A DNA stretch of 64,000 nt. Source: an uncultured Bacteroidota bacterium (GTDB lineage Bacteria > Bacteroidota > Bacteroidia > Bacteroidales > WCHB1-69). Position numbers and translations under genes: made by a program. The notes beneath the pieces are model-generated. The model was given only the letters and a program-made list of their open reading frames with translations, searched no databases and was not told the DNA's origin. How positions within the stretch are numbered: the stretch's first letter is position 1; each line of letters begins with the position of its first letter. Below, in pieces: positions 1-64,000 of this stretch. The stretch is from the NCBI GenBank assembly GCA_902802755.1, contig CADCNH010000003.1, positions 1 through 64,000 on the forward strand. The letters are read 5' to 3'.

Positions 1-327
1 GTGCAAGCTGTTTGCGCCGCTGACAATGAAAGCGAGTTTGTCAGAACCACCTTCACCACCCAAGGTGTTGGTATCGACAACATCAGCTTGGCCAACAGCA
101 TCAACCTGATGCCGAACCCCGCTGACAACTTCATCGAGCTGAGCATCAACAGCAATGTTGAGGTGAAAGAGGCTGTAGTTTTCAACGCCTTCGGCCAGAT
201 GATTCAAACCGTTGAACTGAACGACAACCATGCCCGCATCGACCTCAGCAACATGGCCGCCGGCACGTATTTCGTGAGAGTAAACGGCGAGGGTGTGACG
301 GCGACGAAGAAGTTCATCAGAAAATAG
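1..327 (+). CDS. C-terminus of a T9SS cargo protein (5' partial)
   Basis: This is the last 108 residues of a secreted protein whose body lies upstream of the window; the reading frame is open to base 1. It holds the end of a fibronectin III module and then a type A sorting domain with the LMPNPADN motif, a central VVFNAFGQ strand and the closing AAGTYFVRVNGEG...KKFIRK segment. In this family the C-terminal domain is recognised by the type IX translocon and removed or anchored at the cell surface. The last about 240 nt are nearly identical to the ends of the other giant genes downstream, so it is the first visible member of a tandem paralogous array. The TAG stop is directly abutted by a heptamer tract. 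Confidence 0.9.
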   Translation: MQAVCAADNESEFVRTTFTTQGVGIDNISLANSINLMPNPADNFIELSINSNVEVKEAVVFNAFGQMIQTVELNDNHARIDLSNMAAGTYFVRVNGEGVTATKKFIRK

Positions 328-417
328 GTTACAGGTTTCAGGTAACAGGTTACAGTTGTAGAGACGTGCCATGGCACGTCTCTACACTAACCCCTGACCC
401 CTAATCACTAACCCCTA
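327..417. repeat. Composite repeat: heptamers, TAGAGACG palindrome, heptamers
   Basis: Four units of GGTTACA-type heptamers start at the G of the TAG stop (327-355). A perfect 30-bp palindrome with arms TGTAGAGACG follows (357-386), then CCCTGAC/CCCTAAT/CACTAAC heptamers (about 385-417). The same composite recurs after the genes ending at 8741 and 20489; the first 31 nt including the stop codon are identical at all three places. Confidence 0.85.
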
Positions 418-453
418 AAAAAACGGGAGAAAAATTTCTCCCGTTTTTTTTTA
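418..453 (+). terminator. Rho-independent terminator of the first T9SS gene
   Basis: A 10-bp stem (ACGGGAGAAA at 423-432 with TTTCTCCCGT at 435-444) is followed by a T run. Almost the same stem (ACGGGAGAA) is reused at 14645-14665 and 20600-20621, so terminators were copied together with the paralogous genes. Confidence 0.85.
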
Positions 454-469
454 TTTTTCGCTGCAACAC

Positions 470-500
470 TTTGAAGGGTTTTTCGTCTTTTTTATAAAAG
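470..500 (+). promoter_or_regulatory. Possible promoter of the 2728-aa gene
   Basis: TTTG at 470-473, a 19-nt gap, then TATAAAAG at 493-500. The spacing fits the Bacteroidetes -33/-7 promoter, but the -7 box departs from TAnnTTTG in its second half. It would place the start of transcription near 507. Confidence 0.35.
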
Positions 501-554
501 AATTTTTTATCAATCAGCATCTTATTTATGTATTCCCCTAAAAACAAAATAATT

Positions 555-3500
555 ATGAAAAACCAACAACCCTTTCAAACAAACAATCGCACTCCAAAAA
601 CATGCCGTTTGATTACATTTGTGATAAAAAACATTGTGACCATACTACTGACAACGTGCATGAGTTTTGCCATGCTTCCCTTGTCAGCACAGTGGGCTGG
701 GGAAATCACCAATCTCCAAATCACCAACTTGGAACCCACGTCTGCTGAACTGACCTGGTCAGCTGCTGATGCTGAGAGCATGTGGGATATCTATGTATCC
801 ACCTCCAGCACATTCATTCCAAGTCCCAACACTACCCCCACAGACCATGCCTACTATCCCTTGTATGCCCTGAATTCATTATCTCCTAATACCTTCTATG
901 CTGTTTACGTCAGGGCCAGCAATGGCACAACAGAAATTATCGGCAACTGGGTAGGCATCTCATTTTCAACCCCTTGCAATGCCATAACCACCCTACCCTG
1001 GTCCGACAATTTGGATAATTACACGGGGTCAATCAGCACGATTCTATCCACCTCCAATCTTCCAGACTGCTGGGATCAAATTACCGATTGTTCTTCCAAT
1101 ATCGAAACAGGCGGCTATCCCATTCTATACCATAACGCCAGCTTCGCCGCTTCCGGCAACAACGCCCTTTTCTACAACTTATACTATGAAAATCCTTGCA
1201 GCATACAAGGAGCCGTTTTGCCACCGATTGACGCTTCTGTCTATCCCATGAATACCCTGCAACTGACCTTCGATGCCAGAGTAGCAAACGCCACCCACAC
1301 TTTCCGTTTGATTGTGGGCATCTGCACTAATCCCGCATCCCAAAACAATTTTGTGCCCATCGATACCATAGATATCAACACCTCCACATTCAGCAGCTAT
1401 GAAATCCTGTTCAACGAATACACTGGGCTGGGAAACCGTATAGCCATTATCGCCGAACGTCCTGTTTCAGGCTATAACCACGGCTATGTGGACAACATCG
1501 TTGTGAAGCCCATCACCACCTGTCCGAAACCGAATCATCTGAGTTCCAGCAACCCCACCCCTACTTCTATCACCCTGTCGTGGAACGAGACAGGCTCGGC
1601 CAGCAATTGGAATATTGAGTATGGTCCAGCTGGTTTTACCCAAGGCGACGGCATTCTTATCCCCAATATATCCACCAACCCCTATACAATCGACAATCTG
1701 ACCTCCGGCACCATGTATGACTTCTATGTGCAAGCCGACTGTGGCGGAGACCAACAAAGTGCCTGGTCGGCCATTCACCGAAGTCACACAACCTGCGGCA
1801 CCATCAACACCATTCCCCACACCGAAAATTTCGACTATTATGGAACAGGTTCTACCGCCTACCCCTGCTGCTGGAGCAAAATCAGCACATATATCTCTGG
1901 CAACGCCCACACAGATACCGTGCCCTATATTTATGACAGTCCTTACGAAGGTGATGGTTCCCTGCGTTTTTACGCCAATGCGCCGGCAACTTATAACATA
2001 GCCATTACCCCTGAAATTGACGCTTCCATCGTGATAAACACCTTGCAGTCCAACTTCATGTACAAAGCCAGCAGCACTACAGACCAGCTGATTGTGGGTC
2101 TTATTAGCGATCCTACGGATGCCAGCACCTTCATCCCTGTGGATACGATTACACCTGGGATAGTACCCACATCATGGCAGGAAAAGACTGTTCTATTCAA
2201 CGGATACACTGGTAATGCCCGCTACATCGCTTTCAAAAACCAATATACCGGTACTACCTCCTACGGATTTATCGACAATCTACGCCTCGAGTTCCTCTTG
2301 AATTGCACCAGGCCAAGCTCCGTGCAGGTGAGCAACGTCACCAGCAACAGCATCGAAATAGACTGGACCCCAGAGGGTAACGAAAGTGAATGGGAAGTGG
2401 TAGCGGTGCCTGCCGGAGAAGATGTAACCTACGGGCTGCCTGCACTAACTAACACCCATCCTTTTACACTGTCTGATTTGGAAGATGCCAGCTCTTACGA
2501 CATTTACGTGAGAGCCATCTGCGATAGTGCACAATACAGCTACTGGTCAAATCCCGCCCATGGCACCACCCTGCCGTTTTGCACAGTTCCCCTAAATGTG
2601 ACGGTCAGTCAGATTGTCGGGGCTTCCGCCTTGGTCAGTTGGAATCATGCCCTTTCCGGAGCCGACAACTATACAGTTCTTTATTCCGAAGCGGGACAAA
2701 ACATCTGGATGACGCATACGGTTAATGGTCCTCAATACATGATTCCAGACCTTATGCCCACCACCAACTACGAAGTGATGGTTTACAGCAACTGTGGAAT
2801 CCGCAACTCCGACACCATACATAAAACATTCTCTACCAATTGTTTACTCAACAATGACTGGACCATCGGCAATGGTACTGCCACCACCGAGCAGCTGCCC
2901 CTCCATAATTTCACCGAATACTCCTATACCCAGCAAATCTTCCTTGCCGAAGAGATGAATGGTGCTACCGAAATTCGCAATATATCTTTCCAATACGACC
3001 ATCACACCGCCACTTCAGCCAAGACCAATGTAAACATCTATTTAGGACATACCTTGCAGAATTCGTTCTCCAACGCTTCACAATACATCCCGTTGTCGGA
3101 TTTGCAGCTGGTTTACAGCGGAAGCCTGAACTGCACACAAGGATGGAACACCTTCACTTTCACCACTCCTTTCCAATACAACGGCACGGAAAACCTTGTG
3201 GTGGCAGTGGATGACAACTCCGGAGCATACAACAACCGCGGATACGAATGTGTGTTCAACGTACACAGCACAGGGAACGAGCGCAGATCCCTGATGTATC
3301 ACAGCAGTCTTGCAAATCCCGACCCCAGCAATCCCAATTCAACGAATATCAACTCAAACTATAACTCCTGCCTCCGAAACAATGTCATCTTCGGCATAGC
3401 CTGTAATGACAGCATTTCCTGTATTGCTCCGAACGTATATATTGTCTCCGGCAATGAGTCAAGTGTCACCTTGGACTGGGCGCCAGGAAATGCTGAGAAC

Positions 3501-6500
3501 ACATGGGAGATAGTGTATTCTGACAACGACAGCAACTGGACTTCCGTTGGCAACATCACCAACCATCCTTACACGCTGACCAGTCTCAACAATGACACGC
3601 CATACCACATCCGTATCCGCTCCATCTGCGGTTCAGAACACAGTGAATGGAATAATATCCTATACACCACAAGCTGTTCTGTTATTGGAGTTCCCTATTC
3701 AGAAGACTTCGAAAACGCACCTGGTTCCGGCTCTGGCAACATGATTCCCTGCTGGTATGCCAAAACCAGTTATACCTCAACAGCCTATCCTTACACCTCT
3801 TCAAGCCGCCACCATTCGGGCAACTATTCCGTCTATTTTTCGGGTTCAAGTTCCCAATATTCCTACTTGGTTTCACCACTGCTTAATGATAATGTGGTGA
3901 TGGACTATTTGCAGATACGTTTCTGGGCCTATAAAAGCTACTCCACTTTCTATATTCAGGCAGGTATCATGTCGGATCCTGACGATCCTTCCACTTTTCA
4001 GCAAGTCGGGCAAAATCTCTCTCCTGATTCGATTGCCACCTGGCAGTTGATGGAGGTCAACACCGACAACTATACCGGCAATGGTCATTATATCGCCTTC
4101 AGAATTCCTGTTGATATCAGTAATTACCTCTATATTGATGATGTTGAAATAGACTATATTCCAGACTGCGACCATGTATCCAATATTCAGGCCGTTGACA
4201 GCACCATCACCGCCCACAGTGCCACCCTTGTATGGACACCGGGGAGTGAAGGAAGTTCCTGGCAGGTGGTGTATGGTCCTGCGAGCACCATCACTGACCC
4301 AGACAATGAGACAGCCATCACTGTACAGTCGCCCAGCGTTTCACTTACTGACCTAAGTGGCAACACCTTGTATGACGTGTATGTCCGGGAATTTTGCTCC
4401 GAAACCGGACACGGCATCTGGATTTCATACTCCTTCCTAAGCGCTTGCGGTGAGATTACAGACCTGCCATTTACCGAGAACTTTGAATCGTACGCCACAG
4501 GTTCCTCCAGCCCTATCAATTGCTGGACCCGCCATAACACTTTTTCTGCCACTACAAATTATCCATACGTAAGTAACAATTACTCCTATTCAGGCACCAA
4601 AGCACTGTATTTCTATGGCAGTGGTGACAGCTATAACCTGATTGCCACCCCTCCTTTCGATCAGAACATTGCCGTCAACACCCTGCAAGTGAGTTTTATG
4701 ATGAGGACAAACAATGCAAACGACAGCAAGCTCTTTATTGGTGTGATGACAGATCCAAACGATTCCTCCACATACGTGCAGGTGGGTACTGCTAATGCCA
4801 CTGCCGATGATACCTGGCAAGCCTTTAACATACCGCTTTCCTCGTACACAGGTTCTGGTGTCTATATTGTTTTCAAAAGCATCACCAATTATTCCAATAT
4901 TTTTATTGATGACATTTTCATTGACCTGACCCCTGACTGTGCAAGACCCACCGGTCTGACAGCCATGAGCAATCTTTCCGATACTATCGTTCTGTCGTGG
5001 GACGATGCCAACGGGAACTTATGGGATGTGATATATGGACCCACCGGCTTCGACCCCAACACTTCCGCTGACGCAGAAACAGTGTATGGCATCACCACCT
5101 CCTCCTGTGTCATTGCAGGTTTACAAGGAGGCATCGATTACGATTTTTATGTACGCTCTGACTGTGGCTATGGCAATGTCAGTCCTTGGTGTTTGACACC
5201 AGCCTCCGCATCGCCTTATACTTTCCAGATGGGAATTAACGGCTCGGCTTCCCTGACCGGTTGCGGTTTCACGGTTACCGATGACGGCGGCCCTGCTGGC
5301 AACTATTCTAACCATTGCGATTACACCCTCACCGTCTATCCTCCCGATGACACCCTGCGAATCTCTGTCTCCGGAACTTTCACGGGTGAAGGCTCTTACG
5401 ATTATCTCAACATTTACGAAGGAGCCAGCACCAGTGGAACGCTTCTCCAGCAGGTTGTTTCCGGCACTTCTGACACGACTGTCAACTTTGGACCTTTCAC
5501 TCCCGAGTATGGACCTTTGACCCTTTTATTCCATTCTGATGTTTCGGTCGCCTATTCTGGATTTGTCGCCCATGTGAACTGCGTTCCAGCTCCCTTCTGC
5601 CCCAGACCTCGAAACCTCGCCACCGACTTCATCAATGCCAACGAGGCCACAGTCAGCTGGAAAGGCACCACCCATGCCAACACCTACTACCTTGCCCTAT
5701 CCACCACAGCGAACTTCAACCCAAACACCTGCCCGAACATCTTCGTTGCTTACGATACAACCTACCAATTCACCAACCTGAACAGCAACACCACCTATTA
5801 TTATGCAGTTCGGGCCAATTGCGGTGACGAAGTGGGAGACTGGTCTGATATTGGCAGTTTCATGACTTCCACAGCTTTTGCATACATCCCCTATTCCCAC
5901 AGTTTTGAAGATGTTGCAGAAAACGGACAATGGTTTTTGGTGAATGGCAACCAGACTAACAAATGGTATATTGGCCAGCCCTCTGGTGAAACAAGTTCTA
6001 TGCTGTTCATCTCACAGAACGGCACCACCCCGGACTATAATCTCACCTCCCGCTCCAATGTCTGGGCATACCGCGACTTTTACTTCGGGAATGCCTCGGA
6101 TTTCACACTCTCATTTGACTGGAAGGCCCAGGGAGACAATAGCTATGATTGTCTGAATGTCTTTATCGGAACCCCTGTCAATCCGACAGCAGGCTCAATG
6201 ACTACTCCGAGCGGATCGGTTCAATTAGGCGGTGACTTCAGTAATCAGAATTCCTGGCGGCATTTTACCATGAATCTGGACCATTCCTACGCCAACAGCA
6301 CCCAGCGTCTTTATTTCTTATGGCGCAACAACCATGTCTCGGGAGCAGCACCCGCCGCCATGATTGACAATGTTGAAATCAGGGCCTTCAACTGCCAACA
6401 TCCTAACAACCTCACATTAGATGCCATTGACTCCACCACCGCCATCATCAGTTTTACCCCTGCGAGCGCAAACCACGTAGAATGGGAATATGTCTATGGA

Positions 6501-8741
6501 GAAGGCAATTTCAATCCTGATAACGCCATGAATATCCAGTCCATCACGGACAACATCCTCTATTTGACAGGTCTCACTCCCAATACCGCTTATACCATCT
6601 ACGTAAGGACCTCTTGCGACGTTAATGACAAGTCCGCATGGTCGGAGGTTCTGAATTTCAGAACAGACTGTGGAACACTCTCACTGCCCATTTTTGAGAA
6701 TTTTGATAACATTGGCTCCGGCTCCAACGCCTATCCATTCTGCTGGTCACGTTCCGACAACTATTCCGCCAGCACACAATATCCGTATGTAAACAGTTCT
6801 TATCATCACAGCGGCAATGGCTCACTTTATTTCAACTGTTCTTCCACCACTTACAATTTGGCCGTTCTTCCAGCCATCGATCCCAACATCAATCCCATAG
6901 GCAATCTAACGCTCTCCTTTTACATGAAAACAAATTCTGGCATCTCAAATGCCATACTTATCATTGGTGCCATCTCCGACCCCAATGACATCAACAGTTT
7001 CATCCCTATTGACACCATTACCGATCCTTTGCTGACGTTTGAATACTATGAAATCCCATTAAGCAGCTATACCGGTGATGCCGCATACGTGGCGATGAAA
7101 TACTTAAGCAGCCGAGACTTTTTCTACTTGTATGTTGATGACATCACCTTGGACGTCACTGCCACTTGTCCAATACCATTGCATCTGAGCTCAACAGCCA
7201 CCACATCATCTTCTGTCACCTTGTCATGGACTCCCGGCGGAAATGAAAGCAACTGGAATATAGAATATGGCCGTGCCGGTTTTACTCCGGGTACAGGTAC
7301 GATTGTAACGGCTACCACCAATCCTTTCACCGTCACCGGATTGTCATGGGGTACCGATTACGACTTTTACGTTCAGGCCGACTGTGGTGGCGGGAACACC
7401 AGCCTTTGGAGTCCCGTATTCTCTACCATGACCGAATGTGCCGCTATAACAACGCTGCCTTTTATTCAAAAGTTCGACAATACCACCTTATACACCATGC
7501 CGAACTGCTGGTCAACACCCGTCACTTATTCCAACTCACCCTCTGTACAGAACATACTTCCCCATTCTGAGCCAAATTGTGTGTGGTTTCGTTCACTACC
7601 AATTTCGCCCTCCATTGCAATGACACCCCAAATAGCAGAAGACATTCACAACCTGCGACTAAGTTTCTGGATAAAATTCTCAGGCAACTGTACAGGCTCC
7701 TTCGAGGTGGGTCTCATGGACTATGAGGATGTCAACCTCCATACCAGCGTGCGGATTATTCCGTCTTCCAATAACGACATCTGGACTGAATACACCATTC
7801 CATTTGATAGCACCAACTTCTCTGGGACAAACAAATATATTGGCTTCCGTTTTAATGCTAATTCCGTTTCCGAAAGTTGCTGGTTGGATGATGTGATAAT
7901 CAGATATATGAACGACACACTGCCCCTACCCGACTGCGACGTACCGACAGGTCTTAACGCCACTAATGTAACCGCTAATGCTGTGGATGTTAGTTGGACT
8001 GCCAGTGGCAACGAAACCGCTTGGAATCTGCAGTACAAAGCTGCTGCTGATAGCGAATGGGGAGCCATCATTCCTGTGACAACAACCCCTTATCACCTTT
8101 CCGGCCTTACCCCCGAGACCACCTACCAGGTACGTTTACAAGCTGTATGCGGCAACAGCGAAACCAGCGACTGGACTACCACAAGCTTCACCACACCCGC
8201 TGAACCTGTTGAGCCTTGCAACGCACCGACCAACCTGCAAGTGAGCAACATCACCGAAAACTCCGCTACTGTAGCTTGGACTGCCGGTGGCAATGAGACT
8301 GAATGGATAGTGGGCTACAAGCTACAGAGCGATAACCAGTGGCAAGAAGATACTGTTCAGATACCCACTTTCGTAATGGAAAATCTAACTCAGATCAGCA
8401 CTTACGATGTACGTGTAAAAGCCATCTGCGCTACCGACAATCAGAGCGACTTCGTTACCAGTACCTTCACCACACTTGTTGACGCTATCAACGATGTAAA
8501 ATTGGCACAGAACATCATTCTGATGCCGAATCCGGCTGACAACCACATTGAACTGAGCGTCAACTGCAATATTGAAGTGAAGGAAGCTATTGTTTACAAC
8601 GCCTTCGGCCAGATGATCCAGACTGTACAACTCACTGAAAACCATGCCCGCATTGACCTGAGCAACATGGCCGCCGGCATGTATTTCGTGAGAGTGAACG
8701 GCGAGGGTGTGATGGCGACGAAGAAGTTTATCAGAAAATAG
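555..8741 (+). CDS. Giant modular T9SS cargo protein (about 2728 aa), adhesin-like
   Basis: This is a secreted surface protein, probably an adhesin or matrix component. I chose ATG 555 (A-rich upstream, MKNQQ...) over ATG 528. A hydrophobic signal segment ending LSAQ lies about 45 residues in, an unusually late position. By nucleotide position it alternates fibronectin III modules with cleaved-adhesin/MAM-like modules (LPF.ENF...CW...YIDDI) at about 976-1520, 1795-2300, 3675-4160, 4445-4935, 5880-6395, 6670-7165 and 7440-7920. One 'GNGT..YTQQIF' module (2850-3410) and one CUB-like module (5230-5590) are present. Two fibronectin III copies precede the type A sorting domain (8480-8741, MPNPADNHIE). 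The ligand cannot be deduced. It is transcribed alone, with its own terminator. Confidence 0.85.
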   Translation: MKNQQPFQTNNRTPKTCRLITFVIKNIVTILLTTCMSFAMLPLSAQWAGEITNLQITNLEPTSAELTWSAADAESMWDIYVSTSSTFIPSPNTTPTDHAYYPLYALNSLSPNTFYAVYVRASNGTTEIIGNWVGISFSTPCNAITTLPWSDNLDNYTGSISTILSTSNLPDCWDQITDCSSNIETGGYPILYHNASFAASGNNALFYNLYYENPCSIQGAVLPPIDASVYPMNTLQLTFDARVANATHTFRLIVGICTNPASQNNFVPIDTIDINTSTFSSYEILFNEYTGLGNRIAIIAERPVSGYNHGYVDNIVVKPITTCPKPNHLSSSNPTPTSITLSWNETGSASNWNIEYGPAGFTQGDGILIPNISTNPYTIDNLTSGTMYDFYVQADCGGDQQSAWSAIHRSHTTCGTINTIPHTENFDYYGTGSTAYPCCWSKISTYISGNAHTDTVPYIYDSPYEGDGSLRFYANAPATYNIAITPEIDASIVINTLQSNFMYKASSTTDQLIVGLISDPTDASTFIPVDTITPGIVPTSWQEKTVLFNGYTGNARYIAFKNQYTGTTSYGFIDNLRLEFLLNCTRPSSVQVSNVTSNSIEIDWTPEGNESEWEVVAVPAGEDVTYGLPALTNTHPFTLSDLEDASSYDIYVRAICDSAQYSYWSNPAHGTTLPFCTVPLNVTVSQIVGASALVSWNHALSGADNYTVLYSEAGQNIWMTHTVNGPQYMIPDLMPTTNYEVMVYSNCGIRNSDTIHKTFSTNCLLNNDWTIGNGTATTEQLPLHNFTEYSYTQQIFLAEEMNGATEIRNISFQYDHHTATSAKTNVNIYLGHTLQNSFSNASQYIPLSDLQLVYSGSLNCTQGWNTFTFTTPFQYNGTENLVVAVDDNSGAYNNRGYECVFNVHSTGNERRSLMYHSSLANPDPSNPNSTNINSNYNSCLRNNVIFGIACNDSISCIAPNVYIVSGNESSVTLDWAPGNAENTWEIVYSDNDSNWTSVGNITNHPYTLTSLNNDTPYHIRIRSICGSEHSEWNNILYTTSCSVIGVPYSEDFENAPGSGSGNMIPCWYAKTSYTSTAYPYTSSSRHHSGNYSVYFSGSSSQYSYLVSPLLNDNVVMDYLQIRFWAYKSYSTFYIQAGIMSDPDDPSTFQQVGQNLSPDSIATWQLMEVNTDNYTGNGHYIAFRIPVDISNYLYIDDVEIDYIPDCDHVSNIQAVDSTITAHSATLVWTPGSEGSSWQVVYGPASTITDPDNETAITVQSPSVSLTDLSGNTLYDVYVREFCSETGHGIWISYSFLSACGEITDLPFTENFESYATGSSSPINCWTRHNTFSATTNYPYVSNNYSYSGTKALYFYGSGDSYNLIATPPFDQNIAVNTLQVSFMMRTNNANDSKLFIGVMTDPNDSSTYVQVGTANATADDTWQAFNIPLSSYTGSGVYIVFKSITNYSNIFIDDIFIDLTPDCARPTGLTAMSNLSDTIVLSWDDANGNLWDVIYGPTGFDPNTSADAETVYGITTSSCVIAGLQGGIDYDFYVRSDCGYGNVSPWCLTPASASPYTFQMGINGSASLTGCGFTVTDDGGPAGNYSNHCDYTLTVYPPDDTLRISVSGTFTGEGSYDYLNIYEGASTSGTLLQQVVSGTSDTTVNFGPFTPEYGPLTLLFHSDVSVAYSGFVAHVNCVPAPFCPRPRNLATDFINANEATVSWKGTTHANTYYLALSTTANFNPNTCPNIFVAYDTTYQFTNLNSNTTYYYAVRANCGDEVGDWSDIGSFMTSTAFAYIPYSHSFEDVAENGQWFLVNGNQTNKWYIGQPSGETSSMLFISQNGTTPDYNLTSRSNVWAYRDFYFGNASDFTLSFDWKAQGDNSYDCLNVFIGTPVNPTAGSMTTPSGSVQLGGDFSNQNSWRHFTMNLDHSYANSTQRLYFLWRNNHVSGAAPAAMIDNVEIRAFNCQHPNNLTLDAIDSTTAIISFTPASANHVEWEYVYGEGNFNPDNAMNIQSITDNILYLTGLTPNTAYTIYVRTSCDVNDKSAWSEVLNFRTDCGTLSLPIFENFDNIGSGSNAYPFCWSRSDNYSASTQYPYVNSSYHHSGNGSLYFNCSSTTYNLAVLPAIDPNINPIGNLTLSFYMKTNSGISNAILIIGAISDPNDINSFIPIDTITDPLLTFEYYEIPLSSYTGDAAYVAMKYLSSRDFFYLYVDDITLDVTATCPIPLHLSSTATTSSSVTLSWTPGGNESNWNIEYGRAGFTPGTGTIVTATTNPFTVTGLSWGTDYDFYVQADCGGGNTSLWSPVFSTMTECAAITTLPFIQKFDNTTLYTMPNCWSTPVTYSNSPSVQNILPHSEPNCVWFRSLPISPSIAMTPQIAEDIHNLRLSFWIKFSGNCTGSFEVGLMDYEDVNLHTSVRIIPSSNNDIWTEYTIPFDSTNFSGTNKYIGFRFNANSVSESCWLDDVIIRYMNDTLPLPDCDVPTGLNATNVTANAVDVSWTASGNETAWNLQYKAAADSEWGAIIPVTTTPYHLSGLTPETTYQVRLQAVCGNSETSDWTTTSFTTPAEPVEPCNAPTNLQVSNITENSATVAWTAGGNETEWIVGYKLQSDNQWQEDTVQIPTFVMENLTQISTYDVRVKAICATDNQSDFVTSTFTTLVDAINDVKLAQNIILMPNPADNHIELSVNCNIEVKEAIVYNAFGQMIQTVQLTENHARIDLSNMAAGMYFVRVNGEGVMATKKFIRK
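5230..5590 (+). other. CUB-like domain inside the 2728-aa protein
   Basis: The segment begins near GSASLTGCGFTVTDDGG and ends VAHVNC. It shows the CUB-type pattern of a conserved N-terminal Cys, a DYLNIYEG strand and a GPLTLLFHSD strand. Close copies occur at 16455-16820 and 18680-19065 in the third complete gene. CUB-like domains in bacteria are usually carbohydrate- or protein-binding modules; that role here is inferred. Confidence 0.6.
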
Positions 8742-8846
8742 GTTACAGGTTTCAGGTAACAGGTTACAGATATAGAGACGCACGGACGTGCGTCTCTACA
8801 CTAACCCCTGACCCCTAATCACTAACCCCTAATCACAAACCCCTAA
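8741..8846. repeat. Composite repeat: heptamers, TAGAGACG palindrome, heptamers
   Basis: GGTTACA-type heptamers (8741-8769) are followed by a 12-bp-stem palindrome (8773-8784 with 8787-8798, core GCACG) and then CCCTGAC/CCCTAAT/CACTAAC heptamers to about 8846. The arrangement matches 327-417, but the palindrome core differs while staying self-complementary. Confidence 0.85.
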
Positions 8847-8875
8847 AAACGGACGTCAACGTCCGTTTTTTTTTT
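8845..8875 (+). terminator. Rho-independent terminator of the 2728-aa gene
   Basis: ACGGACGT (8849-8856) pairs with ACGTCCGT (8859-8866) around a CA loop, followed by a run of nine T. Stem sequence differs from the other T9SS-gene terminators. Confidence 0.85.
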
Positions 8876-8880
8876 GCGTC

Positions 8881-8911
8881 TTTGAAAATAAAAAATTTTA
8901 TTATATATTTG
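8881..8911 (+). promoter_or_regulatory. Bacteroidetes-type promoter of the 1730-aa gene
   Basis: TTTG at 8881-8884, a 19-nt gap, then TATATTTG at 8904-8911. This matches the TTTG-N19-TAnnTTTG consensus exactly and is the clearest promoter in the window. It sits immediately behind the upstream terminator and leaves a 5' leader of about 120 nt before ATG 9043. Confidence 0.75.
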
Positions 8912-9042
8912 CAAAGTACATATTCTACCCAACAACCCCAACACACATCACCAGTAATAAACACAAATAACTAAATACCATATATTTAAAAGTGTTAATA
9001 CAATCTATCATCCATTAAATATTAACCAAAAAAAACAAAAAT

Positions 9043-12000
9043 ATGAAAAGAGTTTTATTTTTTTGTCTTATGACCTTTCTTTTGTCTTTTTCACTAAAGG
9101 CACAAGATGTCATCATTGGAACAGGAACCAGCAACGACTATGACATTGCTTTTTACCCCTATTACGAAGATTCATGGTGGGAGAGTGTATACACACCTTC
9201 TGAAATAGGAGTAAGCGGCAACATCACCAGCGTGGCACTGCAACATGACGGTGGCGGCACGCTAATGTGTCAGAATGTACGCATCTACATGGGTTACCGC
9301 ACACAGGCTTCATACGGTTCGACCAGTGCCTGGACACCCATGTCGGACCTTACACTAGTTTATTCCGGCACCAACATGAACATTGGTGGAAATACCAGTG
9401 GATGGGAAACGTTCAATTTGTCCACTCCCTTCTTCTATAATGGCACTGGCAACCTGGTAATTGTTTTTGCTAAACATGCCACGAATTATAGTTCCGACTT
9501 AAACTACTATTACTCCTCGACAGACTCTTATTCAAGTCTTTACAGATATATGGATGATGATGAAACCTACTCCCAGCATCCCGGCAGTAATTCCGGAACC
9601 CGTCAGTTTTACCGTCCAAACACCAAATTAAGTATCATTTCCGACCCCAACTTCTGCGGAGGAGTGGTTGATGTGCAAGCATCAGGCATCACCACCGCTG
9701 AAGCCACCATATCCTGGACTCCCGGCTTTAATCCCCAGTCCTACATTGTGGAGCTAAAGACTGCCAACCAAACATGGAACGACCCTGCCGTGGAGATATA
9801 CACCACCACCGACACCTTTTTCACTGTTTTCGGGCTTAACCCCTCCACCACCTACAATGTTCGTGTCGCCAACGATTGTGGCGACGAGGTCAGCACGTAC
9901 ACCTCGGCCAGCTTCACCACCCAATGCGGCCCGACATCGCTACTGCCCATACAAGAGAACTTTGATTACTACACACATACCAACAATGACGGGAGCAATA
10001 ACCTGCCCAACTGTTGGGACTATACCAACACCGGAAGCCAATCGAGCAATCATCCCTTCGTATATTACGCCGCCAACAACGCGTACAACGGCAGCTACAG
10101 TCTGCGTTTCTACACGGGTAGTGGCACAGGCTACGCTGACCAATACGCTTTCCTGCCCAGTTTGGACCCTACTGCTGTCAACATAGCCAACCTCTCATTA
10201 GGTTTGTACATGCGTCGGCAAGGCAATAGTGGGACCTTCAGACTAGTGGTTGGAGTCACCGAAGGCACGAACCTTAGCACCTTCGTATCTGTGGACACTC
10301 TAAGCACTAACAGTGGCACATACGCATATAAAGAAGTTTCTTTCAGCAACTATGTCGGCAATGGCGACCGTATTGTCTTAAAGGCCTTCAAGCCGGGCAG
10401 CGGCAACAATCGTGGTCATGTTGACGACATTGTGTTAGGTACTAACCTCTGCGCCACCCCCTCCAACCTGTCGATGACAGTTGCCGACGAGTACAGCATT
10501 ACCCTTCAATGGTCTGAACTTGGCACCGCCACCTCATGGGAGATTGAGTACGGTCCTGAAGGCTTCACCACAGGCAGCGGCACGACTGTCATCGCCAACA
10601 ATCATCCCTTTACCATTACGGGGCTGACACCTGGCACCACCTATCAGTTCCAAGTGCGCGCCGACTGCGGTGGCAGCACCAGCGGATGGTCCACCAACCG
10701 CATCACCGCTTCCACCAACTGCCTGCCAACCACAATACCTTTCACAGAGGACTTCGACACATACACCCATACCAGCAACCCCAACAACGGCAATGGAGCT
10801 AACAACCTTCCCAACTGCTGGGATGCCTATAACACTGGTAGCAGCAACTATACAGCCTACCCATACGTTTATTACAGCAATAACAACGCATACAACGGCA
10901 ATTACAGTTTGCGCTTTTACACCCAGAACGGTAATAACTATGCCGATCAGTACGCTGTGTTGCCTGCCTTTGATGCCAACACTTCACTCAACACACTGCA
11001 GATTTCATTCAAGGCCCGCTCCAACGCCGCCAACACGCCGTTCACATTGATTGTGGGTGCGATGTCTGGTGGCACCAACAGCTTCGAGCCGGTGGACACA
11101 TTGACCATCACCGGCACTAGCTACTCAACCTATATCGTTTATTTCGACGCTTACGACGGTACCGCCAACCGTATTGCACTCAAAGCCCCGAAAAACAGCG
11201 GTTCCACCAACAACCGCGGTTATGTTGATGACATTGTCGTGGGACAACTTTCCAACTGCCGCATGGTGTCTGATGTGACTTTCAGCAACATCACCACCTC
11301 CGAAGCCACTGTTGCATGGCAATCCCATGGCAGCGAGAATGCCTGGATTATTGAGTACAGGGCTAATGGTGAAGACAGCTGGTTGACCGCATCCGCCAAT
11401 ACAAACCCCTACACACTCACCGGACTAACCAATGCCACCACCTATCAGGTAAGGGTAACAGCCGATTGTGGATCAGAACAAAGTGAGGCAACCGCCATCA
11501 GGAGTTTTACCACACTCACCTGCGACATTTCCGACCAGTGCGCATACAGCTTTGTGTTGATGGATGATTATGGCGACGGCTGGAACGGTGCCTCTCTTTC
11601 CATCAGACAAAATGGGATACTGGTAAGCACAATACAAGCCACTAACCACAATATGACCTCGACATTAACTATAGATACCGTACATGTGATGCTGTGCGGC
11701 AACGTTCCCGTCACCCTGTCGTGGACTTCCGGAGACTATGATGATGAATGCACCATACAAGTGATTGACCCAACTGGAGACCTCTTCTACACTGTAACCG
11801 AACCTTCTGCGGGCACGCTGACCACATTCACCGCCAGCTGTGTTATATCCAATTGTCCGAGACCCACCTCCATCACCATTTCAGAGATTGGCACCACCAC
11901 CGCTACCGTGAGCTGGGGTTCCGATAACACCGAAACAAATTGGAATGTAGAATACAGACCTGTCGGCAGCAGCATCTGGACCGTGGAAGCGACAACATCC

Positions 12001-14235
12001 AATCCCCATTATCTGACAGGTTTGACACCAAGCACCCAATATGAAATCCGCGTGCAGACCGACTGCGGCTACGATGTGTCTGCCTATAGAGACGGGACAT
12101 TCAGTACTGCCAACTGTGAGTTGGAGGACCAGTGCCCCTACGAGTTTGTCCTTACCGACATATATAGTGACAGTTGGAACGGAGCATCTCTTGCTGTACG
12201 ACAAAACGGGATAACCATAACCACCATGACCCTCGAATCTGGTGAAGCTTCCGCCACTTTCCAAGTCATGCTCTGCGACAACCTCCCCACCTCCTTGGTA
12301 TGGACCTCTGGCAACTATGATTCCGAATGCGGATTCTCTGTATATAACCCCAACGACTCGTTAATCTATACCGCCAGCAGCTTCTCCTCCGGCACAATGT
12401 TCACCTTCACTTCCAGCTGTGCAATGCCCGACTGTCCAAGACCCACCAGTCTTACCGTCACAGACATCGAATCCACTTCCGCCACCATCAGTTGGACCAG
12501 CTTCGGTACAACAGTAGGCGTTTGGAATATCGAATACAAACCGGCTAATAGCAGCAACTGGATTCTTGAAACCGTCTATTCCTCCCCGCATGTCCTCATG
12601 GGATTGACACCGTCCACCGCCTACGACATCCGTATCCAGTCTGACTGCGGTAGCGATGTCTCCGACTGGCGCGAATCCTCTTTTGCCACCACCGGATGCG
12701 ATCTCATTGACCAATGCAATTATACCTTTAGCCTTTATGATTCATTCGGTGACGGTTGGAACAGTGCTTCCCTCTCTGTGCAGCAGAATGGAATCACTGT
12801 AAGCACAATGACCATCGAAAGCGGGAGCAGTTCCGCCACCGTACAAGTTCCTTTGTGCGATAATCTTCCCATCTCATTGGTCTGGAATTCAGGCAACTAT
12901 GATGATGAATGCAGCTTTACCGTAACCTCTCCTTACGGAGAAACCATCTACACTGGTTCGAATCCAGCTTACGGCACCCTCACCACCTTTACAAGCCATT
13001 GCACACCTCCCACTTGTCCGATGCCCTCTTCTGTCACAGTGTCTAATATTGGCAACACCTCCGCAACGGTCAGCTGGGTAACCGCCGGCACGGAAACAGC
13101 CTGGAATGTCGAATACAAAGAAGCCAACAGTAATACCTGGACGGTAGAATATACAACCACTAACCCGCTCACTCTCAGTGGACTGAATGCCGGCACAATA
13201 TATGATTTGCGTGTGCAAGCAGATTGCGGCGGCGGAGACCTGTCCGACTACCGTGAAACCACTTTCAACACCTCACTCTGCGAAGTATCTGAACAATGCA
13301 CCTATACCCTTTCTGTTCTTGGTGAATACGACGATTCCTGGGATTATAGCTCCTTATCTGTTCAACAAAATGGTATTGAAGTCGCTGTCATCACTGAAAT
13401 CGGCAACTATTCAGCCAACATCAACCTCAGCTTATGCGATGGAATATCCACTTCATTAGTTTATAATTCAGGCATTTATGATGACGAATGTGCCATCAGC
13501 CTTTATGCTCCTGACGGAAGTCTCGTGTTCTCCCAGAATGACATGACCTACTATACAACCTATACTTTCACCACCAACTGCAACGGCAGCACACCTCCTC
13601 CCAGCTGTAATGCACCTACCAACCTGACCGCTACAGCCACCGCGTATAATGCCGTTGACGTGAATTGGACCGCTGGTGGCAGCGAGACCGCATGGTTCCT
13701 GCAATACAAATTGGCTTCTGCTAGCGACTGGGGCAACAGCATCACAGTAAACACCAACAACTACCATATCTCTGGTTTGACAGCCCAAACCGCCTATCAA
13801 GTACGGGTACAGGCTATTTGTAACAGCAACGAGGTCAGCGACTGGACAACAGCCGTCAGCTTCACCACTCCCGCCGAACCCGTTGAACCTTGCGATGCTC
13901 CTACCAACCTGCAGGTGGACAACATCACTCAGAACAGCGCCACTATGACCTGGACCGCTGGCGGCAGCGAGACCTCATGGAAAGTTGGATACAAACTCAG
14001 CACTGCAAGCCAGTGGCAAGAAGCTACCGTTCAGACCACTTCCTACGAAATTGAAGGTCTGACCGCCAACAGCACTTACGATGTACGTGTGAAAGCTGTC
14101 TGTGCTGCAGACAACCAGAGCGACTTTGTCAGCACCACCTTCACCACTACTGGTGTAGGTATCGACAACATCACGCTGGCTAACAGCATCAGCCTGATGC
14201 CGCCACATCGAACTGACCGTCAACAGCAATGTTGA
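9043..14235 (+). CDS. Giant modular T9SS-type protein, sorting tail lost by frameshift
   Basis: This secreted mosaic protein has a signal peptide (MKRVLFFCLMTFLLSFSLKA), an N-terminal 'GTGT...VRIYMGY' module (9100-9650), and then fibronectin III modules alternating with cleaved-adhesin-like modules (9925-10445, 10720-11250). Four repeats of a Cys-containing 'DQC.Y.F.L.D..GDGWN.ASLSV.QNG' module follow (11520-11845, 12115-12425, 12705-13005, 13280-13585), then two fibronectin III copies. Compared with its paralogues, 14 nt are missing at 14202/14203. This removes NPADN, shifts the frame and ends translation at 14235 after PPHRTDRQQQC. The protein as encoded should be exported across the inner membrane but lacks the type IX signal. 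Confidence 0.8.
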   Translation: MKRVLFFCLMTFLLSFSLKAQDVIIGTGTSNDYDIAFYPYYEDSWWESVYTPSEIGVSGNITSVALQHDGGGTLMCQNVRIYMGYRTQASYGSTSAWTPMSDLTLVYSGTNMNIGGNTSGWETFNLSTPFFYNGTGNLVIVFAKHATNYSSDLNYYYSSTDSYSSLYRYMDDDETYSQHPGSNSGTRQFYRPNTKLSIISDPNFCGGVVDVQASGITTAEATISWTPGFNPQSYIVELKTANQTWNDPAVEIYTTTDTFFTVFGLNPSTTYNVRVANDCGDEVSTYTSASFTTQCGPTSLLPIQENFDYYTHTNNDGSNNLPNCWDYTNTGSQSSNHPFVYYAANNAYNGSYSLRFYTGSGTGYADQYAFLPSLDPTAVNIANLSLGLYMRRQGNSGTFRLVVGVTEGTNLSTFVSVDTLSTNSGTYAYKEVSFSNYVGNGDRIVLKAFKPGSGNNRGHVDDIVLGTNLCATPSNLSMTVADEYSITLQWSELGTATSWEIEYGPEGFTTGSGTTVIANNHPFTITGLTPGTTYQFQVRADCGGSTSGWSTNRITASTNCLPTTIPFTEDFDTYTHTSNPNNGNGANNLPNCWDAYNTGSSNYTAYPYVYYSNNNAYNGNYSLRFYTQNGNNYADQYAVLPAFDANTSLNTLQISFKARSNAANTPFTLIVGAMSGGTNSFEPVDTLTITGTSYSTYIVYFDAYDGTANRIALKAPKNSGSTNNRGYVDDIVVGQLSNCRMVSDVTFSNITTSEATVAWQSHGSENAWIIEYRANGEDSWLTASANTNPYTLTGLTNATTYQVRVTADCGSEQSEATAIRSFTTLTCDISDQCAYSFVLMDDYGDGWNGASLSIRQNGILVSTIQATNHNMTSTLTIDTVHVMLCGNVPVTLSWTSGDYDDECTIQVIDPTGDLFYTVTEPSAGTLTTFTASCVISNCPRPTSITISEIGTTTATVSWGSDNTETNWNVEYRPVGSSIWTVEATTSNPHYLTGLTPSTQYEIRVQTDCGYDVSAYRDGTFSTANCELEDQCPYEFVLTDIYSDSWNGASLAVRQNGITITTMTLESGEASATFQVMLCDNLPTSLVWTSGNYDSECGFSVYNPNDSLIYTASSFSSGTMFTFTSSCAMPDCPRPTSLTVTDIESTSATISWTSFGTTVGVWNIEYKPANSSNWILETVYSSPHVLMGLTPSTAYDIRIQSDCGSDVSDWRESSFATTGCDLIDQCNYTFSLYDSFGDGWNSASLSVQQNGITVSTMTIESGSSSATVQVPLCDNLPISLVWNSGNYDDECSFTVTSPYGETIYTGSNPAYGTLTTFTSHCTPPTCPMPSSVTVSNIGNTSATVSWVTAGTETAWNVEYKEANSNTWTVEYTTTNPLTLSGLNAGTIYDLRVQADCGGGDLSDYRETTFNTSLCEVSEQCTYTLSVLGEYDDSWDYSSLSVQQNGIEVAVITEIGNYSANINLSLCDGISTSLVYNSGIYDDECAISLYAPDGSLVFSQNDMTYYTTYTFTTNCNGSTPPPSCNAPTNLTATATAYNAVDVNWTAGGSETAWFLQYKLASASDWGNSITVNTNNYHISGLTAQTAYQVRVQAICNSNEVSDWTTAVSFTTPAEPVEPCDAPTNLQVDNITQNSATMTWTAGGSETSWKVGYKLSTASQWQEATVQTTSYEIEGLTANSTYDVRVKAVCAADNQSDFVSTTFTTTGVGIDNITLANSISLMPPHRTDRQQQC

Positions 14236-14401
14236 AGTGAAGGAAGCTGTGGTATACAACGCCTTCGGCCAGATGATCCAGACCGTACAGCTCATTGAAA
14301 ACCATGCCCGCATCGACCTCAGCAACATGGCTGCCGGTATGTATTTCGTGAGAGTGAACGGCGAGGGTGTGACCGCGAAGAAGAAGTTTATCAAACGTTA
14401 A
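14203..14401 (+). pseudogene. Orphaned T9SS sorting domain after a 14-nt deletion
   Basis: In the next frame, bases 14203-14401 still encode an intact-looking sorting tail (IELTVNSNVEVKEA..., AAGMYFVRVNGEG, ending KKKFIKR-stop). The frame offset equals exactly one 14-nt deletion relative to the paralogues at 8521 and 20271. No other stop or lesion has accumulated, so the loss looks recent or is a phase-type or assembly change. Confidence 0.75.
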
Positions 14402-14640
14402 GACGGGGAGTGCTTCGCAGGGGAGTCTCGCTGCGCTCGAGGGGAGTGGACTTCGTCCAAAGGGGAGTCTCACTTCGTTCGAGGGGAGTTTCGGACTACG
14501 TCCTCAAGGGGAGTCTCGCACTGCGTGCTCGAGGGGAGTTTTTCTTAACGCCTTGACGTCTTTACGCCTAACCGAAAGTAGAGACATGCTGCGGCACGTC
14601 TCTACTGTAACCTGACCCCTGTAACCTGTAACCTAATGAA
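14402..14640. repeat. GGGGAGT mini-hairpin array, TAGAGACA palindrome and heptamers
   Basis: Seven GGGGAGT copies begin at 14405, 14420, 14441, 14462, 14483, 14508 and 14533. The six spacers are 8, 14, 14, 14, 18 and 18 nt, and most carry a small hairpin with a triloop: TGC-TTC-GCA, GGAC-TTC-GTCC, GGAC-TAC-GTCC, GCAC-TGC-GTGC. Then come a TAGAGACA-type palindrome (14578-14605) and ACCTGTA/ACCTGAC heptamers up to the terminator. Confidence 0.85.
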
Positions 14641-14671
14641 AAAAACGGGAGAAAAATTCTCCCGTTTTTTT
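14641..14671 (+). terminator. Rho-independent terminator of the 1730-aa gene
   Basis: ACGGGAGAA (14645-14653) pairs with TTCTCCCGT (14657-14665), followed by T6. It nearly duplicates the terminators at 418-453 and 20594-20628. Confidence 0.85.
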
Positions 14672-14703
14672 CATTTTCCGCATCATCATTCAAATTATTT
14701 TCG

Positions 14704-14711
14704 TACCTTTG
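14704..14711 (+). promoter_or_regulatory. -7 element of the 1900-aa gene
   Basis: TACCTTTG fits TAnnTTTG; no TTTG is found at the expected -33 position. About 80 nt of leader with runs of A and T follow before ATG 14787. The terminator-promoter-leader segment is almost copied at 20594-20742. Confidence 0.55.
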
Positions 14712-14786
14712 AAAATCGTTTTTAAAATGGCAAAATTTTTAATTTAAAAATCTATAAATCAATATATTAACTAAAAAATCATTTTT

Positions 14787-17700
14787 ATGAAAAAAATTCT
14801 ATTCTTTATCCTTTTGCTTTGCTGCATGACCTTAGGTTCGTATGCGCAGCAAACTCTCCTTCAGGAGGGATTTGAGGGAACAGAACTACCTACGGGCTGG
14901 ACCCTCATCGACAATGACGGAGACGGCAACAACTGGTATGTACTTAACAACTCCCAAAGTTCGTCAGGCGGTTTTGTGGTACATTCTGGCCAAGGCCATA
15001 TCACCTCCGCTTCATACGCCAGTGTCGCATTAACCCCCGACAACTGGCTGATTACACCTGCTGTGGTACTCAACTCCGCCGCAGTGCTCACCTTCTGGGT
15101 AGCAGGACAAGACCAAGCCTGGGCAGCAGAACACTTTTCTGTTTACCTTTCCACTACAGGCACCACAGTGGCTGACTTCACCGAGACCTTACTGTATGAT
15201 CAGGTGGCCACAGGTACCATGACACAATATACTGTTTATTTGACTCAGTACACGGGTCAGACCGTATATATTGCCTTCCGCCACCATAACATCAGCGATA
15301 TGTTCAGACTGAATCTGGATGACGTTGAAATCACCGAGGCACCCTCCACCGCCACCATTGAGGCGACCCCAACATCCATAAATTTTTATACAGCTATTGG
15401 CACTCCCTCCACAGCAGCTGCTACAGTCAACGCCATCAACCTTACCAATTCCATTACCGCCACTACAGCGGCTCCTTTCTCAGTTTCTACCGATAGTATC
15501 AACTTCGGAGCCACTGCTACCTTGGGCACCACTGGAGGCACGCTATATGTGCAATACAATCCCTCTATCGTCGGAACTGACGCTGGCACTGTAACTTTAT
15601 CCAGCACAGGAGCCACCACCGACATTACGCTGAATGGCCGGGCCATCATGATGGGCAGCATACCTTATACACAAGATTTTGAAGACGCAAACGAAAATGC
15701 CAGCTGGTGCTTCTACCATAACGGTGTGAACCAATGGAATATAGGCACCGCTGTCAACAACACCGACAATGGTTCCACTGCCCTATACATTTCAGACGAC
15801 AATGGCACAAGCAACAACTACGATGTTAGTAGCGAATCCACTTCTTGGGCTTATCGCGACATTGATTTCGGCACTTATCAGGAATACAACCTGACGTTCA
15901 ATGTGAAGAATATGGGTCAAAGCACCTCCTACGACTACCTGAAGATTTATCTTGGACCTCCCGCCCAGGTACAGAACAGTGCCTCCAGTACCGGTTCCAC
16001 CCTTCAGGGCGCAGCCTTGGTAGGCTCTTGGGCAAATGTGGATACTTGGACTCCTGTTTCTGTCAACATTCCGTCTTCATTCTCTGGCGTACAACGCCTC
16101 TATCTCTTGTGGTGGAACGATGCTTCCATGGGTACCAACCCGCCGGCTGCTATCGACGATATTGCCATCACCGGTTCCAACTGTAGCAGTCCCACCCAGT
16201 TTGTCGTCACCGGCAACACCAGCACCACGGTCAGCTTGTCATGGCAGGGTAATGACAATGCTGCCAATTACGATATAGCTTACGGTCCCACAGGATTTAC
16301 TATCGATGAAAACGACCTTGAAAACACCCAGGACACCAGCATCACCCTCACCGAACTGACCAGCGGACAGACCTACGATTTCTACGTCCGTACCAACTGT
16401 GGAACAGAGGTTAGTGGCTGGAGAGGTCCCATCACGGCCACCCCTGGCTCCATCAACATGAGCACCACCGGCAACAGCAGCATAACCGCATGTAGCACAG
16501 TTATTTATGACGACGGTGGCATGTATGGTACTTATAGCAACAGCTGTAACTCTACCTTAACCATCTATCCCGACGACCCCGGTTCCTTGGTTACTGTTTC
16601 CGGCACCTTCGCTGGTGAAAGTACGATTGACTACTTGAGCATCTATAACGGCACAAGCGTCAATGAGGACAGTCTCCTTCAAAAGGTCACCTCCGGCTCC
16701 AGCGGCACAACCGTCAACTTCGGTCCGCTGACCTCTATATCAGGTCCTATAACCCTGAAGTTCTATTCTGACGTTTCTGTGGTTTATGACGGTTTCGTGG
16801 TCACCGTATCCTGTGTAGCCGCTCCTGAATGCTCACCTGTCGAAGACCTTACCATAAGTAATATTGCCGGCACCTCTGCCATGGTTTCATGGGGAACTGG
16901 ACACTTTGGAACAATCAGCTCCTTCACTGTGGAATATAGCGAAGCCGGACTGGAGAACTGGACCACTGCCGCCAGCGGCATTACAGAAACCTCTTATCTT
17001 TTGAGCGGTTTGGATCCTGTCACTGCCTACGACGTTAGAGTTACCGTGACCTGCGACGAAGACGAGAGTGACGGTGTTGTGGCAAGTTTCATCACCCATT
17101 GTCTTGCCGGCGGTGAAATCGCCATTGGCGAAGGAACCACCACCAGCACCTACATTCCCTCATACAGTTTCTACAACTACGGCTACTCACAGCAGCTGTT
17201 CACAGCAGCGGAAATGAATGGTGCCTCCGATATCACCTCTGTTTCACTTCACATGGCTAACCTGTCACAGCAAAGAAGATATAAAATCTACCTGATGCAT
17301 ACCACCGCCACCGCTATTGACGCATGGTTGCCCACCGACAGTGCACAATTGGTATTTGATGCCACTCAAACTTTAGTGGGTCAAGATTGGAACACCTTCA
17401 ACTTCTCCACACCTTTCGCATACAATGGAACCGACAATTTGGTTTTGATTTTCGTAGATGAAACCGGCGATTATGTAAGCGGCAACAGCTGGTATGTTCA
17501 CAATTCAACAAGCAACTGCGCCCGCTATATCTATAATGACGGCACACCATATAGCATCACTTCCGTGCCTTCTTCTACCGGCACAGCCCTCAGCGTACGC
17601 AACAATGTCATCTTTGGTGGCGACTGCGACGAGACTGTCACCTGTTTTGCTCCTAACATGTATGTGGACAACATCACTTCCACTTCCGTTGATGTAATCT

Positions 17701-20489
17701 GGGTTCCTGGTTATGATGAAAGTGCTTGGGAACTGGAATACACATTCTATGGAGATTCTGCTTGGATACCCGTCGCCAATGTCAGCGGCGGCACCGTCAC
17801 CATCGACCAGCTGAATGTCAACACCCTTTACACGGTGAGAATGCGCTCAGTATGTGCCCCTGGCGACGAGAGCACATGGGTTATAAGACATTTCAGAACC
17901 AACTGCGGTGCTACCACTACACTGCCATTCACCGATGATTTCGACACGTATGGCACAGGAACTGACATTTATCCTGAATGCTGGGGTAAAATCAACACCT
18001 ACACCAGTGGTGACAGACCCTACATCATCTCCACCAATTACAGTGCTCCTGGCTCCATGTATTTCTACACCAGCACCAGCGGCACCTACAACATCGCCAT
18101 CACCCCTGAATTCGATGCTTCTATTCCTATCAACACGCTGCAAGCCTCATTCATGTACAGGGCAACGTACAACACCGACATGTTGATTGTGGGTGTGATG
18201 ACCGATCCCGCAAGTGCTGGCACTTTTGTACCTGTTGACACTGTATATCCCGATGCCACTGCTGCCAACTGGGTGGAAAAAACTGTCAGCTTCGACCAAT
18301 ACTTAGGTAACGGTCAGTATATCGCTTTCAAAAATGCCTATACTTCCACTACCGCATACGGCTACATTGACAATCTTGTGATTGACCTGATTCCTTCCTG
18401 CCCGAAACCCACAGGTTTGACTGCAGCTTCCAGTGCTTCCGACTCTGTCACCCTCGCATGGACTGACGCCACGGGAACCACTTGGGATATCATTTATGGC
18501 CCCACTGGCTTCAACCCTGAAACTTCCGCTTCAGCCACCATTATTTCAGGTGTTACAGACAATCCATACATTGTTTCTGGACTCACAGGAGGTACTGTCT
18601 ATGACTTCTACGTACGCAGCGACTGCGGTGGCGGCGATGTCAGCCCCTGGTGCTCCATTCCGGCATCAGCAGCACCCTTTACCATCCAAATGGGCATTTC
18701 CGGTTCGAGCACCATCACAAGCTGTGACTTCACCATTACCGATGATGGCGGTGCCAACGGCAATTACAGCAACAACTGCAATTATACCCTGACCATCTAT
18801 CCCGACGACCCAAGCAGTTTAGCCAGCATTTCCGGTACCTTTGCAGGTGAAGGTTCAATAGACTATTTGAGCGTATATGAAGGCACAACAGCTACAGAGG
18901 CCAACTTAATCATGAAAATCTATTCCTCTATGAATGGTGGTTCTTCCGGTTCAACCGTCAATTTCGGACCGCTTACTTCCGACGCTGGTCCTATCACCCT
19001 CCTGTTCCACTCCGACGGTTCTGTTGTATATTCGGGATTTGTAGCTACCGTCACTTGTGTACCTGCTCCTACATGCCGCAAGCCCATCAATCTGACCGTT
19101 TCCAATGTCTCACAGAACTCAGCCACCTTGTCATGGACAGCCATGGGTGGTGAAACTGATTGGGATATTATCTATGGTACTCCTGGTTTCAACCCTGAAA
19201 GTGCGGGCACTTTGATCCAGAATGTGGGCAGCAATCCATACACCCTGACTGGCCTAACCGCTTTGACTGCTTACGAAGTATATGTACGTGCAAACTGCGG
19301 CAGCGGTGATGTCAGTGACTGGGTGTCCACTTCCGTATCCTTCAATACCGCGGGCTGCGATGTCAGCGACCAATGCCAATACATCATCACTTGCGAAGAC
19401 AGCTTTGGTGACGGTTGGAATGGTGCTTCTATCGCTGTGCAACAGAACGGTGTAACCGTTGCCACCGTGACCATAAGCGACGGATCCAGCTATACCGCCA
19501 ATGTCACGTTGTGCGACAATGTTCCCTCTACCTTGGTATGGACTAGCGGCAATTACGATTCAGAATGCAGCTTTACATTTACAGATCCAACTGGAGCTGT
19601 TATTTATACCTCCAGCGGCTTGACCAGCGGCACTATCTATAGCTTCACCACCAACTGTAGCGGTGCCACTCCTCCTGCCACCTGCAATGTACCCACCAAC
19701 CTCAATGCCTCAGCCACCGCTTACAACGCCGCAGACGTGACCTGGACTGCCGGTGGCAGCGAAACAGCATGGAACTTGCAGTACAAGGCCACTTCCGCCG
19801 CTAACTGGAGCAGCAGTATTGCTGTGAATACTACCAACTACCACATTACGGGTCTGACCGCTCAAACAGCTTACCAAGTACGTGTACAAGCTGTATGCAG
19901 CAATAGCGAGACCAGCGACTGGGTTACCGCAAGCTTCACCACTCCCGCCGCTCCCGCTGATCCGTGTAACGCTCCTACCAACCTGCAAGTAAACAGCATC
20001 ACCCAGACCAGCGCCACTATAACCTGGACCGCAGGTGGCAACGAAACCGCTTGGAACGTTCAGTACAAATTGCAAAGCGCAAGCCAATGGCAAGAGGCTA
20101 ACGTTCAGCAAACTACTTACACTATTGAGGGTTTGACTGCCAACAGCACCTACGATGTACGTGTAAAAGCTGTTTGCGCCGCCGACAACCAGAGTGACTT
20201 TGTCAGCACCACCTTCACCACCACAGGTGTTGGTATCGACAATATCACATTGGCTAACAGCATCAGCCTGATGCCGAACCCCGCCGACAACTATATAGAA
20301 CTGAGCATCAACAGCAATGTTGAAGTGAAAGAGGCTGTGGTCTTCAACGCCTTCGGCCAGCTGATTCAGACCGTACAGCTCACTGAGAACCATGCCCGCA
20401 TCGACCTCAGCGACATGGCTGCCGGTATGTATTTCGTGAGAGTGAACGGCGAGGGTGTGAGTGCGACAAAGAAATTTATTCGCAAATAG
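14787..20489 (+). CDS. Giant modular T9SS cargo protein (1900 aa)
   Basis: This secreted mosaic protein has a signal peptide (MKKILFFILLLCCMTLGSYA). A cleaved-adhesin domain (14850-15340, LLQEGFEGTELPTGWT...LNLDDVEI) and an ASH/Ig-like segment (15345-15650) follow. Then come fibronectin III modules mixed with adhesin-like modules (15655-16180, 17910-18400), two CUB-like modules (16455-16820, 18680-19065), one 'GEGT..YSQQLF' module (17110-17640) and one GDGWN module (19355-19665). It ends with two fibronectin III copies and an intact type A sorting domain (20225-20489, LMPNPADNYIE...KKFIRK). Expected location is the cell surface or secreted. The segment 16830-17900 is closely related to 25300-26370 of the next gene, evidence of module exchange. 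Confidence 0.85.
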   Translation: MKKILFFILLLCCMTLGSYAQQTLLQEGFEGTELPTGWTLIDNDGDGNNWYVLNNSQSSSGGFVVHSGQGHITSASYASVALTPDNWLITPAVVLNSAAVLTFWVAGQDQAWAAEHFSVYLSTTGTTVADFTETLLYDQVATGTMTQYTVYLTQYTGQTVYIAFRHHNISDMFRLNLDDVEITEAPSTATIEATPTSINFYTAIGTPSTAAATVNAINLTNSITATTAAPFSVSTDSINFGATATLGTTGGTLYVQYNPSIVGTDAGTVTLSSTGATTDITLNGRAIMMGSIPYTQDFEDANENASWCFYHNGVNQWNIGTAVNNTDNGSTALYISDDNGTSNNYDVSSESTSWAYRDIDFGTYQEYNLTFNVKNMGQSTSYDYLKIYLGPPAQVQNSASSTGSTLQGAALVGSWANVDTWTPVSVNIPSSFSGVQRLYLLWWNDASMGTNPPAAIDDIAITGSNCSSPTQFVVTGNTSTTVSLSWQGNDNAANYDIAYGPTGFTIDENDLENTQDTSITLTELTSGQTYDFYVRTNCGTEVSGWRGPITATPGSINMSTTGNSSITACSTVIYDDGGMYGTYSNSCNSTLTIYPDDPGSLVTVSGTFAGESTIDYLSIYNGTSVNEDSLLQKVTSGSSGTTVNFGPLTSISGPITLKFYSDVSVVYDGFVVTVSCVAAPECSPVEDLTISNIAGTSAMVSWGTGHFGTISSFTVEYSEAGLENWTTAASGITETSYLLSGLDPVTAYDVRVTVTCDEDESDGVVASFITHCLAGGEIAIGEGTTTSTYIPSYSFYNYGYSQQLFTAAEMNGASDITSVSLHMANLSQQRRYKIYLMHTTATAIDAWLPTDSAQLVFDATQTLVGQDWNTFNFSTPFAYNGTDNLVLIFVDETGDYVSGNSWYVHNSTSNCARYIYNDGTPYSITSVPSSTGTALSVRNNVIFGGDCDETVTCFAPNMYVDNITSTSVDVIWVPGYDESAWELEYTFYGDSAWIPVANVSGGTVTIDQLNVNTLYTVRMRSVCAPGDESTWVIRHFRTNCGATTTLPFTDDFDTYGTGTDIYPECWGKINTYTSGDRPYIISTNYSAPGSMYFYTSTSGTYNIAITPEFDASIPINTLQASFMYRATYNTDMLIVGVMTDPASAGTFVPVDTVYPDATAANWVEKTVSFDQYLGNGQYIAFKNAYTSTTAYGYIDNLVIDLIPSCPKPTGLTAASSASDSVTLAWTDATGTTWDIIYGPTGFNPETSASATIISGVTDNPYIVSGLTGGTVYDFYVRSDCGGGDVSPWCSIPASAAPFTIQMGISGSSTITSCDFTITDDGGANGNYSNNCNYTLTIYPDDPSSLASISGTFAGEGSIDYLSVYEGTTATEANLIMKIYSSMNGGSSGSTVNFGPLTSDAGPITLLFHSDGSVVYSGFVATVTCVPAPTCRKPINLTVSNVSQNSATLSWTAMGGETDWDIIYGTPGFNPESAGTLIQNVGSNPYTLTGLTALTAYEVYVRANCGSGDVSDWVSTSVSFNTAGCDVSDQCQYIITCEDSFGDGWNGASIAVQQNGVTVATVTISDGSSYTANVTLCDNVPSTLVWTSGNYDSECSFTFTDPTGAVIYTSSGLTSGTIYSFTTNCSGATPPATCNVPTNLNASATAYNAADVTWTAGGSETAWNLQYKATSAANWSSSIAVNTTNYHITGLTAQTAYQVRVQAVCSNSETSDWVTASFTTPAAPADPCNAPTNLQVNSITQTSATITWTAGGNETAWNVQYKLQSASQWQEANVQQTTYTIEGLTANSTYDVRVKAVCAADNQSDFVSTTFTTTGVGIDNITLANSISLMPNPADNYIELSINSNVEVKEAVVFNAFGQLIQTVQLTENHARIDLSDMAAGMYFVRVNGEGVSATKKFIRK

Positions 20490-20593
20490 GTTACAGGTTT
20501 CAGGTAACAGGTTACAGATGTAGAGACGCACGGCCGTGCGTCTCTACACTGACACCTGACACCTGACACCTGACACCTAATCACTAACCCCTA
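20488..20593. repeat. Composite repeat: heptamers, perfect TAGAGACG palindrome, heptamers
   Basis: GGTTACA-type heptamers begin at the stop codon (20488-20517). A perfect 30-bp palindrome with arms TGTAGAGACG and core GCACGGCCGTGC lies at 20519-20548. ACACCTG and CCCTAA heptamers run to the terminator. Same order as 327-417 and 8741-8846. Confidence 0.85.
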
Positions 20594-20628
20594 AAAAAAA
20601 CGGGAGAAAAAATTCTCCCGTTTTTTTC
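20594..20628 (+). terminator. Rho-independent terminator of the 1900-aa gene
   Basis: ACGGGAGAA (20600-20608) pairs with TTCTCCCGT (20613-20621), preceded by A8 and followed by T7. Confidence 0.85.
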
Positions 20629-20659
20629 ATTTTCCGCGTCATCATTTAAATTATTTTCG

Positions 20660-20667
20660 TACCTTTG
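20660..20667 (+). promoter_or_regulatory. -7 element of the 2419-aa gene
   Basis: TACCTTTG in the same context as 14704-14711; the flanking bases CGTACCTTTGAAAATCG are shared. No clear -33 box. About 75 nt of leader precede ATG 20743. The near-identity suggests common regulation of the two genes. Confidence 0.55.
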
Positions 20668-20742
20668 AAAATCGTTTTTAAAATGGCAAAAATATCAACT
20701 TAAAAAACTATAAATCAATATATTAACAAAAAACACACTTTT

Positions 20743-23700
20743 ATGAAAAAATTTCTACTTTTGTTGACACTGTTATGTACGACAGTTTTCGGTGTAATGG
20801 CACAATGCGATGCACCGTCCAATGTACAAGCAAACGCTTTCTACAACCATGTCAACCTCAGCTGGGAGTCTCCTTTGCTTGCCCCCGTTGAGTACACCGA
20901 CAGCTTAACGTATGGCAACACCTACTCCACAGGTATCGGCACCAACTCAGCCGCAGTTTTTGATGTGGTAGTAAGATTCCCCGTTGAAAGCCTTGTCGGC
21001 GTAAACGGCCAATACCTGACCCATGTCTGCTTCACTCCCGCCTCCCTGACGGTAAACACTTTCACCGTCAAAGTGTGGGTGGGCGGCAGTCATTCCGGCA
21101 CTACTTACAACGAAGGAACCCTGGTTTCTTCTGTCGTTCTTATGCCGGAACAAGTGACAGCTGGCGTACCCAACGTCGTCAGACTGAGCACTCCTGTTTT
21201 GGTCAACTCTTCACAAGAATTATGGATAGGCTATGAATGCAATGCCACTGGCGACCATCCTGCCGCAGGAGGTGATGAGAACGTCATATCCGGGACAAAC
21301 GACCTGCTCCAGCTGAATGGCACATGGGGAGCTCTTCCCGATTTCGGTCTTACCGGCTATGCGTGGTGTATTTCGGGATACTTCTCAACACCAGCAGACA
21401 TTACAGGGTTCAACGTGTTTCGCGACAATGTGTTGCTAACCAGCGCACCTATTACTGATCACAGCTATACCGATGCCACCGTTACAAGCACGACGCAATA
21501 TTGCTACACCATTCAGTCGGTATGCGCTAACACCACCAACAACTCCACTCCTGTATGTGTCACCACACCTATAGAACCCACCTGCGGACCTGTCATCGGC
21601 AACGGCACCAATACATGCTACACCCATCCTTTCAACACCTTTTACGGCTATTCATACACCCAACAAATTTATAAAGCCACGGAATTGGGCGTTCAGGCGG
21701 GAACCATTGCATCGATTTCCTTCCACTACTATCACGCCACGCCTATCACCTTGAACAATGTCACCATCTATATGGCCAATGTTAACCAAGAGACATTCGC
21801 TTCCACCTCCGATTGGATTCCAGGCTCCGAGCTCACCCAGGTTTTCCATGGCTCAGTGAACTGCTCCAACACCAATAACAACCTGGTCACCATTGACTTC
21901 AACGATTTCTTTGAATGGGATGGTCACAGCAATATTGTGGTGGCAATCGCCAATGCTCAAGGCTCATACATTGACAGTGACCCGCGTTTCTACACCCACA
22001 CCACTTCAGGCAGCACGGTATTGCATGCATACAACGACAATGGAGCTTATGATATCCAAGCTCCCGGAAGCGGCAACCTGAGCAGCGAAAGAGACAACAT
22101 GCAGTTCTGTTTCGGTCCCGAACCCACCTGTTATCGTCCCACCCATTTGACCATTCTCAACACCAGCGATGTGTCAGCTTCTTTCTCATGGCAACGACAC
22201 AGCAGCACAGACAATAGCTGGGAAGTGGTAGTGGTTCCTGAAGGCACTCCCGTCAACAACGGCACCCCGATTCAGGTAAGTGACACTTTCTACACTGTCA
22301 CCGGCCTGTCAGAGAACATGGGTTATGACTTTTATGTTCGCACGGCATGTTCTTCCGCTGACCAAAGTGCATGGATCACCACTCCGTTCAGGACTCACTG
22401 CGTTTCCACCTTTGTCGGTGTTCCTTACAACGACAACTTCACTAGCTACGGTACCGGTACAAGTGCTTTTCCATACTGCTGGCACCGTTCCACCAATAAC
22501 CCAGAGAACAACTATCCTTACATTATTTCCGTTTCAGGCAATACCGGACAGATGCTGTTCTTCTCAAATGCCTCCACATACTCTTTAGCCACCTCTCAGG
22601 CTTTGGACCTCTCGGCCTACCAGCCTGGGACCTTGGCATTGAGCTATTGGATCGCACAGTCACAAACCTATTACGGAAGAATGGATATCGGTATTATGAC
22701 CGATCCTGAAGATTTGAGCACTTTTACTTTGTTGAGATCTTATTATCCTACTGATTATGTTGAAACAGGCCGTTTCCAGGAAGACTATATTCTGCTGACA
22801 GAAAGCTACCCCTCTCCAATTTACTTAGCTTTCCTCGCTCCCATCAGCGGTAATAACAGCACGAATGTCACTCACCTGTCGCGTGTCAAAGTAGATTTAG
22901 CTCCCAATTGTATGCCACCCGCCAATCTCGCCATCTCCGAGGTTTCCGGCACATCGGCTGTAGTAAGCTGGGACGAAGCCGCTTTCTTCGCCAACAATTA
23001 CACCCTTTCCTTCGGTGCAGTAGGACAAACTCCTACGACCATCGTTGTGAACGACAACGATTACATGCTCACAGGTCTGACACAAGGCACCGAATATGAG
23101 GTGATGCTGTGGTCGAACTGCGACAATGGCGAAGCCGACACCCTAACCGCCAGCTTCACCACTTTGGCATTCCTTGAATGTACACAACCCGATAACGTAG
23201 GCACTACCGTCACCGACGCTGCTACTGCCTCCACTACCTACTTGTTACCTGTCAACAATTTCTACAGATACACTTACAGCCAACAGATTTACACTGCTGA
23301 CGAAATCACCCCTACCCATACTCCGACCGTCATCACTGGTATCGCTTTCAACTATGGTTATACCTCTCAGAACACGGATAAAACGGATGTGAAGATTTAC
23401 CTGGCACACCGCAGCAGTAGCAGCTTTGCTTCCACCACCGACTGGACACCGATCAGCGATGCCGTTTTGGTATATGAAGGCAACCTGATTTGCTCTCAGG
23501 GTTGGAACACCTTCAATTTCGACACCTACTTCTCCTATAATGGTAGCGATAACTTAGTATTGATTGTGGATGACAACTCATACGCCTACAATGGTAGTGC
23601 ATACGTTTTCAATGCACACACCGCCACCAGCAATGCCAGCATGTATTACTACAGCGACAGCTCCAATCCGGATCCCGCCAGTCCACCCACAGCATCCTCT

Positions 23701-26700
23701 CGTACCGATACCCGTAGTGATGTCAAATTCTTCCTCTGCAATCAGACTGCACCTATGAGTTGCCCTGCCCCGTACTTATATGTGGAAGAAACAGAAGCTG
23801 AGAACGTCACCTTGGCATGGAACCCCAACGGCAACGAAAACGAGTGGAATCTGGAATACAGAATCGAAGGCAGCAACAGCTGGACCTCAGAAGGCACTGT
23901 TTCGACAACTCCGTACACTATTTCCAACCTGACCACCGACGTAAACTATGAATTCAGACTCAAAGCGGTTTGCGATGCCGGTGACAGCAGCGAATGGGTT
24001 TACACTTACGCATACGTTCCCTGTGAAAGTGTTGAACTGCCTATTGTAGAGAACTTCGACAGCTACAACGCCAACGAGAATCCATCCTGCTGGATTATGA
24101 AATATAACGGTACTACCGCAACTCCATCTATCACCACCGCACAAGCCTATTCAGGCACTAAATCCCTGTATTTCTATTGTCCTTCCAACGGAAATTATGC
24201 ATACGCTATCAGCCCGCGCATCGACGACGGTGTGGAAATGGACAGCTTGGAAATCATGTTCTTCGCTTATACCGCTACCGCTGGTTACTTTATCGAAGTG
24301 GGTATCATGGAAGATCCTGAGGATTTGAATAGTTTCACCTCATTGGGACAATTCAATCCGTCCAGCATCAACAATTGGGAATTAGGTTCTTTAATTTCCA
24401 GAGGCTATGCCGGTGAAGGTCATTATGTTGCCTTCAGAGTACCACAATGGTATGCCAACAATATTTATGTAGATAACATCAACATTCACAACATTCCTTC
24501 TTGTTTGAATGTAGTCAACATTCATGCAACGGCCATCACCCCTTACACCGCTGACATCAGCTGGACAGCCAACGGAAGCGAAACACAATGGAACTACGTC
24601 TATGGTCCCTCTGGCACAGTGGATCCTGACGACGCCACACCAATAACCGCCAATGCCAACACTATTACCCTCACCGACCTTGCCGCCAACACCCTGTATG
24701 ACATATATGTACAAGCCAACTGTGGCGATGGCGACCTGAGTATCTGGATGAGCACAAGCTTCCGCACCGAATGTGCACCTATGACTCTCCTACCTTACGA
24801 AGAGAACTTCGACAGTTTTGCTGGCACCACTTCCACCTCCACCAATGTGTTGCCCAGCTGCTGGTCACGTTATAACATAGGTACCTCTTATACTGGTTTG
24901 CCCACCGTATATGCCAGCGCTGCACACAGTGGTAGTAACAGCATGTATTTCTATACCTATAGCTCCACTGCTTATTCCGACCAAATCGCCATTCTGCCGG
25001 AAATCGACACCACTGTCATACCTATCAACACCTTACAGCTGTCATTGTTCATGCGTTCCTCCTCCACCTCTTATCCTTTCAACGTACAAGTTGGTGTGAT
25101 GTCAGATCCTAACGATGTCAGCACCTTCCAATTGGTACAGACCCTTACGGTCAGCGGAACCTCCTACGTTGAGCAGGAAGCCTATTTCGACAACTTCACC
25201 GGTAACGGCAACTTTATCGCTTTGAAGGTGGCTCAACCCACTTCCAACTACAACTATGGTTATATTGATGACATCGTATTGAGTGCTATTCCAAGCTGTT
25301 CACCAGTGAGCGAACTGAACGTCAGCAATATTGCCGGTTCTTCAGCCTTGGTATCATGGTCAAACGGCCACTTCGGAACGGTAAGCAGCTACACACTGGA
25401 ATACTCCGAGGCCGGACAAAACAACTGGATGACTGCAGCCAACAACATTACCACCACCTCATACATGCTGAGCGGTTTGGAACCCCTGACACAGTATGAT
25501 GTACGCGTAATTGTCAACTGTGAAGACGGTGAAGAAAGTGACGGAGTCGTCGAGACCTTCCTCACCAGATGTTTGGCTGGCGGCGAGGTTGCTATCGGCA
25601 ACGGTACCACTACCAACACTTATCTTCCTTCTTACAGTTTCTATAAACACAGTTATACCCAGCAGATATTCACCGCTGCTGAAATGGGTGGCGCCGCCAA
25701 CATCATTTCAGTATCCTTTGACATGGCTAACCTGAGCCAGCAGAGACATTTCACAATTTACTTGATGCACACTACCGAAAGTGCTATCAATGCATGGATA
25801 CCCGCTGCCAACGCACAACAGGTGTACTCCGGCGACCATGTTTTCCAAACAGGATGGAACACCTTTAACTTTAATACACCATTCGCTTATAACGGTGTTG
25901 ACAACCTGCTTCTGATTGTGCTTGACGATAACGACTCATACGTTAGCGGCAACTCTTGGTACACACATGCATCCACCACAAACTGTGCAAGATACATCTA
26001 TACAGACAGTGCTCCCTATAGCATTAGCAGTGTTCCCACCTCTACAGGAACCGCATTGAGCGTTAATAACAACGTGATTTTCGGTGGCAACTGCGACAGC
26101 ACCGCCACTTGCTTCGCTCCCAATGTGTATGTAACCAACATCACCACCACTACAGCCGATATCAACTGGGTTCCCGGTTATGGCGAAAGCGATTGGGAAT
26201 TGGAATACACTGTTTATGGTGATACGAACAACTGGACTCCTATCGCCAGTCCCGCTGGCGGCACCATCACCCTTGACCCGCTGACCTCCAACACCCATTA
26301 CTTGGTGAGAATGCGTTCTGACTGCGGCGGCGGTGATGTAAGTGCATGGGCATTTGTTGACTTCAGAACCGAATGCGGACAGACCACTATTCCGTTTACC
26401 GAAGACTTCAACAGCTATGGCAGCGGCAACAGTGCCTTCCCCGACTGCTGGAGCAGACACAACACTTATACCACCACTCCTTATCCATATATTTCCACTA
26501 CCAATAATAGCGGAAGCACCGGTGGTTCTCTCTACTTCTACAGCAGCACCACCAGCTATGACCTAGCTGTCACTCCGGAATTCAGCACCGACGTCAACAC
26601 TATGGAAGTTTCCTTCTACCTGCGAGTGGGTACTGCCACCAACGGCATGATCGTGGGCGTGATGACCGATCCTGAAAACTACGACAGCTTTGTGCCCGTT

Positions 26701-28002
26701 GACACTGTATTCTGCTCTGCTGCTGGCGTATTTGAGTATGCTGAAGTAGATTTAGACACATACAGCGGAACAAGCAAATATATTGCCTTCAAAAATTACA
26801 TGACCGCTTCCGGAGCACTTTATCTGGACGACCTCAACATCAATCTGATTCCAAGCTGCAAGCGTCCTGGTGATGTCACAGTTTCCAACATTGACATGAC
26901 TTCTGCAGTAGTTGCTTGGACCGAAAGAGGCAACGCCACCGCATGGGAGATTGAATACGGTCCTGCCGGATTCTCACACGGTGCAGGTACAACTGTTCCC
27001 GCCACTACCAATCCATTCACCTTGACAGGTCTGACCGCTGGCACCCAGTATGATGTATATGTACGTGCCAATTGCGGTGCAGGCGACCTCAGCGACTGGT
27101 CTCTCAACCACGCCACATTCACGACATCATTCTGTGCAAGCACCGACCAATGCGAATACCGCTTCGTATGCACCGACGGCTATGGTGATGGATGGAATGA
27201 CGCATACGTAAGTGTACAACAGAATGGTGTGACAGTCGCCACTGTCGAAGCCCTTGACCACGGAATGAGCAGCACTATTACGGTAGATACCATCCGTGTG
27301 ATGTTATGCGACAATGTCAGCACAACATTCATTTGGAGCTCAGGCTTATACGACGACGAAGCCAGCTTGGCTGTATTGGCACCCAATGGAGTTGTGCTTT
27401 ATAACCAAGAAGACATGTCCACCATCAGCAGCACCAACCTGCTGACCTTCACCACCGACTGCAACGCTGTGCCACCTACTTGCGATGCTCCTACGAATTT
27501 GAGCGTATCCAATGTCTCCGACAACTCCGCTACAGTTACTTGGACAGCGGGTGGCAACGAGACCTCATGGGATGTGGAATACAAGCTGCACAGCGCAAGC
27601 CAATGGCAACAGACCACAGTGGCACAAACCACTTTCACCATTCAAGGTTTGGCAGCCAGCAGCAATTACGATGTACGTGTGAAAGCTCTTTGTGGCCCCT
27701 ACCTCGAAAGCGAGTTTGTCAGCACCACCTTCACCACCGGTGTGGGTATTGAAGACCTCAACTTCGCACAAAACATCAGCTTGCTGCCGAACCCAGCTGA
27801 TAAATTCATCGAACTGAAGGTAAACAGCAATGTAAACGTGAAAGAAGCTTTGGTTTACAACGCCTTCGGCCAGCTGATCCAGACCGTACAACTCACCGAC
27901 AACCATACCCGCATCGACCTCAGCAACATGGCCGCCGGTATGTATTTCGTGAGAGTGAACGGCGAGGGTGTGACCGCAACGAAGAAGTTTATCAAACGTT
28001 AA
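20743..28002 (+). CDS. Giant modular T9SS cargo protein (2419 aa)
   Basis: The last gene of the tandem array has a signal peptide (MKKFLLLLTLLCTTVFGVMA). The first fibronectin III module is interrupted by a beta-rich insertion (about 20900-21400). Three 'GNGT..YTQQIY' modules (21580-22120, 23175-23755, 25570-26105), four cleaved-adhesin-like modules (22405-22900, 24025-24505, 24775-25295, 26370-26850) and one GDGWN module (27130-27465) are separated by fibronectin III repeats. A type A sorting domain closes it (27740-28002, LLPNPADKFIE...KKFIKR). Expected to be a surface-exposed or secreted adhesin or binding protein; no enzymatic domain is visible. Its 3' end and downstream repeat type resemble those of the 1730-aa gene rather than the other paralogues. 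Confidence 0.85.
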   Translation: MKKFLLLLTLLCTTVFGVMAQCDAPSNVQANAFYNHVNLSWESPLLAPVEYTDSLTYGNTYSTGIGTNSAAVFDVVVRFPVESLVGVNGQYLTHVCFTPASLTVNTFTVKVWVGGSHSGTTYNEGTLVSSVVLMPEQVTAGVPNVVRLSTPVLVNSSQELWIGYECNATGDHPAAGGDENVISGTNDLLQLNGTWGALPDFGLTGYAWCISGYFSTPADITGFNVFRDNVLLTSAPITDHSYTDATVTSTTQYCYTIQSVCANTTNNSTPVCVTTPIEPTCGPVIGNGTNTCYTHPFNTFYGYSYTQQIYKATELGVQAGTIASISFHYYHATPITLNNVTIYMANVNQETFASTSDWIPGSELTQVFHGSVNCSNTNNNLVTIDFNDFFEWDGHSNIVVAIANAQGSYIDSDPRFYTHTTSGSTVLHAYNDNGAYDIQAPGSGNLSSERDNMQFCFGPEPTCYRPTHLTILNTSDVSASFSWQRHSSTDNSWEVVVVPEGTPVNNGTPIQVSDTFYTVTGLSENMGYDFYVRTACSSADQSAWITTPFRTHCVSTFVGVPYNDNFTSYGTGTSAFPYCWHRSTNNPENNYPYIISVSGNTGQMLFFSNASTYSLATSQALDLSAYQPGTLALSYWIAQSQTYYGRMDIGIMTDPEDLSTFTLLRSYYPTDYVETGRFQEDYILLTESYPSPIYLAFLAPISGNNSTNVTHLSRVKVDLAPNCMPPANLAISEVSGTSAVVSWDEAAFFANNYTLSFGAVGQTPTTIVVNDNDYMLTGLTQGTEYEVMLWSNCDNGEADTLTASFTTLAFLECTQPDNVGTTVTDAATASTTYLLPVNNFYRYTYSQQIYTADEITPTHTPTVITGIAFNYGYTSQNTDKTDVKIYLAHRSSSSFASTTDWTPISDAVLVYEGNLICSQGWNTFNFDTYFSYNGSDNLVLIVDDNSYAYNGSAYVFNAHTATSNASMYYYSDSSNPDPASPPTASSRTDTRSDVKFFLCNQTAPMSCPAPYLYVEETEAENVTLAWNPNGNENEWNLEYRIEGSNSWTSEGTVSTTPYTISNLTTDVNYEFRLKAVCDAGDSSEWVYTYAYVPCESVELPIVENFDSYNANENPSCWIMKYNGTTATPSITTAQAYSGTKSLYFYCPSNGNYAYAISPRIDDGVEMDSLEIMFFAYTATAGYFIEVGIMEDPEDLNSFTSLGQFNPSSINNWELGSLISRGYAGEGHYVAFRVPQWYANNIYVDNINIHNIPSCLNVVNIHATAITPYTADISWTANGSETQWNYVYGPSGTVDPDDATPITANANTITLTDLAANTLYDIYVQANCGDGDLSIWMSTSFRTECAPMTLLPYEENFDSFAGTTSTSTNVLPSCWSRYNIGTSYTGLPTVYASAAHSGSNSMYFYTYSSTAYSDQIAILPEIDTTVIPINTLQLSLFMRSSSTSYPFNVQVGVMSDPNDVSTFQLVQTLTVSGTSYVEQEAYFDNFTGNGNFIALKVAQPTSNYNYGYIDDIVLSAIPSCSPVSELNVSNIAGSSALVSWSNGHFGTVSSYTLEYSEAGQNNWMTAANNITTTSYMLSGLEPLTQYDVRVIVNCEDGEESDGVVETFLTRCLAGGEVAIGNGTTTNTYLPSYSFYKHSYTQQIFTAAEMGGAANIISVSFDMANLSQQRHFTIYLMHTTESAINAWIPAANAQQVYSGDHVFQTGWNTFNFNTPFAYNGVDNLLLIVLDDNDSYVSGNSWYTHASTTNCARYIYTDSAPYSISSVPTSTGTALSVNNNVIFGGNCDSTATCFAPNVYVTNITTTTADINWVPGYGESDWELEYTVYGDTNNWTPIASPAGGTITLDPLTSNTHYLVRMRSDCGGGDVSAWAFVDFRTECGQTTIPFTEDFNSYGSGNSAFPDCWSRHNTYTTTPYPYISTTNNSGSTGGSLYFYSSTTSYDLAVTPEFSTDVNTMEVSFYLRVGTATNGMIVGVMTDPENYDSFVPVDTVFCSAAGVFEYAEVDLDTYSGTSKYIAFKNYMTASGALYLDDLNINLIPSCKRPGDVTVSNIDMTSAVVAWTERGNATAWEIEYGPAGFSHGAGTTVPATTNPFTLTGLTAGTQYDVYVRANCGAGDLSDWSLNHATFTTSFCASTDQCEYRFVCTDGYGDGWNDAYVSVQQNGVTVATVEALDHGMSSTITVDTIRVMLCDNVSTTFIWSSGLYDDEASLAVLAPNGVVLYNQEDMSTISSTNLLTFTTDCNAVPPTCDAPTNLSVSNVSDNSATVTWTAGGNETSWDVEYKLHSASQWQQTTVAQTTFTIQGLAASSNYDVRVKALCGPYLESEFVSTTFTTGVGIEDLNFAQNISLLPNPADKFIELKVNSNVNVKEALVYNAFGQLIQTVQLTDNHTRIDLSNMAAGMYFVRVNGEGVTATKKFIKR

Positions 28003-28155
28003 GACGGGGAGACGTAGAGACGGGGCACATACCCCGTCTCTACTCGGGGAGTCTCATGCTTCGCATTCGAGGGGAGTCTCGCTAGTGATGCTTCGCATCA
28101 GGGAAGTCTTTGAATTCTGAATTTCTGATCACTGACCCCTGACCCCTGACCCCTA
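28003..28155. repeat. TAGAGACG palindrome, GGGGAGT hairpin array and heptamers
   Basis: A 12-bp stem GTAGAGACGGGG (28014-28025) pairs with 28032-28043 around a 6-nt loop. GGGGAGT copies lie at 28046 and 28071 and a GGGAAGT variant at 28101. The spacers hold ATGC-TTC-GCAT and GATGC-TTC-GCATC hairpins. CTGATCA/CTGACCC heptamers (28119-28155) lead into the terminator. Confidence 0.8.
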
Positions 28156-28188
28156 AAAAAAAACGGGCAAAAGCCCGTTTTTTTTATT
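28155..28188. terminator. Bidirectional terminator between convergent genes
   Basis: ACGGGC (28163-28168) pairs with GCCCGT (28173-28178) around AAAA, with an A run on the left and a T run on the right. It can end both the T9SS gene and the convergent RNase H gene, whose stop codon lies inside its right flank. Confidence 0.85.
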
Positions 28189-28825
28189 TCCTTCCGAAAT
28201 CCGCGGGAATCTCTCCCCATACGCGGGTATTCCATTTGATGATTTTCGTGGTGTAGGTATTGTTCTGCAACCATAATTCCGCTCGCTGCAGCAAGTCGAA
28301 AATCTTCTCGTTCTCTTCGGTAGGCAACACCACAGACTTGTGTTTCTTGTGCCGCACCCAAGCTATGGCCGTGATACTGTCTGTATATATCGGCATGGGG
28401 CTGTTCATCTGTTTCAACAAAGCCAAACCATGTACGATAGCCAAAAACTCGCCGATGTTGTTGCTGGCACCTTGGAATGGTCCCTGATGAAACCACACCT
28501 TCTTGGTCGTGGTATGCACGCCACGGTATTCCATCTGTTTGGTCACCATATTACAAGCAGCATCAACCGACAGGCTGTCCCATACTGGCACCGGATCCTG
28601 ACTGCTGAGGAAACTCAGTCCCGCTGGTTTAGTGGTCGCCAGTTGCTGTTTTCTGTATTGCTCATAGCCTTCCTGAAAGGCCCTGTCGGCTTCCAATTTC
28701 GATTCGAACGATTTGTACTTAGCCCCCTCGAACTGGTCAACCTGAGCCTTGCAGGTCGCCCAATCCTCAAACACGCCGGTAATGCGACCGACCCAAACCA
28801 CATAGTATTTTTTCTTTCCTGCCAT
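28184..28825 (-). CDS. rnhA: Ribonuclease H with N-terminal viroplasmin domain
   Basis: This enzyme cleaves RNA in RNA:DNA hybrids and is expected in the cytoplasm. The N-terminal about 50 residues (KKKYYVVWVGRITGVFEDWATC...YKSFESKLEADRAF) are the caulimovirus viroplasmin-type hybrid-binding domain. The RNase H fold follows with acidic residues D88 (VDAACN), E126 (NNIGEFLAI) and D149 (IYTDS); the fourth acidic position may be D209. The 213-aa length fits this Bacteroidota family. It is transcribed alone, convergent with the T9SS array. Upstream are octamer repeats and a reverse-orientation GGGGAGT array. Confidence 0.85.
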   Translation of the reverse strand: MAGKKKYYVVWVGRITGVFEDWATCKAQVDQFEGAKYKSFESKLEADRAFQEGYEQYRKQQLATTKPAGLSFLSSQDPVPVWDSLSVDAACNMVTKQMEYRGVHTTTKKVWFHQGPFQGASNNIGEFLAIVHGLALLKQMNSPMPIYTDSITAIAWVRHKKHKSVVLPTEENEKIFDLLQRAELWLQNNTYTTKIIKWNTRVWGEIPADFGRK

Positions 28826-28844
28826 ATTTGTTTTTAATCGTTTA

Positions 28845-28992
28845 GACGTGAAGGCGTCAAGACGTTAAGTATATTCCCCTCGAGTGCAGCGAGACTCCCC
28901 TGATGCGAAGCATCACTCCCCTCGAGCACGCAGTGCGAGACTCCCCAAGCGAACGAAGTGAGCACCTCCACGTCTCCACGTTTCCACGTCTC
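28845..28992. repeat. ACTCCCC (GGGGAGT reverse) hairpin array plus CCACGTCT octamers
   Basis: TTCCCC (28874) is followed by ACTCCCC at 28894, 28915 and 28940, with spacers of 14, 14 and 18 nt. The spacers include GATGC-GAA-GCATC and GCAC-GCA-GTGC hairpins. An octamer run of CCACGTCT/CCACGTTT follows (about 28966-28992). It is the reverse complement of the array type at 14405. Confidence 0.8.
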
Positions 28993-29036
28993 TGAATCAT
29001 TTTATATTCGCCTGTATACCATTCAATTTTTTTGCG

Positions 29037-29044
29037 TAACTTTG
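29037..29044 (+). promoter_or_regulatory. -7 element of the GldH-like gene
   Basis: TAACTTTG fits TAnnTTTG, 52 nt upstream of ATG 29096; no clear -33 box. Confidence 0.5.
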
Positions 29045-29095
29045 CAAAATGTATACGCATAAAATCGATATGCCAAAAATATAAAACTATAACGT

Positions 29096-29608
29096 ATGAA
29101 AAGATTATTTCCGATGAAATTTATCAACATTTTTTCAACCCTCCTGATCTGCCTCATCTTACTGGCTTCCTGCAACAAAAATAAAAACGACATTGTTTTT
29201 GAACAAACCGTTGAGTTCGCCAACGCCAACTGGGACTTCACCCAACGAACGCTGGAGTTCACCGCACATATCACCGACACGATTTCACCCCATCGTATCG
29301 AAGCGGAACTGAAATACGGTCCTGATGACGAACGTGTGGACCAAATGGAGGTCAGTTTTTCCGTTACCGCACCCGATGGGGGAAAATCATCCGTTTCCTC
29401 CGCTTTTGTGTTTGTCGAGGATGAGAACGAATCCAGCATGACACAACAAGCCAAGAAACTCAGCAACACCCAGACACGCGTGTTATACAGCAAGAAATAC
29501 TTTAACCATTCCGGAGATTATCATTTCCAACTCAACCGCCACTCGGAAAAATTCGACAATTATAATATCCAGTCGCTGACCGTAAGGGTGGTACGTTTGC
29601 CAGAATAG
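29096..29608 (+). CDS. Lipoprotein resembling gliding-motility protein GldH
   Basis: The 170-residue protein has a lipoprotein signal ending LLAS-C, so it should be lipidated and periplasm-facing. The mature part contains FEQTVEFANANW, HITDTISPHRIEAELKYG and a closing region of beta strands, which resembles GldH lipoproteins of Bacteroidota. GldH is needed for gliding and for stability of the GldK/L/M/N complex that drives T9SS in Flavobacterium. The likeness is from pattern memory, so the assignment is tentative; otherwise it is a lipoprotein of unknown role. ATG 29114 is an alternative start. A single-gene transcript is likely, flanked by repeat arrays. Confidence 0.5.
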   Translation: MKRLFPMKFINIFSTLLICLILLASCNKNKNDIVFEQTVEFANANWDFTQRTLEFTAHITDTISPHRIEAELKYGPDDERVDQMEVSFSVTAPDGGKSSVSSAFVFVEDENESSMTQQAKKLSNTQTRVLYSKKYFNHSGDYHFQLNRHSEKFDNYNIQSLTVRVVRLPE

Positions 29609-29614
29609 GAACTT

Positions 29615-29785
29615 GAAGACACTCACCACGTTCGTTCGGGAAGACGTTCGCTACGCTCACTCGGGAAGACGCTCATTTCATTCGCTCGTGGAGTTGTTCA
29701 CTTCGTTCACTCGGTTATACGATATTTTCTCCTCGTTTCCACGTCTTCACGCCTCCACGAATGCACGAAGTGCATGACTCAACGT
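29615..29785. repeat. Tandem 25-bp GAAGAC hairpin repeat
   Basis: GAAGAC starts at 29615, 29640 and 29665, giving two exact 25-nt periods, then an extended copy to about 29714. Each unit holds a short inverted core ending TCG. A TGCAC-GAA-GTGCA hairpin at about 29761-29773 recurs at 63543-63555 within a similar array. It overlaps the first bases after the GldH-like stop and runs to the gpsA stop. Confidence 0.7.
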
Positions 29786-30841
29786 CTAAACAAAATGCTC
29801 GGCGATGCGCTTCATCTCTGACGAGACGTTATTGCTCTCATACAGAATGCCATAGATGGTTTCTACGATAGGAATATCCGCCTTGAATTCCTTGTTCATC
29901 TCGTGAATACAGCGGCATGAGAAATAACCCTCCGCAATCATATTCATTTCCAAGCGGGCCACACGCACCGAAAGGCCGTGGCCAATCATGTTACCGAACA
30001 TCCTGTTGCGGCTATATCTTGAATAAGCCGTCACCAGCAAGTCTCCAAGATATACCGAGTCGGAAATATGGCGTTCCTCCACAGGATAAATCTTGGACAC
30101 GAAGCTTTTCATCTCCTTCAGGCAGTTGGCGATATAGGCGGCGATAAAATTGTCGCCATAACCCAAACCGCTATAAATACCCGCACCTAAGGCATAGATA
30201 TTCTTCAGCACAATGGCCATCTCCGCTCCCATGATATCCTTGGAGACAGAAGCACGTACATATCTGTTGGTAAAAAACTTGGCCACAATTTTCGCCAATT
30301 CCTCATTTTCCGAAGCGGCAGTCAAGAAAGTAAATTTCTCTTGAGCCACCTCTTCGGCATGTGACGGTCCACTGATAATCGCCAGGTTGGAAGCAGGAAT
30401 CTTGAACTCTGTTTTCAAATATTCAGTAATCACCTGCATGGTCTCCGGCACAATACCTTTCACCGCATTGATAATCTTCTTGTTGGCCAACTTGCTCTTC
30501 TTCAACGGCTCCAAAGTCTTATGTAAGAAAGCTGACGGGGTAACTATCACCACATAGTCTGATTTGGCCACTACCTGCCGCAAATCAGTGCTGATTTTCA
30601 CGTCCTTGGGATTGATATAAGCGGAACTCAGGAACAAGGGGTTGTGCCCATAGGTGCTGATACCCTCCACGATCTCGTCCTCACGCACCCACCAATGGAT
30701 GTGCTCCAAGTTAGCCGACAAGATTTTCACAATAGCGGTAGCCCAGCTGCCGCCACCAATTACCGCCACTCTGTAACGCATTCTGGTCTTTTTCTTACGT
30801 GCCGGAATCATCACTTCCGAAAACATGTCCACTAATTCCAT
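29786..30841 (-). CDS. gpsA: Glycerol-3-phosphate dehydrogenase [NAD(P)+]
   Basis: It reduces dihydroxyacetone phosphate to sn-glycerol 3-phosphate, the backbone of phospholipids, in the cytoplasm. The nucleotide-binding loop VAVIGGGSWATAIVK starts about residue 25. The family motifs ISGPSHAEEV and KNIYALGAGIYSGLGYGDNFIAAY (substrate and catalytic region) are present. The 351-aa length is slightly long: 20 residues precede MRYRVAVIGGG, so ATG 30781 is an equally plausible start. Upstream is a 740-bp gap with structured DNA; no partner gene is adjacent on the same strand. Confidence 0.9.
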   Translation of the reverse strand: MELVDMFSEVMIPARKKKTRMRYRVAVIGGGSWATAIVKILSANLEHIHWWVREDEIVEGISTYGHNPLFLSSAYINPKDVKISTDLRQVVAKSDYVVIVTPSAFLHKTLEPLKKSKLANKKIINAVKGIVPETMQVITEYLKTEFKIPASNLAIISGPSHAEEVAQEKFTFLTAASENEELAKIVAKFFTNRYVRASVSKDIMGAEMAIVLKNIYALGAGIYSGLGYGDNFIAAYIANCLKEMKSFVSKIYPVEERHISDSVYLGDLLVTAYSRYSRNRMFGNMIGHGLSVRVARLEMNMIAEGYFSCRCIHEMNKEFKADIPIVETIYGILYESNNVSSEMKRIAEHFV

Positions 30842-31128
30842 ATCCCTTTGGTTTTAACATTTTTTAAGTGCGCAAAAATACGAAAAATATTCAATATATA
30901 GTCTGTGTTTTTTCATCACACCACGGTAACCGCATGAAATTTTTATTTATTTATTTTTTTGTGACTTTACTCTTCTTGGAAAAGCAGTCAAAGCGAATGT
31001 GCAAAAAATTCCGGTTTTCTTCCAAAAATTCCATCATTTTCGGTTTGCATTTTGTCGCAAAAATACGATTGTTGTATATAACGTATTGAATTACAGGTGT
31101 TTACCCCCCCCGAAAATGCATTATTTTT

Positions 31129-31159
31129 ATTGAGATATTAAAAAAAAACTTTATATTTG
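31129..31159 (+). promoter_or_regulatory. Promoter upstream of the structured region
   Basis: ATTG (31129-31132), a 19-nt gap and TATATTTG (31152-31159), a good match to the Bacteroidetes consensus. Transcription would begin near 31166, at the edge of the palindrome 31172-31209, more than 400 nt before the next ORF. Confidence 0.5.
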
Positions 31160-31470
31160 CATTGGTGGAAATGTTTGTAGGGGCGAATAATTATTTGCTC
31201 CTACAAACACAAACCGACGTAAATCAGGATTTCACACATTCTGCATGGCATTTGTAACAAACAAACAACAGAACCTCTATGAAACCCAAAAGCCAATCAC
31301 ACAACACGCCCGACCTCCTTTGGTTGGGAAAGAACAACTTCATTGAATAAAACTCCGCTAAGGAGTGCATTAGGCCGTTAGCGGAGCTTGAGAAAGGTGC
31401 ACCGCAGGGGCATCGCAATTGAGTTTAGCAGACCATTAGCGATGTTCCCTGCCACCAAGCACCTTAGGTT
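31160..31470 (+). ncRNA. Candidate structured RNA or decayed mobile element
   Basis: Three stem-loops follow one another. A 38-nt near-perfect palindrome lies at 31172-31209, whose two imperfect positions would be G-U pairs in + strand RNA. A 9-bp stem (CTCCGCTAA 31353-31361 with 31378-31386) comes next. A long interrupted stem (31394-31416 with 31439-31465) pairs AAGGTGC/GCACCTT, GCAGGG/CCCTGC and CATCGC/GCGATG. A promoter match sits just upstream. No known riboswitch or RNA family is recognised; a decayed MITE is the alternative. Confidence 0.35.
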
Positions 31471-31584
31471 GTATATATCGTGATGTTTGTCTCGCGATGG
31501 CACAAAAAATCTGATGCAAAAATAATGAATTTTTTGATAGGGTGACAATAAAAAAATATTGATAACGAACAAAAAGATAAAAAA

Positions 31585-31920
31585 ATGAAAAAGATAATAT
31601 ATTTGGCTTTGATAGCCGTTTTGTTGGGATTCTTCTCAGCAGGATGTGAAAAAGAAAAAAGATACAATGAAAACCCAAGTTCTCTTAGTATTGATGGTGG
31701 TTCCGTCGTTAAGAAAAAACCACAAAATCCAGGAACTGTAAATATTTTGATTTTCAAGGTCACATTACATAGAGCTACAACTGATCGTCCAAGAGATCAC
31801 AAAAATTGCGGTTGTTTGGAGTGTTTTGGTTTTTGTGATTTTGAATGGTTTCCTGGCATGAAAAATCCGTACATAGTATTGTTGATAATCCGAGTAATAA
31901 AGACCAAAGCCTCATTTTGA
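31585..31920 (+). CDS. Small lipoprotein, first half of a frameshifted gene
   Basis: The 111-aa reading frame starts with a lipoprotein signal (MKKIIYLALIAVLLGFFSAGC) followed by a charged segment and a Cys-rich stretch CGCLECFGFCDFEW. After about residue 95 the sequence becomes uninformative (YIVLLIIRVIKTKASF). The next frame, open from 31845, continues with a plausible folded acidic domain. I read the two as one gene of about 195 aa broken by a one-base slip, probably in the A5 run near 31861-31865. No function is recognised. A downstream lipoprotein gene follows 3 nt after the second half. Confidence 0.5.
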   Translation: MKKIIYLALIAVLLGFFSAGCEKEKRYNENPSSLSIDGGSVVKKKPQNPGTVNILIFKVTLHRATTDRPRDHKNCGCLECFGFCDFEWFPGMKNPYIVLLIIRVIKTKASF

Positions 31921-32171
31921 TGCAAATAATAAACGAAAAACAAGCAGCTATGTATATCCTTGAAAATAAGGAATATTTCGAAGAAGAATTCGGAATAGAT
32001 ATTCCCTTGGTAGTTCCAAAGGAAGCTCTTGAAGAGGCATATTTATCGGATATTGATATAACAGTAAAAGAAGGTGTCTATAATTTTGTAAATGAGGTGC
32101 AACAGATTGTTTTTGATGAAAATAAAGTGACCTCTTACGGTTATGTTATTGTTGATATAGAAGTAAAATAG
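31845..32171 (+). CDS. Second half of the frameshifted small lipoprotein
   Basis: This 108-aa frame overlaps the end of the previous ORF by 76 nt and contains MQIINEKQAAMYILENKEYFEEEFGIDIPLVV and YGYVIVDIEVK, an acidic globular-looking domain. It has no signal of its own, so by itself it would stay in the cytoplasm. This supports its being the C-terminal part of the lipoprotein started at 31585. Family unknown. Confidence 0.5.
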   Translation: MVSWHEKSVHSIVDNPSNKDQSLILMQIINEKQAAMYILENKEYFEEEFGIDIPLVVPKEALEEAYLSDIDITVKEGVYNFVNEVQQIVFDENKVTSYGYVIVDIEVK

Positions 32172-32174
32172 ACT

Positions 32175-32771
32175 ATGCGGCATTTAGTGCATATTTTCAT
32201 ATTAATAGTTCTATCCGTACTTTTTTCTTCGTGTTTATTAACGTATTGGATATTAGGCGTTAGTTACCCATCTCCAAAAACGGAAAAACAAGTTCTTAGA
32301 AAAGCACGCAAGTTTCATTTTGATGAGTTTCCTATTCTTTTCACCACCGACACAGGGAGTTTGAGGTACTTCACCAAAGACCGCACCCGCACGACAGATT
32401 CGGCAAGTCATAAATTTTTACCGCTGGTTTTCAAGCAAGGCTATTTGGTCGAGCCTGTTCAGAAAGACATCTGTACCTCTTACAGCACTTCTTTGTTTTC
32501 TTCCCTGAAAGACAGTCTATCGTACCAGCTTGTCACCTCTGAACCCTTAACAAAATACATTAACGCACAGTGTATCATCAATTTCGACAGCACGGAGTTT
32601 TATGCTAAAACCGCCCATTCGGATTTCTTGGTACTGATATATTGGGCAACATTCGAAGGTGTTTTCAACAAACCCAACAATAAACGTGCCGCAGAGGCTT
32701 TGGTAAAAACCATGGAGCGAGACAGTTTGGAGATCAGCGGTTATTACGTGAATTTTGATATGAGGAAGTAA
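32175..32771 (+). CDS. Hypothetical lipoprotein (198 aa)
   Basis: A hydrophobic N-terminus and a lipobox-like FSSC at about residues 17-20 mark this as a lipoprotein. A second hydrophobic stretch (LLTYWILG) follows directly. The rest is a mixed globular domain (FPILFTTDTGSLRYFTKD...SEPLTKYINAQCIINFDSTEFYAKTAHSDFLVLIYWATFEGVF). I recognise no family. It starts 3 nt after the preceding frameshifted lipoprotein, so the two are probably co-transcribed and may act together at the envelope. Confidence 0.65.
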   Translation: MRHLVHIFILIVLSVLFSSCLLTYWILGVSYPSPKTEKQVLRKARKFHFDEFPILFTTDTGSLRYFTKDRTRTTDSASHKFLPLVFKQGYLVEPVQKDICTSYSTSLFSSLKDSLSYQLVTSEPLTKYINAQCIINFDSTEFYAKTAHSDFLVLIYWATFEGVFNKPNNKRAAEALVKTMERDSLEISGYYVNFDMRK

Positions 32772-32776
32772 AAACA

Positions 32777-32911
32777 ATGAAACAAACGATTGTGCTTTGC
32801 TATTTATCACTTTCCCTTTTAATATTCAGTTATGGGCAAGGCTACTTAGATAGCCTGCCCATAATTAACTTCTCAACTTCTTTATCTCCAACCACATCCA
32901 CAAGGAATTAA
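32777..32911 (+). CDS. Possible 44-aa secreted peptide or remnant
   Basis: ATG 32777 opens 44 codons: a signal-like hydrophobic start (MKQTIVLCYLSLSLLIFSYG) then a short polar tail ending TSTRN. It begins 5 nt after the preceding stop. However, much of the body coincides with a strong hairpin (32830-32864), so this may be the truncated start of a lost secreted protein rather than a real peptide gene. Confidence 0.25.
   Translation: MKQTIVLCYLSLSLLIFSYGQGYLDSLPIINFSTSLSPTTSTRN
32830..32864. repeat. Strong hairpin with single bulge
   Basis: TTATGGGC-A-AGGCTA pairs with TAGCCT-GCCCATAA around a 6-nt loop, 14 bp with one bulged A. There is no T run, so it is not a classical terminator; it may be a REP-like element. 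Confidence 0.5.
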
Positions 32912-33037
32912 TGGCACAAAAATTGGATTTCGCTAAATATAAACACGTTAGGCTTAAATTTCAAATTTTTGTCATGTACTAAATTTTTTTTTTTGCAAAA
33001 ATAAAAACGTAACTCCTGCGTCTTCAACAAAAAGAAT

Positions 33038-33045
33038 TATCTTTG
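33038..33045 (+). promoter_or_regulatory. -7 element of the AddB-like gene
   Basis: TATCTTTG fits TAnnTTTG and lies 18 nt before ATG 33064, implying a very short leader. It also argues against the upstream TTG at 33043 as start. Confidence 0.5.
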
Positions 33046-33063
33046 CAAAAGAAAAAAACAAAA

Positions 33064-36000
33064 ATGACTTTTCTGCAACAACTCTCCCAAGCCATCCTGC
33101 AACGTGATGACATCCCACTGAAAGACACGCTGATAGTGCTACCCAACAAGCGCGCCCGGCGGATGCTGCAAAAGGAACTGGCCGCCGGCATCTCGCAGCC
33201 TTGCTTCTCCCCCACCATCTTCTCTATCGACGAATTTATCCACAAACTGTCGGATTACACCCTCTGCGATGACATCGACCTGCTGCATATCTTATTCAAA
33301 GCATACCAAGAGTTTGAACATGCCAAAAGCGAAAAGTTGTCGGCTTTCCTGTCATGGGCCGAGACTTTCATCCACGATATCAGCGAGATAGACATGCAAC
33401 TGGCCGATGCCTCCAAGGTTTTCGGGAATCTGTCGGACATCAAAGAACTGGAAACCGTTTTTGGCCGTGAAAATCTTACCGACAGCCAGCAACGCTACTT
33501 GCAATTCTATGCCACACTGCACAATCTCTATCGCCAATTTAACAGTTTTTTAGACGAAGATAAGTTGGCTTACGAAGGCAAAATATACAAAGAGACCGCA
33601 GAGAATATCATACACTATGCGCAAAAGTTCAACTTCAAGCGATATATTTTCGCCGGCTTCCAGACACTCTCCCCTTCCGAAATGGAAATTGTACGGTATT
33701 ACCATCAGGAACATCAGGCCGAATTTTACTTCGACATAGACAAATTCTATCAGGAAAACTATACTCCCTTTATTACCATCCTTCAGAATAAACTGAAAAT
33801 CAAAGAATTGAAATGGATCCACACCGACTATGCCAGCATCCCGAAGCAAATCAACATTGTGGGTGCCTCCAAGTCCATGAATCAGATTCTATACGCCATC
33901 GAACAGCTGAACCGCATTGAACAGGAGGAAGGGAACCTGAACGACACGGTTCTCGTCTTCGCCGACGAGAAACTGCTCACCCCGTTCATCCACTGCTACG
34001 ACTGTGGCAAGGCCAATTTGACCATGGGGTATCCGCTGAATGCCACACCGGCATACGCCTTGCTCTCCACACTCATGGAAACAGCACGAAACAGCCAACG
34101 ATTCCAGAGTATGCAGCAAGGAGAATTTTTGTATTACCATAGGGATGTGTTCAGTTTTTTCAGAAATCCACTAATTGTAAAATATTTGTTTCCAGATAGC
34201 AAGACCAACAAACAATTCCTGAAAGGGCTCACCGACCTCAACAGCATATTTTTTCCGCGACAGACATTGGACTTTTCAGAATACACATTTCCGAATCTTT
34301 CTGGAAATCCTGTCGAGATTTTGGAGGAGACCCTCAACTTTTTCACTTTACTGACAACACAAACCGCCGATGATACAGCCAAGTATTTCGACCATTACTG
34401 TCTCAACCTTATACTCGACAAACTGCAACAAGCCCTTAACCATATTCGCGAATTCGACACCCAACTCATCGACCTCGAATCTTCCTTTTTCATTCTCAAA
34501 AACCTTATCCAGCATATTTCCATCCCATTAAAGGGCAGTCCCTCAGAAGGTTTGCAAATCATGGGACTATTGGAAACGCGTGCCTTGGACTTCAAGAAAA
34601 TCATTATGCTGTCGGTCAACGAGGGAACCCTGCCGGCAGGCCGGAGTAGCAACTCACTCATCCTGCATGAGGTCAAGAAATACTTCAACCTACCCACCTA
34701 TCAAGAAAAAGACACAGTTTACGGCTACCACTTCTTCCGCCTGTTACAACGAGCCGAACAGATTTACCTGATTTACGACAACGATTCAACCAACTCGCTG
34801 GCCGAAAAAAGCCGCTTCCTCAACCAACTCGACTTCGAAGTTAAATCACAGGAAATCAGTAACATAAATATCAAGGAATTGGTACTGCCCACTCTGGTAA
34901 ACACTGAGCGCAATTCAACGGAAATCAGCATCACAAAGAATGAGACCATCCTTCAGCAGCTAAAGAAAAAGCAATACTCTTATACCCACTTGAACGACTA
35001 CCTCAACTGCCCACTTCAATTCTATCTCAAACACATCGCCAAAATCAAACCCGCCGATGACATTTCCGAAAGTGTGGAACAAAAACTGATTGGCGACGCC
35101 ATACACCACTTGATGGATAAGATCGGACAGGAACTGATTGCCCAACCGTCAGCCTATCCGCAAATCATCGAGGACACACTGAAAAACATTGATAGTCAGG
35201 TCGAAGCAGCCATGAAGGAAGCCATTTTAGGGGACAGGGGGCAGGGGTCAGGGGTCAGTGATCAGGAGACCGTCCGTGGAATTCAAAATTCAAAATACAG
35301 AATTCAAAATACTAATGAGCCCGAAACTGTCAACTGTCAACTGTCAACTGCCAACTGTCAACCGTCAACTGTCAACCCAAAAATACACATCGATTTGACT
35401 CATGGGAAAAGCTATTTGGCCAATGAGGTCGTCAAGAAAGCTATCACCACCTACCTGAAGAGTATGAAAGCTGATTTCGAGAAGGCCGAGAAACAACAAT
35501 ACAGCTTCAAAATCATCGCTACAGAGCAGAAAATGACCTGCACGATTAACGTTGACCAAAAACCGATACAACTGAAGGGCTATGCCGACCGTATCGACTT
35601 CCGCAACGGCCTTGTCACCCTGCTGGACTATAAAACAGGCTATGTTAATGACAAAGGGCTGAGTTACGAGAAATTCAACGATATATTCACTGGCACCGAA
35701 CACAAGCAACTGTTGCAGTTGCTGATGTACGCCTACCTATATGAGAGGAGCCAGAGGACAGGGACCAGTGATCAGGAGACTGTTCATGGAATTCAAAATT
35801 CAAAATTCAGAATTCAAAATACTAGTGAGCCCGAAACGGCCAACTGTCAACCGTCAACTGAAACCTGTAAGCTGAAACCTGAAACCTGTCAACTGTCAAC
35901 TGTCAACTATCTGTGCGGGATTATCAGTTTCCAGCGAATGTACCAGAAAAAAACGCATGAGCTCTACCCTATTTTTCAGGGGTCAGGGGACAATAACCAG

Positions 36001-36369
36001 GGGACAGGAGTCAGTGATCAGGGGTCAGATGATGGAATGAACAATGAACAATGGACAATGCACAATGCACAATGCACAATGCACAATGTACAATGCACAA
36101 TGTACAATGCTGATAATCTGTCACCTGAAACCTGTAACCTGAAACCTGTAACCTGTAACCTGAAACCTGACGACTGTCAACTATCAACTGTCAACTCGAC
36201 TAATCTTATCACACCAGAAATACTGCGACTTTTCGAAAAACACCTCATTAATCTGCTGCGTGACATCATCAATCCTAAACAGCCCTTCTGTCAGACCGAT
36301 GATGTGAACCACTGCGTCTATTGCGACTATTCCGCCATCTGCAAAAGGCAAAACACAAAGGATGAGTAG
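33064..36369 (+). CDS. AddB-type PD-(D/E)XK nuclease/helicase-like protein with repeat insertions
   Basis: This is the probable partner of an AddA-like helicase in double-strand break end processing. The start is ATG 33064. The N-terminal half carries VLPNKRARRML and the AddB-typical LQIMGLLETRALDFKKIIMLSVNEGTLP (residues about 497-525). The nuclease module has YTHLNDYLNCP (639-651), GYADRID...LDYKTG with D855 and K857, QLLMYAYLYE, and a final CVYCDYSAIC (C1084, C1087, C1093) that with C650 could bind an iron-sulfur cluster. Three inserts made of heptamer repeats (residues about 723-771, 895-948, 972-1044) lie between motifs, in frame. Without them the length is about 925 aa, a usual size for this family. 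All catalytic motifs are kept, so it may be functional. Confidence 0.75.
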   Translation: MTFLQQLSQAILQRDDIPLKDTLIVLPNKRARRMLQKELAAGISQPCFSPTIFSIDEFIHKLSDYTLCDDIDLLHILFKAYQEFEHAKSEKLSAFLSWAETFIHDISEIDMQLADASKVFGNLSDIKELETVFGRENLTDSQQRYLQFYATLHNLYRQFNSFLDEDKLAYEGKIYKETAENIIHYAQKFNFKRYIFAGFQTLSPSEMEIVRYYHQEHQAEFYFDIDKFYQENYTPFITILQNKLKIKELKWIHTDYASIPKQINIVGASKSMNQILYAIEQLNRIEQEEGNLNDTVLVFADEKLLTPFIHCYDCGKANLTMGYPLNATPAYALLSTLMETARNSQRFQSMQQGEFLYYHRDVFSFFRNPLIVKYLFPDSKTNKQFLKGLTDLNSIFFPRQTLDFSEYTFPNLSGNPVEILEETLNFFTLLTTQTADDTAKYFDHYCLNLILDKLQQALNHIREFDTQLIDLESSFFILKNLIQHISIPLKGSPSEGLQIMGLLETRALDFKKIIMLSVNEGTLPAGRSSNSLILHEVKKYFNLPTYQEKDTVYGYHFFRLLQRAEQIYLIYDNDSTNSLAEKSRFLNQLDFEVKSQEISNINIKELVLPTLVNTERNSTEISITKNETILQQLKKKQYSYTHLNDYLNCPLQFYLKHIAKIKPADDISESVEQKLIGDAIHHLMDKIGQELIAQPSAYPQIIEDTLKNIDSQVEAAMKEAILGDRGQGSGVSDQETVRGIQNSKYRIQNTNEPETVNCQLSTANCQPSTVNPKIHIDLTHGKSYLANEVVKKAITTYLKSMKADFEKAEKQQYSFKIIATEQKMTCTINVDQKPIQLKGYADRIDFRNGLVTLLDYKTGYVNDKGLSYEKFNDIFTGTEHKQLLQLLMYAYLYERSQRTGTSDQETVHGIQNSKFRIQNTSEPETANCQPSTETCKLKPETCQLSTVNYLCGIISFQRMYQKKTHELYPIFQGSGDNNQGTGVSDQGSDDGMNNEQWTMHNAQCTMHNVQCTMYNADNLSPETCNLKPVTCNLKPDDCQLSTVNSTNLITPEILRLFEKHLINLLRDIINPKQPFCQTDDVNHCVYCDYSAICKRQNTKDE
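35230..35378 (+). repeat. Heptamer insert 1 inside the AddB-like gene
   Basis: Seven-nt tandem units GGGGACA, GGGGTCA and GTGATCA are followed by ATTCAAA units (35281-35312), a linker with GAGCCCGAAAC, then seven AACTGTC-type units (about 35325-35377). It translates without stops as GQGSGVSDQET..., IQNSK and NCQLSTV peptides. Confidence 0.85.
35747..35907 (+). repeat. Heptamer insert 2 inside the AddB-like gene
   Basis: It has the same order as insert 1 (GTGATCAGGAGAC, GGAATTCAAAATTC, GAGCCCGAAAC, AACTGTC units) and the same reading frame, plus ACCTGAA units. The shared non-heptamer linkers show that inserts 1 and 2 derive from one composite element. Confidence 0.85.
35977..36195 (+). repeat. 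Heptamer insert 3 inside the AddB-like gene
   Basis: About 220 nt of GGGGTCA, then AACAATG/CACAATG units (about 36037-36110), then ACCTGAA/ACCTGTA units and AACTGTC units. In frame it reads QGSG..., NEQWTMHNAQCTM... and TCNLKPV.... It lies between the nuclease core and the terminal cysteine cluster. Confidence 0.85.
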
Positions 36370-36417
36370 AGACGTTTAGCACCATACGGTCAAAAAAAAC
36401 ATCTGAAACATCTCTAC
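36366..36417. repeat. TAGAGACG-type inverted repeat with long loop
   Basis: GTAGAGACGTTT (36366-36377) pairs, with one wobble, with AAACATCTCTAC (36406-36417). It overlaps the TAG stop of the AddB-like gene. Arms match the palindrome family after the T9SS genes, but the interior is 28 nt. Confidence 0.65.
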
Positions 36418-36462
36418 GGAATTCGTCCATTTTTTCATTTCTCAATCATAAAAACTGAAACG

Positions 36463-37242
36463 ATGAAATCCTTTTTCAGATTCACCGCCGGTGAGTGGAC
36501 GGCGTCTGCACTGATGGCATTGCTCATCATCGCAGGCATTTTATTTTACTTTTTGTATGAAAACTCCGCTGTAGCACACACCGATTACACGGAATACCAA
36601 GAGATGTTCGCACAATTTGAGCTAGAACAGCAACGGCTGGCGGATTCGGTAGAAGCCGCACGGAAAGCAAAATATCATAGCCGGTGGGGAACGGATGGGG
36701 GTTCCGCCAGCTCCGCTGGCGGAATGGCGGAACCCAAGGGCAAAAATCACACGTATTACACTGACGGGACAGACATGCGGTGGAACCGCAACCCCCACAT
36801 AGAAGACAGTTTGAAGAGTCATCCCCAAAAACCGCAATACGCCATCGTCAAGGTGGAGTTGAACCGGGCAGATACCAGCGACATCATGCGGATTCCGGGG
36901 TTTGGCAGCAAGCGGGCACAGAAAATCGTGGAATATCGCGACAAATTAGGTGGTTTTTATGATTTGTCGCAGTTGAAGGAAATTTACATTCTGCAAAACA
37001 TCAATATAGCATACGTTGAGAAATATTTCACTGCCGACCGCAAGCTGATACAGAAAATCAACCTCAACCAGTGCGACTATAAGACGCTGATTTCACACCC
37101 TTATTTCGACAGCTACCTCACCAAGACCATCCTCAACCACCGCCAGAGAAACGGCCCCATCCGCGACATGACCCACCTCCGCGAAATCACCCATATCTAT
37201 ACCGAATTAGAGGAGAAGCTGGTGTGGTATGTAGAATTCTGA
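36463..37242 (+). CDS. Membrane-anchored helix-hairpin-helix (ComEA-like) protein
   Basis: The 259-aa protein has one N-terminal membrane segment (ALMALLIIAGILFYFLY) and two ComEA-type helix-hairpin-helix units. The first reads VELNRADTSDIMRIPGFGSKRAQKIVEYRDKLGGFYDLSQL; the second, more divergent, reads KINLNQCDYKTLISHPYFDSYLTKTILNHRQ. Such domains bind double-stranded DNA without sequence preference; in Bacteroidota these proteins are often annotated as helix-hairpin-helix proteins of unknown role, and a part in DNA uptake is only inferred. The linker at residues about 79-91 (GSASSAGGMAEP) is encoded by a palindromic insertion. It sits downstream of the AddB-like gene with a 90-nt gap. Confidence 0.75.
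   Translation: MKSFFRFTAGEWTASALMALLIIAGILFYFLYENSAVAHTDYTEYQEMFAQFELEQQRLADSVEAARKAKYHSRWGTDGGSASSAGGMAEPKGKNHTYYTDGTDMRWNRNPHIEDSLKSHPQKPQYAIVKVELNRADTSDIMRIPGFGSKRAQKIVEYRDKLGGFYDLSQLKEIYILQNINIAYVEKYFTADRKLIQKINLNQCDYKTLISHPYFDSYLTKTILNHRQRNGPIRDMTHLREITHIYTELEEKLVWYVEF
36699..36735. repeat. Palindromic insertion in the linker of the HhH gene
   Basis: TTCCGCCAGC (36702-36711) pairs perfectly with GCTGGCGGAA (36715-36724) around TCC, and a further GGCGGAACCC copy (36726-36735) mirrors GGGTTCCGCC. It is in frame and stop-free within the coding region. Confidence 0.65.
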
Positions 37243-37341
37243 GGGGGGGATGGTTACCAAAGACAACTCCACTCTACAACCTCATTTTAGCATGCCGCAA
37301 TAAATATAAATTCACATGTACTCAGGTTCAGTCTATTCCCA

Positions 37342-37358
37342 CGGGAATTCCATTCCCG
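37342..37358. repeat. Hairpin upstream of the Y1 transposase
   Basis: CGGGAAT-TCC-ATTCCCG, 7-bp stem with triloop, 20 nt before ATG 37378. IS200/IS605 and RAYT substrates are small hairpins of this size; a role as an end is inferred. Confidence 0.4.
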
Positions 37359-37377
37359 ACAATAAAAACAAGAAACT

Positions 37378-38397
37378 ATGGAAAAAGAAACATTCACTTG
37401 GCAACAACCCGGAGCATGGCGTAAACCATGTATTGTTCATGCGACAATGGTTGCCAACAACCGTCAGTCACTTTTCGGCACACTCATCCATAATGGGACA
37501 AATGCCGAAGTAAAAAAAACAGCCCTTGGATGGATACTCATAAACCAACAACAACGTATGCTTGAACTTTGTCCGGAAATGAAAATACTTGCTGATAAGG
37601 TTATGCCCGACCATCATCACATTGTCCTGCAAGTTCAACGAACCATGCGCCGTAGTATCAAAGAGGTTGTGCGGGGTTATATGCAAGGTTGTAAGGCTGA
37701 AGCTCGCAAATTAGGCTTTACTGAGAACTTGTACGATGCTCCTCCATATTACCGTGTACTAACACACAAAGGGCAGCTTCAAGCAATGATTGACTACGTA
37801 TATGCCAATACTGAACGTGCTTGGCAGAAAAAACAGAACCCCAATCTCTTCCGAATGCATCGTAACACAGAAGCAAATGGTCTTTATTTCACATCTTTAG
37901 GTAATCATTTCTTACTCAACTGGCCCGAACGTCAATTGGTTGAAATGTCACGCAATACTACAGAAAAGCAAATTCAACAACGGTTGCGAGAGGCACTGAC
38001 AGCAGCACACAATGGAGCAGTCTCTTACACAGCGGCTATCAGCAAAGGGGAAAAACTTATCGCCCGCACTATACGTGAGAATGGCTTTCCCCTAGTTGTA
38101 CTTCTCAATAACGGATTCCCCGAAGAAGGCTCACCGCATGAACATTTCTACAAACCTGGTGGTGTCTATTTTGAGGCATGTTCTAAAGGAAATTTGTTAC
38201 TTCTAGAGCCTACTAAACAAACATTATTTTCCCCCTTAATCATCTCTGCAACAGAAGAAGTATTACGTCAAAAAGCCATTGACAAGCACCACAGTTATAT
38301 GCCCGTTCCCACATCCACGCAACGTTACCATTTCATTGCACTCAATGAAATAGGGAAACTGCTTGTGACAAGGACTTTGGGCTTTTCTAGCGGATAG
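37378..38397 (+). CDS. IS200/RAYT-like Y1 transposase with unusual C-terminal domain
   Basis: The N-terminal about 150 residues look like a Y1 HUH transposase of the REP-associated group. MPDHHHIVLQV (H79, H81) aligns with the family motif MPNHVHLLL, and MIDYVYANTERAW about 60 residues later carries the candidate catalytic tyrosine (Y140 or Y142). Such enzymes nick and rejoin single-stranded DNA at small hairpins. The remaining about 190 residues (ISKGEKLIARTIRENGFPLVVLLNNGFP...GGVYFEACSKGNLLLLEP) are not part of the standard enzyme and look Rossmann-like, vaguely like DprA/SLOG folds. It is not flanked by tnpB. Single-copy, domesticated-looking, and surrounded by palindromic repeats. Confidence 0.65.
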   Translation: MEKETFTWQQPGAWRKPCIVHATMVANNRQSLFGTLIHNGTNAEVKKTALGWILINQQQRMLELCPEMKILADKVMPDHHHIVLQVQRTMRRSIKEVVRGYMQGCKAEARKLGFTENLYDAPPYYRVLTHKGQLQAMIDYVYANTERAWQKKQNPNLFRMHRNTEANGLYFTSLGNHFLLNWPERQLVEMSRNTTEKQIQQRLREALTAAHNGAVSYTAAISKGEKLIARTIRENGFPLVVLLNNGFPEEGSPHEHFYKPGGVYFEACSKGNLLLLEPTKQTLFSPLIISATEEVLRQKAIDKHHSYMPVPTSTQRYHFIALNEIGKLLVTRTLGFSSG

Positions 38398-38404
38398 AAT
38401 CCGC
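38390..38404. repeat. Hairpin at the transposase stop codon
   Basis: GCGGAT-AGA-ATCCGC, 6-bp stem with triloop, overlapping the TAG stop. Together with 37342-37358 it brackets the gene. Confidence 0.4.
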
Positions 38405-38437
38405 ATCAAAGTGACAGGACAAGCAAACGTACAACCC

Positions 38438-39451
38438 TTATTTTAAAAACTCCGCAATCTTCACTGCGGCGGAGCGGGCATCATTGAGGGTGTCGTTGAT
38501 GGACATGGGTCGCTTGCAACTGCCCGCCACAAACAACCCGGGCTGCGAGGTCTCATTGTCCCTCACATGGGGATTGGTCGTGGTGGCAAAGCCGTAAGCA
38601 TCGCTGCAGCCACACTGCTTCGTCAGCTCCTTCGTACCGCACGAGGGCTCCATGCCTACCATCAACACCAACAAGTCGGCACTCATCTTCAGCGGCAAGC
38701 CCACCAGCGTGTCCTCCGACTTAATCTGGATTTTGCCATCATAGGTTGATGCCGCCTCGGAGATACGGCCACGGACATAGCGCACTCCGTATTTCTCCTG
38801 CGACTCGCGGTACATTTCCTCGAAACCACCGCCCCACATACGTAAATCCATGTAGAAAATATAGGTTTCCACCTCAGGCAAAAGTTTCCTCAGCTCTATG
38901 GCCTGTTTTACGGCCGTCACGCAGCAAACTTTCGAGCAGTAATGATTGCCCGACTTCTCATCACGCGAGCCCACACACTGCAAAAAAACAATCTTCTTGG
39001 GGGTATCGCCAACGGCATTGAGGATTTTCCCTTCCTTGATTTTCTTTTCCATATCGATGGAAGTAATCACTCCGGGATAAATGCCATAACCCAACTCTTC
39101 TTTCCGATGGGCGTCGAACACCTTGTAACCAGTGGTCATCAACACCGCATCAGCCGTATAGCTGGTTCCTTCAGCATCCTGCAACTGCCAGCCACCATCC
39201 TGTTCCGTCACCGACTTCACCTCCTTGCCCGACAACAACTTGATATTATCCCTATTGAGTTTTGCCTCTAAAATTTCCACTAAATCGTCCGCTGCTGAAA
39301 AATCAGGGAAAAGGAACGCTTTGTCCCTCAGATTATCCAGCGTAGAGGCCGATTTCTCGAAAAGCAGGATTTCGGTTTCTTCCTTGGCAGCCAATATCGA
39401 AGCTGCTTCTATACCGGCCGGTCCGGCACCTATGATTGCGATGGTTTTCAT
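38438..39451 (-). CDS. HdrA-like FAD oxidoreductase
   Basis: The 337-aa flavoprotein has an N-terminal dinucleotide fold (IIGAGPAGIEAA, residues 6-17) and an HdrA-type CVGSRDEKSGNHYCSKVCC motif that would ligate an iron-sulfur cluster near the FAD. It ends with LFVAGSCKRPMSINDTLNDARSAA, the second FAD-contact motif. It lacks the ferredoxin-like domains of full-length methanogen HdrA and is closer in size to QmoA. It is the last gene of the Hdr-like operon, 166 nt after HdrB. The likely role is moving electrons between a soluble carrier and the HdrB/C/D subunits. Confidence 0.75.
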   Translation of the reverse strand: MKTIAIIGAGPAGIEAASILAAKEETEILLFEKSASTLDNLRDKAFLFPDFSAADDLVEILEAKLNRDNIKLLSGKEVKSVTEQDGGWQLQDAEGTSYTADAVLMTTGYKVFDAHRKEELGYGIYPGVITSIDMEKKIKEGKILNAVGDTPKKIVFLQCVGSRDEKSGNHYCSKVCCVTAVKQAIELRKLLPEVETYIFYMDLRMWGGGFEEMYRESQEKYGVRYVRGRISEAASTYDGKIQIKSEDTLVGLPLKMSADLLVLMVGMEPSCGTKELTKQCGCSDAYGFATTTNPHVRDNETSQPGLFVAGSCKRPMSINDTLNDARSAAVKIAEFLK

Positions 39452-39455
39452 TTAT

Positions 39456-39622
39456 GTTTAATTGTTGAGTTGTTGAATTGTTAAAGTGTTTACAGTTTTT
39501 CTGCGTTCAATTTTCATCTTAATTGGCACATTAGCACATTAAAATCATTTGCACATTTACTAATTAACTAATTTGCTAATTATTAATTGGCACATTAGCA
39601 CATTGTTAATTGACACATTATA
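39456..39622. repeat. Octamer repeat tract
   Basis: Period-8 units TTGTTGAG/TTGTTGAA and later GGCACATT, AGCACATT, AACTAATT and TGCTAATT fill the gap between hdrA and hdrB. The class recurs at 44552, 46970 and 63317. Confidence 0.7.
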
Positions 39623-39941
39623 CTTTCAGCACCGTCGGCTTATCCGGCATGGAGAGCACCTTGCCCGACACACCTTTGTATTTCTCATCAGGATTGTAGG
39701 CGATGCCGATTTTGTTCAGCAGTGTCTCACACTGTACCTGATGCAGCTGCAAGCCCAAAGTCCACGGATCGTAGCCTAACAACAAGCCCGTCAGCTCCTC
39801 GTACGTAAGCACGGGAATACCATAGCCTTCTTTGTCGTATGTTTTATGTTCTAACTCAGCGATAGTATATTGCCACTTGTCCAAAAACATGCCGCAACCC
39901 GGGCAGTTGGTCAGGATAAAATCAGGCTCGTAGGGCTCCAT
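39618..39941 (-). CDS. C-terminal part of HdrB-like protein, after an in-frame TAG
   Basis: This 107-codon frame begins with ATG directly after a TAG and lies in the same frame as the upstream HdrB part. It carries NCPGC, the last cysteine pair of the CCG motif that binds the non-cubane [4Fe-4S] cluster of HdrB. On its own it has half a metal site, so it most likely belongs to one polypeptide with 39942-40682. Either the TAG is a nonsense change or error, or the protein is made in two pieces by coupled termination and restart (TAGATG). Confidence 0.6.
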   Translation of the reverse strand: MEPYEPDFILTNCPGCGMFLDKWQYTIAELEHKTYDKEGYGIPVLTYEELTGLLLGYDPWTLGLQLHQVQCETLLNKIGIAYNPDEKYKGVSGKVLSMPDKPTVLKV

Positions 39942-40682
39942 CTACTCGAACTTCTTCTTGGAGTTAGCCACCGAATAGCCGCGGTTTTCCTGCACCAAGT
40001 ACTGGCGGAAGCCGAAGCCGCAGCAATGGCGTCTTTCTGGGTAGTCGATTACCTCGCCGCCCCAGGCCTCAATCATACCCGACAGCACATGCGGGAACTC
40101 CGACTTACCCACGCCTTTCTCCGGAAAAATCTTGGCATAATGGCAACCCACATGTTCCACAGCACGCAAGGGTTTGCCAGTAAAGCGGTTCAACAGTTGG
40201 TATTTCATTTTAGGTTTCAGCTCATTTCTGAACTTAAAAATAATGTCAGAAGGATGAGCGATATTTTTGGGTAGTTCGAATTCACGACCCGTGGCCTCAC
40301 GCAGGTATTTTCTCGCCTTTTCCAACAATGCCGGATCATGCTTCCACATTTCCACCATCTCGGTGAACACGCCAAACGAGGTGACACACGAGGGCACATA
40401 GTTCTCGTAGCCGTCCTCTGTCATCAGCGAGAACAGTCGGGCCACCACCGTCATCGTGGTCTCAATCGGCACCACATCAGAGTGATAGCCGATACCCGTA
40501 CAGGTGTGTTGGTTGGCCTCATCCTTGATATCTTTTCCCAATTCTTCGCGCAGTATTTTCAGAAATGCGGCCTCCGAACCAGGGAAAAAAGTCTGACGGA
40601 TACAACTCCTCTCATAGAAGTAATGGTCGTCCGCTATTTCCTTCTGATATTCGTTCCAGAAACGTTTTGGAATTTCACTCAT
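39942..40682 (-). CDS. HdrB-like subunit, N-terminal part ending at in-frame TAG
   Basis: The start is ATG 40682 (MSEIPKRFWN...); the upstream extension uses a TTG. The cysteine pattern SC..., HTC, PSC, then HVGCHYAKIF and RRHCCGFGFR is that of HdrB-type CCG domains, the first module degenerate and the second normal up to CCG. In HdrB this site cleaves disulfides, but related proteins act on other sulfur compounds or quinones. Translation stops at TAG 39944-39942, between the CC and CxxC parts of the second motif. Neighbours are the HdrD-like membrane protein upstream and HdrA downstream. Confidence 0.7.
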   Translation of the reverse strand: MSEIPKRFWNEYQKEIADDHYFYERSCIRQTFFPGSEAAFLKILREELGKDIKDEANQHTCTGIGYHSDVVPIETTMTVVARLFSLMTEDGYENYVPSCVTSFGVFTEMVEMWKHDPALLEKARKYLREATGREFELPKNIAHPSDIIFKFRNELKPKMKYQLLNRFTGKPLRAVEHVGCHYAKIFPEKGVGKSEFPHVLSGMIEAWGGEVIDYPERRHCCGFGFRQYLVQENRGYSVANSKKKFE

Positions 40683-40689
40683 TATTGTT

Positions 40690-40745
40690 TCCAATTAATA
40701 ATTAACAATGAATAATTATTAGTTTTTAGTTTTCAGTTTTCAGTT
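40690..40745. repeat. Short heptamer tract between hdrB and the membrane HdrD gene
   Basis: AATTAATAATTAACAATG-like and TTTTCAG/TTTTTAG units of seven bases fill the 50-nt gap and reach the stop codon of the gene at 40733. Confidence 0.6.
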
Positions 40746-42508
40746 TGTTTAACGACCAGCTCGGCAATATCCATCACCTTCGCTTCGGTGGCGCGGGTGA
40801 AGGCTTTTTTGCACATCGGGCAGGCCGTGCAAATCAAATCCGGATTACCCGTTTGCAGGTTCTCCAAAGCGGCGTTGCGAATCTTCTCCTGTTGTTCCAG
40901 CTCAATCACCGTGTTGCCCAGATTGAAACCGCAGCACAGGCTATGCTCTCGCTCCTCTGGAGTTTTCAATAGCGTGGCCACACTGCTCAGCACATCACGA
41001 GGCTCTTGGTAAATACCGCAACCGCGTCCCAACTCGCAGGGGTCATGATAGGTTACCTTCAGCGAAGCGTCCTTGCTCAACTTCAGCTTGCCACTCTTGA
41101 TCAGCATGTTGATATACTCGGTATGGTGCATCACCTTGATGGGCAGCTTGTATTCTTTGGTGAACGACTGGTAGCAAATAGGACATGAAGTGACCAATAG
41201 TCTAGCGTGCGATTGCACGATCAGCTGGGTGTTCTTTCTTCTCAATTCCGATGCCTGCGTATGGAAACCCTGTTGCATCAGCGGCCGTCCGCAGCAAATG
41301 GAGGCCTCCTTGTCCATGTACCAGTACTTCTGTCCCACCGTCTCGAAAATCTTCTCCATCGCCTCGGGAATACCTGGTGTGAGATGCGACATACAGCCGG
41401 CGAAATACACTACACGGTCCATGGCGTTAAAAGCTCGCACAGTGTCCAAATAGCGGTAATTGTTCTTGGTGTCGAGCTCTTTTTTGTCACGCATCTGACG
41501 GCGTATGGACATCAAATCGAGCTGCACCGGACAATCGCTTGCACAACGGTTGCACATCAGGCAGTTATCGGCAATCTCGTCTTTCAGCATCTTGTAACGG
41601 ATATCCCGCAAAAAATACACCGACTGTACTCCTTTGATATCCAGTTGTTTATTCAAAGGGCATGCATCAATACAGATACCGCAGCGCGAGCATGCACTCA
41701 GCTCATACATGGTGAAGCCAGACTTCTGCTCATCTTCCTTCACTCCCAAGCGGCGGAAGAAAATCAGGAACGGCTCTGTGAAGATGTGCATGTATCGTGA
41801 AAAAGGCATGGAGGTGAAGAACACGCCCAAAGCCAAGGAATACAGCAGCCAGCAGGTATATTCCACATACACATTGGCGAAAGGCAAAATATCGCCAATG
41901 GTCTGGGTAAGGAAGCCTCCATTATGATACATGGCAGCTGTCACACTCTCCGACAAGAGTCTGAAAGGGAAGATGCACCACAGCGACACCTTTGCAAAGC
42001 GGTCAAAAATCACATGCTTGGTGACCTTCTTCATGCCTACAATGCGACTGTAAATCATTTTCACAAAAGCGATAGCGATACCCGACAGCACAAAGAGCAG
42101 CAGTCCGTCCATCACCTGCGTAAAAACAGTCGCAGAGGTAAAAGTATTATGGTCGTGCTGGAAGAAACGGTAAAAGATGGCCACCCAGAATGGTTTGCTG
42201 CCATGGATGCCAAATTCTGCCTCAAAAAAGCCCACCACTATCAGCAGGAACCATCCAAAGGCGATACTGGCGTGCATATAACCCAGCATGAGGTTCCGCT
42301 TGAAGATACGGCGGTGCAGTAACGACTCCATGACAATCTCCCAAATAGCTGGCAAAAACTTCCAAGAGAGGATATTTTTCTTGATAATAGCCCGCTGCAA
42401 ACGGTCGAAACCTTTATACCATCTGATATATTTCCAAATACTGAAGACAAACAGCAGGATTGTTCCGATAACAAACGGAATCACAAAGGGACTGAAATAT
42501 TTACTCAT
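40733..42508 (-). CDS. Membrane-bound HdrD/DsrK-like protein with NarI-like cytochrome b domain
   Basis: The 591-aa fusion has about six hydrophobic segments in residues 1-250 with histidines in GYMHASIAFGW and FSRYMHIF, as in NarI/HdrE/DsrM heme b subunits. Two [4Fe-4S] motifs follow (CSRCGICIDACP about 273, CLMCNRCASDCP about 313). Two CCG modules come next (GCMSH...CCGRP...CPIC and DPCELG...CCGFN...CPMC). This equals DsrM plus DsrK, or HdrE plus HdrD, in one chain. It should link the menaquinone pool to a cytoplasmic thiol/disulfide or sulfur reaction. Its start overlaps the preceding HdrC-like gene by 8 nt. The direction of electron flow is not evident. Confidence 0.8.
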   Translation of the reverse strand: MSKYFSPFVIPFVIGTILLFVFSIWKYIRWYKGFDRLQRAIIKKNILSWKFLPAIWEIVMESLLHRRIFKRNLMLGYMHASIAFGWFLLIVVGFFEAEFGIHGSKPFWVAIFYRFFQHDHNTFTSATVFTQVMDGLLLFVLSGIAIAFVKMIYSRIVGMKKVTKHVIFDRFAKVSLWCIFPFRLLSESVTAAMYHNGGFLTQTIGDILPFANVYVEYTCWLLYSLALGVFFTSMPFSRYMHIFTEPFLIFFRRLGVKEDEQKSGFTMYELSACSRCGICIDACPLNKQLDIKGVQSVYFLRDIRYKMLKDEIADNCLMCNRCASDCPVQLDLMSIRRQMRDKKELDTKNNYRYLDTVRAFNAMDRVVYFAGCMSHLTPGIPEAMEKIFETVGQKYWYMDKEASICCGRPLMQQGFHTQASELRRKNTQLIVQSHARLLVTSCPICYQSFTKEYKLPIKVMHHTEYINMLIKSGKLKLSKDASLKVTYHDPCELGRGCGIYQEPRDVLSSVATLLKTPEEREHSLCCGFNLGNTVIELEQQEKIRNAALENLQTGNPDLICTACPMCKKAFTRATEAKVMDIAELVVKQTEN

Positions 42509-42854
42509 TGTCTTTCCGTTTTGGGTCTGTCAATATTTTTTTCATATTCATAATCATCGAACGAAGATTTACCCCACGGGGGCACACCAAGGTGCATTTT
42601 CCACATAACATGCATGGTCTCAGTTCTTTTTCCAAGTCCTGATACTGCTGCATTCTGAACAAAGAATGAATCCTTCGGATGTTATAATCGGTAAACTGAC
42701 GGGCAGAGCAAGTAGCCGAGCAGGCACCGCAATTCATACAACGCTTGAATGATGGCACCTCTGCCTCCAACTGTTTCAACAGCCGGTTATCCGCCACATC
42801 CATGTTGATAGAACGCGGTGTTGAGATGGCAAAACCAAATTTCAGATTTCTCAT
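42501..42854 (-). CDS. HdrC-like two-cluster ferredoxin subunit (117 aa)
   Basis: It has two CxxCxxCxxxC motifs, CMNCGACSATC and CMLCGKCTLVCP, and therefore two [4Fe-4S] clusters for electron transfer between HdrA and HdrB/D. ATG overlaps the TGA of the upstream HdrC-like gene by 4 nt (ATGA), typical of translational coupling. The short form lacks extra domains. A second, longer HdrC-like protein precedes it, so the complex probably has two different HdrC subunits. Confidence 0.8.
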   Translation of the reverse strand: MRNLKFGFAISTPRSINMDVADNRLLKQLEAEVPSFKRCMNCGACSATCSARQFTDYNIRRIHSLFRMQQYQDLEKELRPCMLCGKCTLVCPRGVNLRSMIMNMKKILTDPKRKDNE

Positions 42855-43462
42855 TTCTCGCCCTCCAACACTTTTTTACGTAATTCCATGCCACCTGTCA
42901 CCTCGAAAATTCTACGCACTTCTTCCAAGTTTTCCTCACGAATCTTACGAAGCGCACCGGGACCATCACCATGATAGTTAGCACCTAATTTCGGGGCTAT
43001 CTCTTCGATATTCTCACGATACCATGCCCAGATAGGACCCTGTTCAGGATGATAGTCCGGGTCAACCACATCAGGATGAACACAATAGCCGATTTTCAAG
43101 ATATTTCCACCTATACCATTCATCAAAGCGACCTGTTGCCTGCCTTTTTCGCTGTCTTTGAAATAGCCTAATTCCTGTGATCGTTTCCGCAAAACAGATA
43201 TCACCTCTCCTGGAATATTTCCTCTCGGACAGCGCGGCTTGCAAGACATGCACTGACCGCAGTACCAAATAGTTTCGGAGCGAAGCAGATTCTCAATTTC
43301 CGCCTCATCCTGCCGTTGAACCGTATCGCAGATACGGCGTGGATCGTAGTCATAGAACTCCGCCGCAGGACAGATAGCCGTGCAGACACCGCAGTTCATA
43401 CAGGCTTTCAAGGCCTCCTCAAAGCGGATATCCTGCATCAGTAAATCATGCAAATTTCCCAT
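42851..43462 (-). CDS. HdrC-like iron-sulfur protein (203 aa)
   Basis: Two [4Fe-4S] motifs, CMNCGVCTAICP (residues 21-32) and CGQCMSCKPRCP, are preceded by an HdrC-type N-terminus. The about 110-residue C-terminal part (GGNILKIGYCVHPDVVDPDYHPEQGPIWAWYRENIEEIAPKLGANYHG) is specific to Bacteroidota-like operons and has no function known to me. It starts 2 nt after the VOC stop and overlaps the next gene by 4 nt, so all three are translated from one message. Confidence 0.8.
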   Translation of the reverse strand: MGNLHDLLMQDIRFEEALKACMNCGVCTAICPAAEFYDYDPRRICDTVQRQDEAEIENLLRSETIWYCGQCMSCKPRCPRGNIPGEVISVLRKRSQELGYFKDSEKGRQQVALMNGIGGNILKIGYCVHPDVVDPDYHPEQGPIWAWYRENIEEIAPKLGANYHGDGPGALRKIREENLEEVRRIFEVTGGMELRKKVLEGEK

Positions 43463-43464
43463 TT

Positions 43465-44547
43465 TTATTGCATTTTAATTCGATTGAATCTCATCAGCTT
43501 GTAGAAAAATTTCGGCAATGCCTTGGTACGGTCACGCTTCAACAAGTCGATGAATAAATGAAGTTTACGGGCAACAGGTATTCTATAGGTCTCCACAAAC
43601 TCTATCAACGTGCCATCGGGGTCCTCAATATAGGTAAAATGACCTGAAGCCTCGCCCATGTCGAACTGGCTCTGACCAGCACAGCTGTCCACCGTAAAGG
43701 GGAAGCCCTTGGACTGGCAATAAGCCTCCAACTCCCTCATGTTGATGGTATCCATGCAAATCTGGATATAACCAGGGTCACCCCAGTAGCGGCCTTCGAA
43801 TATCTTGCGGGGCTGACGCTCCAAAGCTACCACCAACTCAATATAGCCAGGACCGAAAAGACTTGAGAATGGGCCTTTCCTTGGCTGCTTGTTTGTCAGC
43901 AACACTCTTCTGTACTGCTGATTGCCAGCTCTAAGGAAAGCTAAATCCTCAAAAGTTCCCGTCTTGTCATACATAATGGTGTCGAAGCCCAGTATATCCT
44001 GATATACCACCAAGGCCTTTTCTACATCAGTCACACCAACCATCATGCCAACCACACCACCTGAGGGATAGCCTGTTTTCACACAGACGAAATCATCCTC
44101 CACCGCCTGGAAATAGTTGCCAAAGGGGTCTTCGAGAAAGAAGGTCTTATGTCCGTCAGGAGCTATCGCAATCGGGCCCACCTTATCGTATTTCGACGTA
44201 AGTTGCTGATGAAAAGCCTCTATATCAAAGCATCTTAACTTGGCCACAAACACTCCGAGGTCACCAACCTGGATGTCAAAAGACACCGGTTGTGGTTTAC
44301 GTTCGGAATACTGCCAAATCTCGAAACCAGCACCGCCTTGCAGGTTGATGGTTACACAGGCATGGCGTTTCTGCGGAGACTGTCCCGTGTAGGGCAACAT
44401 GTGCTCCGCCACGGTATCATCTTCCAGAATCTTAATGTCCATCTGGAACATGTCGATATACCACTTCCAAGCCTGCTCGAAGTTCTCCACTCCGATACCG
44501 ACTTGCTGGATTCCTGAAAAGAAATAGTTTTTGTTCATATATTTCAA
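43465..44547 (-). CDS. VOC-superfamily protein with paired glyoxalase-type modules
   Basis: The 360-aa protein has at least two betaalphabetabetabeta modules: GIQQVGIGVENFEQAWKWYIDMFQ...FLEDPFGNYFQAVE (residues about 12-155) and GGVVGMMVGVTDVEKALVVYQDILGFD...FTYIEDPDGTLIEFVETYRIP (about 165-330). Basic residues follow at the end. VOC enzymes bind a divalent metal with His/Glu ligands and include isomerases, dioxygenases and thiol-adduct lyases; the substrate cannot be read here. Being only 2 nt upstream of an HdrC-like gene, it probably works in the same pathway as the Hdr-like complex. ATG 44538 is an alternative start. Confidence 0.7.
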   Translation of the reverse strand: MKYMNKNYFFSGIQQVGIGVENFEQAWKWYIDMFQMDIKILEDDTVAEHMLPYTGQSPQKRHACVTINLQGGAGFEIWQYSERKPQPVSFDIQVGDLGVFVAKLRCFDIEAFHQQLTSKYDKVGPIAIAPDGHKTFFLEDPFGNYFQAVEDDFVCVKTGYPSGGVVGMMVGVTDVEKALVVYQDILGFDTIMYDKTGTFEDLAFLRAGNQQYRRVLLTNKQPRKGPFSSLFGPGYIELVVALERQPRKIFEGRYWGDPGYIQICMDTINMRELEAYCQSKGFPFTVDSCAGQSQFDMGEASGHFTYIEDPDGTLIEFVETYRIPVARKLHLFIDLLKRDRTKALPKFFYKLMRFNRIKMQ

Positions 44548-44551
44548 TGTG

Positions 44552-44732
44552 CTAATGTGCTAATCAAATTAAGAATTAAGAGTTAAGAATGTTGAATTGT
44601 TGAACTGTTGAATTGTTTATAGTTTTTAGTTCTTAATTCTTAGTTTTTAGTTCATCTCCCCTCGAACGCAGTGAGACTCCCCTTCATGCGCAGCATGACT
44701 CCCCTCGAGCACAAAGTGCGAGACTCCCCCAT
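44552..44732. repeat. Octamer/heptamer tract and ACTCCCC hairpin array
   Basis: TGTGCTAA, TTGAATTG-type and TTTTTAG units lead into TCTCCCC (44655) and ACTCCCC at 44676, 44698 and 44723. Spacers are 14, 15 and 18 nt and include CATGC-GCA-GCATG. The array reaches 4 nt from the stop codon of the reductase gene. Confidence 0.75.
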
Positions 44733-44734
44733 CA

Positions 44735-45538
44735 TTACATCGATTTAATGCTCCTCGCAATCCTCGCCGCCAGTCCCGGAAAAAAGCGCTTGATATACAC
44801 CATCACCAATTCCTTGCTACCCACCAGCACCTCACGTTTTTTCCGATACACAGCCTTGACAATCTTGTTGGCCGCCTGTTCGGGTGTAACTCCACCTGCC
44901 TGGCCCGCATCTAACTTGCCGTGACGGGAACCGTCTTTCTCCAAAGCATAGAAGGAAATGTTGGTTCTCACCCTGCCTGGGCAAACGATGGTAACACGAA
45001 TGTTTTGGTTATAATACTCCGCCTGCACGGTCTCAAAAAAGCCATACAAAGCATGCTTGGCCGACGAATAAGCGCAACGCAACGGAAAACCGAACAAGCC
45101 AGCAATGCTGGTGGTTACCACTAACTGTCCCCCACCCTGTGCAATCATCTTCGGCAGTACCGCCTTGGTCAAAATTACTGGCGCATAATAGTCAATATCC
45201 ATTACCTTGCGGATGACACTCATCTGTGTCTCAATGGTGGTGGCACGCTGACTGATGCCCGCATTGTTATAGAACACGTCAATCCTGCCGAAGCTGTCCC
45301 AAGCTCTGGAGGCCAAGTCCTCCAACTGTTCAGTCTGCGACAAGTCAAAAGGCAGAATTTCCACCGCAGGAGCGCCCAATGACAAGCATTTCTCCTTCAC
45401 TTTCAGGAGAATATCCTCCTCCAAGGCGGTCAGAATCAGCTTGGCCGATTCCTGCGCAAAACGGTAGGCTGTCGCCTCACCGATTCCAGACGAAGAACCA
45501 GTAATCCATACTACCTTATCCTTAAACCACTTATCCAT
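44735..45538 (-). CDS. Short-chain dehydrogenase/reductase, probable 3-keto-sulfonolipid reductase
   Basis: This classical 267-aa SDR has TGSSSGIG (13-20), NNAG, a serine in TTSIAG, and YSSAK with Y157 and K161 (active site). The C-terminus is basic with a hydrophobic patch (VYIKRFFPGLAARIARSIK), fitting a lipid substrate at the membrane. In sulfonolipid biosynthesis the 3-keto product of cysteate acylation is reduced by an NAD(P)H-dependent SDR. Its position just behind a cysteate-synthase-like gene and an oxoamine synthase makes that reaction the best guess. The sphinganine 3-keto reductase role is the alternative. Specific substrate is inferred from context. Confidence 0.65.
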   Translation of the reverse strand: MDKWFKDKVVWITGSSSGIGEATAYRFAQESAKLILTALEEDILLKVKEKCLSLGAPAVEILPFDLSQTEQLEDLASRAWDSFGRIDVFYNNAGISQRATTIETQMSVIRKVMDIDYYAPVILTKAVLPKMIAQGGGQLVVTTSIAGLFGFPLRCAYSSAKHALYGFFETVQAEYYNQNIRVTIVCPGRVRTNISFYALEKDGSRHGKLDAGQAGGVTPEQAANKIVKAVYRKKREVLVGSKELVMVYIKRFFPGLAARIARSIKSM

Positions 45539-45646
45539 AAAAATTTTGTTTACAAAACGTTGGACAATATCGTACCACTTATACGCAAAGATTTAGTTTA
45601 CAGTTTATTGGCAAAATCTTGATTCGTACAACAGCAAATGATGAAT

Positions 45647-46858
45647 TTACAAAGCATTAGCGAAATCTTTCGCACGGGCGGCACCTTCACCGGTATTCAT
45701 CAGCAACATCTCACCATCATGAATTTCACCCTGTTCCAAAGCCTGGTAGAAACCAGCCAGACAAACAATGGAAGCCGGACCTAACACCACATTGCGTTCT
45801 TTCTTGACTAAACGGGCCAACTCAATCAAATCAGCCTCTTTCACCCGCAAGAAGGTACCCCCGCTCTTTCGAACGATGGGCGCCACTATCGGGAACATGC
45901 CCGGATTGCCTGTGGAAAGAATCGACACTTTGGTCTGCGGATTGTCAATCACCGGATAATTTTTCTCGTAGCCTTCAGGAAAACCTGCTTTCACAGCATT
46001 TTCCCAACCCTGCACCATCGGATCGCAGGTATCCTGCTGTACTAACAACATACGCGGCAGTTTCACTTCCGGAAACACCGGAGAAATGTCACGCACACCT
46101 TTGTCAACAGCTATAGGACCTGTACCACCGGCCACGGCCTGCACATACACATCAGGCATACGGCCCAACTGGCGCATAAACTCGAAAACCATGGTCTTCT
46201 TGGCCTCCACACGCAACGGATCGATATTGCCAGCTGAAATCAGCACATGATTATCCTTATGGTATGCGGCGGCCAACTTTTTTGCGTATGCATAGTCACC
46301 ATCAGCAATATGGATATGCTGTCCATGCGATTTGATTTCCTCCACCGTGTCTTTGCACACACATTCCGGCACAAACACATTGAAATTCACGCCAGCCTTG
46401 GCCAGATATCTGCTGTAAGCGGTAGCCGTGTTGCCCGTTGAAGCCACACAGAACTCCTTCACGCCATTTTCTTTGAAGACTGAAGCAGCCAAAGATGCTG
46501 CCACATCCTTGAAGGTATTCGTACCACCATTCAAATCATTGCGATATACCATCACTTTACAGTGAATGCCAAATTTCTCCAAGGCATATTTTTCCATAAA
46601 ATCCCATTCCTCGATGGGAATAGCACCTTCACCGTATGAAATAATGTTTTCGCGATGCTCCAAAGGCAGATAATCAAAATACAACCAGAAGCTGTCGGCG
46701 GACTGTTTGTACAGTTCCGGCAATTTAGCATAATCAGCGGTATAGCGGACATCAGCGTGGTTGCTGCCACATTCCGGGCAGCACTGGTCCTGTGCCAGCC
46801 ACTGGGCGAAATTCTCCGTTACATGCCCGCATTTTTTGCAAACAATAGTGTATTTCAT
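45647..46858 (-). CDS. PLP enzyme of the threonine-synthase family, probable cysteate synthase
   Basis: The start is ATG 46858 (MKYTIVCKKCGH). The protein has an N-terminal zinc ribbon (C7, C10, C27, C30), a PLP lysine K117 in NDLNGGTNTFKD, a phosphate/PLP loop ASTGNTATAYS, and ending motifs GPASIVCLAGF and NTGEGA. Methanogen cysteate synthase is a threonine-synthase homologue that joins sulfite to O-phosphoserine. The stretch LGRMPDVYVQAVAGGTGPIAVDKGVRDI matches that enzyme better, in my memory, than housekeeping threonine synthase. Placement between an oxoamine synthase and an SDR fits cysteate supply for sulfonolipids. A genuine threonine synthase remains possible. Confidence 0.65.
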   Translation of the reverse strand: MKYTIVCKKCGHVTENFAQWLAQDQCCPECGSNHADVRYTADYAKLPELYKQSADSFWLYFDYLPLEHRENIISYGEGAIPIEEWDFMEKYALEKFGIHCKVMVYRNDLNGGTNTFKDVAASLAASVFKENGVKEFCVASTGNTATAYSRYLAKAGVNFNVFVPECVCKDTVEEIKSHGQHIHIADGDYAYAKKLAAAYHKDNHVLISAGNIDPLRVEAKKTMVFEFMRQLGRMPDVYVQAVAGGTGPIAVDKGVRDISPVFPEVKLPRMLLVQQDTCDPMVQGWENAVKAGFPEGYEKNYPVIDNPQTKVSILSTGNPGMFPIVAPIVRKSGGTFLRVKEADLIELARLVKKERNVVLGPASIVCLAGFYQALEQGEIHDGEMLLMNTGEGAARAKDFANAL

Positions 46859-46859
46859 A

Positions 46860-47102
46860 TTCGAATTAATAATTGACAATTAATAGGTTTCAGGTTACAG
46901 GGGTCAGGGGTCAGTGATTAGGGGTTGGGGGGAGAATTCAAAATTCAAATCGTCAACTGTCAATTGTCAATTTATTCAATTGGCACATTAGCACATTAAC
47001 TAATTAGCACTTTAAAAATCTCCCCTTGAGCACGAAGTGCGAAACTCCCCTTATGCGAAGCATAACTCCCCGAGCTCACGCAGTGAGCGTCTCCCCGTCT
47101 TC
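46860..47102. repeat. Heptamers, octamers and ACTCCCC hairpin array
   Basis: Heptamers AGGTTTC, AGGGGTC, TTCAAAA and CAACTGT run from about 46880 to 46972. Octamers with GCACATTA follow, then TCTCCCC/ACTCCCC at 47019, 47044, 47065 and 47090 with spacers of 18, 14 and 18 nt. Spacers include TATGC-GAA-GCATA and GCTCAC-GCA-GTGAGC. Confidence 0.8.
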
Positions 47103-47115
47103 ACATACTCACGTA

Positions 47116-48372
47116 TTACTCTCTCACCAAGCTCATCTGCGGAATCGGCTTGTTGTATTCGCCGGCATCCAGTTTCTTCTTGATTTCTTTGAAGACCTCG
47201 ATGGTGCGGTTGACATGTTCCATCGTATGAGCAGCGGTCGGGATGATACGGAGCATGATGACTCCCTTAGGCACAACCGGATAGAGTACCATTGAGCAGA
47301 ATATACCATGATTCTCGCGCAAATCAACAATCAGGTTGGTGGCCTGTCCAGGGTCACCCTTCAAATAAACCGGGGTTACAGGTGACTGAGTTCTGCCCAA
47401 ATCGAAACCTTCGGCTTTCAGACCGCTTTGCAGCGCATTGGCAATGGTCCACAGTTTCTCACGTATTTCCGGACGGGTCTTGATGAGTTCCAGACGTTTC
47501 ATAGCGCCAATCACCATCGGCATAGGCAGTGATTTGGCAAAAATCTGTGAACGCATGTTGAAACGCAGGTGGTCAACCACATACTTCTCAGAAGCCACAA
47601 AAGCTCCGATACCGGCCATACTTTTGGCAAAAGTGGCGAAATACACATCCACCTCGTCAATCACACCGAAATGAGCGGCAGTACCATCACCTTTGGGTCC
47701 CATGGTACCGAAACCATGGGCATCGTCGATAAGCAGACGGAAGGGGAATTCCTTCTTCAATGCCACGATACCAGCCAAGTTGCCGAGGTCACCAGCCATA
47801 CCGAACACTCCCTCGGTGATCACCAATACACCACCACCTTGCTCGTCGGCCAATTTGCTCGCCTGAGCCAACTGTTTGCGCAAGCTTTCCATATCGTTAT
47901 GCTGATACACATATCTCTTGGCAAAACTCAGACGCAAACCATCCATGATGCAAGCATGTGATTCAGAGTCATATACAATCACATCGCGACGGCTGGTCAA
48001 CACATCAATGATGGAAACCATAGCCTGATAACCGAAATTAACCAAATAGCCGTATGGTTTGCCCACGAAATGAGCCAAGTCTTGTTCCAATTGCTTATGA
48101 TACTTGGTATCACCCGACATCATACGGGCACCCATAGGAGCAGCCATACCGAATTGGCGGGCACCTTCTGTGTCGGCCTCGCGAACCTCAGGCATATTGG
48201 CTAATCCCAGGTAATTATTCAAACTCCAGTTCAGCACTTTTTTGCCGTTAAACACCATTTCAGGGCCGATTTCGCCTTCCAAACGGGGAAACATGAAGTA
48301 ACCGTCGGCATTAGCCTGATACTGTCCAAGAGGACCTGGAGTTGCTTTAATTCTTTCAAAAATGTCTTTCAT
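47116..48372 (-). CDS. Alpha-oxoamine synthase, probable cysteate fatty acyltransferase
   Basis: This fold-type I PLP enzyme (418 aa) condenses an amino acid with an acyl thioester, releasing CO2. It has LNWSLNNYLGLANMPEV, DDAHGFGTMG and the PLP lysine K250 in FATFAKSMAGIGAF. The N-terminal part (ATPGPLGQY...YFMFPRLEGEIGP) and GVFGMAGDLGNL mark the Bacteroidota clade that includes enzymes using cysteate to start capnine-type sulfonolipids. The Bacteroides serine palmitoyltransferase clade differs in its N-terminus. The neighbouring cysteate-synthase-like gene and SDR support the cysteate reading. Serine palmitoyltransferase or 2-amino-3-ketobutyrate ligase are alternatives. Confidence 0.7.
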   Translation of the reverse strand: MKDIFERIKATPGPLGQYQANADGYFMFPRLEGEIGPEMVFNGKKVLNWSLNNYLGLANMPEVREADTEGARQFGMAAPMGARMMSGDTKYHKQLEQDLAHFVGKPYGYLVNFGYQAMVSIIDVLTSRRDVIVYDSESHACIMDGLRLSFAKRYVYQHNDMESLRKQLAQASKLADEQGGGVLVITEGVFGMAGDLGNLAGIVALKKEFPFRLLIDDAHGFGTMGPKGDGTAAHFGVIDEVDVYFATFAKSMAGIGAFVASEKYVVDHLRFNMRSQIFAKSLPMPMVIGAMKRLELIKTRPEIREKLWTIANALQSGLKAEGFDLGRTQSPVTPVYLKGDPGQATNLIVDLRENHGIFCSMVLYPVVPKGVIMLRIIPTAAHTMEHVNRTIEVFKEIKKKLDAGEYNKPIPQMSLVRE

Positions 48373-48468
48373 AAGCTTAAAAAGTTAAATATGTTAAAAA
48401 AACTTAATTTGTTATATATATGATTATCAAATAATTATGTTAAACAACCAGCAAAAAATTTAGGCATA

Positions 48469-48476
48469 CAAACTTA
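48469..48476 (-). promoter_or_regulatory. -7 element for the oxoamine synthase gene
   Basis: Reads TAAGTTTG on the minus strand, fitting TAnnTTTG, with a leader of about 90 nt to ATG 48372. No clear -33 box. Confidence 0.4.
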
Positions 48477-48791
48477 CACATTTTTTTTGAATGGAGGATA
48501 ATTTTCTTAAAAAATGTTACGATGGAATAAATCGCGGAAAACACTAATGATAAGTTTCAGAAAGAGTCTGGAAATACTGAGAAATATGAAATATCACTTT
48601 GAAACTTTTCTAAAAATTTCTTCCAAAAATAAAGCCAACCAAACCAAAGAAAAAATGTTCATAACCATCAAAAATTGTTGATAACTTTTCTCAAACCCCT
48701 TATTCCGCATGTTGTTTCACTTGTTTGAGCCTTCTTAAACTTTTCTTATGAAAAAAAAGAAAAAATGTGTTTTTTGTAAAAAAAAAAGTGT

Positions 48792-48799
48792 TACCTTTG
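48792..48799 (+). promoter_or_regulatory. -7 element for the FISUMP-domain gene
   Basis: TACCTTTG, 88 nt before ATG 48888, same sequence as the -7 boxes of the 1900- and 2419-aa genes. Confidence 0.5.
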
Positions 48800-48887
48800 C
48801 AAAATGTGTATATTATCATAAACATATTGTATTTAAAGCAGAATAATAGAGAAAAATAAACAATAATATTAACTAATTTAGAAAATT

Positions 48888-51350
48888 ATGAAATCAAATT
48901 TCACAAAATTTAAACAATTGACCTTGGCAATGGCATTTCTGCTTATAGCAGGAATGACTTTTGCACAAAGTACAATAATGACGAAATCTTTTACCGCAAG
49001 TGATACATGGACTGTTCCCGACAACGTGACAGAGCTCACCATTGAATGCGTTGGTGGCGGTGGTGCTGGTGGTTATGTACATGGCAGTGGTTTTTATTTT
49101 GAAGCCAGTGCCGGTGGTGGCGGCGGTGCCTATGCAAAAAAAATGAATGTTGGTGTTACACCAGGCCAAAAAGTAACTGTAACCGTTGGTGCTGGGGGTT
49201 ATGCATGGGCTACCTCAGGGAATCAGATAGACGGTGGTGACACTTATGTCACAATAGGCGGTTCCATAGTGGTTAAAGCTGCTGGCGGAAAAACTGTAAA
49301 AGGCCAGAATACCACCACAGGTGCTGCAGGTGGTAGCACAAGCAACTGCGTTGGAGATGTAAAATACCCTGGTGGCAATGGAGGTGGCAGTACAACTCAC
49401 GCATGGGGATTCCAAGAGCCTGGTGGTGGCGGTGGTGCCGCTGGCTCTGGAGGCAATGGCAACAATGGTATCCAAGGTTCTGGCGGTGCTGCCAGAGCTA
49501 ACTACGGTGGCAATGGAGCAAACCCCAAAATCCTTATTGGTCAAGGCAACAAAGGCGGCAACTATGGTGGTGGCGGCTCCGGTGCCGAATGTACTGGTTG
49601 GGGTGGTGAGTATGGTGGCGAAGGCGCTGATGGCTACGTCATCATCACTTATGACGATACTCCAAAATTGATTGTTGACGACATGACTGATATGATTTGC
49701 TCTGGTGAATCCTTTAATGTTATTCCTACGGGTACCATCCCTGATGGAACAACCTATAGCTGGTCTGCCCCCTCTGTAACAGGTATTACCGGAACAACAA
49801 GCGGAACTGACGCAAGCAATATTAGCGGTACGCTGACCAACGAAACAACAGCCGACATCGATGTGGTTTATGATGTCACTGCGAAAAAAATCCTCGGTAG
49901 TTCAACTATTACTGATATTTTCACAGTTACCGTTACTGTACATGCTCTTCCGGTTATCAACTCACTTACTCCTTCCGACACCTGCCCAAACAAAACATTC
50001 TATACCATCATTCCTGATATTACCAGTACATCCAGCATCGATTCTTACGCATGGACAGGAACCACCAATGGTGACACTATCGTAACATCAGCTACCCCGA
50101 ATTGCGGCTTAACTCATAACTACAGCTTGCAAGTTGTTGATAAGAACGGTTGTGTCAGCGCAAAGGTTGACAGCTCCTTCACTGTTGCCACACCTTACTA
50201 CACCCCAATCGTCAGCGTTGACGCTATCTTCAATTCAGCCGCCTGCGAATTCTCTATTCCCGATCTGGAAGACACCGTTAAAAAAGCTTTCAAATCAGCT
50301 TGCAGCTTTATTGATATCTATAAACAAGATTCTATACCCGGAACTATTGTGGCAGCAAACACTACAACTCCCGTTCCCGTACATGTTACAACTATTTGTG
50401 CAACCAATGAGGATATTACTATTAATGTTATAAGCAGCCCACAACCAGGACTTTCCGCTACAGATGTTGAATTCGACGACAAAAACGACACCATCACCTT
50501 GTATTATGGTGTATGCGACACCTTATATTATGTCAATACACCGACATATTCCGCTACAAGCAGCAGTGCATACAGCACCAGCGATTTTATCTTATCTAAC
50601 GATAAGGCAGGCGTAAACGAAGGTACAACTTTGTTGGGTCGTATCAGCGGTGGTGAATACACTATTACTTGGAAACTTACAAGTCCTTGCGGAAATTATA
50701 TTGAATTCCCCAAGAAATATGTTGTGATGTATCCTCCTTGCGGTGGTGATGTTAAAGCTACCGATGCTGATGGTATTGAATATGAAAGTGTACGTATTGG
50801 TTGCGAATGCTGGACCAAGACCAACCTGAGAACGGTAACCGGTGTAACAGGTAACAGCTATGTATATCAAAACGATCCCGCCAATGAAACCAAATTCGGA
50901 AGACTCTACACCTGGTATTCCGCAGTAGGTTTGGCAGAAGACGCCACTACAGATCCCGCAACTGTCACCGATCCGAAAACCAACAAACCCTACGTTCAAG
51001 GTATTTGTCCTGCAGGCTGGGCTCTTCCTACCGCAGACGCATACGTCAACATGGTAACAACAGCTGGTGGCGTGAATAACATTAAATCAAGTGACGCTAG
51101 CGCCTGGTTGCCAGATATTGCCGGTACCGACGCTTCTGGCTTCGGCGCTGTAGGTGCTGGTTACTACACCAACCAAGAGTTCTACTATTACAATCTGTTG
51201 GGTGAAGCTTATTTCTGGACTTGCGAAGGTGAGCCCATTTATAAGAAGGGCAAATGCTGCTCCATCACACTCACCTGCCCCACTTTGCTCATCAATACTG
51301 TAAATGCAGGCCGTGGTTTGAGCGTTAGATGTGTAAAAAGAAATGAATAG
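48888..51350 (+). CDS. Secreted Gly-rich protein with FISUMP domain (820 aa)
   Basis: A signal peptide (residues 1-26, ending MTFAQ) is followed by a Gly-rich domain to about residue 255 (VGGGGAGGYV, GGGGGAYAKK, GGNGGGS). Ig/PKD-like beta domains follow, and a C-terminal FISUMP domain (about 617-818, VRIGCECWTKTNLRT...ICPAGWALPT...GRGLSVRCV), first seen in Fibrobacter surface proteins and common in Bacteroidota. It has no type A sorting tail; it ends at VKRNE, so it may stay periplasmic or be exported in another way. Function unknown, probably surface structure or binding. Its own promoter and terminator make a single-gene unit. Confidence 0.75.
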   Translation: MKSNFTKFKQLTLAMAFLLIAGMTFAQSTIMTKSFTASDTWTVPDNVTELTIECVGGGGAGGYVHGSGFYFEASAGGGGGAYAKKMNVGVTPGQKVTVTVGAGGYAWATSGNQIDGGDTYVTIGGSIVVKAAGGKTVKGQNTTTGAAGGSTSNCVGDVKYPGGNGGGSTTHAWGFQEPGGGGGAAGSGGNGNNGIQGSGGAARANYGGNGANPKILIGQGNKGGNYGGGGSGAECTGWGGEYGGEGADGYVIITYDDTPKLIVDDMTDMICSGESFNVIPTGTIPDGTTYSWSAPSVTGITGTTSGTDASNISGTLTNETTADIDVVYDVTAKKILGSSTITDIFTVTVTVHALPVINSLTPSDTCPNKTFYTIIPDITSTSSIDSYAWTGTTNGDTIVTSATPNCGLTHNYSLQVVDKNGCVSAKVDSSFTVATPYYTPIVSVDAIFNSAACEFSIPDLEDTVKKAFKSACSFIDIYKQDSIPGTIVAANTTTPVPVHVTTICATNEDITINVISSPQPGLSATDVEFDDKNDTITLYYGVCDTLYYVNTPTYSATSSSAYSTSDFILSNDKAGVNEGTTLLGRISGGEYTITWKLTSPCGNYIEFPKKYVVMYPPCGGDVKATDADGIEYESVRIGCECWTKTNLRTVTGVTGNSYVYQNDPANETKFGRLYTWYSAVGLAEDATTDPATVTDPKTNKPYVQGICPAGWALPTADAYVNMVTTAGGVNNIKSSDASAWLPDIAGTDASGFGAVGAGYYTNQEFYYYNLLGEAYFWTCEGEPIYKKGKCCSITLTCPTLLINTVNAGRGLSVRCVKRNE

Positions 51351-51375
51351 TTAGGTAACTCGAATATCTTATCAC

Positions 51376-51410
51376 AAAAAAAGGTTGGATTCAAATCCAA
51401 CCTTTTTTTT
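51376..51410. terminator. Bidirectional terminator after the FISUMP gene
   Basis: A7 then GGTTGGATT (51383-51391) pairs with AATCCAACC (51394-51402), followed by T8. It lies between the convergent FISUMP and trmB genes and can serve both. Confidence 0.9.
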
Positions 51411-51432
51411 ATGCTCACAAAAACAACTTCTT

Positions 51433-52092
51433 TTACACTTGCCAGTGCACATACGATATAGTGCTTCCCCCGGCCAACCAATGCTTCTCGTAAAAAGTCT
51501 GTATCTCCGTCAAAACAGATTGTACGCCTGTCGCATATACATCCTCCACATCCTCTATCAACCGCCAGTTCTGCTGAGGAATAATCTCTTTGATATAGTC
51601 ATACAACAAACGGCTATCCGTTTTCAAATGCATAGATGCACCTGATTTCAAAAAACGCCTGTATTTGGCCACAAAATTAGGCGACATAAGGCGTTTACGC
51701 TCTTTTGTGGGCTGAGGGTCAGGAAAGGTAATCCAAATCTCACTGACTTCATTTTCGGCAAAATAATAAAATATGTCATCAATGGCGGTACGTAAAAAAG
51801 CCACATTGGGAAGTTGCATCTCCAATGCCGTTTTGCAACCACGCCACAGGCGGGCACCCTTGCGATCCACCCCTATAAAATTCATCTCAGGGTAACGCTG
51901 GGCAAGACCTATGGTATATTCCCCCTTGCCACAGCCCAATTCCAACACGATGGGATGGTCATTATGGAAATACTCACTTCCCCATTTACCTTTCATGGGA
52001 AAACCATCCTCACGAATGTTATAGGAAGTATGCTGAAATAAATTTGTGAAAGTTTCATTCTCGGCAAAACGAGCCAGCTTGTTCTTTGACAT
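51433..52092 (-). CDS. trmB: tRNA (guanine-N7-)-methyltransferase
   Basis: It methylates G46 in the variable loop of tRNAs using S-adenosylmethionine. The SAM-binding LELGCGKGEYTIGLA lies at about residues 51-65. The family signature EIWITFPDPQPTKERKRLMSPNF and the substrate motif LKTDSRLLYDY are present. The length of 219 aa is normal. It is the first gene of the minus strand block downstream of the FISUMP gene's terminator. Upstream is a repeat-rich gap separating it from the ABC exporter gene. Confidence 0.92.
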   Translation of the reverse strand: MSKNKLARFAENETFTNLFQHTSYNIREDGFPMKGKWGSEYFHNDHPIVLELGCGKGEYTIGLAQRYPEMNFIGVDRKGARLWRGCKTALEMQLPNVAFLRTAIDDIFYYFAENEVSEIWITFPDPQPTKERKRLMSPNFVAKYRRFLKSGASMHLKTDSRLLYDYIKEIIPQQNWRLIEDVEDVYATGVQSVLTEIQTFYEKHWLAGGSTISYVHWQV

Positions 52093-52368
52093 GGATTTTC
52101 AGGTTATAAGAATTAGGGATTATTTAATAGTTTATAGTAGAATTTAGATTTTGGTTTAGATTTACGTCACTACCCCGGGCTTCGGCCACCCCTTGAAGTC
52201 TTACGACTTCATTTCCTCTTCGCTCGGCATAGTCAAAGCAAGCTTTGCTCTGCTCTCGCTCATTCGTCAACCCTAATAGAAGGGGAATTGAATTGTGAAT
52301 TCTAAATTCTGAAGTATAATTTAGTATTGGTAATTATCAATTGTCAATTGTCAACTATCAACTGGTCA
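52093..52368. repeat. Repeat-rich gap with hairpins and TCAACTG heptamers
   Basis: It holds GAAGTC-TTAC-GACTTC (52194-52209), AAAGCAAGCTTTGC and other small inverted repeats. TCAATTG/TCAACTA/TCAACTG heptamers follow (about 52337-52372), which contain the TGA stop of the ABC exporter gene on the minus strand. Confidence 0.65.
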
Positions 52369-54165
52369 ACTGTTCTGTATTTCCACAAGTTTAGCATATC
52401 TTCCGCATGCCGCCATCAGCTCATCATGAGTACCCTGCTCCACTATTCTTCCTTCCTCCATCACATAGATACAATCGGCATGCTGAATAGTGGACAAACG
52501 GTGGGCAATCACAATGGCTGTTCGGTTTTGCATAACCTTGTCCAGAGCTTCTTGCACCAGCTTCTCCGATTCAGTATCCATGGCTGAAGTAGCCTCATCA
52601 AGCAACAAAATCGGAGCATTACGCAACACCGCACGAGCAATGCTCAGGCGCTGTCGCTGACCACCGGAAAGACTCACTCCACGGTCACCAATATTAGTAT
52701 CAAAGCCTTCCGGCAAAGAAGCGATAAAATCATATATATTGGCGGTTTTAGCCGCCTCGATAATACTTTCTTGAGAAACATTTTTCAAGCCAAAAGCGAT
52801 ATTATTGGCCACAGTATCATTGAATAAAATGACATCCTGCGAAACTACTCCGAATTGGGAGCGCAGATGGTCTATTTTGTAATTCCGGATATCCACACCA
52901 TCAATGGCAACAAAACCCTCGCTCGGGTCATAAAAACGCGGCAAAAGGTCCATCAAAGTTGATTTGCCAGCACCAGAGGCACCAACCAATGCGACTAAAG
53001 TACCTTTAGAAACAGACAGATTGATATCATGTAGTATTTCCTGCTGAGCATAAGAAAATGACAAATGTTCAATCGTAATGGCATGCTTGAATTCTGTCAA
53101 AGGGAGTGCATCTTTCTGTTCTAAAATCAACTCATCAGCACTCAGAATCTCTTTAAGCCTGTCCATAGCGGACAAACCTCTGCGGTAGTTTGAAAAAGCC
53201 GTGGAAAAGTTTTTTGCCGGATTGATGATCTGTGTGAACAAGGCAATATAAGTAATGAATAATTCTGGTGAGAGCGTGCTACCCTGACGCATCACCGACA
53301 TACCTCCGAACACCAAAATTATCATAACAAGTGTGATACCCATAAACTCACTCAAAGGTGAGGCCAAATCCACCTTGCGATAAATTCTGCGTTGCAAAAG
53401 CGTATAATGCTTGTTACTTCTGTTAAAGGAACTTTCGGCATGCTTAAAAGCATTGAAAGCTTTAATAATACGAAGACCCGAAAGTGTCTCCTCTACATGG
53501 GACAATAAACTGCCCAAATATTCCTTTGAATACTTGGCATTTTTTCTTAGTGAACGGGATATCGATGAAATAACAAAACCGGCGATAGGCAGCAACACCA
53601 AAACAAACAAAGACAAACGAGGGCTAATAACGAAAAGGGCCACCATATACATCAGAATAGTCAATGGTTCGGTAAGAAACTGCTTGAGTGCAGACAAAAC
53701 CGTGTATTCAATCTCATGCGTATCATTAACCGCACATGATATGACATCACCTTTCTTTTGGTCAGTGAAATAAGAAAGTGGTAATATCAAAATCTTATCA
53801 AAAATAGCGTTACGGATATTTCTCACCACATCACTGCGAACGGGAGCCATAAACCATTGGGCCATAAAAGTGAAGAAATTCTTCAGGAAGAAAAACAAAA
53901 CGGCCAAGATAACCAGTCCTGTCACCTGTTGGCTTGCAGCTTGGATATCTATGAATGAAGACAGCATATTCATCATGAAAGAACCCAACACACTCAAACG
54001 TGATAAGTCCATGCCAAAGAGGATAGCAACAAAAGGCTCAATCAACATCAAAGAAAGGATGGAAAAAGCAACGGCAAGAATATTAAAGACGAAGACTACT
54101 ATCAACCTTTGCCAATAAGTCGACAAAAGAAAACGAAGAAAACGCCCGTTGTAAAAATTCTCCAT
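52366..54165 (-). CDS. ABC exporter, MsbA-like (membrane domain fused to ATPase)
   Basis: This half-transporter (about 599 aa) probably works as a homodimer that flips lipid or exports a hydrophobic compound. Six membrane segments lie in residues 15-310. The ATPase domain follows with Walker A GASGAGKST (K401), signature LSGGQRQRLSIARA, Walker B ILLLDEATSAMD and the switch IAHRLSTI. The start is ATG 54165; an upstream TTG would add two residues. MsbA-like lipid flipping is the usual annotation; the substrate is unproven. Its last codons and stop lie in a heptamer tract. It follows the giant adhesin gene but is separated by a terminator. Confidence 0.85.
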   Translation of the reverse strand: MENFYNGRFLRFLLSTYWQRLIVVFVFNILAVAFSILSLMLIEPFVAILFGMDLSRLSVLGSFMMNMLSSFIDIQAASQQVTGLVILAVLFFFLKNFFTFMAQWFMAPVRSDVVRNIRNAIFDKILILPLSYFTDQKKGDVISCAVNDTHEIEYTVLSALKQFLTEPLTILMYMVALFVISPRLSLFVLVLLPIAGFVISSISRSLRKNAKYSKEYLGSLLSHVEETLSGLRIIKAFNAFKHAESSFNRSNKHYTLLQRRIYRKVDLASPLSEFMGITLVMIILVFGGMSVMRQGSTLSPELFITYIALFTQIINPAKNFSTAFSNYRRGLSAMDRLKEILSADELILEQKDALPLTEFKHAITIEHLSFSYAQQEILHDINLSVSKGTLVALVGASGAGKSTLMDLLPRFYDPSEGFVAIDGVDIRNYKIDHLRSQFGVVSQDVILFNDTVANNIAFGLKNVSQESIIEAAKTANIYDFIASLPEGFDTNIGDRGVSLSGGQRQRLSIARAVLRNAPILLLDEATSAMDTESEKLVQEALDKVMQNRTAIVIAHRLSTIQHADCIYVMEEGRIVEQGTHDELMAACGRYAKLVEIQNS

Positions 54166-54181
54166 GATCAATAGCTTTTAC

Positions 54182-54220
54182 AAAAAAAGGAGTCACGTCG
54201 TAGGACGCAACTCCTTTTTG
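54182..54220 (-). terminator. Terminator of the 2343-aa adhesin gene
   Basis: AAAAAGGAGT (54184-54193) pairs with ACTCCTTTTT (54210-54219), with inner CGTC/GACG pairing; on the minus strand it ends in a T run. It lies 20 nt after the adhesin stop. Confidence 0.85.
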
Positions 54221-54241
54221 GTTATATGCTAGTTACATTTA

Positions 54242-57200
54242 TTATCTAGCGATGATCAGCTTCTTAGTCATCACAGCGCTGCCATTAACAACCTTGATGA
54301 AGTAGATGCCTTGTGAATAGTTGTCAACTGGCAAGTTGATAATCTGATTGTTATCATCAATATCAACTCTCATGTTGCTAACGGCCTTACCGCTCATATC
54401 GTGAACAGTAATCATTGTTTGACCCTTAACACCATTCAGAACAACATTTACATTGTTAGAAGCCGGGTTCGGATATACATTCATGTCGATCTTTTCAGCA
54501 GGTACATCTTCAGTTGTTGTAACAACAGCAGGTGCAACATAATCGAAGTCTGTAGAAGAACCAACATAAGTAGTATCAACATAGATAGTGAAGAAATCGT
54601 ATGCGATAGTATCTTTTACAGTCAAACCACTGTGTGAACCGTAACCACCAATTCTCTGCAAGCCAGAGTAAATAGAACCGTTCTGTGATGAGAATGGACC
54701 AGCAACGATTACTGCATAGTGGAATGTATAGATACCAGCTGAACCAGGTTTCCAAGCACCCAAGTTAACCGTAATCTTACGTTCTGAAATGAAGTGCATC
54801 CAGAACCAGTCGTAGTCATACATAGTACCATCCATGAACTCTGACTGCGGGAAGAAGTTAGCAGCATCATTGTAGTTAGATGATTCCATAGTCTGATAAG
54901 TAATAGCAGGAGCGTTTTGAGTCAAGTCAAATGAATAGCTGGTATTGTATGAACCAATGTAATCATCCATAGTGTTAGCCAATTCAGCTTTGGTCATCGG
55001 AACACCATTCTTGTAGATCTGGAAGTCAACGAAGACCTTAACACCATCATCCCAACAATTCTTCTTGATATACATTTCGAATGCTGACTGGTCGCCAGAA
55101 ACAGCTTCCATATAACGGATAGACTCTGTACCACCGATTGCACGGAATTCGAACTGAGGTCTGTCGGTAGAAGCAATTCTGATCACATTTCTTTCAGCAC
55201 TGCTGATACAATGATGTGAATCTTCAACCTCAAGTTTATACAAAGTAGGAACTGGCATACCATTTACAATTTCGCTAGTATCAGGTGTAACAACATGAGA
55301 ATCAGTTGCACCTGAAGGAATTGTAGCACTGGGGAACAATGCAGTAGTAGCAGTATCTTTGTACCATGTCAATACGAATGGACCAGTTGAGCCAGTTACA
55401 GTAGCTGCGATATTAGCATCTTCACCAAGACATACGGTGGTATCATTGCTCAGCTTAATAGTGTAAACATCGAAATATTTCAATTCAGCAGTATCAGTAT
55501 TCACACAACCAAAGTCATCTGTACCAGTCACAATATACTTATTAGTGTCGGTAGCCATGATGAAATCAGTGGTTTCACCAGTTGACCATGCATAAGTAGT
55601 AGCACCGGTAGCAGTGAACTTAACAGTATCATAAATACAGATTGTAGTATCCTTAGGAGTAACTTTCACTGCAGGAAGTTCATGTCTTACGATATTGATA
55701 ATCGTATCATTGCTCTTACATGTAGTGAAGTCAGGATAATGTACACTAGCAGTAATAGTCTTTGTAGCTGCATAAATAGTGTCAGGTAATGTAACATCTG
55801 TTGTCAATTCAAGACCAGTAGTGAATGTGAATTCATTCTCAGTCACGAATACAGTATCACCAGCGCAGAATGAGGTGTCACCAGTGTAAACAGGCTGATC
55901 CGGAGTTGCATAGAAGATATAGTGGATTGTACTGTCGTATGTGAACGGACAAGCAATACCATGAATACCAGCACCAACAGTGTCAACCAAGAGATATGAG
56001 AATGAAACAGCAGTATCAGCTGTAGGAGTAGCAGTGAAATGACCTGCAGCAGTAGTTGAAGTTACACCCTTCCAAGTGAATGTTTCAACAGCTGAATAAA
56101 CTACATGAGGAGTAATAGTGAAGTCTAAGTCAACATTAATTGTTGTGCCCTCGCAAACCTTGGTAGTATCAATCCAGTTAGCATGAGGATCAACATCTGC
56201 GGTAGGAGTTGGAACTTCAATGATATCGAATGGGAAGTCCTTTGAACACTTAGGAGTAACAACAGAAGCTTTGTCATAAATAGTCAAAGTGTAATTGCCA
56301 GCAGTATCAGGTGCAGTGGTCAAAACAGTAGTACCCTTGAAATAAACAAGACTGTCGTTGGGGTTTTCTGCAGTACCGAAATCATATACTGGATTAGTAC
56401 CTTCGCAATAATAAATCTTACCACCATAATCTGCGAAGTTTGCAGGAGCTTTAATCTCACGATTTCTAGTAACAGTGAAAATCAAAGTATCACTCGGGCA
56501 ATAAGGAGGCAGGTCGTTGTTGGCAACAACTTTGTAAATACCAGCACTATCAATTGTTGTATAATCAACAATATGAACAGTTGCACCTGTGGTAGTGATA
56601 AAGTCAGTTGTTTTAATAGTATCAAATGTAGCGTCATAGCAGTAAGCTGCATTAGCACTATCGATATACATTGAATAAGTAGGATCCAACTTAGGCATGT
56701 CAGGTGCGGGCTGGAAGTGGATGCTGAAGTTGGTATCGTTGCTTGTACATGAAGCTGAGTATGAAATTGCAGCTGTGTTAATAGTCACATGAGCATATAC
56801 AATTGTATCAACATTAGCAATAAAGGTATAATCAACTGTATCAGTATTAATAGTTCTTGTATGTGAAGCGTATGGATTAGTCGTGTTATTCCACCAAGTG
56901 TAAACTCTTTCAAAAGTTCCATCATAAGAAGTAGGAGTAACATTGGCAATAACTTTACCAATCAAAGTATCGCTACAATTATCTGCCAAATCAGAAGTCA
57001 AAGAAATCTCTGGAGTAGGTACTTCAACGATATCATAATAGAATGTACTGGTACAATGAGTAATTGTATCTGTGAGTACAAATTCAATATTGTCTGCAGC
57101 AGAATCGGGAACTGTAGTAGTTCCATTATATGTAGCTACTGTATTGATCGGCAAATTGAAGCTGTAGTGTACAGGATTGGTACCTTCGCAATAGAAAATT

Positions 57201-60200
57201 GTGGAATCACCAGTGGTTACAAATGCATTCGGGAAGTTATCCGGAACTGTTGGCAGAGCATCAATCTTGAATGTGTACACAACTGTAGTATCCCAATAAC
57301 ATGTGTCCGTAGTATAATATGCAGTATCAAAAATATCAATAGTATAAGTATAAGTACCAGGCAATGTATCTGACAAGACAATCACATCTGTAGTATCAGC
57401 ACCATTCACCACGAAATAATATTTCAATGAAGCTGATGGAGCCGGATCAACAACAATGTGCAAAGTATCACCAGCAGTAGGATTATAACATCTTACTTTT
57501 GACCAAGTAGTGTCAACATCACTATTGTACTTGATACCAATCTCTGCTCTTGGAGCACCCTTAACTTCAACTCTAAGCTTTGTTGTATCTGAATAACAAG
57601 ATACACCATTTTCTGTGTTAGTATAGAATGCACTATAATCACCCGTTGCTTTGGCGACTTCGGGATCATCACCAGATAACCAAGTAAGAGTGTTACCTGC
57701 AATCACAGGAGCAGCTTGTGACATATTAACAACTACATTATTATCGCAGAAATACTGTGTATCAGGAGTGAAGACAGGTTCACCCGGAATTTCAATCACA
57801 TTAACAGGAACGGTGTCACGGCTAATACAACCATTAGCATCAGTAACCGTCAAAGTAACATCAAAATCAACAAGACCTGCATTAATATTCAATGAAGAAC
57901 TTGTACCAACAACTGTACCAGCTTTCATCCATTCGTATGTATAAGGAGATGTTGAAGAAGCGACAACATGGAGATCAATATTCTTATTCTGACAATAATT
58001 CTGTTCATCTTCATTTATTGACAAGGTCGGCAGCGGCCATACGCTCATAGTCTTACCGAAGGTGTTGTGACATCCATGGTTATCGTATGCAACGAGTGAA
58101 ATATAGTTGCTGGATACAGAAGGAATTACGATAGCAGTGTCATATACACCAGGAGCCTTGTACTGAACATGGTTACCATTATACCATAAGTAGGTAACAA
58201 TAGTATCTTCGGTCGGTTCTTGAGGATAATAAACACTGTAAACAGTAATGGTATCGTATGCACAAACTGTATAGTCAGGAGTTGTTATCAAATTAATGTT
58301 CACACTGTTTACACGTACAGTGTCACGGCGAGTATTTGTACAATGGGTGATAGTATCTTCAAAATTAGCAATGAAAATATGTTTACCAGCGGGGAAACCA
58401 CCCAATACAAAGTTTTCTTGATATTTCATCATATCAGCCAAAGAATCTGCTGAACCAACATAACCCCATTCTCTGAAAATTACAGTTGTGTCTGAGTAGG
58501 TAAGACCAAATGTAGTAGTAGAGTCGAGGTAGCAAATCAAATTAGGACCAACGAAGGAAGCGGTGGGCAGAATCTGATCTGTAGGAACAGTGATAGTGTC
58601 TGTCGCAATACATCCGGTAACAGTATCTTCAATAATTACAGTATATAAACCATGAACGAGTTCAGTGAATACTGTATCAGTTTGATAAGCAGTAGTGTCA
58701 TTTGCAGGAGTAACAATTCTATAATGATATTCACCTGTAGCAGGAGTTACTGAAGTAATGGTAATTGAACCACCGAAAGGAGCTTGGCAGTGAGTGTTAG
58801 TGTCAGCTTCCAGAGTCATAACGATATCAACTCTAGCATCTCTAATAGAATCGGTATTTACAGGATTATTCTTGCAACCATTACCATCTTCTACAACTAA
58901 ATGATATTCACCAACAGGCAGTGCCAAGAATGCTGAGTCAGGATAAGCCTGCCAAGTCTTGCCACTGTCAATGCTGTAATTTACATACTGAGGAGTAGTA
59001 AAGATAATTTCACCGTTGTGACCAACGCAGTAGTTGTCGTCCTGAATAGTGTAGTTTACATTCAATACGATAACAGGCAGAGTGTCAACTGTAACAAGGA
59101 TAGTATCCATACCGATACAACCGTGAGCATCTGTAACTGTCAAAGTATCGATATACTGACCAGCAACATCGTGGTTGAAAAGAACGCTATCTTCATTCAA
59201 TGGAGCATGTAAACCAGTACCAGTCCATGCGTAAATAACAGGAGCATATAAAGGAGTAACCGTTGAACGGATGATCATATCTGATTCGGCGCAAACCTCA
59301 GCGTTATTGTCGGCACTCAAAACAACGGTTGGAATAGTGTCAACAGTAACTGTGATCTTCAACCAATTTGAATCTGGAGTTTCGCAACCATATTCATTCA
59401 AAGAAGAAACGAAAACGCTATCTGTATAATCGAAATGAATAGTACAAATTAAAGTATCTTCTGCGATAACAGTGGTTTTGTCAGATTTATACCATCTTGC
59501 GGTAGTACCATTAGTGCCGGCAGCAACTTCACGAGTCACATCGCCAGGACCGCAGATAGAGGTGTCACCACGAACTGCAGTAGGAGCACCGATTTCAGGA
59601 TAAGACAAAATATTGATAGTGTCATGAGCAGCACAAGATACTGAATCATGAGCTTCTGTTACATCAACTCTGAAAGTGAAAGTAGTTTCAGTAGTAACAT
59701 TATTTGTATATACATAAGTAGTATCGGTTGCACCAGAGATAGCTGTACCATCTTGTTTCCACTGATAAGTAGTGAGGTTGGTGGGTTCTGCTTTCAAGGT
59801 TGCGCTTTCAGCGAAGCACAAGGTGTCATTGTCTGCAGTAACTGTCACAACCGGGTTAGCGAAGATTCTAACGATAACTGAATCGTAACCGTCGCTGACA
59901 CACTGGTTAACAGTGGTCGTATCCTGAAGTCTCAGATAGTAAACCAAAGTATCAGGAGTTGCAGTTGAAGGAATGTAAGTGGTATCCATCACATCGTCAG
60001 GTGTCAAGCCCCAAAGTACCAGTTGTCCAATAGGAGCGGGATAGCTCAGTGCTACTGCTGAGTCACCAACGCAATATTCAATAATACGTTTTGCCACATC
60101 AGGATCAGCGGGGATAGGAGTAATTTTAACTCCGAAAGTATCCACTTCACTTTCGCAACCCGTTACATTGTCATGACGTTTTACATAATAATATAATGTT

Positions 60201-61273
60201 GTATCAGGACCTGAGAAGAGAACATCTGTTTCTGGAATCAGGTATTCAGATTCAGCAAAAGTGCTGCCATCGGTTGACCAATAAGCAACGATAGAGTCAA
60301 CATGGTCAGCCAGAGCGGGATTTGGTTCAGCAAACAGTCTGAGCGTGTCAGGAGTACCAAATCTCTGGCAATAAGTAATATTGGAATCTGACAAAGTAGG
60401 AGTAGTAGGATGTACGTAATGAGTATAGTTGTAATTTACAATACTGTCGATTCTGTAACCGCATGAAGTATCAACGTAAGCGATTTTGTAATCACCGGTA
60501 GTGTCCATAGTATAAGGAGGCATACCTACAGTCACAGGTTCGCAATCCTTGATAGTGTCATTTCTTTCAATAATAGGATCGGTTGACAGAGTGTCAGAAG
60601 CGAGCACTCTAGCAGGATGAGACTGGTGACCACCGATTTGGTAGTATTCACTTTCAGCAACATGAGAATTCCAATATAAAGAATTGTCTGTACCATGGAT
60701 ACGTTCTCTGATATGAACAATCAACTGAACATCACGGAAAATCTGATTCCAGGTAACAACGATTCTTGAACGAGTATTGGTAAGGAATCTGAAGTAGAAG
60801 TAGTCATAAGCAATATTACTAATATTGTATGTACCACTGAAAATCGGAATAGCACCCGGATACTCATATACGAAAGAATAATTTTCCTGGAGCATAGGAG
60901 TACCTACCCAATGCAATTCTTCATAGAACGTTTGGAGCGTAATATTGCAGTAACGGCTCAGATCATGCTGTCCGTCCAGAATATTTTCTCCATCGCACCA
61001 CAGCTCGAGTTCAACAGAGACTTTCGCGCCCTCATCAATACCCAAGCAGTTGGCATCTGAGAAAATCATGTCATAGACATCAGTGTGACCAAATACCAAT
61101 GGACTCATGGAATGAGACAGAGGCAGATCACCACCCGGCAGATTCGCAATGCCGTGGAGAGTGTCAGCAGCGGGATTTGACAACTGGAAACAGCAGTCAA
61201 CCTGCGCTTGCGCTTGCATGCCAAACATCATTAAAAAGATGCTTAAGAAGCAAATCGATAATAGTTTTTTCAT
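54242..61273 (-). CDS. Giant T9SS adhesin with Ig/PKD-like repeats (2343 aa)
   Basis: This secreted surface protein has a signal peptide (residues 1-23). A unique N-terminal domain of about 210 residues (CCFQLSNPAADTLHG...LYWNSHVAESEYYQIGG) follows. Some 20 beta-sandwich repeats of Ig/PKD type, with recurring VTVDTLPVI, YTWW or YEWMKAG strands and lone cysteines (ICGPGDVT, YCVG.., YCEGTNPV), resemble SprB-like adhesins of gliding Bacteroidota. A type A sorting domain closes it (DMNVYPNPASNNVNV...YFIKVVNGSAVMTKKLIIAR). Its sorting tail and codon choice differ from the five proteins at 1-28002, so it is not part of that paralogous group. Confidence 0.8.
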   Translation of the reverse strand: MKKLLSICFLSIFLMMFGMQAQAQVDCCFQLSNPAADTLHGIANLPGGDLPLSHSMSPLVFGHTDVYDMIFSDANCLGIDEGAKVSVELELWCDGENILDGQHDLSRYCNITLQTFYEELHWVGTPMLQENYSFVYEYPGAIPIFSGTYNISNIAYDYFYFRFLTNTRSRIVVTWNQIFRDVQLIVHIRERIHGTDNSLYWNSHVAESEYYQIGGHQSHPARVLASDTLSTDPIIERNDTIKDCEPVTVGMPPYTMDTTGDYKIAYVDTSCGYRIDSIVNYNYTHYVHPTTPTLSDSNITYCQRFGTPDTLRLFAEPNPALADHVDSIVAYWSTDGSTFAESEYLIPETDVLFSGPDTTLYYYVKRHDNVTGCESEVDTFGVKITPIPADPDVAKRIIEYCVGDSAVALSYPAPIGQLVLWGLTPDDVMDTTYIPSTATPDTLVYYLRLQDTTTVNQCVSDGYDSVIVRIFANPVVTVTADNDTLCFAESATLKAEPTNLTTYQWKQDGTAISGATDTTYVYTNNVTTETTFTFRVDVTEAHDSVSCAAHDTINILSYPEIGAPTAVRGDTSICGPGDVTREVAAGTNGTTARWYKSDKTTVIAEDTLICTIHFDYTDSVFVSSLNEYGCETPDSNWLKITVTVDTIPTVVLSADNNAEVCAESDMIIRSTVTPLYAPVIYAWTGTGLHAPLNEDSVLFNHDVAGQYIDTLTVTDAHGCIGMDTILVTVDTLPVIVLNVNYTIQDDNYCVGHNGEIIFTTPQYVNYSIDSGKTWQAYPDSAFLALPVGEYHLVVEDGNGCKNNPVNTDSIRDARVDIVMTLEADTNTHCQAPFGGSITITSVTPATGEYHYRIVTPANDTTAYQTDTVFTELVHGLYTVIIEDTVTGCIATDTITVPTDQILPTASFVGPNLICYLDSTTTFGLTYSDTTVIFREWGYVGSADSLADMMKYQENFVLGGFPAGKHIFIANFEDTITHCTNTRRDTVRVNSVNINLITTPDYTVCAYDTITVYSVYYPQEPTEDTIVTYLWYNGNHVQYKAPGVYDTAIVIPSVSSNYISLVAYDNHGCHNTFGKTMSVWPLPTLSINEDEQNYCQNKNIDLHVVASSTSPYTYEWMKAGTVVGTSSSLNINAGLVDFDVTLTVTDANGCISRDTVPVNVIEIPGEPVFTPDTQYFCDNNVVVNMSQAAPVIAGNTLTWLSGDDPEVAKATGDYSAFYTNTENGVSCYSDTTKLRVEVKGAPRAEIGIKYNSDVDTTWSKVRCYNPTAGDTLHIVVDPAPSASLKYYFVVNGADTTDVIVLSDTLPGTYTYTIDIFDTAYYTTDTCYWDTTVVYTFKIDALPTVPDNFPNAFVTTGDSTIFYCEGTNPVHYSFNLPINTVATYNGTTTVPDSAADNIEFVLTDTITHCTSTFYYDIVEVPTPEISLTSDLADNCSDTLIGKVIANVTPTSYDGTFERVYTWWNNTTNPYASHTRTINTDTVDYTFIANVDTIVYAHVTINTAAISYSASCTSNDTNFSIHFQPAPDMPKLDPTYSMYIDSANAAYCYDATFDTIKTTDFITTTGATVHIVDYTTIDSAGIYKVVANNDLPPYCPSDTLIFTVTRNREIKAPANFADYGGKIYYCEGTNPVYDFGTAENPNDSLVYFKGTTVLTTAPDTAGNYTLTIYDKASVVTPKCSKDFPFDIIEVPTPTADVDPHANWIDTTKVCEGTTINVDLDFTITPHVVYSAVETFTWKGVTSTTAAGHFTATPTADTAVSFSYLLVDTVGAGIHGIACPFTYDSTIHYIFYATPDQPVYTGDTSFCAGDTVFVTENEFTFTTGLELTTDVTLPDTIYAATKTITASVHYPDFTTCKSNDTIINIVRHELPAVKVTPKDTTICIYDTVKFTATGATTYAWSTGETTDFIMATDTNKYIVTGTDDFGCVNTDTAELKYFDVYTIKLSNDTTVCLGEDANIAATVTGSTGPFVLTWYKDTATTALFPSATIPSGATDSHVVTPDTSEIVNGMPVPTLYKLEVEDSHHCISSAERNVIRIASTDRPQFEFRAIGGTESIRYMEAVSGDQSAFEMYIKKNCWDDGVKVFVDFQIYKNGVPMTKAELANTMDDYIGSYNTSYSFDLTQNAPAITYQTMESSNYNDAANFFPQSEFMDGTMYDYDWFWMHFISERKITVNLGAWKPGSAGIYTFHYAVIVAGPFSSQNGSIYSGLQRIGGYGSHSGLTVKDTIAYDFFTIYVDTTYVGSSTDFDYVAPAVVTTTEDVPAEKIDMNVYPNPASNNVNVVLNGVKGQTMITVHDMSGKAVSNMRVDIDDNNQIINLPVDNYSQGIYFIKVVNGSAVMTKKLIIAR

Positions 61274-61387
61274 AAGTTTTTGAATTTAATTGTTATTGAT
61301 TTTTTCTTTCTTTTTTCCTCTATTTTATTGGTTTTTTTATAGTTATATATAATTCGTGAGATTGCAGTACACTACAATTTCAACATG

Positions 61388-61395
61388 CAAAAATA
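61388..61395 (-). promoter_or_regulatory. -7 element for the 2343-aa adhesin gene
   Basis: Minus-strand TATTTTTG fits TAnnTTTG about 115 nt before ATG 61273; the surrounding DNA is very AT-rich and the match is weak. Confidence 0.3.
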
Positions 61396-61460
61396 CATAT
61401 TTTTTTTATACGAAACGCAAAAAAAAACTTTTTTCTCGTTTTTTTTAAAAAAAATTTTTT

Positions 61461-62141
61461 CTATTCTTCTTTCAGGAGGTCTGGACGGCGTTCGGAAGTT
61501 CTCTTTAATTGTTGTTCCATTCGCCACTCATCAATATTCTTTTGATGGCCTGAAAGTAGTATGTCAGGAACTCTATGTCCTTGATAGTCAGCAGGACGTG
61601 TATAAACCGGAGCTGAAAGCAGCCCATCCTGGAAGGAATCTAACAGCGCGGAAGTCTCGTCATGCAGCACACCGGGGATAATTCGGGCCACCGCGTCCAC
61701 AATAGCCATGGCCGCAATCTCACCTCCCGACAACACATAATCGCCTATGCTGACTTCCTCATCAATGAATAATTCCCTTACCCGTTCATCAACACCTTTG
61801 TAATGACCACATAATATCATAATATTATCCATTAGAGAAAGTCGGTTGGCATAGTTCTGGTCAAAAGTCTTGCCGTCGGGGGCCATGAACAACACTAGGT
61901 CGTATTTCCTTTCTGCTTTCAGTTTCTCGATACAGCGAGCGATAGGTTCCACCATCATCACCATACCTGCCCCACCCCCGAAGGGATAGTCATCCACACG
62001 GCGGTGTTTATCGGTGCTATAATCCCGTATATCATGTGTGTGCAGCTCCAAATAGCCACTTTTGACCGCCCTGCTGATAATGGAGCAGCCAAAGACACCG
62101 GTAAACATTTCGGGGAACAAAGTCAGTATATCTATTCTCAT
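61461..62141 (-). CDS. trmD: tRNA (guanine-N1-)-methyltransferase
   Basis: It methylates G37 of tRNAs reading CNN codons, preventing +1 frameshifts. The trefoil-knot SPOUT fold is shown by [13 protein letters not shown], the [13 protein letters not shown] loop, [12 protein letters not shown] and [10 protein letters not shown], which form the SAM site. The C-terminal domain has [26 protein letters not shown]. The length of 226 aa is usual. It is often found near rpsP-rimM-rplS in other phyla, but here it stands among repeat tracts, with an O-methyltransferase upstream. Confidence 0.95.
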
Positions 62142-62162
62142 AAGAATTCAAATTTCATAATC

Positions 62163-62352
62163 CAAGTTTTCAGTGGTCAGTTATTAGGTGGATAATTCAA
62201 AATTTAAAATTCAAAATTCAAAATTCAAGATCCATTTTTAACTATTAACTATCAACTATTAACTATCAACTATTAACTAACAACTATTAACTAACACCTG
62301 ACCACTAATCACTGACCACTGACCACTGATCACTGACCACTGATCACTATCA
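62163..62352. repeat. Long heptamer tract between trmD and the O-methyltransferase
   Basis: About 185 nt of seven-base units in blocks: TTCAAAA (62196-62227), AACTATT/AACTATC (62239-62290), then CACTGAC/CACTGAT (about 62300-62350). It runs into the TGA stop of the upstream gene. Confidence 0.85.
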
Positions 62353-62988
62353 GCACATCACCATCATAATCCCATCCCGCATGGGCAGCAGCACATTACT
62401 CACTCGCTCATCTTGTTGCACAAAGTCATTAAAATCCATAATGGCCTGGGTATCCAAGTCCAGATGCCCATCCTGTTCTACCACTTTGCCGCTCCACAGC
62501 ATATTGTCAATCAGCATAACACCGCCTTTTCTCATACGAGGCAACAACATCTCATAAAATTCGCGATTACTGCGCTTCTCCGCATCAATAAAAACCAAGT
62601 CCCATTGACAGTCAAAAGTCGGTATCAACTGTCGTGCATCGCCGATATGGAGTCGTATTTTCTCCTTATATTGTGGCGTTCCAATATATCTACTAATTAT
62701 CTCTTCCTTTTCCTCATCCACCTCTATCGTATCCAAGTATCCATCAGGGGCCAGTCCCTCAGCCAGACACAATGCTGAATAGCCAGTATAAGTTCCTATT
62801 TCCAATACATGTTTAGGTTGCATCATACGGGATACCATGGACAAAAAACGCCCTTGCAAATGTCCAGAAATCATCCTTGGCTTCACTGCCTTCAGATGAG
62901 TTTCTCTATACAAGCGGTATAGGAGCTCCCCTTCCTCAGTGGTATGAGCTTCGCAGTAGTCTTCGATAAGGGGGAAAGTTATGTCCAT
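62350..62988 (-). CDS. Class I SAM-dependent O-methyltransferase (CCoAOMT-like)
   Basis: The 212-aa methyltransferase has motif I VLEIGTYTGYSALCLAEGL and the metal/substrate region DLVFIDAEKRSNREFYEMLLPRMRKGGVMLIDNMLWSGKV, typical of the caffeoyl-CoA/catechol O-methyltransferase family. Bacterial members methylate catechol-like compounds or have unknown targets. The start is ATG 62988 (MDITFPL). A longer frame from 63084 is open only because a heptamer tract upstream happens to be stop-free (IINCQLS repeats), so I reject the extension. XseB is the next gene upstream, about 105 nt away. Confidence 0.88.
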   Translation of the reverse strand: MDITFPLIEDYCEAHTTEEGELLYRLYRETHLKAVKPRMISGHLQGRFLSMVSRMMQPKHVLEIGTYTGYSALCLAEGLAPDGYLDTIEVDEEKEEIISRYIGTPQYKEKIRLHIGDARQLIPTFDCQWDLVFIDAEKRSNREFYEMLLPRMRKGGVMLIDNMLWSGKVVEQDGHLDLDTQAIMDFNDFVQQDERVSNVLLPMRDGIMMVMC

Positions 62989-63097
62989 AGTTGACAGTTG
63001 ACAGTTGATAATTGATAATTGACAGTTGATAATTAATAGCTCTAATCCCTGATTCCTGATTCCTGATCCCTGATCCCTGACCACTGACCACTATCAA
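62989..63097. repeat. Heptamer tract between the O-methyltransferase and xseB
   Basis: TTGACAG/TTGATAA units (62990-63040) and ATTCCTG/ATCCCTG/ACCACTG units (about 63049-63090) fill the entire gap and contain the TGA stop of xseB (63096-63094). Confidence 0.85.
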
Positions 63098-63291
63098 CTT
63101 TCAGTTTGCATGATTTTGGCGATTTCTGCTTCGGTTTTTGTGAGTTTATCCTTGCAGAGTTTGATAAGCATCGTACAGCGTTTAATTTTATCTGACAATT
63201 CATCGACAGAGATATCCGCATTTTCCATTTCCTGGACAATTTGCTGAAGTTCGTCAAATGCTTCGGTATAGGTGATGGTTTCTTTGGCCAT
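63094..63291 (-). CDS. xseB: Exodeoxyribonuclease VII small subunit
   Basis: The 65-aa protein starts at ATG 63291 (MAKETITYTEAFDELQQIVQEMENADISVDELSDKI). It matches the XseB pattern of two helices with FDELQQIVQEME and the LT.AEAEI-like end (LTKTEAEIAKIMQTES). With XseA it forms exonuclease VII, which degrades single-stranded DNA to oligonucleotides. XseA is not in the window; in many genomes xseA and xseB are adjacent. The last residues and stop merge with heptamer repeats. Confidence 0.88.
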   Translation of the reverse strand: MAKETITYTEAFDELQQIVQEMENADISVDELSDKIKRCTMLIKLCKDKLTKTEAEIAKIMQTES

Positions 63292-63573
63292 GGTGAAAAA
63301 TTTTCTGCAAAGATACAATTTAATTGGCAAATTAGCAAATTAGTTAATTAGCAAATGTGCTAATTAGACAATGTGCTAATGTGCTTATTTAATTTGCAAA
63401 TTAATTAATGGGGGTGTTCTTTATGGAAAGTCACTCACTTCGTGAGTTCGTGAAGACGCTCGCCTTGCTCGCTCGACAAGACGTTCACTTCGTTCACTCG
63501 TTATGATGAACACATCGTCTTTCCGTCTTCCCGTCTCCCCGAATGCACGAAGTGCATGTCTCCCCGTCTTAAC
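63292..63573. repeat. Octamer tract and hairpin array downstream of rpsE
   Basis: Octamers GCAAATTA/GTTAATTA/GTGCTAAT fill about 63317-63412. Hairpins follow: ACTCAC-TTC-GTGAGT (about 63433-63447), a GAAGACGCTCGCC-type unit (63451-), TTCACTTCGTTCACTCG, and TGCAC-GAA-GTGCA (63543-63555) between CTCCCC words. The last parts match 29615-29776. No gene is seen in this 340-nt gap. Confidence 0.75.
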
Positions 63574-63604
63574 GAAAAAACTCCCACCCGTAAGGGCAGG
63601 AGTC
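63574..63604 (-). terminator. Terminator downstream of rpsE
   Basis: ACTCC-CA-CCC pairs with GGG-CA-GGAGT around GTAA; the A run at 63575-63580 becomes a T run on the minus strand. It closes transcription right after rpsE. Confidence 0.75.
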
Positions 63605-63633
63605 TCGCATATAAAAAGGCTATTTTGGGGGAT

Positions 63634-64000
63634 TTAGCCGTTGAATACAGTGTCGAGCTGTACGCCACGAACTTTAGCGATAGTATAAGGATCGCGAAGT
63701 TGTGCGAGAGCATTGATGGTAGCCTTCACCACACTGTGGGGGTTAGAAGATCCTTTGGATTTAGCCAACACGTTCTTCACACCAACACTTTCGAGGACGG
63801 CACGCATAGCACCACCAGCGATAACACCGGTACCAGGAGCAGCGGGTTTCATGAATACGAGAGAACCGCTGTACTTACCTTCCTGAGCGTGAGGAATAGT
63901 ACCCTTCAATACGGGAACTTGAATCAGATTTTTCTTAGCATCGTCGATACCCTTGGCGATAGCGGCGGAAACTTCCTTTGCTTTGCCGAGGCCGTAGCCA
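63634..64000 (-). CDS. rpsE: 30S ribosomal protein S5 (5' part beyond the window)
   Basis: About 122 C-terminal residues are visible, starting [17 protein letters not shown] and containing [72 protein letters not shown]5 sits at the mRNA entry of the small subunit and supports decoding accuracy. The frame is open through base 64000. Normally rpmD, rplO and secY follow rpsE in the spc operon; here a terminator and repeats follow instead, and no L30-like ORF is present downstream. Confidence 0.95.

Follow-up and report, generated by a model that had tools for sequence, protein, structure and literature searches.

In the genome studied here (G000; the other G numbers denote relatives), dispersed heptamer arrays have probably been recruited repeatedly and in frame as neutral, disordered loop or linker material. 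On the observed side of this explanation are empty orthologous sites, the placement of the inserts on a tree, an intact frame and domain, the stop-freedom of the coding arrays, length steps of 7 and 21 nt and the similarity between sites. In mechanistic terms, surface loops in the nuclease half of an AddB-like protein would have taken up 7-nt arrays in frame, which would be translated as disordered linkers, and at least seven further genes of G000 would have undergone the same process. Relative to the preliminary description of this DNA, the sharing and evolution of the inserts across the genus, their presence in other genes, the 7- and 21-nt length steps and two one-unit frameshifts are new. 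The significance of such a process is that, on several occasions within one lineage, non-coding tandem repeats would turn into interior parts of conserved enzymes; the gains can be located on a tree, and the sites are empty in relatives. The length quantum of 21 nt and the loop-to-loop copying are visible, so that a natural series of loop insertions within one enzyme is at hand and the old idea of short repeats feeding new coding sequence becomes directly testable.

An AddB-like gene with three in-frame heptamer inserts

The host gene lies at 33064..36369 on the + strand of the window (the whole 64,000-nt stretch of DNA that was analysed), stop codon included, and its coding part, 33064-36366, is an open reading frame of 1101 codons without internal stop. 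Profile and fold matches identify the product as an AddB-like helicase/nuclease subunit of 1101 aa. The C-terminal PD-(D/E)XK nuclease domain matches PF12705 (PDDEXK_1) with an E-value of 9e-26 and 91.7 bits against a cut-off of 22, a profile match to B. subtilis AddB (3u44_B) has an E-value of 2e-9, and the top PDB fold matches of the AlphaFold model are the AddB chains 4cej_B and 3u44_B (E about 1e-21). We use the name AddB-like because the curated AddB model TIGR02786 yields only 78.1 bits, below its cut-off of 486.5.

Four Fe-S-type cysteines are invariant in 19 orthologues, namely C649 before the nuclease core and C1084, C1087 and C1093 after it; judging from the sequence, they are the AddB Fe-S set, and the cluster is putative. 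The codon of C649, in the motif YLNCP, is at 35008..35010 (+), the nuclease motif DYKTG (aa 855-859) occupies 35626..35640 (+) between inserts 1 and 2, with D855, Y856 and K857 invariant in the same 19 orthologues, and CVYCDYSAIC, which carries the three C-terminal cysteines, is found 3' of insert 3 at 36313..36342 (+). The three motifs are intact, as had been described, and their key residues are invariant. Since DNA-end binding by AddAB reportedly requires the Fe-S cluster (Yeeles and colleagues in 2009), an AddB-like protein deprived of its C-terminal cysteines would be expected to be inactive. On the same contig, a 1085-aa open frame with UvrD_C (C3:109205-110284) may encode the AddA partner.

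The presence of three heptamer blocks within this single frame was confirmed, and none of them contains a stop in the frame of the CDS. Insert 1 (35229..35380, +, 152 nt, aa about 723-772) is composed of CAGGGGT units, a linker, AATTCAA units, a second linker and AACTGTC units; insert 2 (35744..35911, +, 168 nt, aa about 894-949) of a G-rich part, AATTCAA and AACCTGA/AACTGTC; and insert 3 (35977..36200, +, 224 nt, aa about 972-1045) of CAGGGGT, AATGCAC, AACCTGA/T and AACTGTC. The units are thus CAGGGGT, AATTCAA, AATGCAC, AACCTGA/T and AACTGTC with short linkers, and TAACTGA is not among them. In the AlphaFold model, pLDDT is below 50 at aa 725-774, 900-945 and 970-1045 for inserts 1, 2 and 3, respectively, with values of about 25-30 and no secondary structure in the inserts and mostly 80-90 in the flanking domain. 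All three inserts are therefore predicted to be disordered loops around an intact AddB fold, which supports the character first proposed for them.

A structured or palindromic element was considered for the inserts and rejected: inverted repeats of at least 12 nt are absent from inserts 1 and 2 (two weak ones occur in insert 3), and RNA folding is near that of shuffled controls, with z of -1.8, -1.4 and 0.05. A regular-expression scan of both strands revealed a single G-quadruplex motif in the whole window, GGGG-N3-GGGGG-N2-GGGG-N3-GGGG, inside insert 1 at 35230..35254 (+); as it lies on the coding strand, it would be present in the mRNA.

Distribution among relatives

Across the 60 relatives examined, AddB inserts were detected in six species of a genus of uncultured rumen bacteria (G000, G008, G002, G001, G006 and G004) and in no others, sites 2 and 3 being occupied in all six and site 1 only in G000 and its sister G008. 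The early-branching G005 and G007 and the aligned family and order orthologues have short loops, i.e. empty sites, so that the inserts are absent outside the six-species clade, which rules out ancient AddB loops shared with distant orthologues. A tree of the insert-free part of AddB recovers the six-species clade with support of 100/100 and the G000+G008 pair with 100/99. Capture at sites 2 and 3 would accordingly date to the ancestor of the six species and capture at site 1 to that of G000 and G008. Taking all heptamer arrays together, the six-species genomes and G003 have many, G005 hardly any and G007 none; in the family, such arrays are rare. An intact AddB-like gene was not found in the array-rich G003, whose best match has an E-value of 1.6e-7; the gene is either lost or broken in the assembly.

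Every genome in the six-species clade is apparently a metagenome assembly; the insert-bearing Tb.RUG.402 and RGIG6710 (sheep rumen) are MAGs. An assembly or binning artefact could be suspected since short-read metagenome assemblies with tandem repeats are concerned and one-unit frameshifts could be consensus errors. The inserts, however, are not unique to G000 but common to six species and, as a phenomenon, not an assembly error; they occupy the same codon positions in different species and in MAGs of independent projects, and the frame is kept in 12 of the 14 AddB inserts. We regard an artefact as extremely improbable.

Length steps and reading frame

In intact genes, the site-3 anchor gap measures 252 nt in G000, 189 nt in G008 and 147 nt in G002, i.e. 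12, 9 and 7 times 21 nt, and the site-2 gaps of four species exceed the empty site of G007 by 126, 189, 84 and 84 nt, all multiples of 21. Site 2 of G001 and G004 is 6 nt off the series, the NlpC inserts fall outside it, and G004 has all but lost site 3. Of the 39 inserts counted, 37 are in frame, a binomial figure for this being descriptive only as it counts related species. We infer that the arrays would grow and shrink by replication slippage and that selection would retain only those changes that restore the frame and lie in loops, three heptamers being 21 nt and one heptapeptide repeat.

A change in copy number does shift the frame, as comparison between species reveals. The site-3 anchor gaps of G001 (196 nt) and G006 (154 nt) are one heptamer longer than the 21-nt series, and in both species the CVYCDYSAIC-type tail with its three cysteines is out of frame after site 3. 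The two frameshifts lie on separate branches of the tree, and the C-terminal tail is still constrained between G001 and G006 (pS 0.22, pN 0.045), which points to a shift that is recent, polymorphic or reversible, or else to a consensus error. With two of six species frameshifted at site 3, the gene may be decaying or switching in some lineages rather than tolerating the inserts.

Such switching would be phase variation, in which the gain or loss of a single heptamer shifts the frame before the Fe-S cysteines and turns AddB off, with a reversible loss of recombinational repair. The exact one-heptamer offsets on separate branches and the constraint on both tails would agree with it, and NeuO of E. 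coli K1 switches likewise via a coding heptanucleotide array that keeps the frame only when the number of copies is a multiple of 3 (PMC13001214). We nevertheless consider phase variation unlikely, as the arrays are short and impure, with about 4-7 near-identical units per run in contrast to the long pure tracts of contingency loci, and the affected genes encode housekeeping enzymes and not surface structures. The NeuO array itself has a single type of unit and lies close to the 5' end of a gene for surface modification that is carried by a phage (PMC13001214), whereas the arrays described here are mixed, lie inside housekeeping enzymes and are mostly in frame.

Copying between sites and divergence

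Blocks 1 and 2 of G000 had been noted to share linkers and frame, and they match over 126 nt at 86% identity, linkers included and in equal codon register. Comparable pairs within one gene are sites 1 and 3 of G008 (85% over 117 nt) and sites 2 and 3 of both G006 (87% over 109 nt) and G001 (96% over 67 nt). When all inserts are compared, the strongest matches include different sites of one species and the best pairs differ by species; this between-site similarity supports the suggestion that one block was copied from another. Since site 1 is filled from different sister sites in G000 and G008, it was either overwritten once the two lineages had separated or acquired on two occasions from inside the gene, and the copying is intragenic in either case. 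Copying between sites and between loci would proceed by short-homology recombination, through gene conversion or template switching.

Between G000 and G008, dN amounts to 0.51 and 0.48 at sites 1 and 2 compared with 0.08 in the flanks, i.e. 5-6 times as much, with a flank dS of about 0.8. Synonymous changes, on the other hand, are fewer in several inserts than in the flanks (ketoacyl synthase 0/16, CcsA 4/22, AddB site 3 6/33). This deficit is not given by neutral point mutation alone and needs repeat homogenisation or a DNA-level constraint; it is expected if the units are homogenised.

The persistence of the loops over speciation, at the flank dS just given, and their position around the nuclease domain could also point to a function, be it contacts with AddA or DNA or the binding of a metal or redox centre by the many cysteines. 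The high dN of the first two sites and the almost complete disappearance of site 3 from G004 make a function very improbable in our view, all the more so as unit types have been swapped among species and the loops differ several-fold in length and are predicted to be disordered. Under the neutral recruitment favoured here, the insert loops would have no function of their own.

Heptamer arrays across the genome

A survey of 464 kb of G000 (400 kb of stretches plus the 64-kb window) yielded 26 blocks of lag-7 arrays totalling 1960 bp, a periodicity far beyond chance, compared with 0-1 blocks at each of lags 4-6 and 9-12, 12 blocks at lag 8 and none after mononucleotide shuffling. Across these 464 kb, 66% of the repeat bp lie outside ORFs of at least 100 aa, though ORFs cover 89% of the sequence. 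The proposal that the inserts stem from the same pool as the intergenic repeats is supported. An intergenic array at 46864..46972 (+) has the unit order CAGGGGT, AATTCAA, AACTGTC of inserts 1 and 2. Plasmids of Nostoc and Kovacikia carry nearly identical arrays of AATTCAA, and a search of plasmid DNA returned short matches to single unit types only.

A repeat unit whose length is not divisible by 3 is said, after Ohno in 1987, to be read as one peptide repeat in all frames, and the preliminary description had derived possible stop-freedom in all three frames from 7 not being a multiple of 3. This holds for pure AACTGTC, which is open in all three frames, but not for the real mosaic blocks 2 and 3, which are open solely in the frame used. 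The other two + frames contain 0/3 stops in block 1, which is open in one further frame, 1/6 in block 2 and 4/10 in block 3, and the - frames 2-7 each. Intergenic arrays are stop-free in 12% of the choices of sampling window, frame and strand at 60 nt, 3.1% at 90 nt, 1.3% at 120 nt and 0% at 150 nt, and a comparison array of 162 nt at 62189..62350 (+) has stops in all six frames. Open stretches of at least 120 nt are exceedingly rare among intergenic arrays, which means that filtering for units and for frame has shaped the coding arrays and that their openness is selected and not automatic.

A mobile element of fixed order (CAGGGGT, AATTCAA, AACTGTC), MITE or RAYT/REP-like, that transposes into genes would explain why this order recurs: among the sampled loci, coding and intergenic, CAGGGGT is followed by AATTCAA nine times and AATTCAA by AACTGTC five times, and insert 1 has an intergenic counterpart at C21 (77% over 121 nt). 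It is made improbable by the many arrays at these loci that have a single unit type or a different order, by inserts 1 and 2 lacking inverted repeats at their termini, and by the sole transposase-like neighbour (37378-38397) being single-copy and missing from array-bearing relatives. The product of this neighbour, 339 aa long, contains an HHH motif as well as a stretch, YVYANTERAW, that recalls RAYT/Y1 transposases; it has no Pfam match, and a 29% relative exists in G021. We rejected the gene as the mover of the arrays, as it is single-copy in G000 and absent from 8 other genomes of the genus, most of them array-bearing.

A broader view, to which we give little credence, would have this rumen Bacteroidales genus possess an array-copying system that donates in-frame loops to housekeeping enzymes, the AddB arrays doubling as a one-heptamer switch of double-strand-break repair, a pathway that may itself move arrays.

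Relation to known repeat families

No paper among the open-access literature consulted combines interior enzyme positions with empty orthologous sites, steps of 21 nt and copying inside one gene; single elements of this combination have parallels. Rickettsia palindromic elements are dispersed repeats found in frame in many unrelated genes, to which they add peptide segments (Ogata 2000; PMC10969869). The likeness lies in the in-frame insertion into unrelated genes, here AddB and at least seven others; those elements, however, are palindromic and of about 150 bp (PMC10969869), whereas the inserts described here have no palindrome and are multi-unit 7-nt arrays of variable length that are copied between sites of one gene.

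Closer in unit length are the TAACTGA direct repeats, which are mostly intergenic and occur in Beggiatoaceae, cyanobacteria and some Bacteroidetes, the latter with mixed heptamer assemblages; within ORFs they are found in the reverse orientation, which is the stop-free one, and mostly at protein ends or in hypothetical ORFs (MacGregor 2015, PMC4679880). The present arrays resemble these and STRR in being dispersed 7-nt direct repeats that are mostly intergenic, and differ from the TAACTGA repeats by their position in the interior of conserved enzymes, the empty orthologous sites, the several unit types and the genus-wide history. The cyanobacterial STRR and GGGNATC are likewise dispersed heptamer families, the latter under-represented in coding regions (PMC4692102), and belong to another phylum. 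An origin of coding sequence from oligomeric repeats was put forward by Ohno (1987), as cited in PMC2759123; that theory concerns early genes, whereas here the process would be a present-day one with gains placed on a tree.

In-frame arrays in other genes

The search for other coding arrays identified in-frame heptamer arrays in at least seven further genes of G000, a non-exhaustive lower bound because the genome was sampled. They are of six kinds: NlpC/P60, AroE, CcsA, PfkB, two ketoacyl synthases and an AMP-binding protein, of which NlpC/P60, AroE, CcsA and one ketoacyl synthase are confirmed by Pfam and PfkB, the other ketoacyl synthase and the AMP-binding protein were named by reading. The NlpC/P60 array is located in the linker between the SH3 and catalytic parts. 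Relatives have other lengths or empty sites for NlpC/P60, AroE, CcsA, PfkB and one ketoacyl synthase.

AroE of G000 (L219) carries a second insert, QINKSTNQQINKKAFFIQENW, apparently derived from octamer repeats, lag 8 being the second most frequent period. The 28-codon insert of a ketoacyl synthase (L243-L245) has no synonymous change among three species at a flank dS of up to 0.9, an identity that is due to recent exchange, homogenisation or a DNA-level constraint. For PfkB (L236-L242), G004 has two genes, one with and one without the insert, and the copies that bear it in G000, G003 and G004 share about 95% identity, a level that suggests exchange between species. At 62983-63099 of the window, a heptamer array and the 5' end of a methyltransferase-like frame of 244 aa overlap, possibly providing that protein with a repeat-coded N-terminal extension.

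Follow-up and report, generated by a model that had tools for sequence, protein, structure and literature searches.

A RAYT-like Y1 enzyme fused to a DprA-like domain and bracketed by its own inverted REP elements in Bacteroidales

What would a protein do that joins a Y1/HUH domain of the kind found in REP-associated transposases to a domain with the fold of DprA, and whose gene lies between two hairpins? The question is raised by the open reading frame at 37378-38397 (+ strand) of the window, by which we mean the whole stretch of 64,000 nucleotides analyzed here (an uncultured Bacteroidota bacterium, contig CADCNH010000003.1); it encodes both parts in a single protein of 339 amino acids. We found 78 related loci in the contigs of other genomes, mostly full length and 66-78% identical, nearly all of them from Bacteroidales MAGs of the ruminant foregut, as well as remoter full-length relatives (24-33% identity) in other Bacteroidales. 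Median dN/dS is 0.065 for the N-terminal half and 0.117 for the C-terminal half, so that both halves are under purifying selection; taken together with the 78 loci, these low values indicate that this is a real, selected gene. In about eight of the 78 loci the frame is broken or carries a stop, which may be due either to decay or to MAG error. The gene has an intact HhH gene on one side and an FAD/HdrA-like gene on the other, its own genome contains one match to the protein (i.e., a single copy), and, as had been noted in a first reading made from the sequence only, no tnpB was found among the adjacent window genes. That sequence-only reading also had a hairpin interrupting the HhH gene; the gene is instead an intact ORF of 259 amino acids, and the hairpin sits in a variable linker that is also present in the gene-less sister species.

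The N-terminal domain (residues 16-156; 37423-37845, + strand) is of the RAYT type. The whole protein was modeled with AlphaFold on a 52-sequence alignment (pLDDT 90.6), and residues 16-156 are closest to 4er8, the E. coli RAYT in complex with a REP hairpin (Z 13.0); IS608 TnpA (Z 12) and the ISDra2 transposase were also matched. Four columns (H79, H81, Y140 and N144) are invariant among the 52 homologues, which extend down to 24% identity. The RAYT-type N-terminus and the HUH motif (H79/H81) proposed from sequence are thus borne out, and of the two late tyrosines offered as candidates, Y140 and Y142, only the former is invariant and is therefore the likely nucleophile. Taken alone, the window protein has weak family matches. 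The NCBIfam model REP_Tyr_transpos matches it over residues 60-147 (E 2e-4) and also matches 48 of the 52 homologues (best E 2.4e-12). For the window protein, Pfam PF01797 gives 13.4 bits (E 0.086; curated cut-off 23) and NCBIfam NF047646 gives 21.1 bits (curated cut-off 80), a profile score that places the protein outside that equivalog, though related to it. Outside Bacteroidales, in other parts of the phylum, the profile search returned only ordinary RAYT-like proteins of ~170-220 amino acids that aligned over the N-terminal half; within the genomes sampled, the fusion occurs in Bacteroidales only. A PHROGs search gave nothing useful for the 339-aa protein, and phage relatives of the fold were rejected, the sole match below 0.001 in a viral structure library having a low probability (0.30) and a TM-score of 0.13.

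The C-terminal domain (residues 156-332; 37843-38373, + strand) has a SLOG-type Rossmann fold. The sequence-only reading had suggested a structure search against SLOG/DprA folds, and when the domain was predicted alone (pLDDT 91.4), DprA-family structures took ranks 1-7 with Z of 8.1-11.1: the best match was ShosA (8zva; Z 11.1, rmsd 3.4 over 134 residues), and the DprA proteins of H. pylori (4ljl), S. pneumoniae (3uqz) and R. palustris gave Z of 9.8, 9.0 and 8.1, respectively. After these ranks the scores dropped, to 4.4-5.9 for LOG/YpsA-type SLOG proteins and lower for unrelated folds. When the C-terminus was compared by hhalign with E. coli DprA and with an 11-member DprA profile, the probability was <5%, the DprA motifs VG-x-R and SG-x-A-x-GID are not conserved in the homologue alignment, and no Pfam family fits the domain. 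The earlier impression that this half of the protein recalls DprA/SLOG thus holds for structure and fails for sequence profiles and motifs, and we therefore speak of a DprA-like fold and not of a DprA; it differs from DprA/Smf and ShosA also in being fused to a Y1 enzyme.

The gene is bracketed by elements of its own. The two hairpins that had been reported to bracket it, CGGGAATTCCATTCCCG at 37342-37358 and GCGGATAGAATCCGC at 38390-38404, both exist and belong to the gene, and alignment of the homologue flanks revealed that the two form an inverted pair, each being part of a longer element whose outer head is conserved and unpaired. The left REP-like element (37326-37358, + strand) consists of the head GTTCAGTC, a spacer and the hairpin CGGGAAT-TCC-ATTCCCG; the right one (38390-38420, - strand) is inverted, with GTCCTGTC, a spacer and the hairpin GCGGAT-TCT-ATCCGC, and its sequence overlaps the gene's stop codon. 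In general, GT(T/C)C-N-GTC forms the outer head; a short spacer, in most cases containing TT, sets it 5-8 nt from the stem, which has 6-8 bp and the tip AT-NNN-AT. Searching 41 relatives for the pattern GTTCNGTC...ATTYYAT gave counts at the chance level, so a covariance model (CM) was used, which in a whole-genome search recovered the left element with E 3.0e-4 and the right one with E 3.5e-5.

Of 69 intact homologues, 55 have a left element and 45 a right element with the side and strand expected (37 have both and 63 at least one). Control windows drawn at random from those loci gave 2 and 4 out of 1035 (<0.5%). These are the unbiased figures; the 100% pairing seen in the stem comparison is partly by construction, the elements having been picked for a stem. 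The letters of the stem vary among species, with both sides changed in 6/8 pairs (partly by selection of elements). Mapped onto the protein tree, stem type on the left requires 6 changes, compared with 23.7 in shuffles (minimum 17), and the head type also requires 6, compared with 17.3 (minimum 12); changes as few as these indicate that the enzyme and its REP share a history.

In the window's own genome the CM found, among the candidates scored, two elements that are exactly the two flanks, so that the element appears to be low-copy here. Copy counts from the CM are lower bounds (150 candidates were scored per genome) and some weak matches are chance; with that proviso, most carrier genomes have at least 2-9 copies, largely beside the gene and with few away from the locus, and at a lenient E there are at least 15 copies in one genome (G230) and at least 18 in another (G243). 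Three gene-less congeners (G199, G202 and G203) had no element among the candidates scored, and a fourth (G205) had one match with E 0.49. Weak matches in murG, gltD and GH127 genes were set aside as they look like ordinary coding sequence; those in gltD and GH127 are found again at the corresponding position of orthologues. The dispersed copies in G243 (L142-L146) have a constant position within a composite repeat, next to tandem "cctctccacgaaaattagtgg" units.

By fold and by its REPs, the gene belongs with the RAYT/TnpA_REP group, yet it scores below the curated cut-offs. It shares with the RAYT REPtrons (class 2; PMC6006769) the fold for which 4er8 is the nearest structure, the invariant HxH and Tyr, the single genomic copy without tnpB, and the position of that one copy between inverted REPs of shared history. 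It differs from them in the additional DprA-like domain of ~175 residues, in a HUH motif that is HHH in close relatives, in a Y motif of YxxxN(T/A) as compared to YxxxNP, and in the head of the REP, GTYC-N-GTC at 5-8 nt from the stem here and GT[AG]G at the foot there. The GT[AG]G foot is not universal among RAYTs, being found in subclasses 2.2, 2.4, 2.5, 2.7 and 2.8 and not in 2.6 or class 3; further, the subclasses with large C-terminal domains are without REPs, and those with REPs have mostly short tails (PMC6006769). The combination of a large C-terminal domain with REPs, as in the window family, is absent from that survey, which describes no DprA-like domain in any subclass. Subclass 2.6 (Bacteroidetes) is similar in phylum, in REPs that lack GT[AG]G (compared with ours by published description) and in that copies can be present at other genomic places, but it has a median length of 179 amino acids and a short tail, and a DprA-like domain is not described for it (PMC6006769). 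The CGTC-tagged REPs (PMC3733652) resemble the window-family elements in that many heads are partly GTYCCGTC and the palindromes have ATTCCC/GGGAAT arms. In the CGTC-tagged REPs, however, the CGTC abuts an 8-9 bp stem with AT base pairs at its base and a 4-5 nt loop, and no transposase gene was reported with them (PMC3733652), whereas the window-family elements have the tag away from the stem, the AT pairs at the loop and a 3-nt loop, and they flank a transposase gene. In the openly readable papers searched, we found no description of a Y1-DprA fusion or of its combination with an inverted hairpin pair of its own, which is weak evidence that none exists.

Given the two folds, the catalytic residues, the inverted pair of REPs, the shared history and the purifying selection, all of them shown by computation, we consider it probable that the gene is a divergent REPtron, in which a RAYT-type Y1 enzyme acts on its own REP ends in single-stranded DNA (ssDNA) while the DprA-like domain holds ssDNA. 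We infer that the enzyme cleaves and mobilizes its REPs and that its C-terminal domain binds ssDNA, with RAYT biochemistry (PMC8266576; 4er8) as the model for the action of the Y1 domain. This domain would bind its own REP ends as folded single strands (a GTYC-N-GTC head and a hairpin), read the head and cut near those ends via Y140, with the metal held by H79/H81. The ends would then be rejoined or transferred, which would account for the inverted REPs, the local multiplication and the occasional dispersed copies. DprA binds ssDNA through the Rossmann fold in question, and for this reason we would expect the DprA-like domain to hold ssDNA next to the hairpin; perhaps it also oligomerizes the enzyme or passes ssDNA to host recombination. 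A bolder version, that this is the first RAYT with a built-in ssDNA-binding DprA-type domain, coupling excision to ssDNA protection (or RecA loading) and defining a new non-GTAG class of REP, is one we put forward tentatively and with considerable doubt. The family is of interest for joining REPs to a large extra domain with the fold of a known ssDNA-binding protein, and for adding a REP class without the GTAG tag along with many enzymes naturally paired with their REPs (stems GGGAAT, GCAAAT, GAGAAT and GGAAAT) in which the evolution of recognition can be studied. The mechanism by which RAYTs move REPs is unsolved (PMC8266576), and any role of the DprA-like domain in cutting, strand transfer or REP spread is directly testable.

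The gene could also be read as an autonomous insertion sequence of the IS200/IS605 type, with the whole gene transposing between two hairpin ends, although we think this unlikely. Such an element would have a Y1 domain and a hairpin at each end, and the distribution of the gene is in keeping with it: only 1 of 9 species of the genus carries the gene, and the equivalent site holds intergenic DNA of about 100 bp without a gene in two congeners, an HTH and HipA-like pair in G205 (L137), and a segment of 1.7 kb that contains an ORF of 170 amino acids in G203 (L138) and G199 (L139). Between the congeners, this intergenic DNA has diverged too far for an alignment that would place the exact insertion boundaries of the window element. 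The homologues, moreover, lie in many neighborhoods, both flanks being common to only ten small groups among the 78 loci; these groups show local vertical inheritance within and different sites between. Against an autonomous element, the gene has kept its site among related species. IS200/IS605 elements have a tnpB partner and multiple near-identical copies, but no tnpB lies beside the window gene and its own genome has a single copy; and while known IS200/IS605 ends are on the same strand and asymmetric, the two ends here repeat one REP in inverted orientation and share its outer head, as in REPtrons.

Less likely still is a nuclease-sensor that serves the host, for example in phage defense or DNA repair. 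Its SLOG-type domain would sense a nucleotide or ssDNA signal and trigger the HUH nuclease, the REPs being regulatory sites or relics. The strong purifying selection on both domains and the patchy distribution of the gene would suit such a role, as would a best structural match to ShosA, the antitoxin of the ShosTA anti-phage system. The PADLOC search, however, gave no match for the 339-aa protein, the neighbors of the window gene (HhH and FAD/HdrA-like) are not defense genes and do not include the ShosT toxin gene that is paired with ShosA in ShosTA, and the REP stems and heads track the enzyme, which is the pattern of an enzyme-substrate pair.

The proposal of the sequence-only reading that the TAGAGACG palindromes owe their origin or movement to the enzyme is scarcely credible: enzyme and palindromes do occur in one genome (29 places), but eight gene-less congeners all carry the palindromes too (5-48 places in each), which rules these out as the substrate, and they differ in sequence from the gene's real cognate repeats, the GTYCNGTC hairpins, and do not flank the gene. 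The TAGAGACG family is symmetrical, with ends GTAG...CTAC, and its half-sites number 11 in the window against 0.9 expected; symmetrical GTAGAGACG...CGTCTCTAC palindromes lie at 359-384, 8773-8798, 20521-20546 and 28015-28042. Judged by their sequence, these palindromes look like the "double foot" REPs that have been linked to subclass 2.4 TnpA_REP (PMC6006769). No RAYT of the subclass 2.4 type was recognized in the window's own assembly, which is 88% complete; six Pfam Y1 genes are present elsewhere in this genome and, where the reading frame could be recovered, have a YxxxQxxHH motif that resembles that of subclass 1.2.

In-frame REPs are already known (PMC6006769), and GTYCCGT-headed palindromic elements were seen in frame inside unrelated genes of G230 (L160-L164, L190), the genome that carries the homologue at L069. 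Elements that combine this kind of head with a GGGGATTTNNAATCCCC hairpin occur there at least five times in the open frame of unrelated genes: four encode peptides of the VPxxxGDxQSP type (in fmt, aroB, a GH97 glycosidase and a 580-residue frame) and a fifth, in the other orientation, is in a phosphopantetheinyl-transferase-like gene; a sixth, with the peptide VPSFKGDLQSL, is in another ORF. In fmt and aroB the elements lie in loops for which most orthologues have a shorter version. Under the bolder reading given above, the RAYT-DprA-like system might also seed short peptide insertions in host proteins. In the fmt gene of another genome (G228, L212), the same loop is occupied by a long insert of a different sequence, SLPLKGEGGHHPEQ...PLSPFEGERGRG, which is apparently a further type of intragenic repeat. 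The window itself contains, at 33043-36369, a large nuclease-like ORF with repeated low-complexity peptides (e.g., SDQETVxGIQNSKxRIQNTxEPET...NCQxST), and the presence of these repeats at several places in the ORF suggests in-frame repeat insertions in a coding gene.
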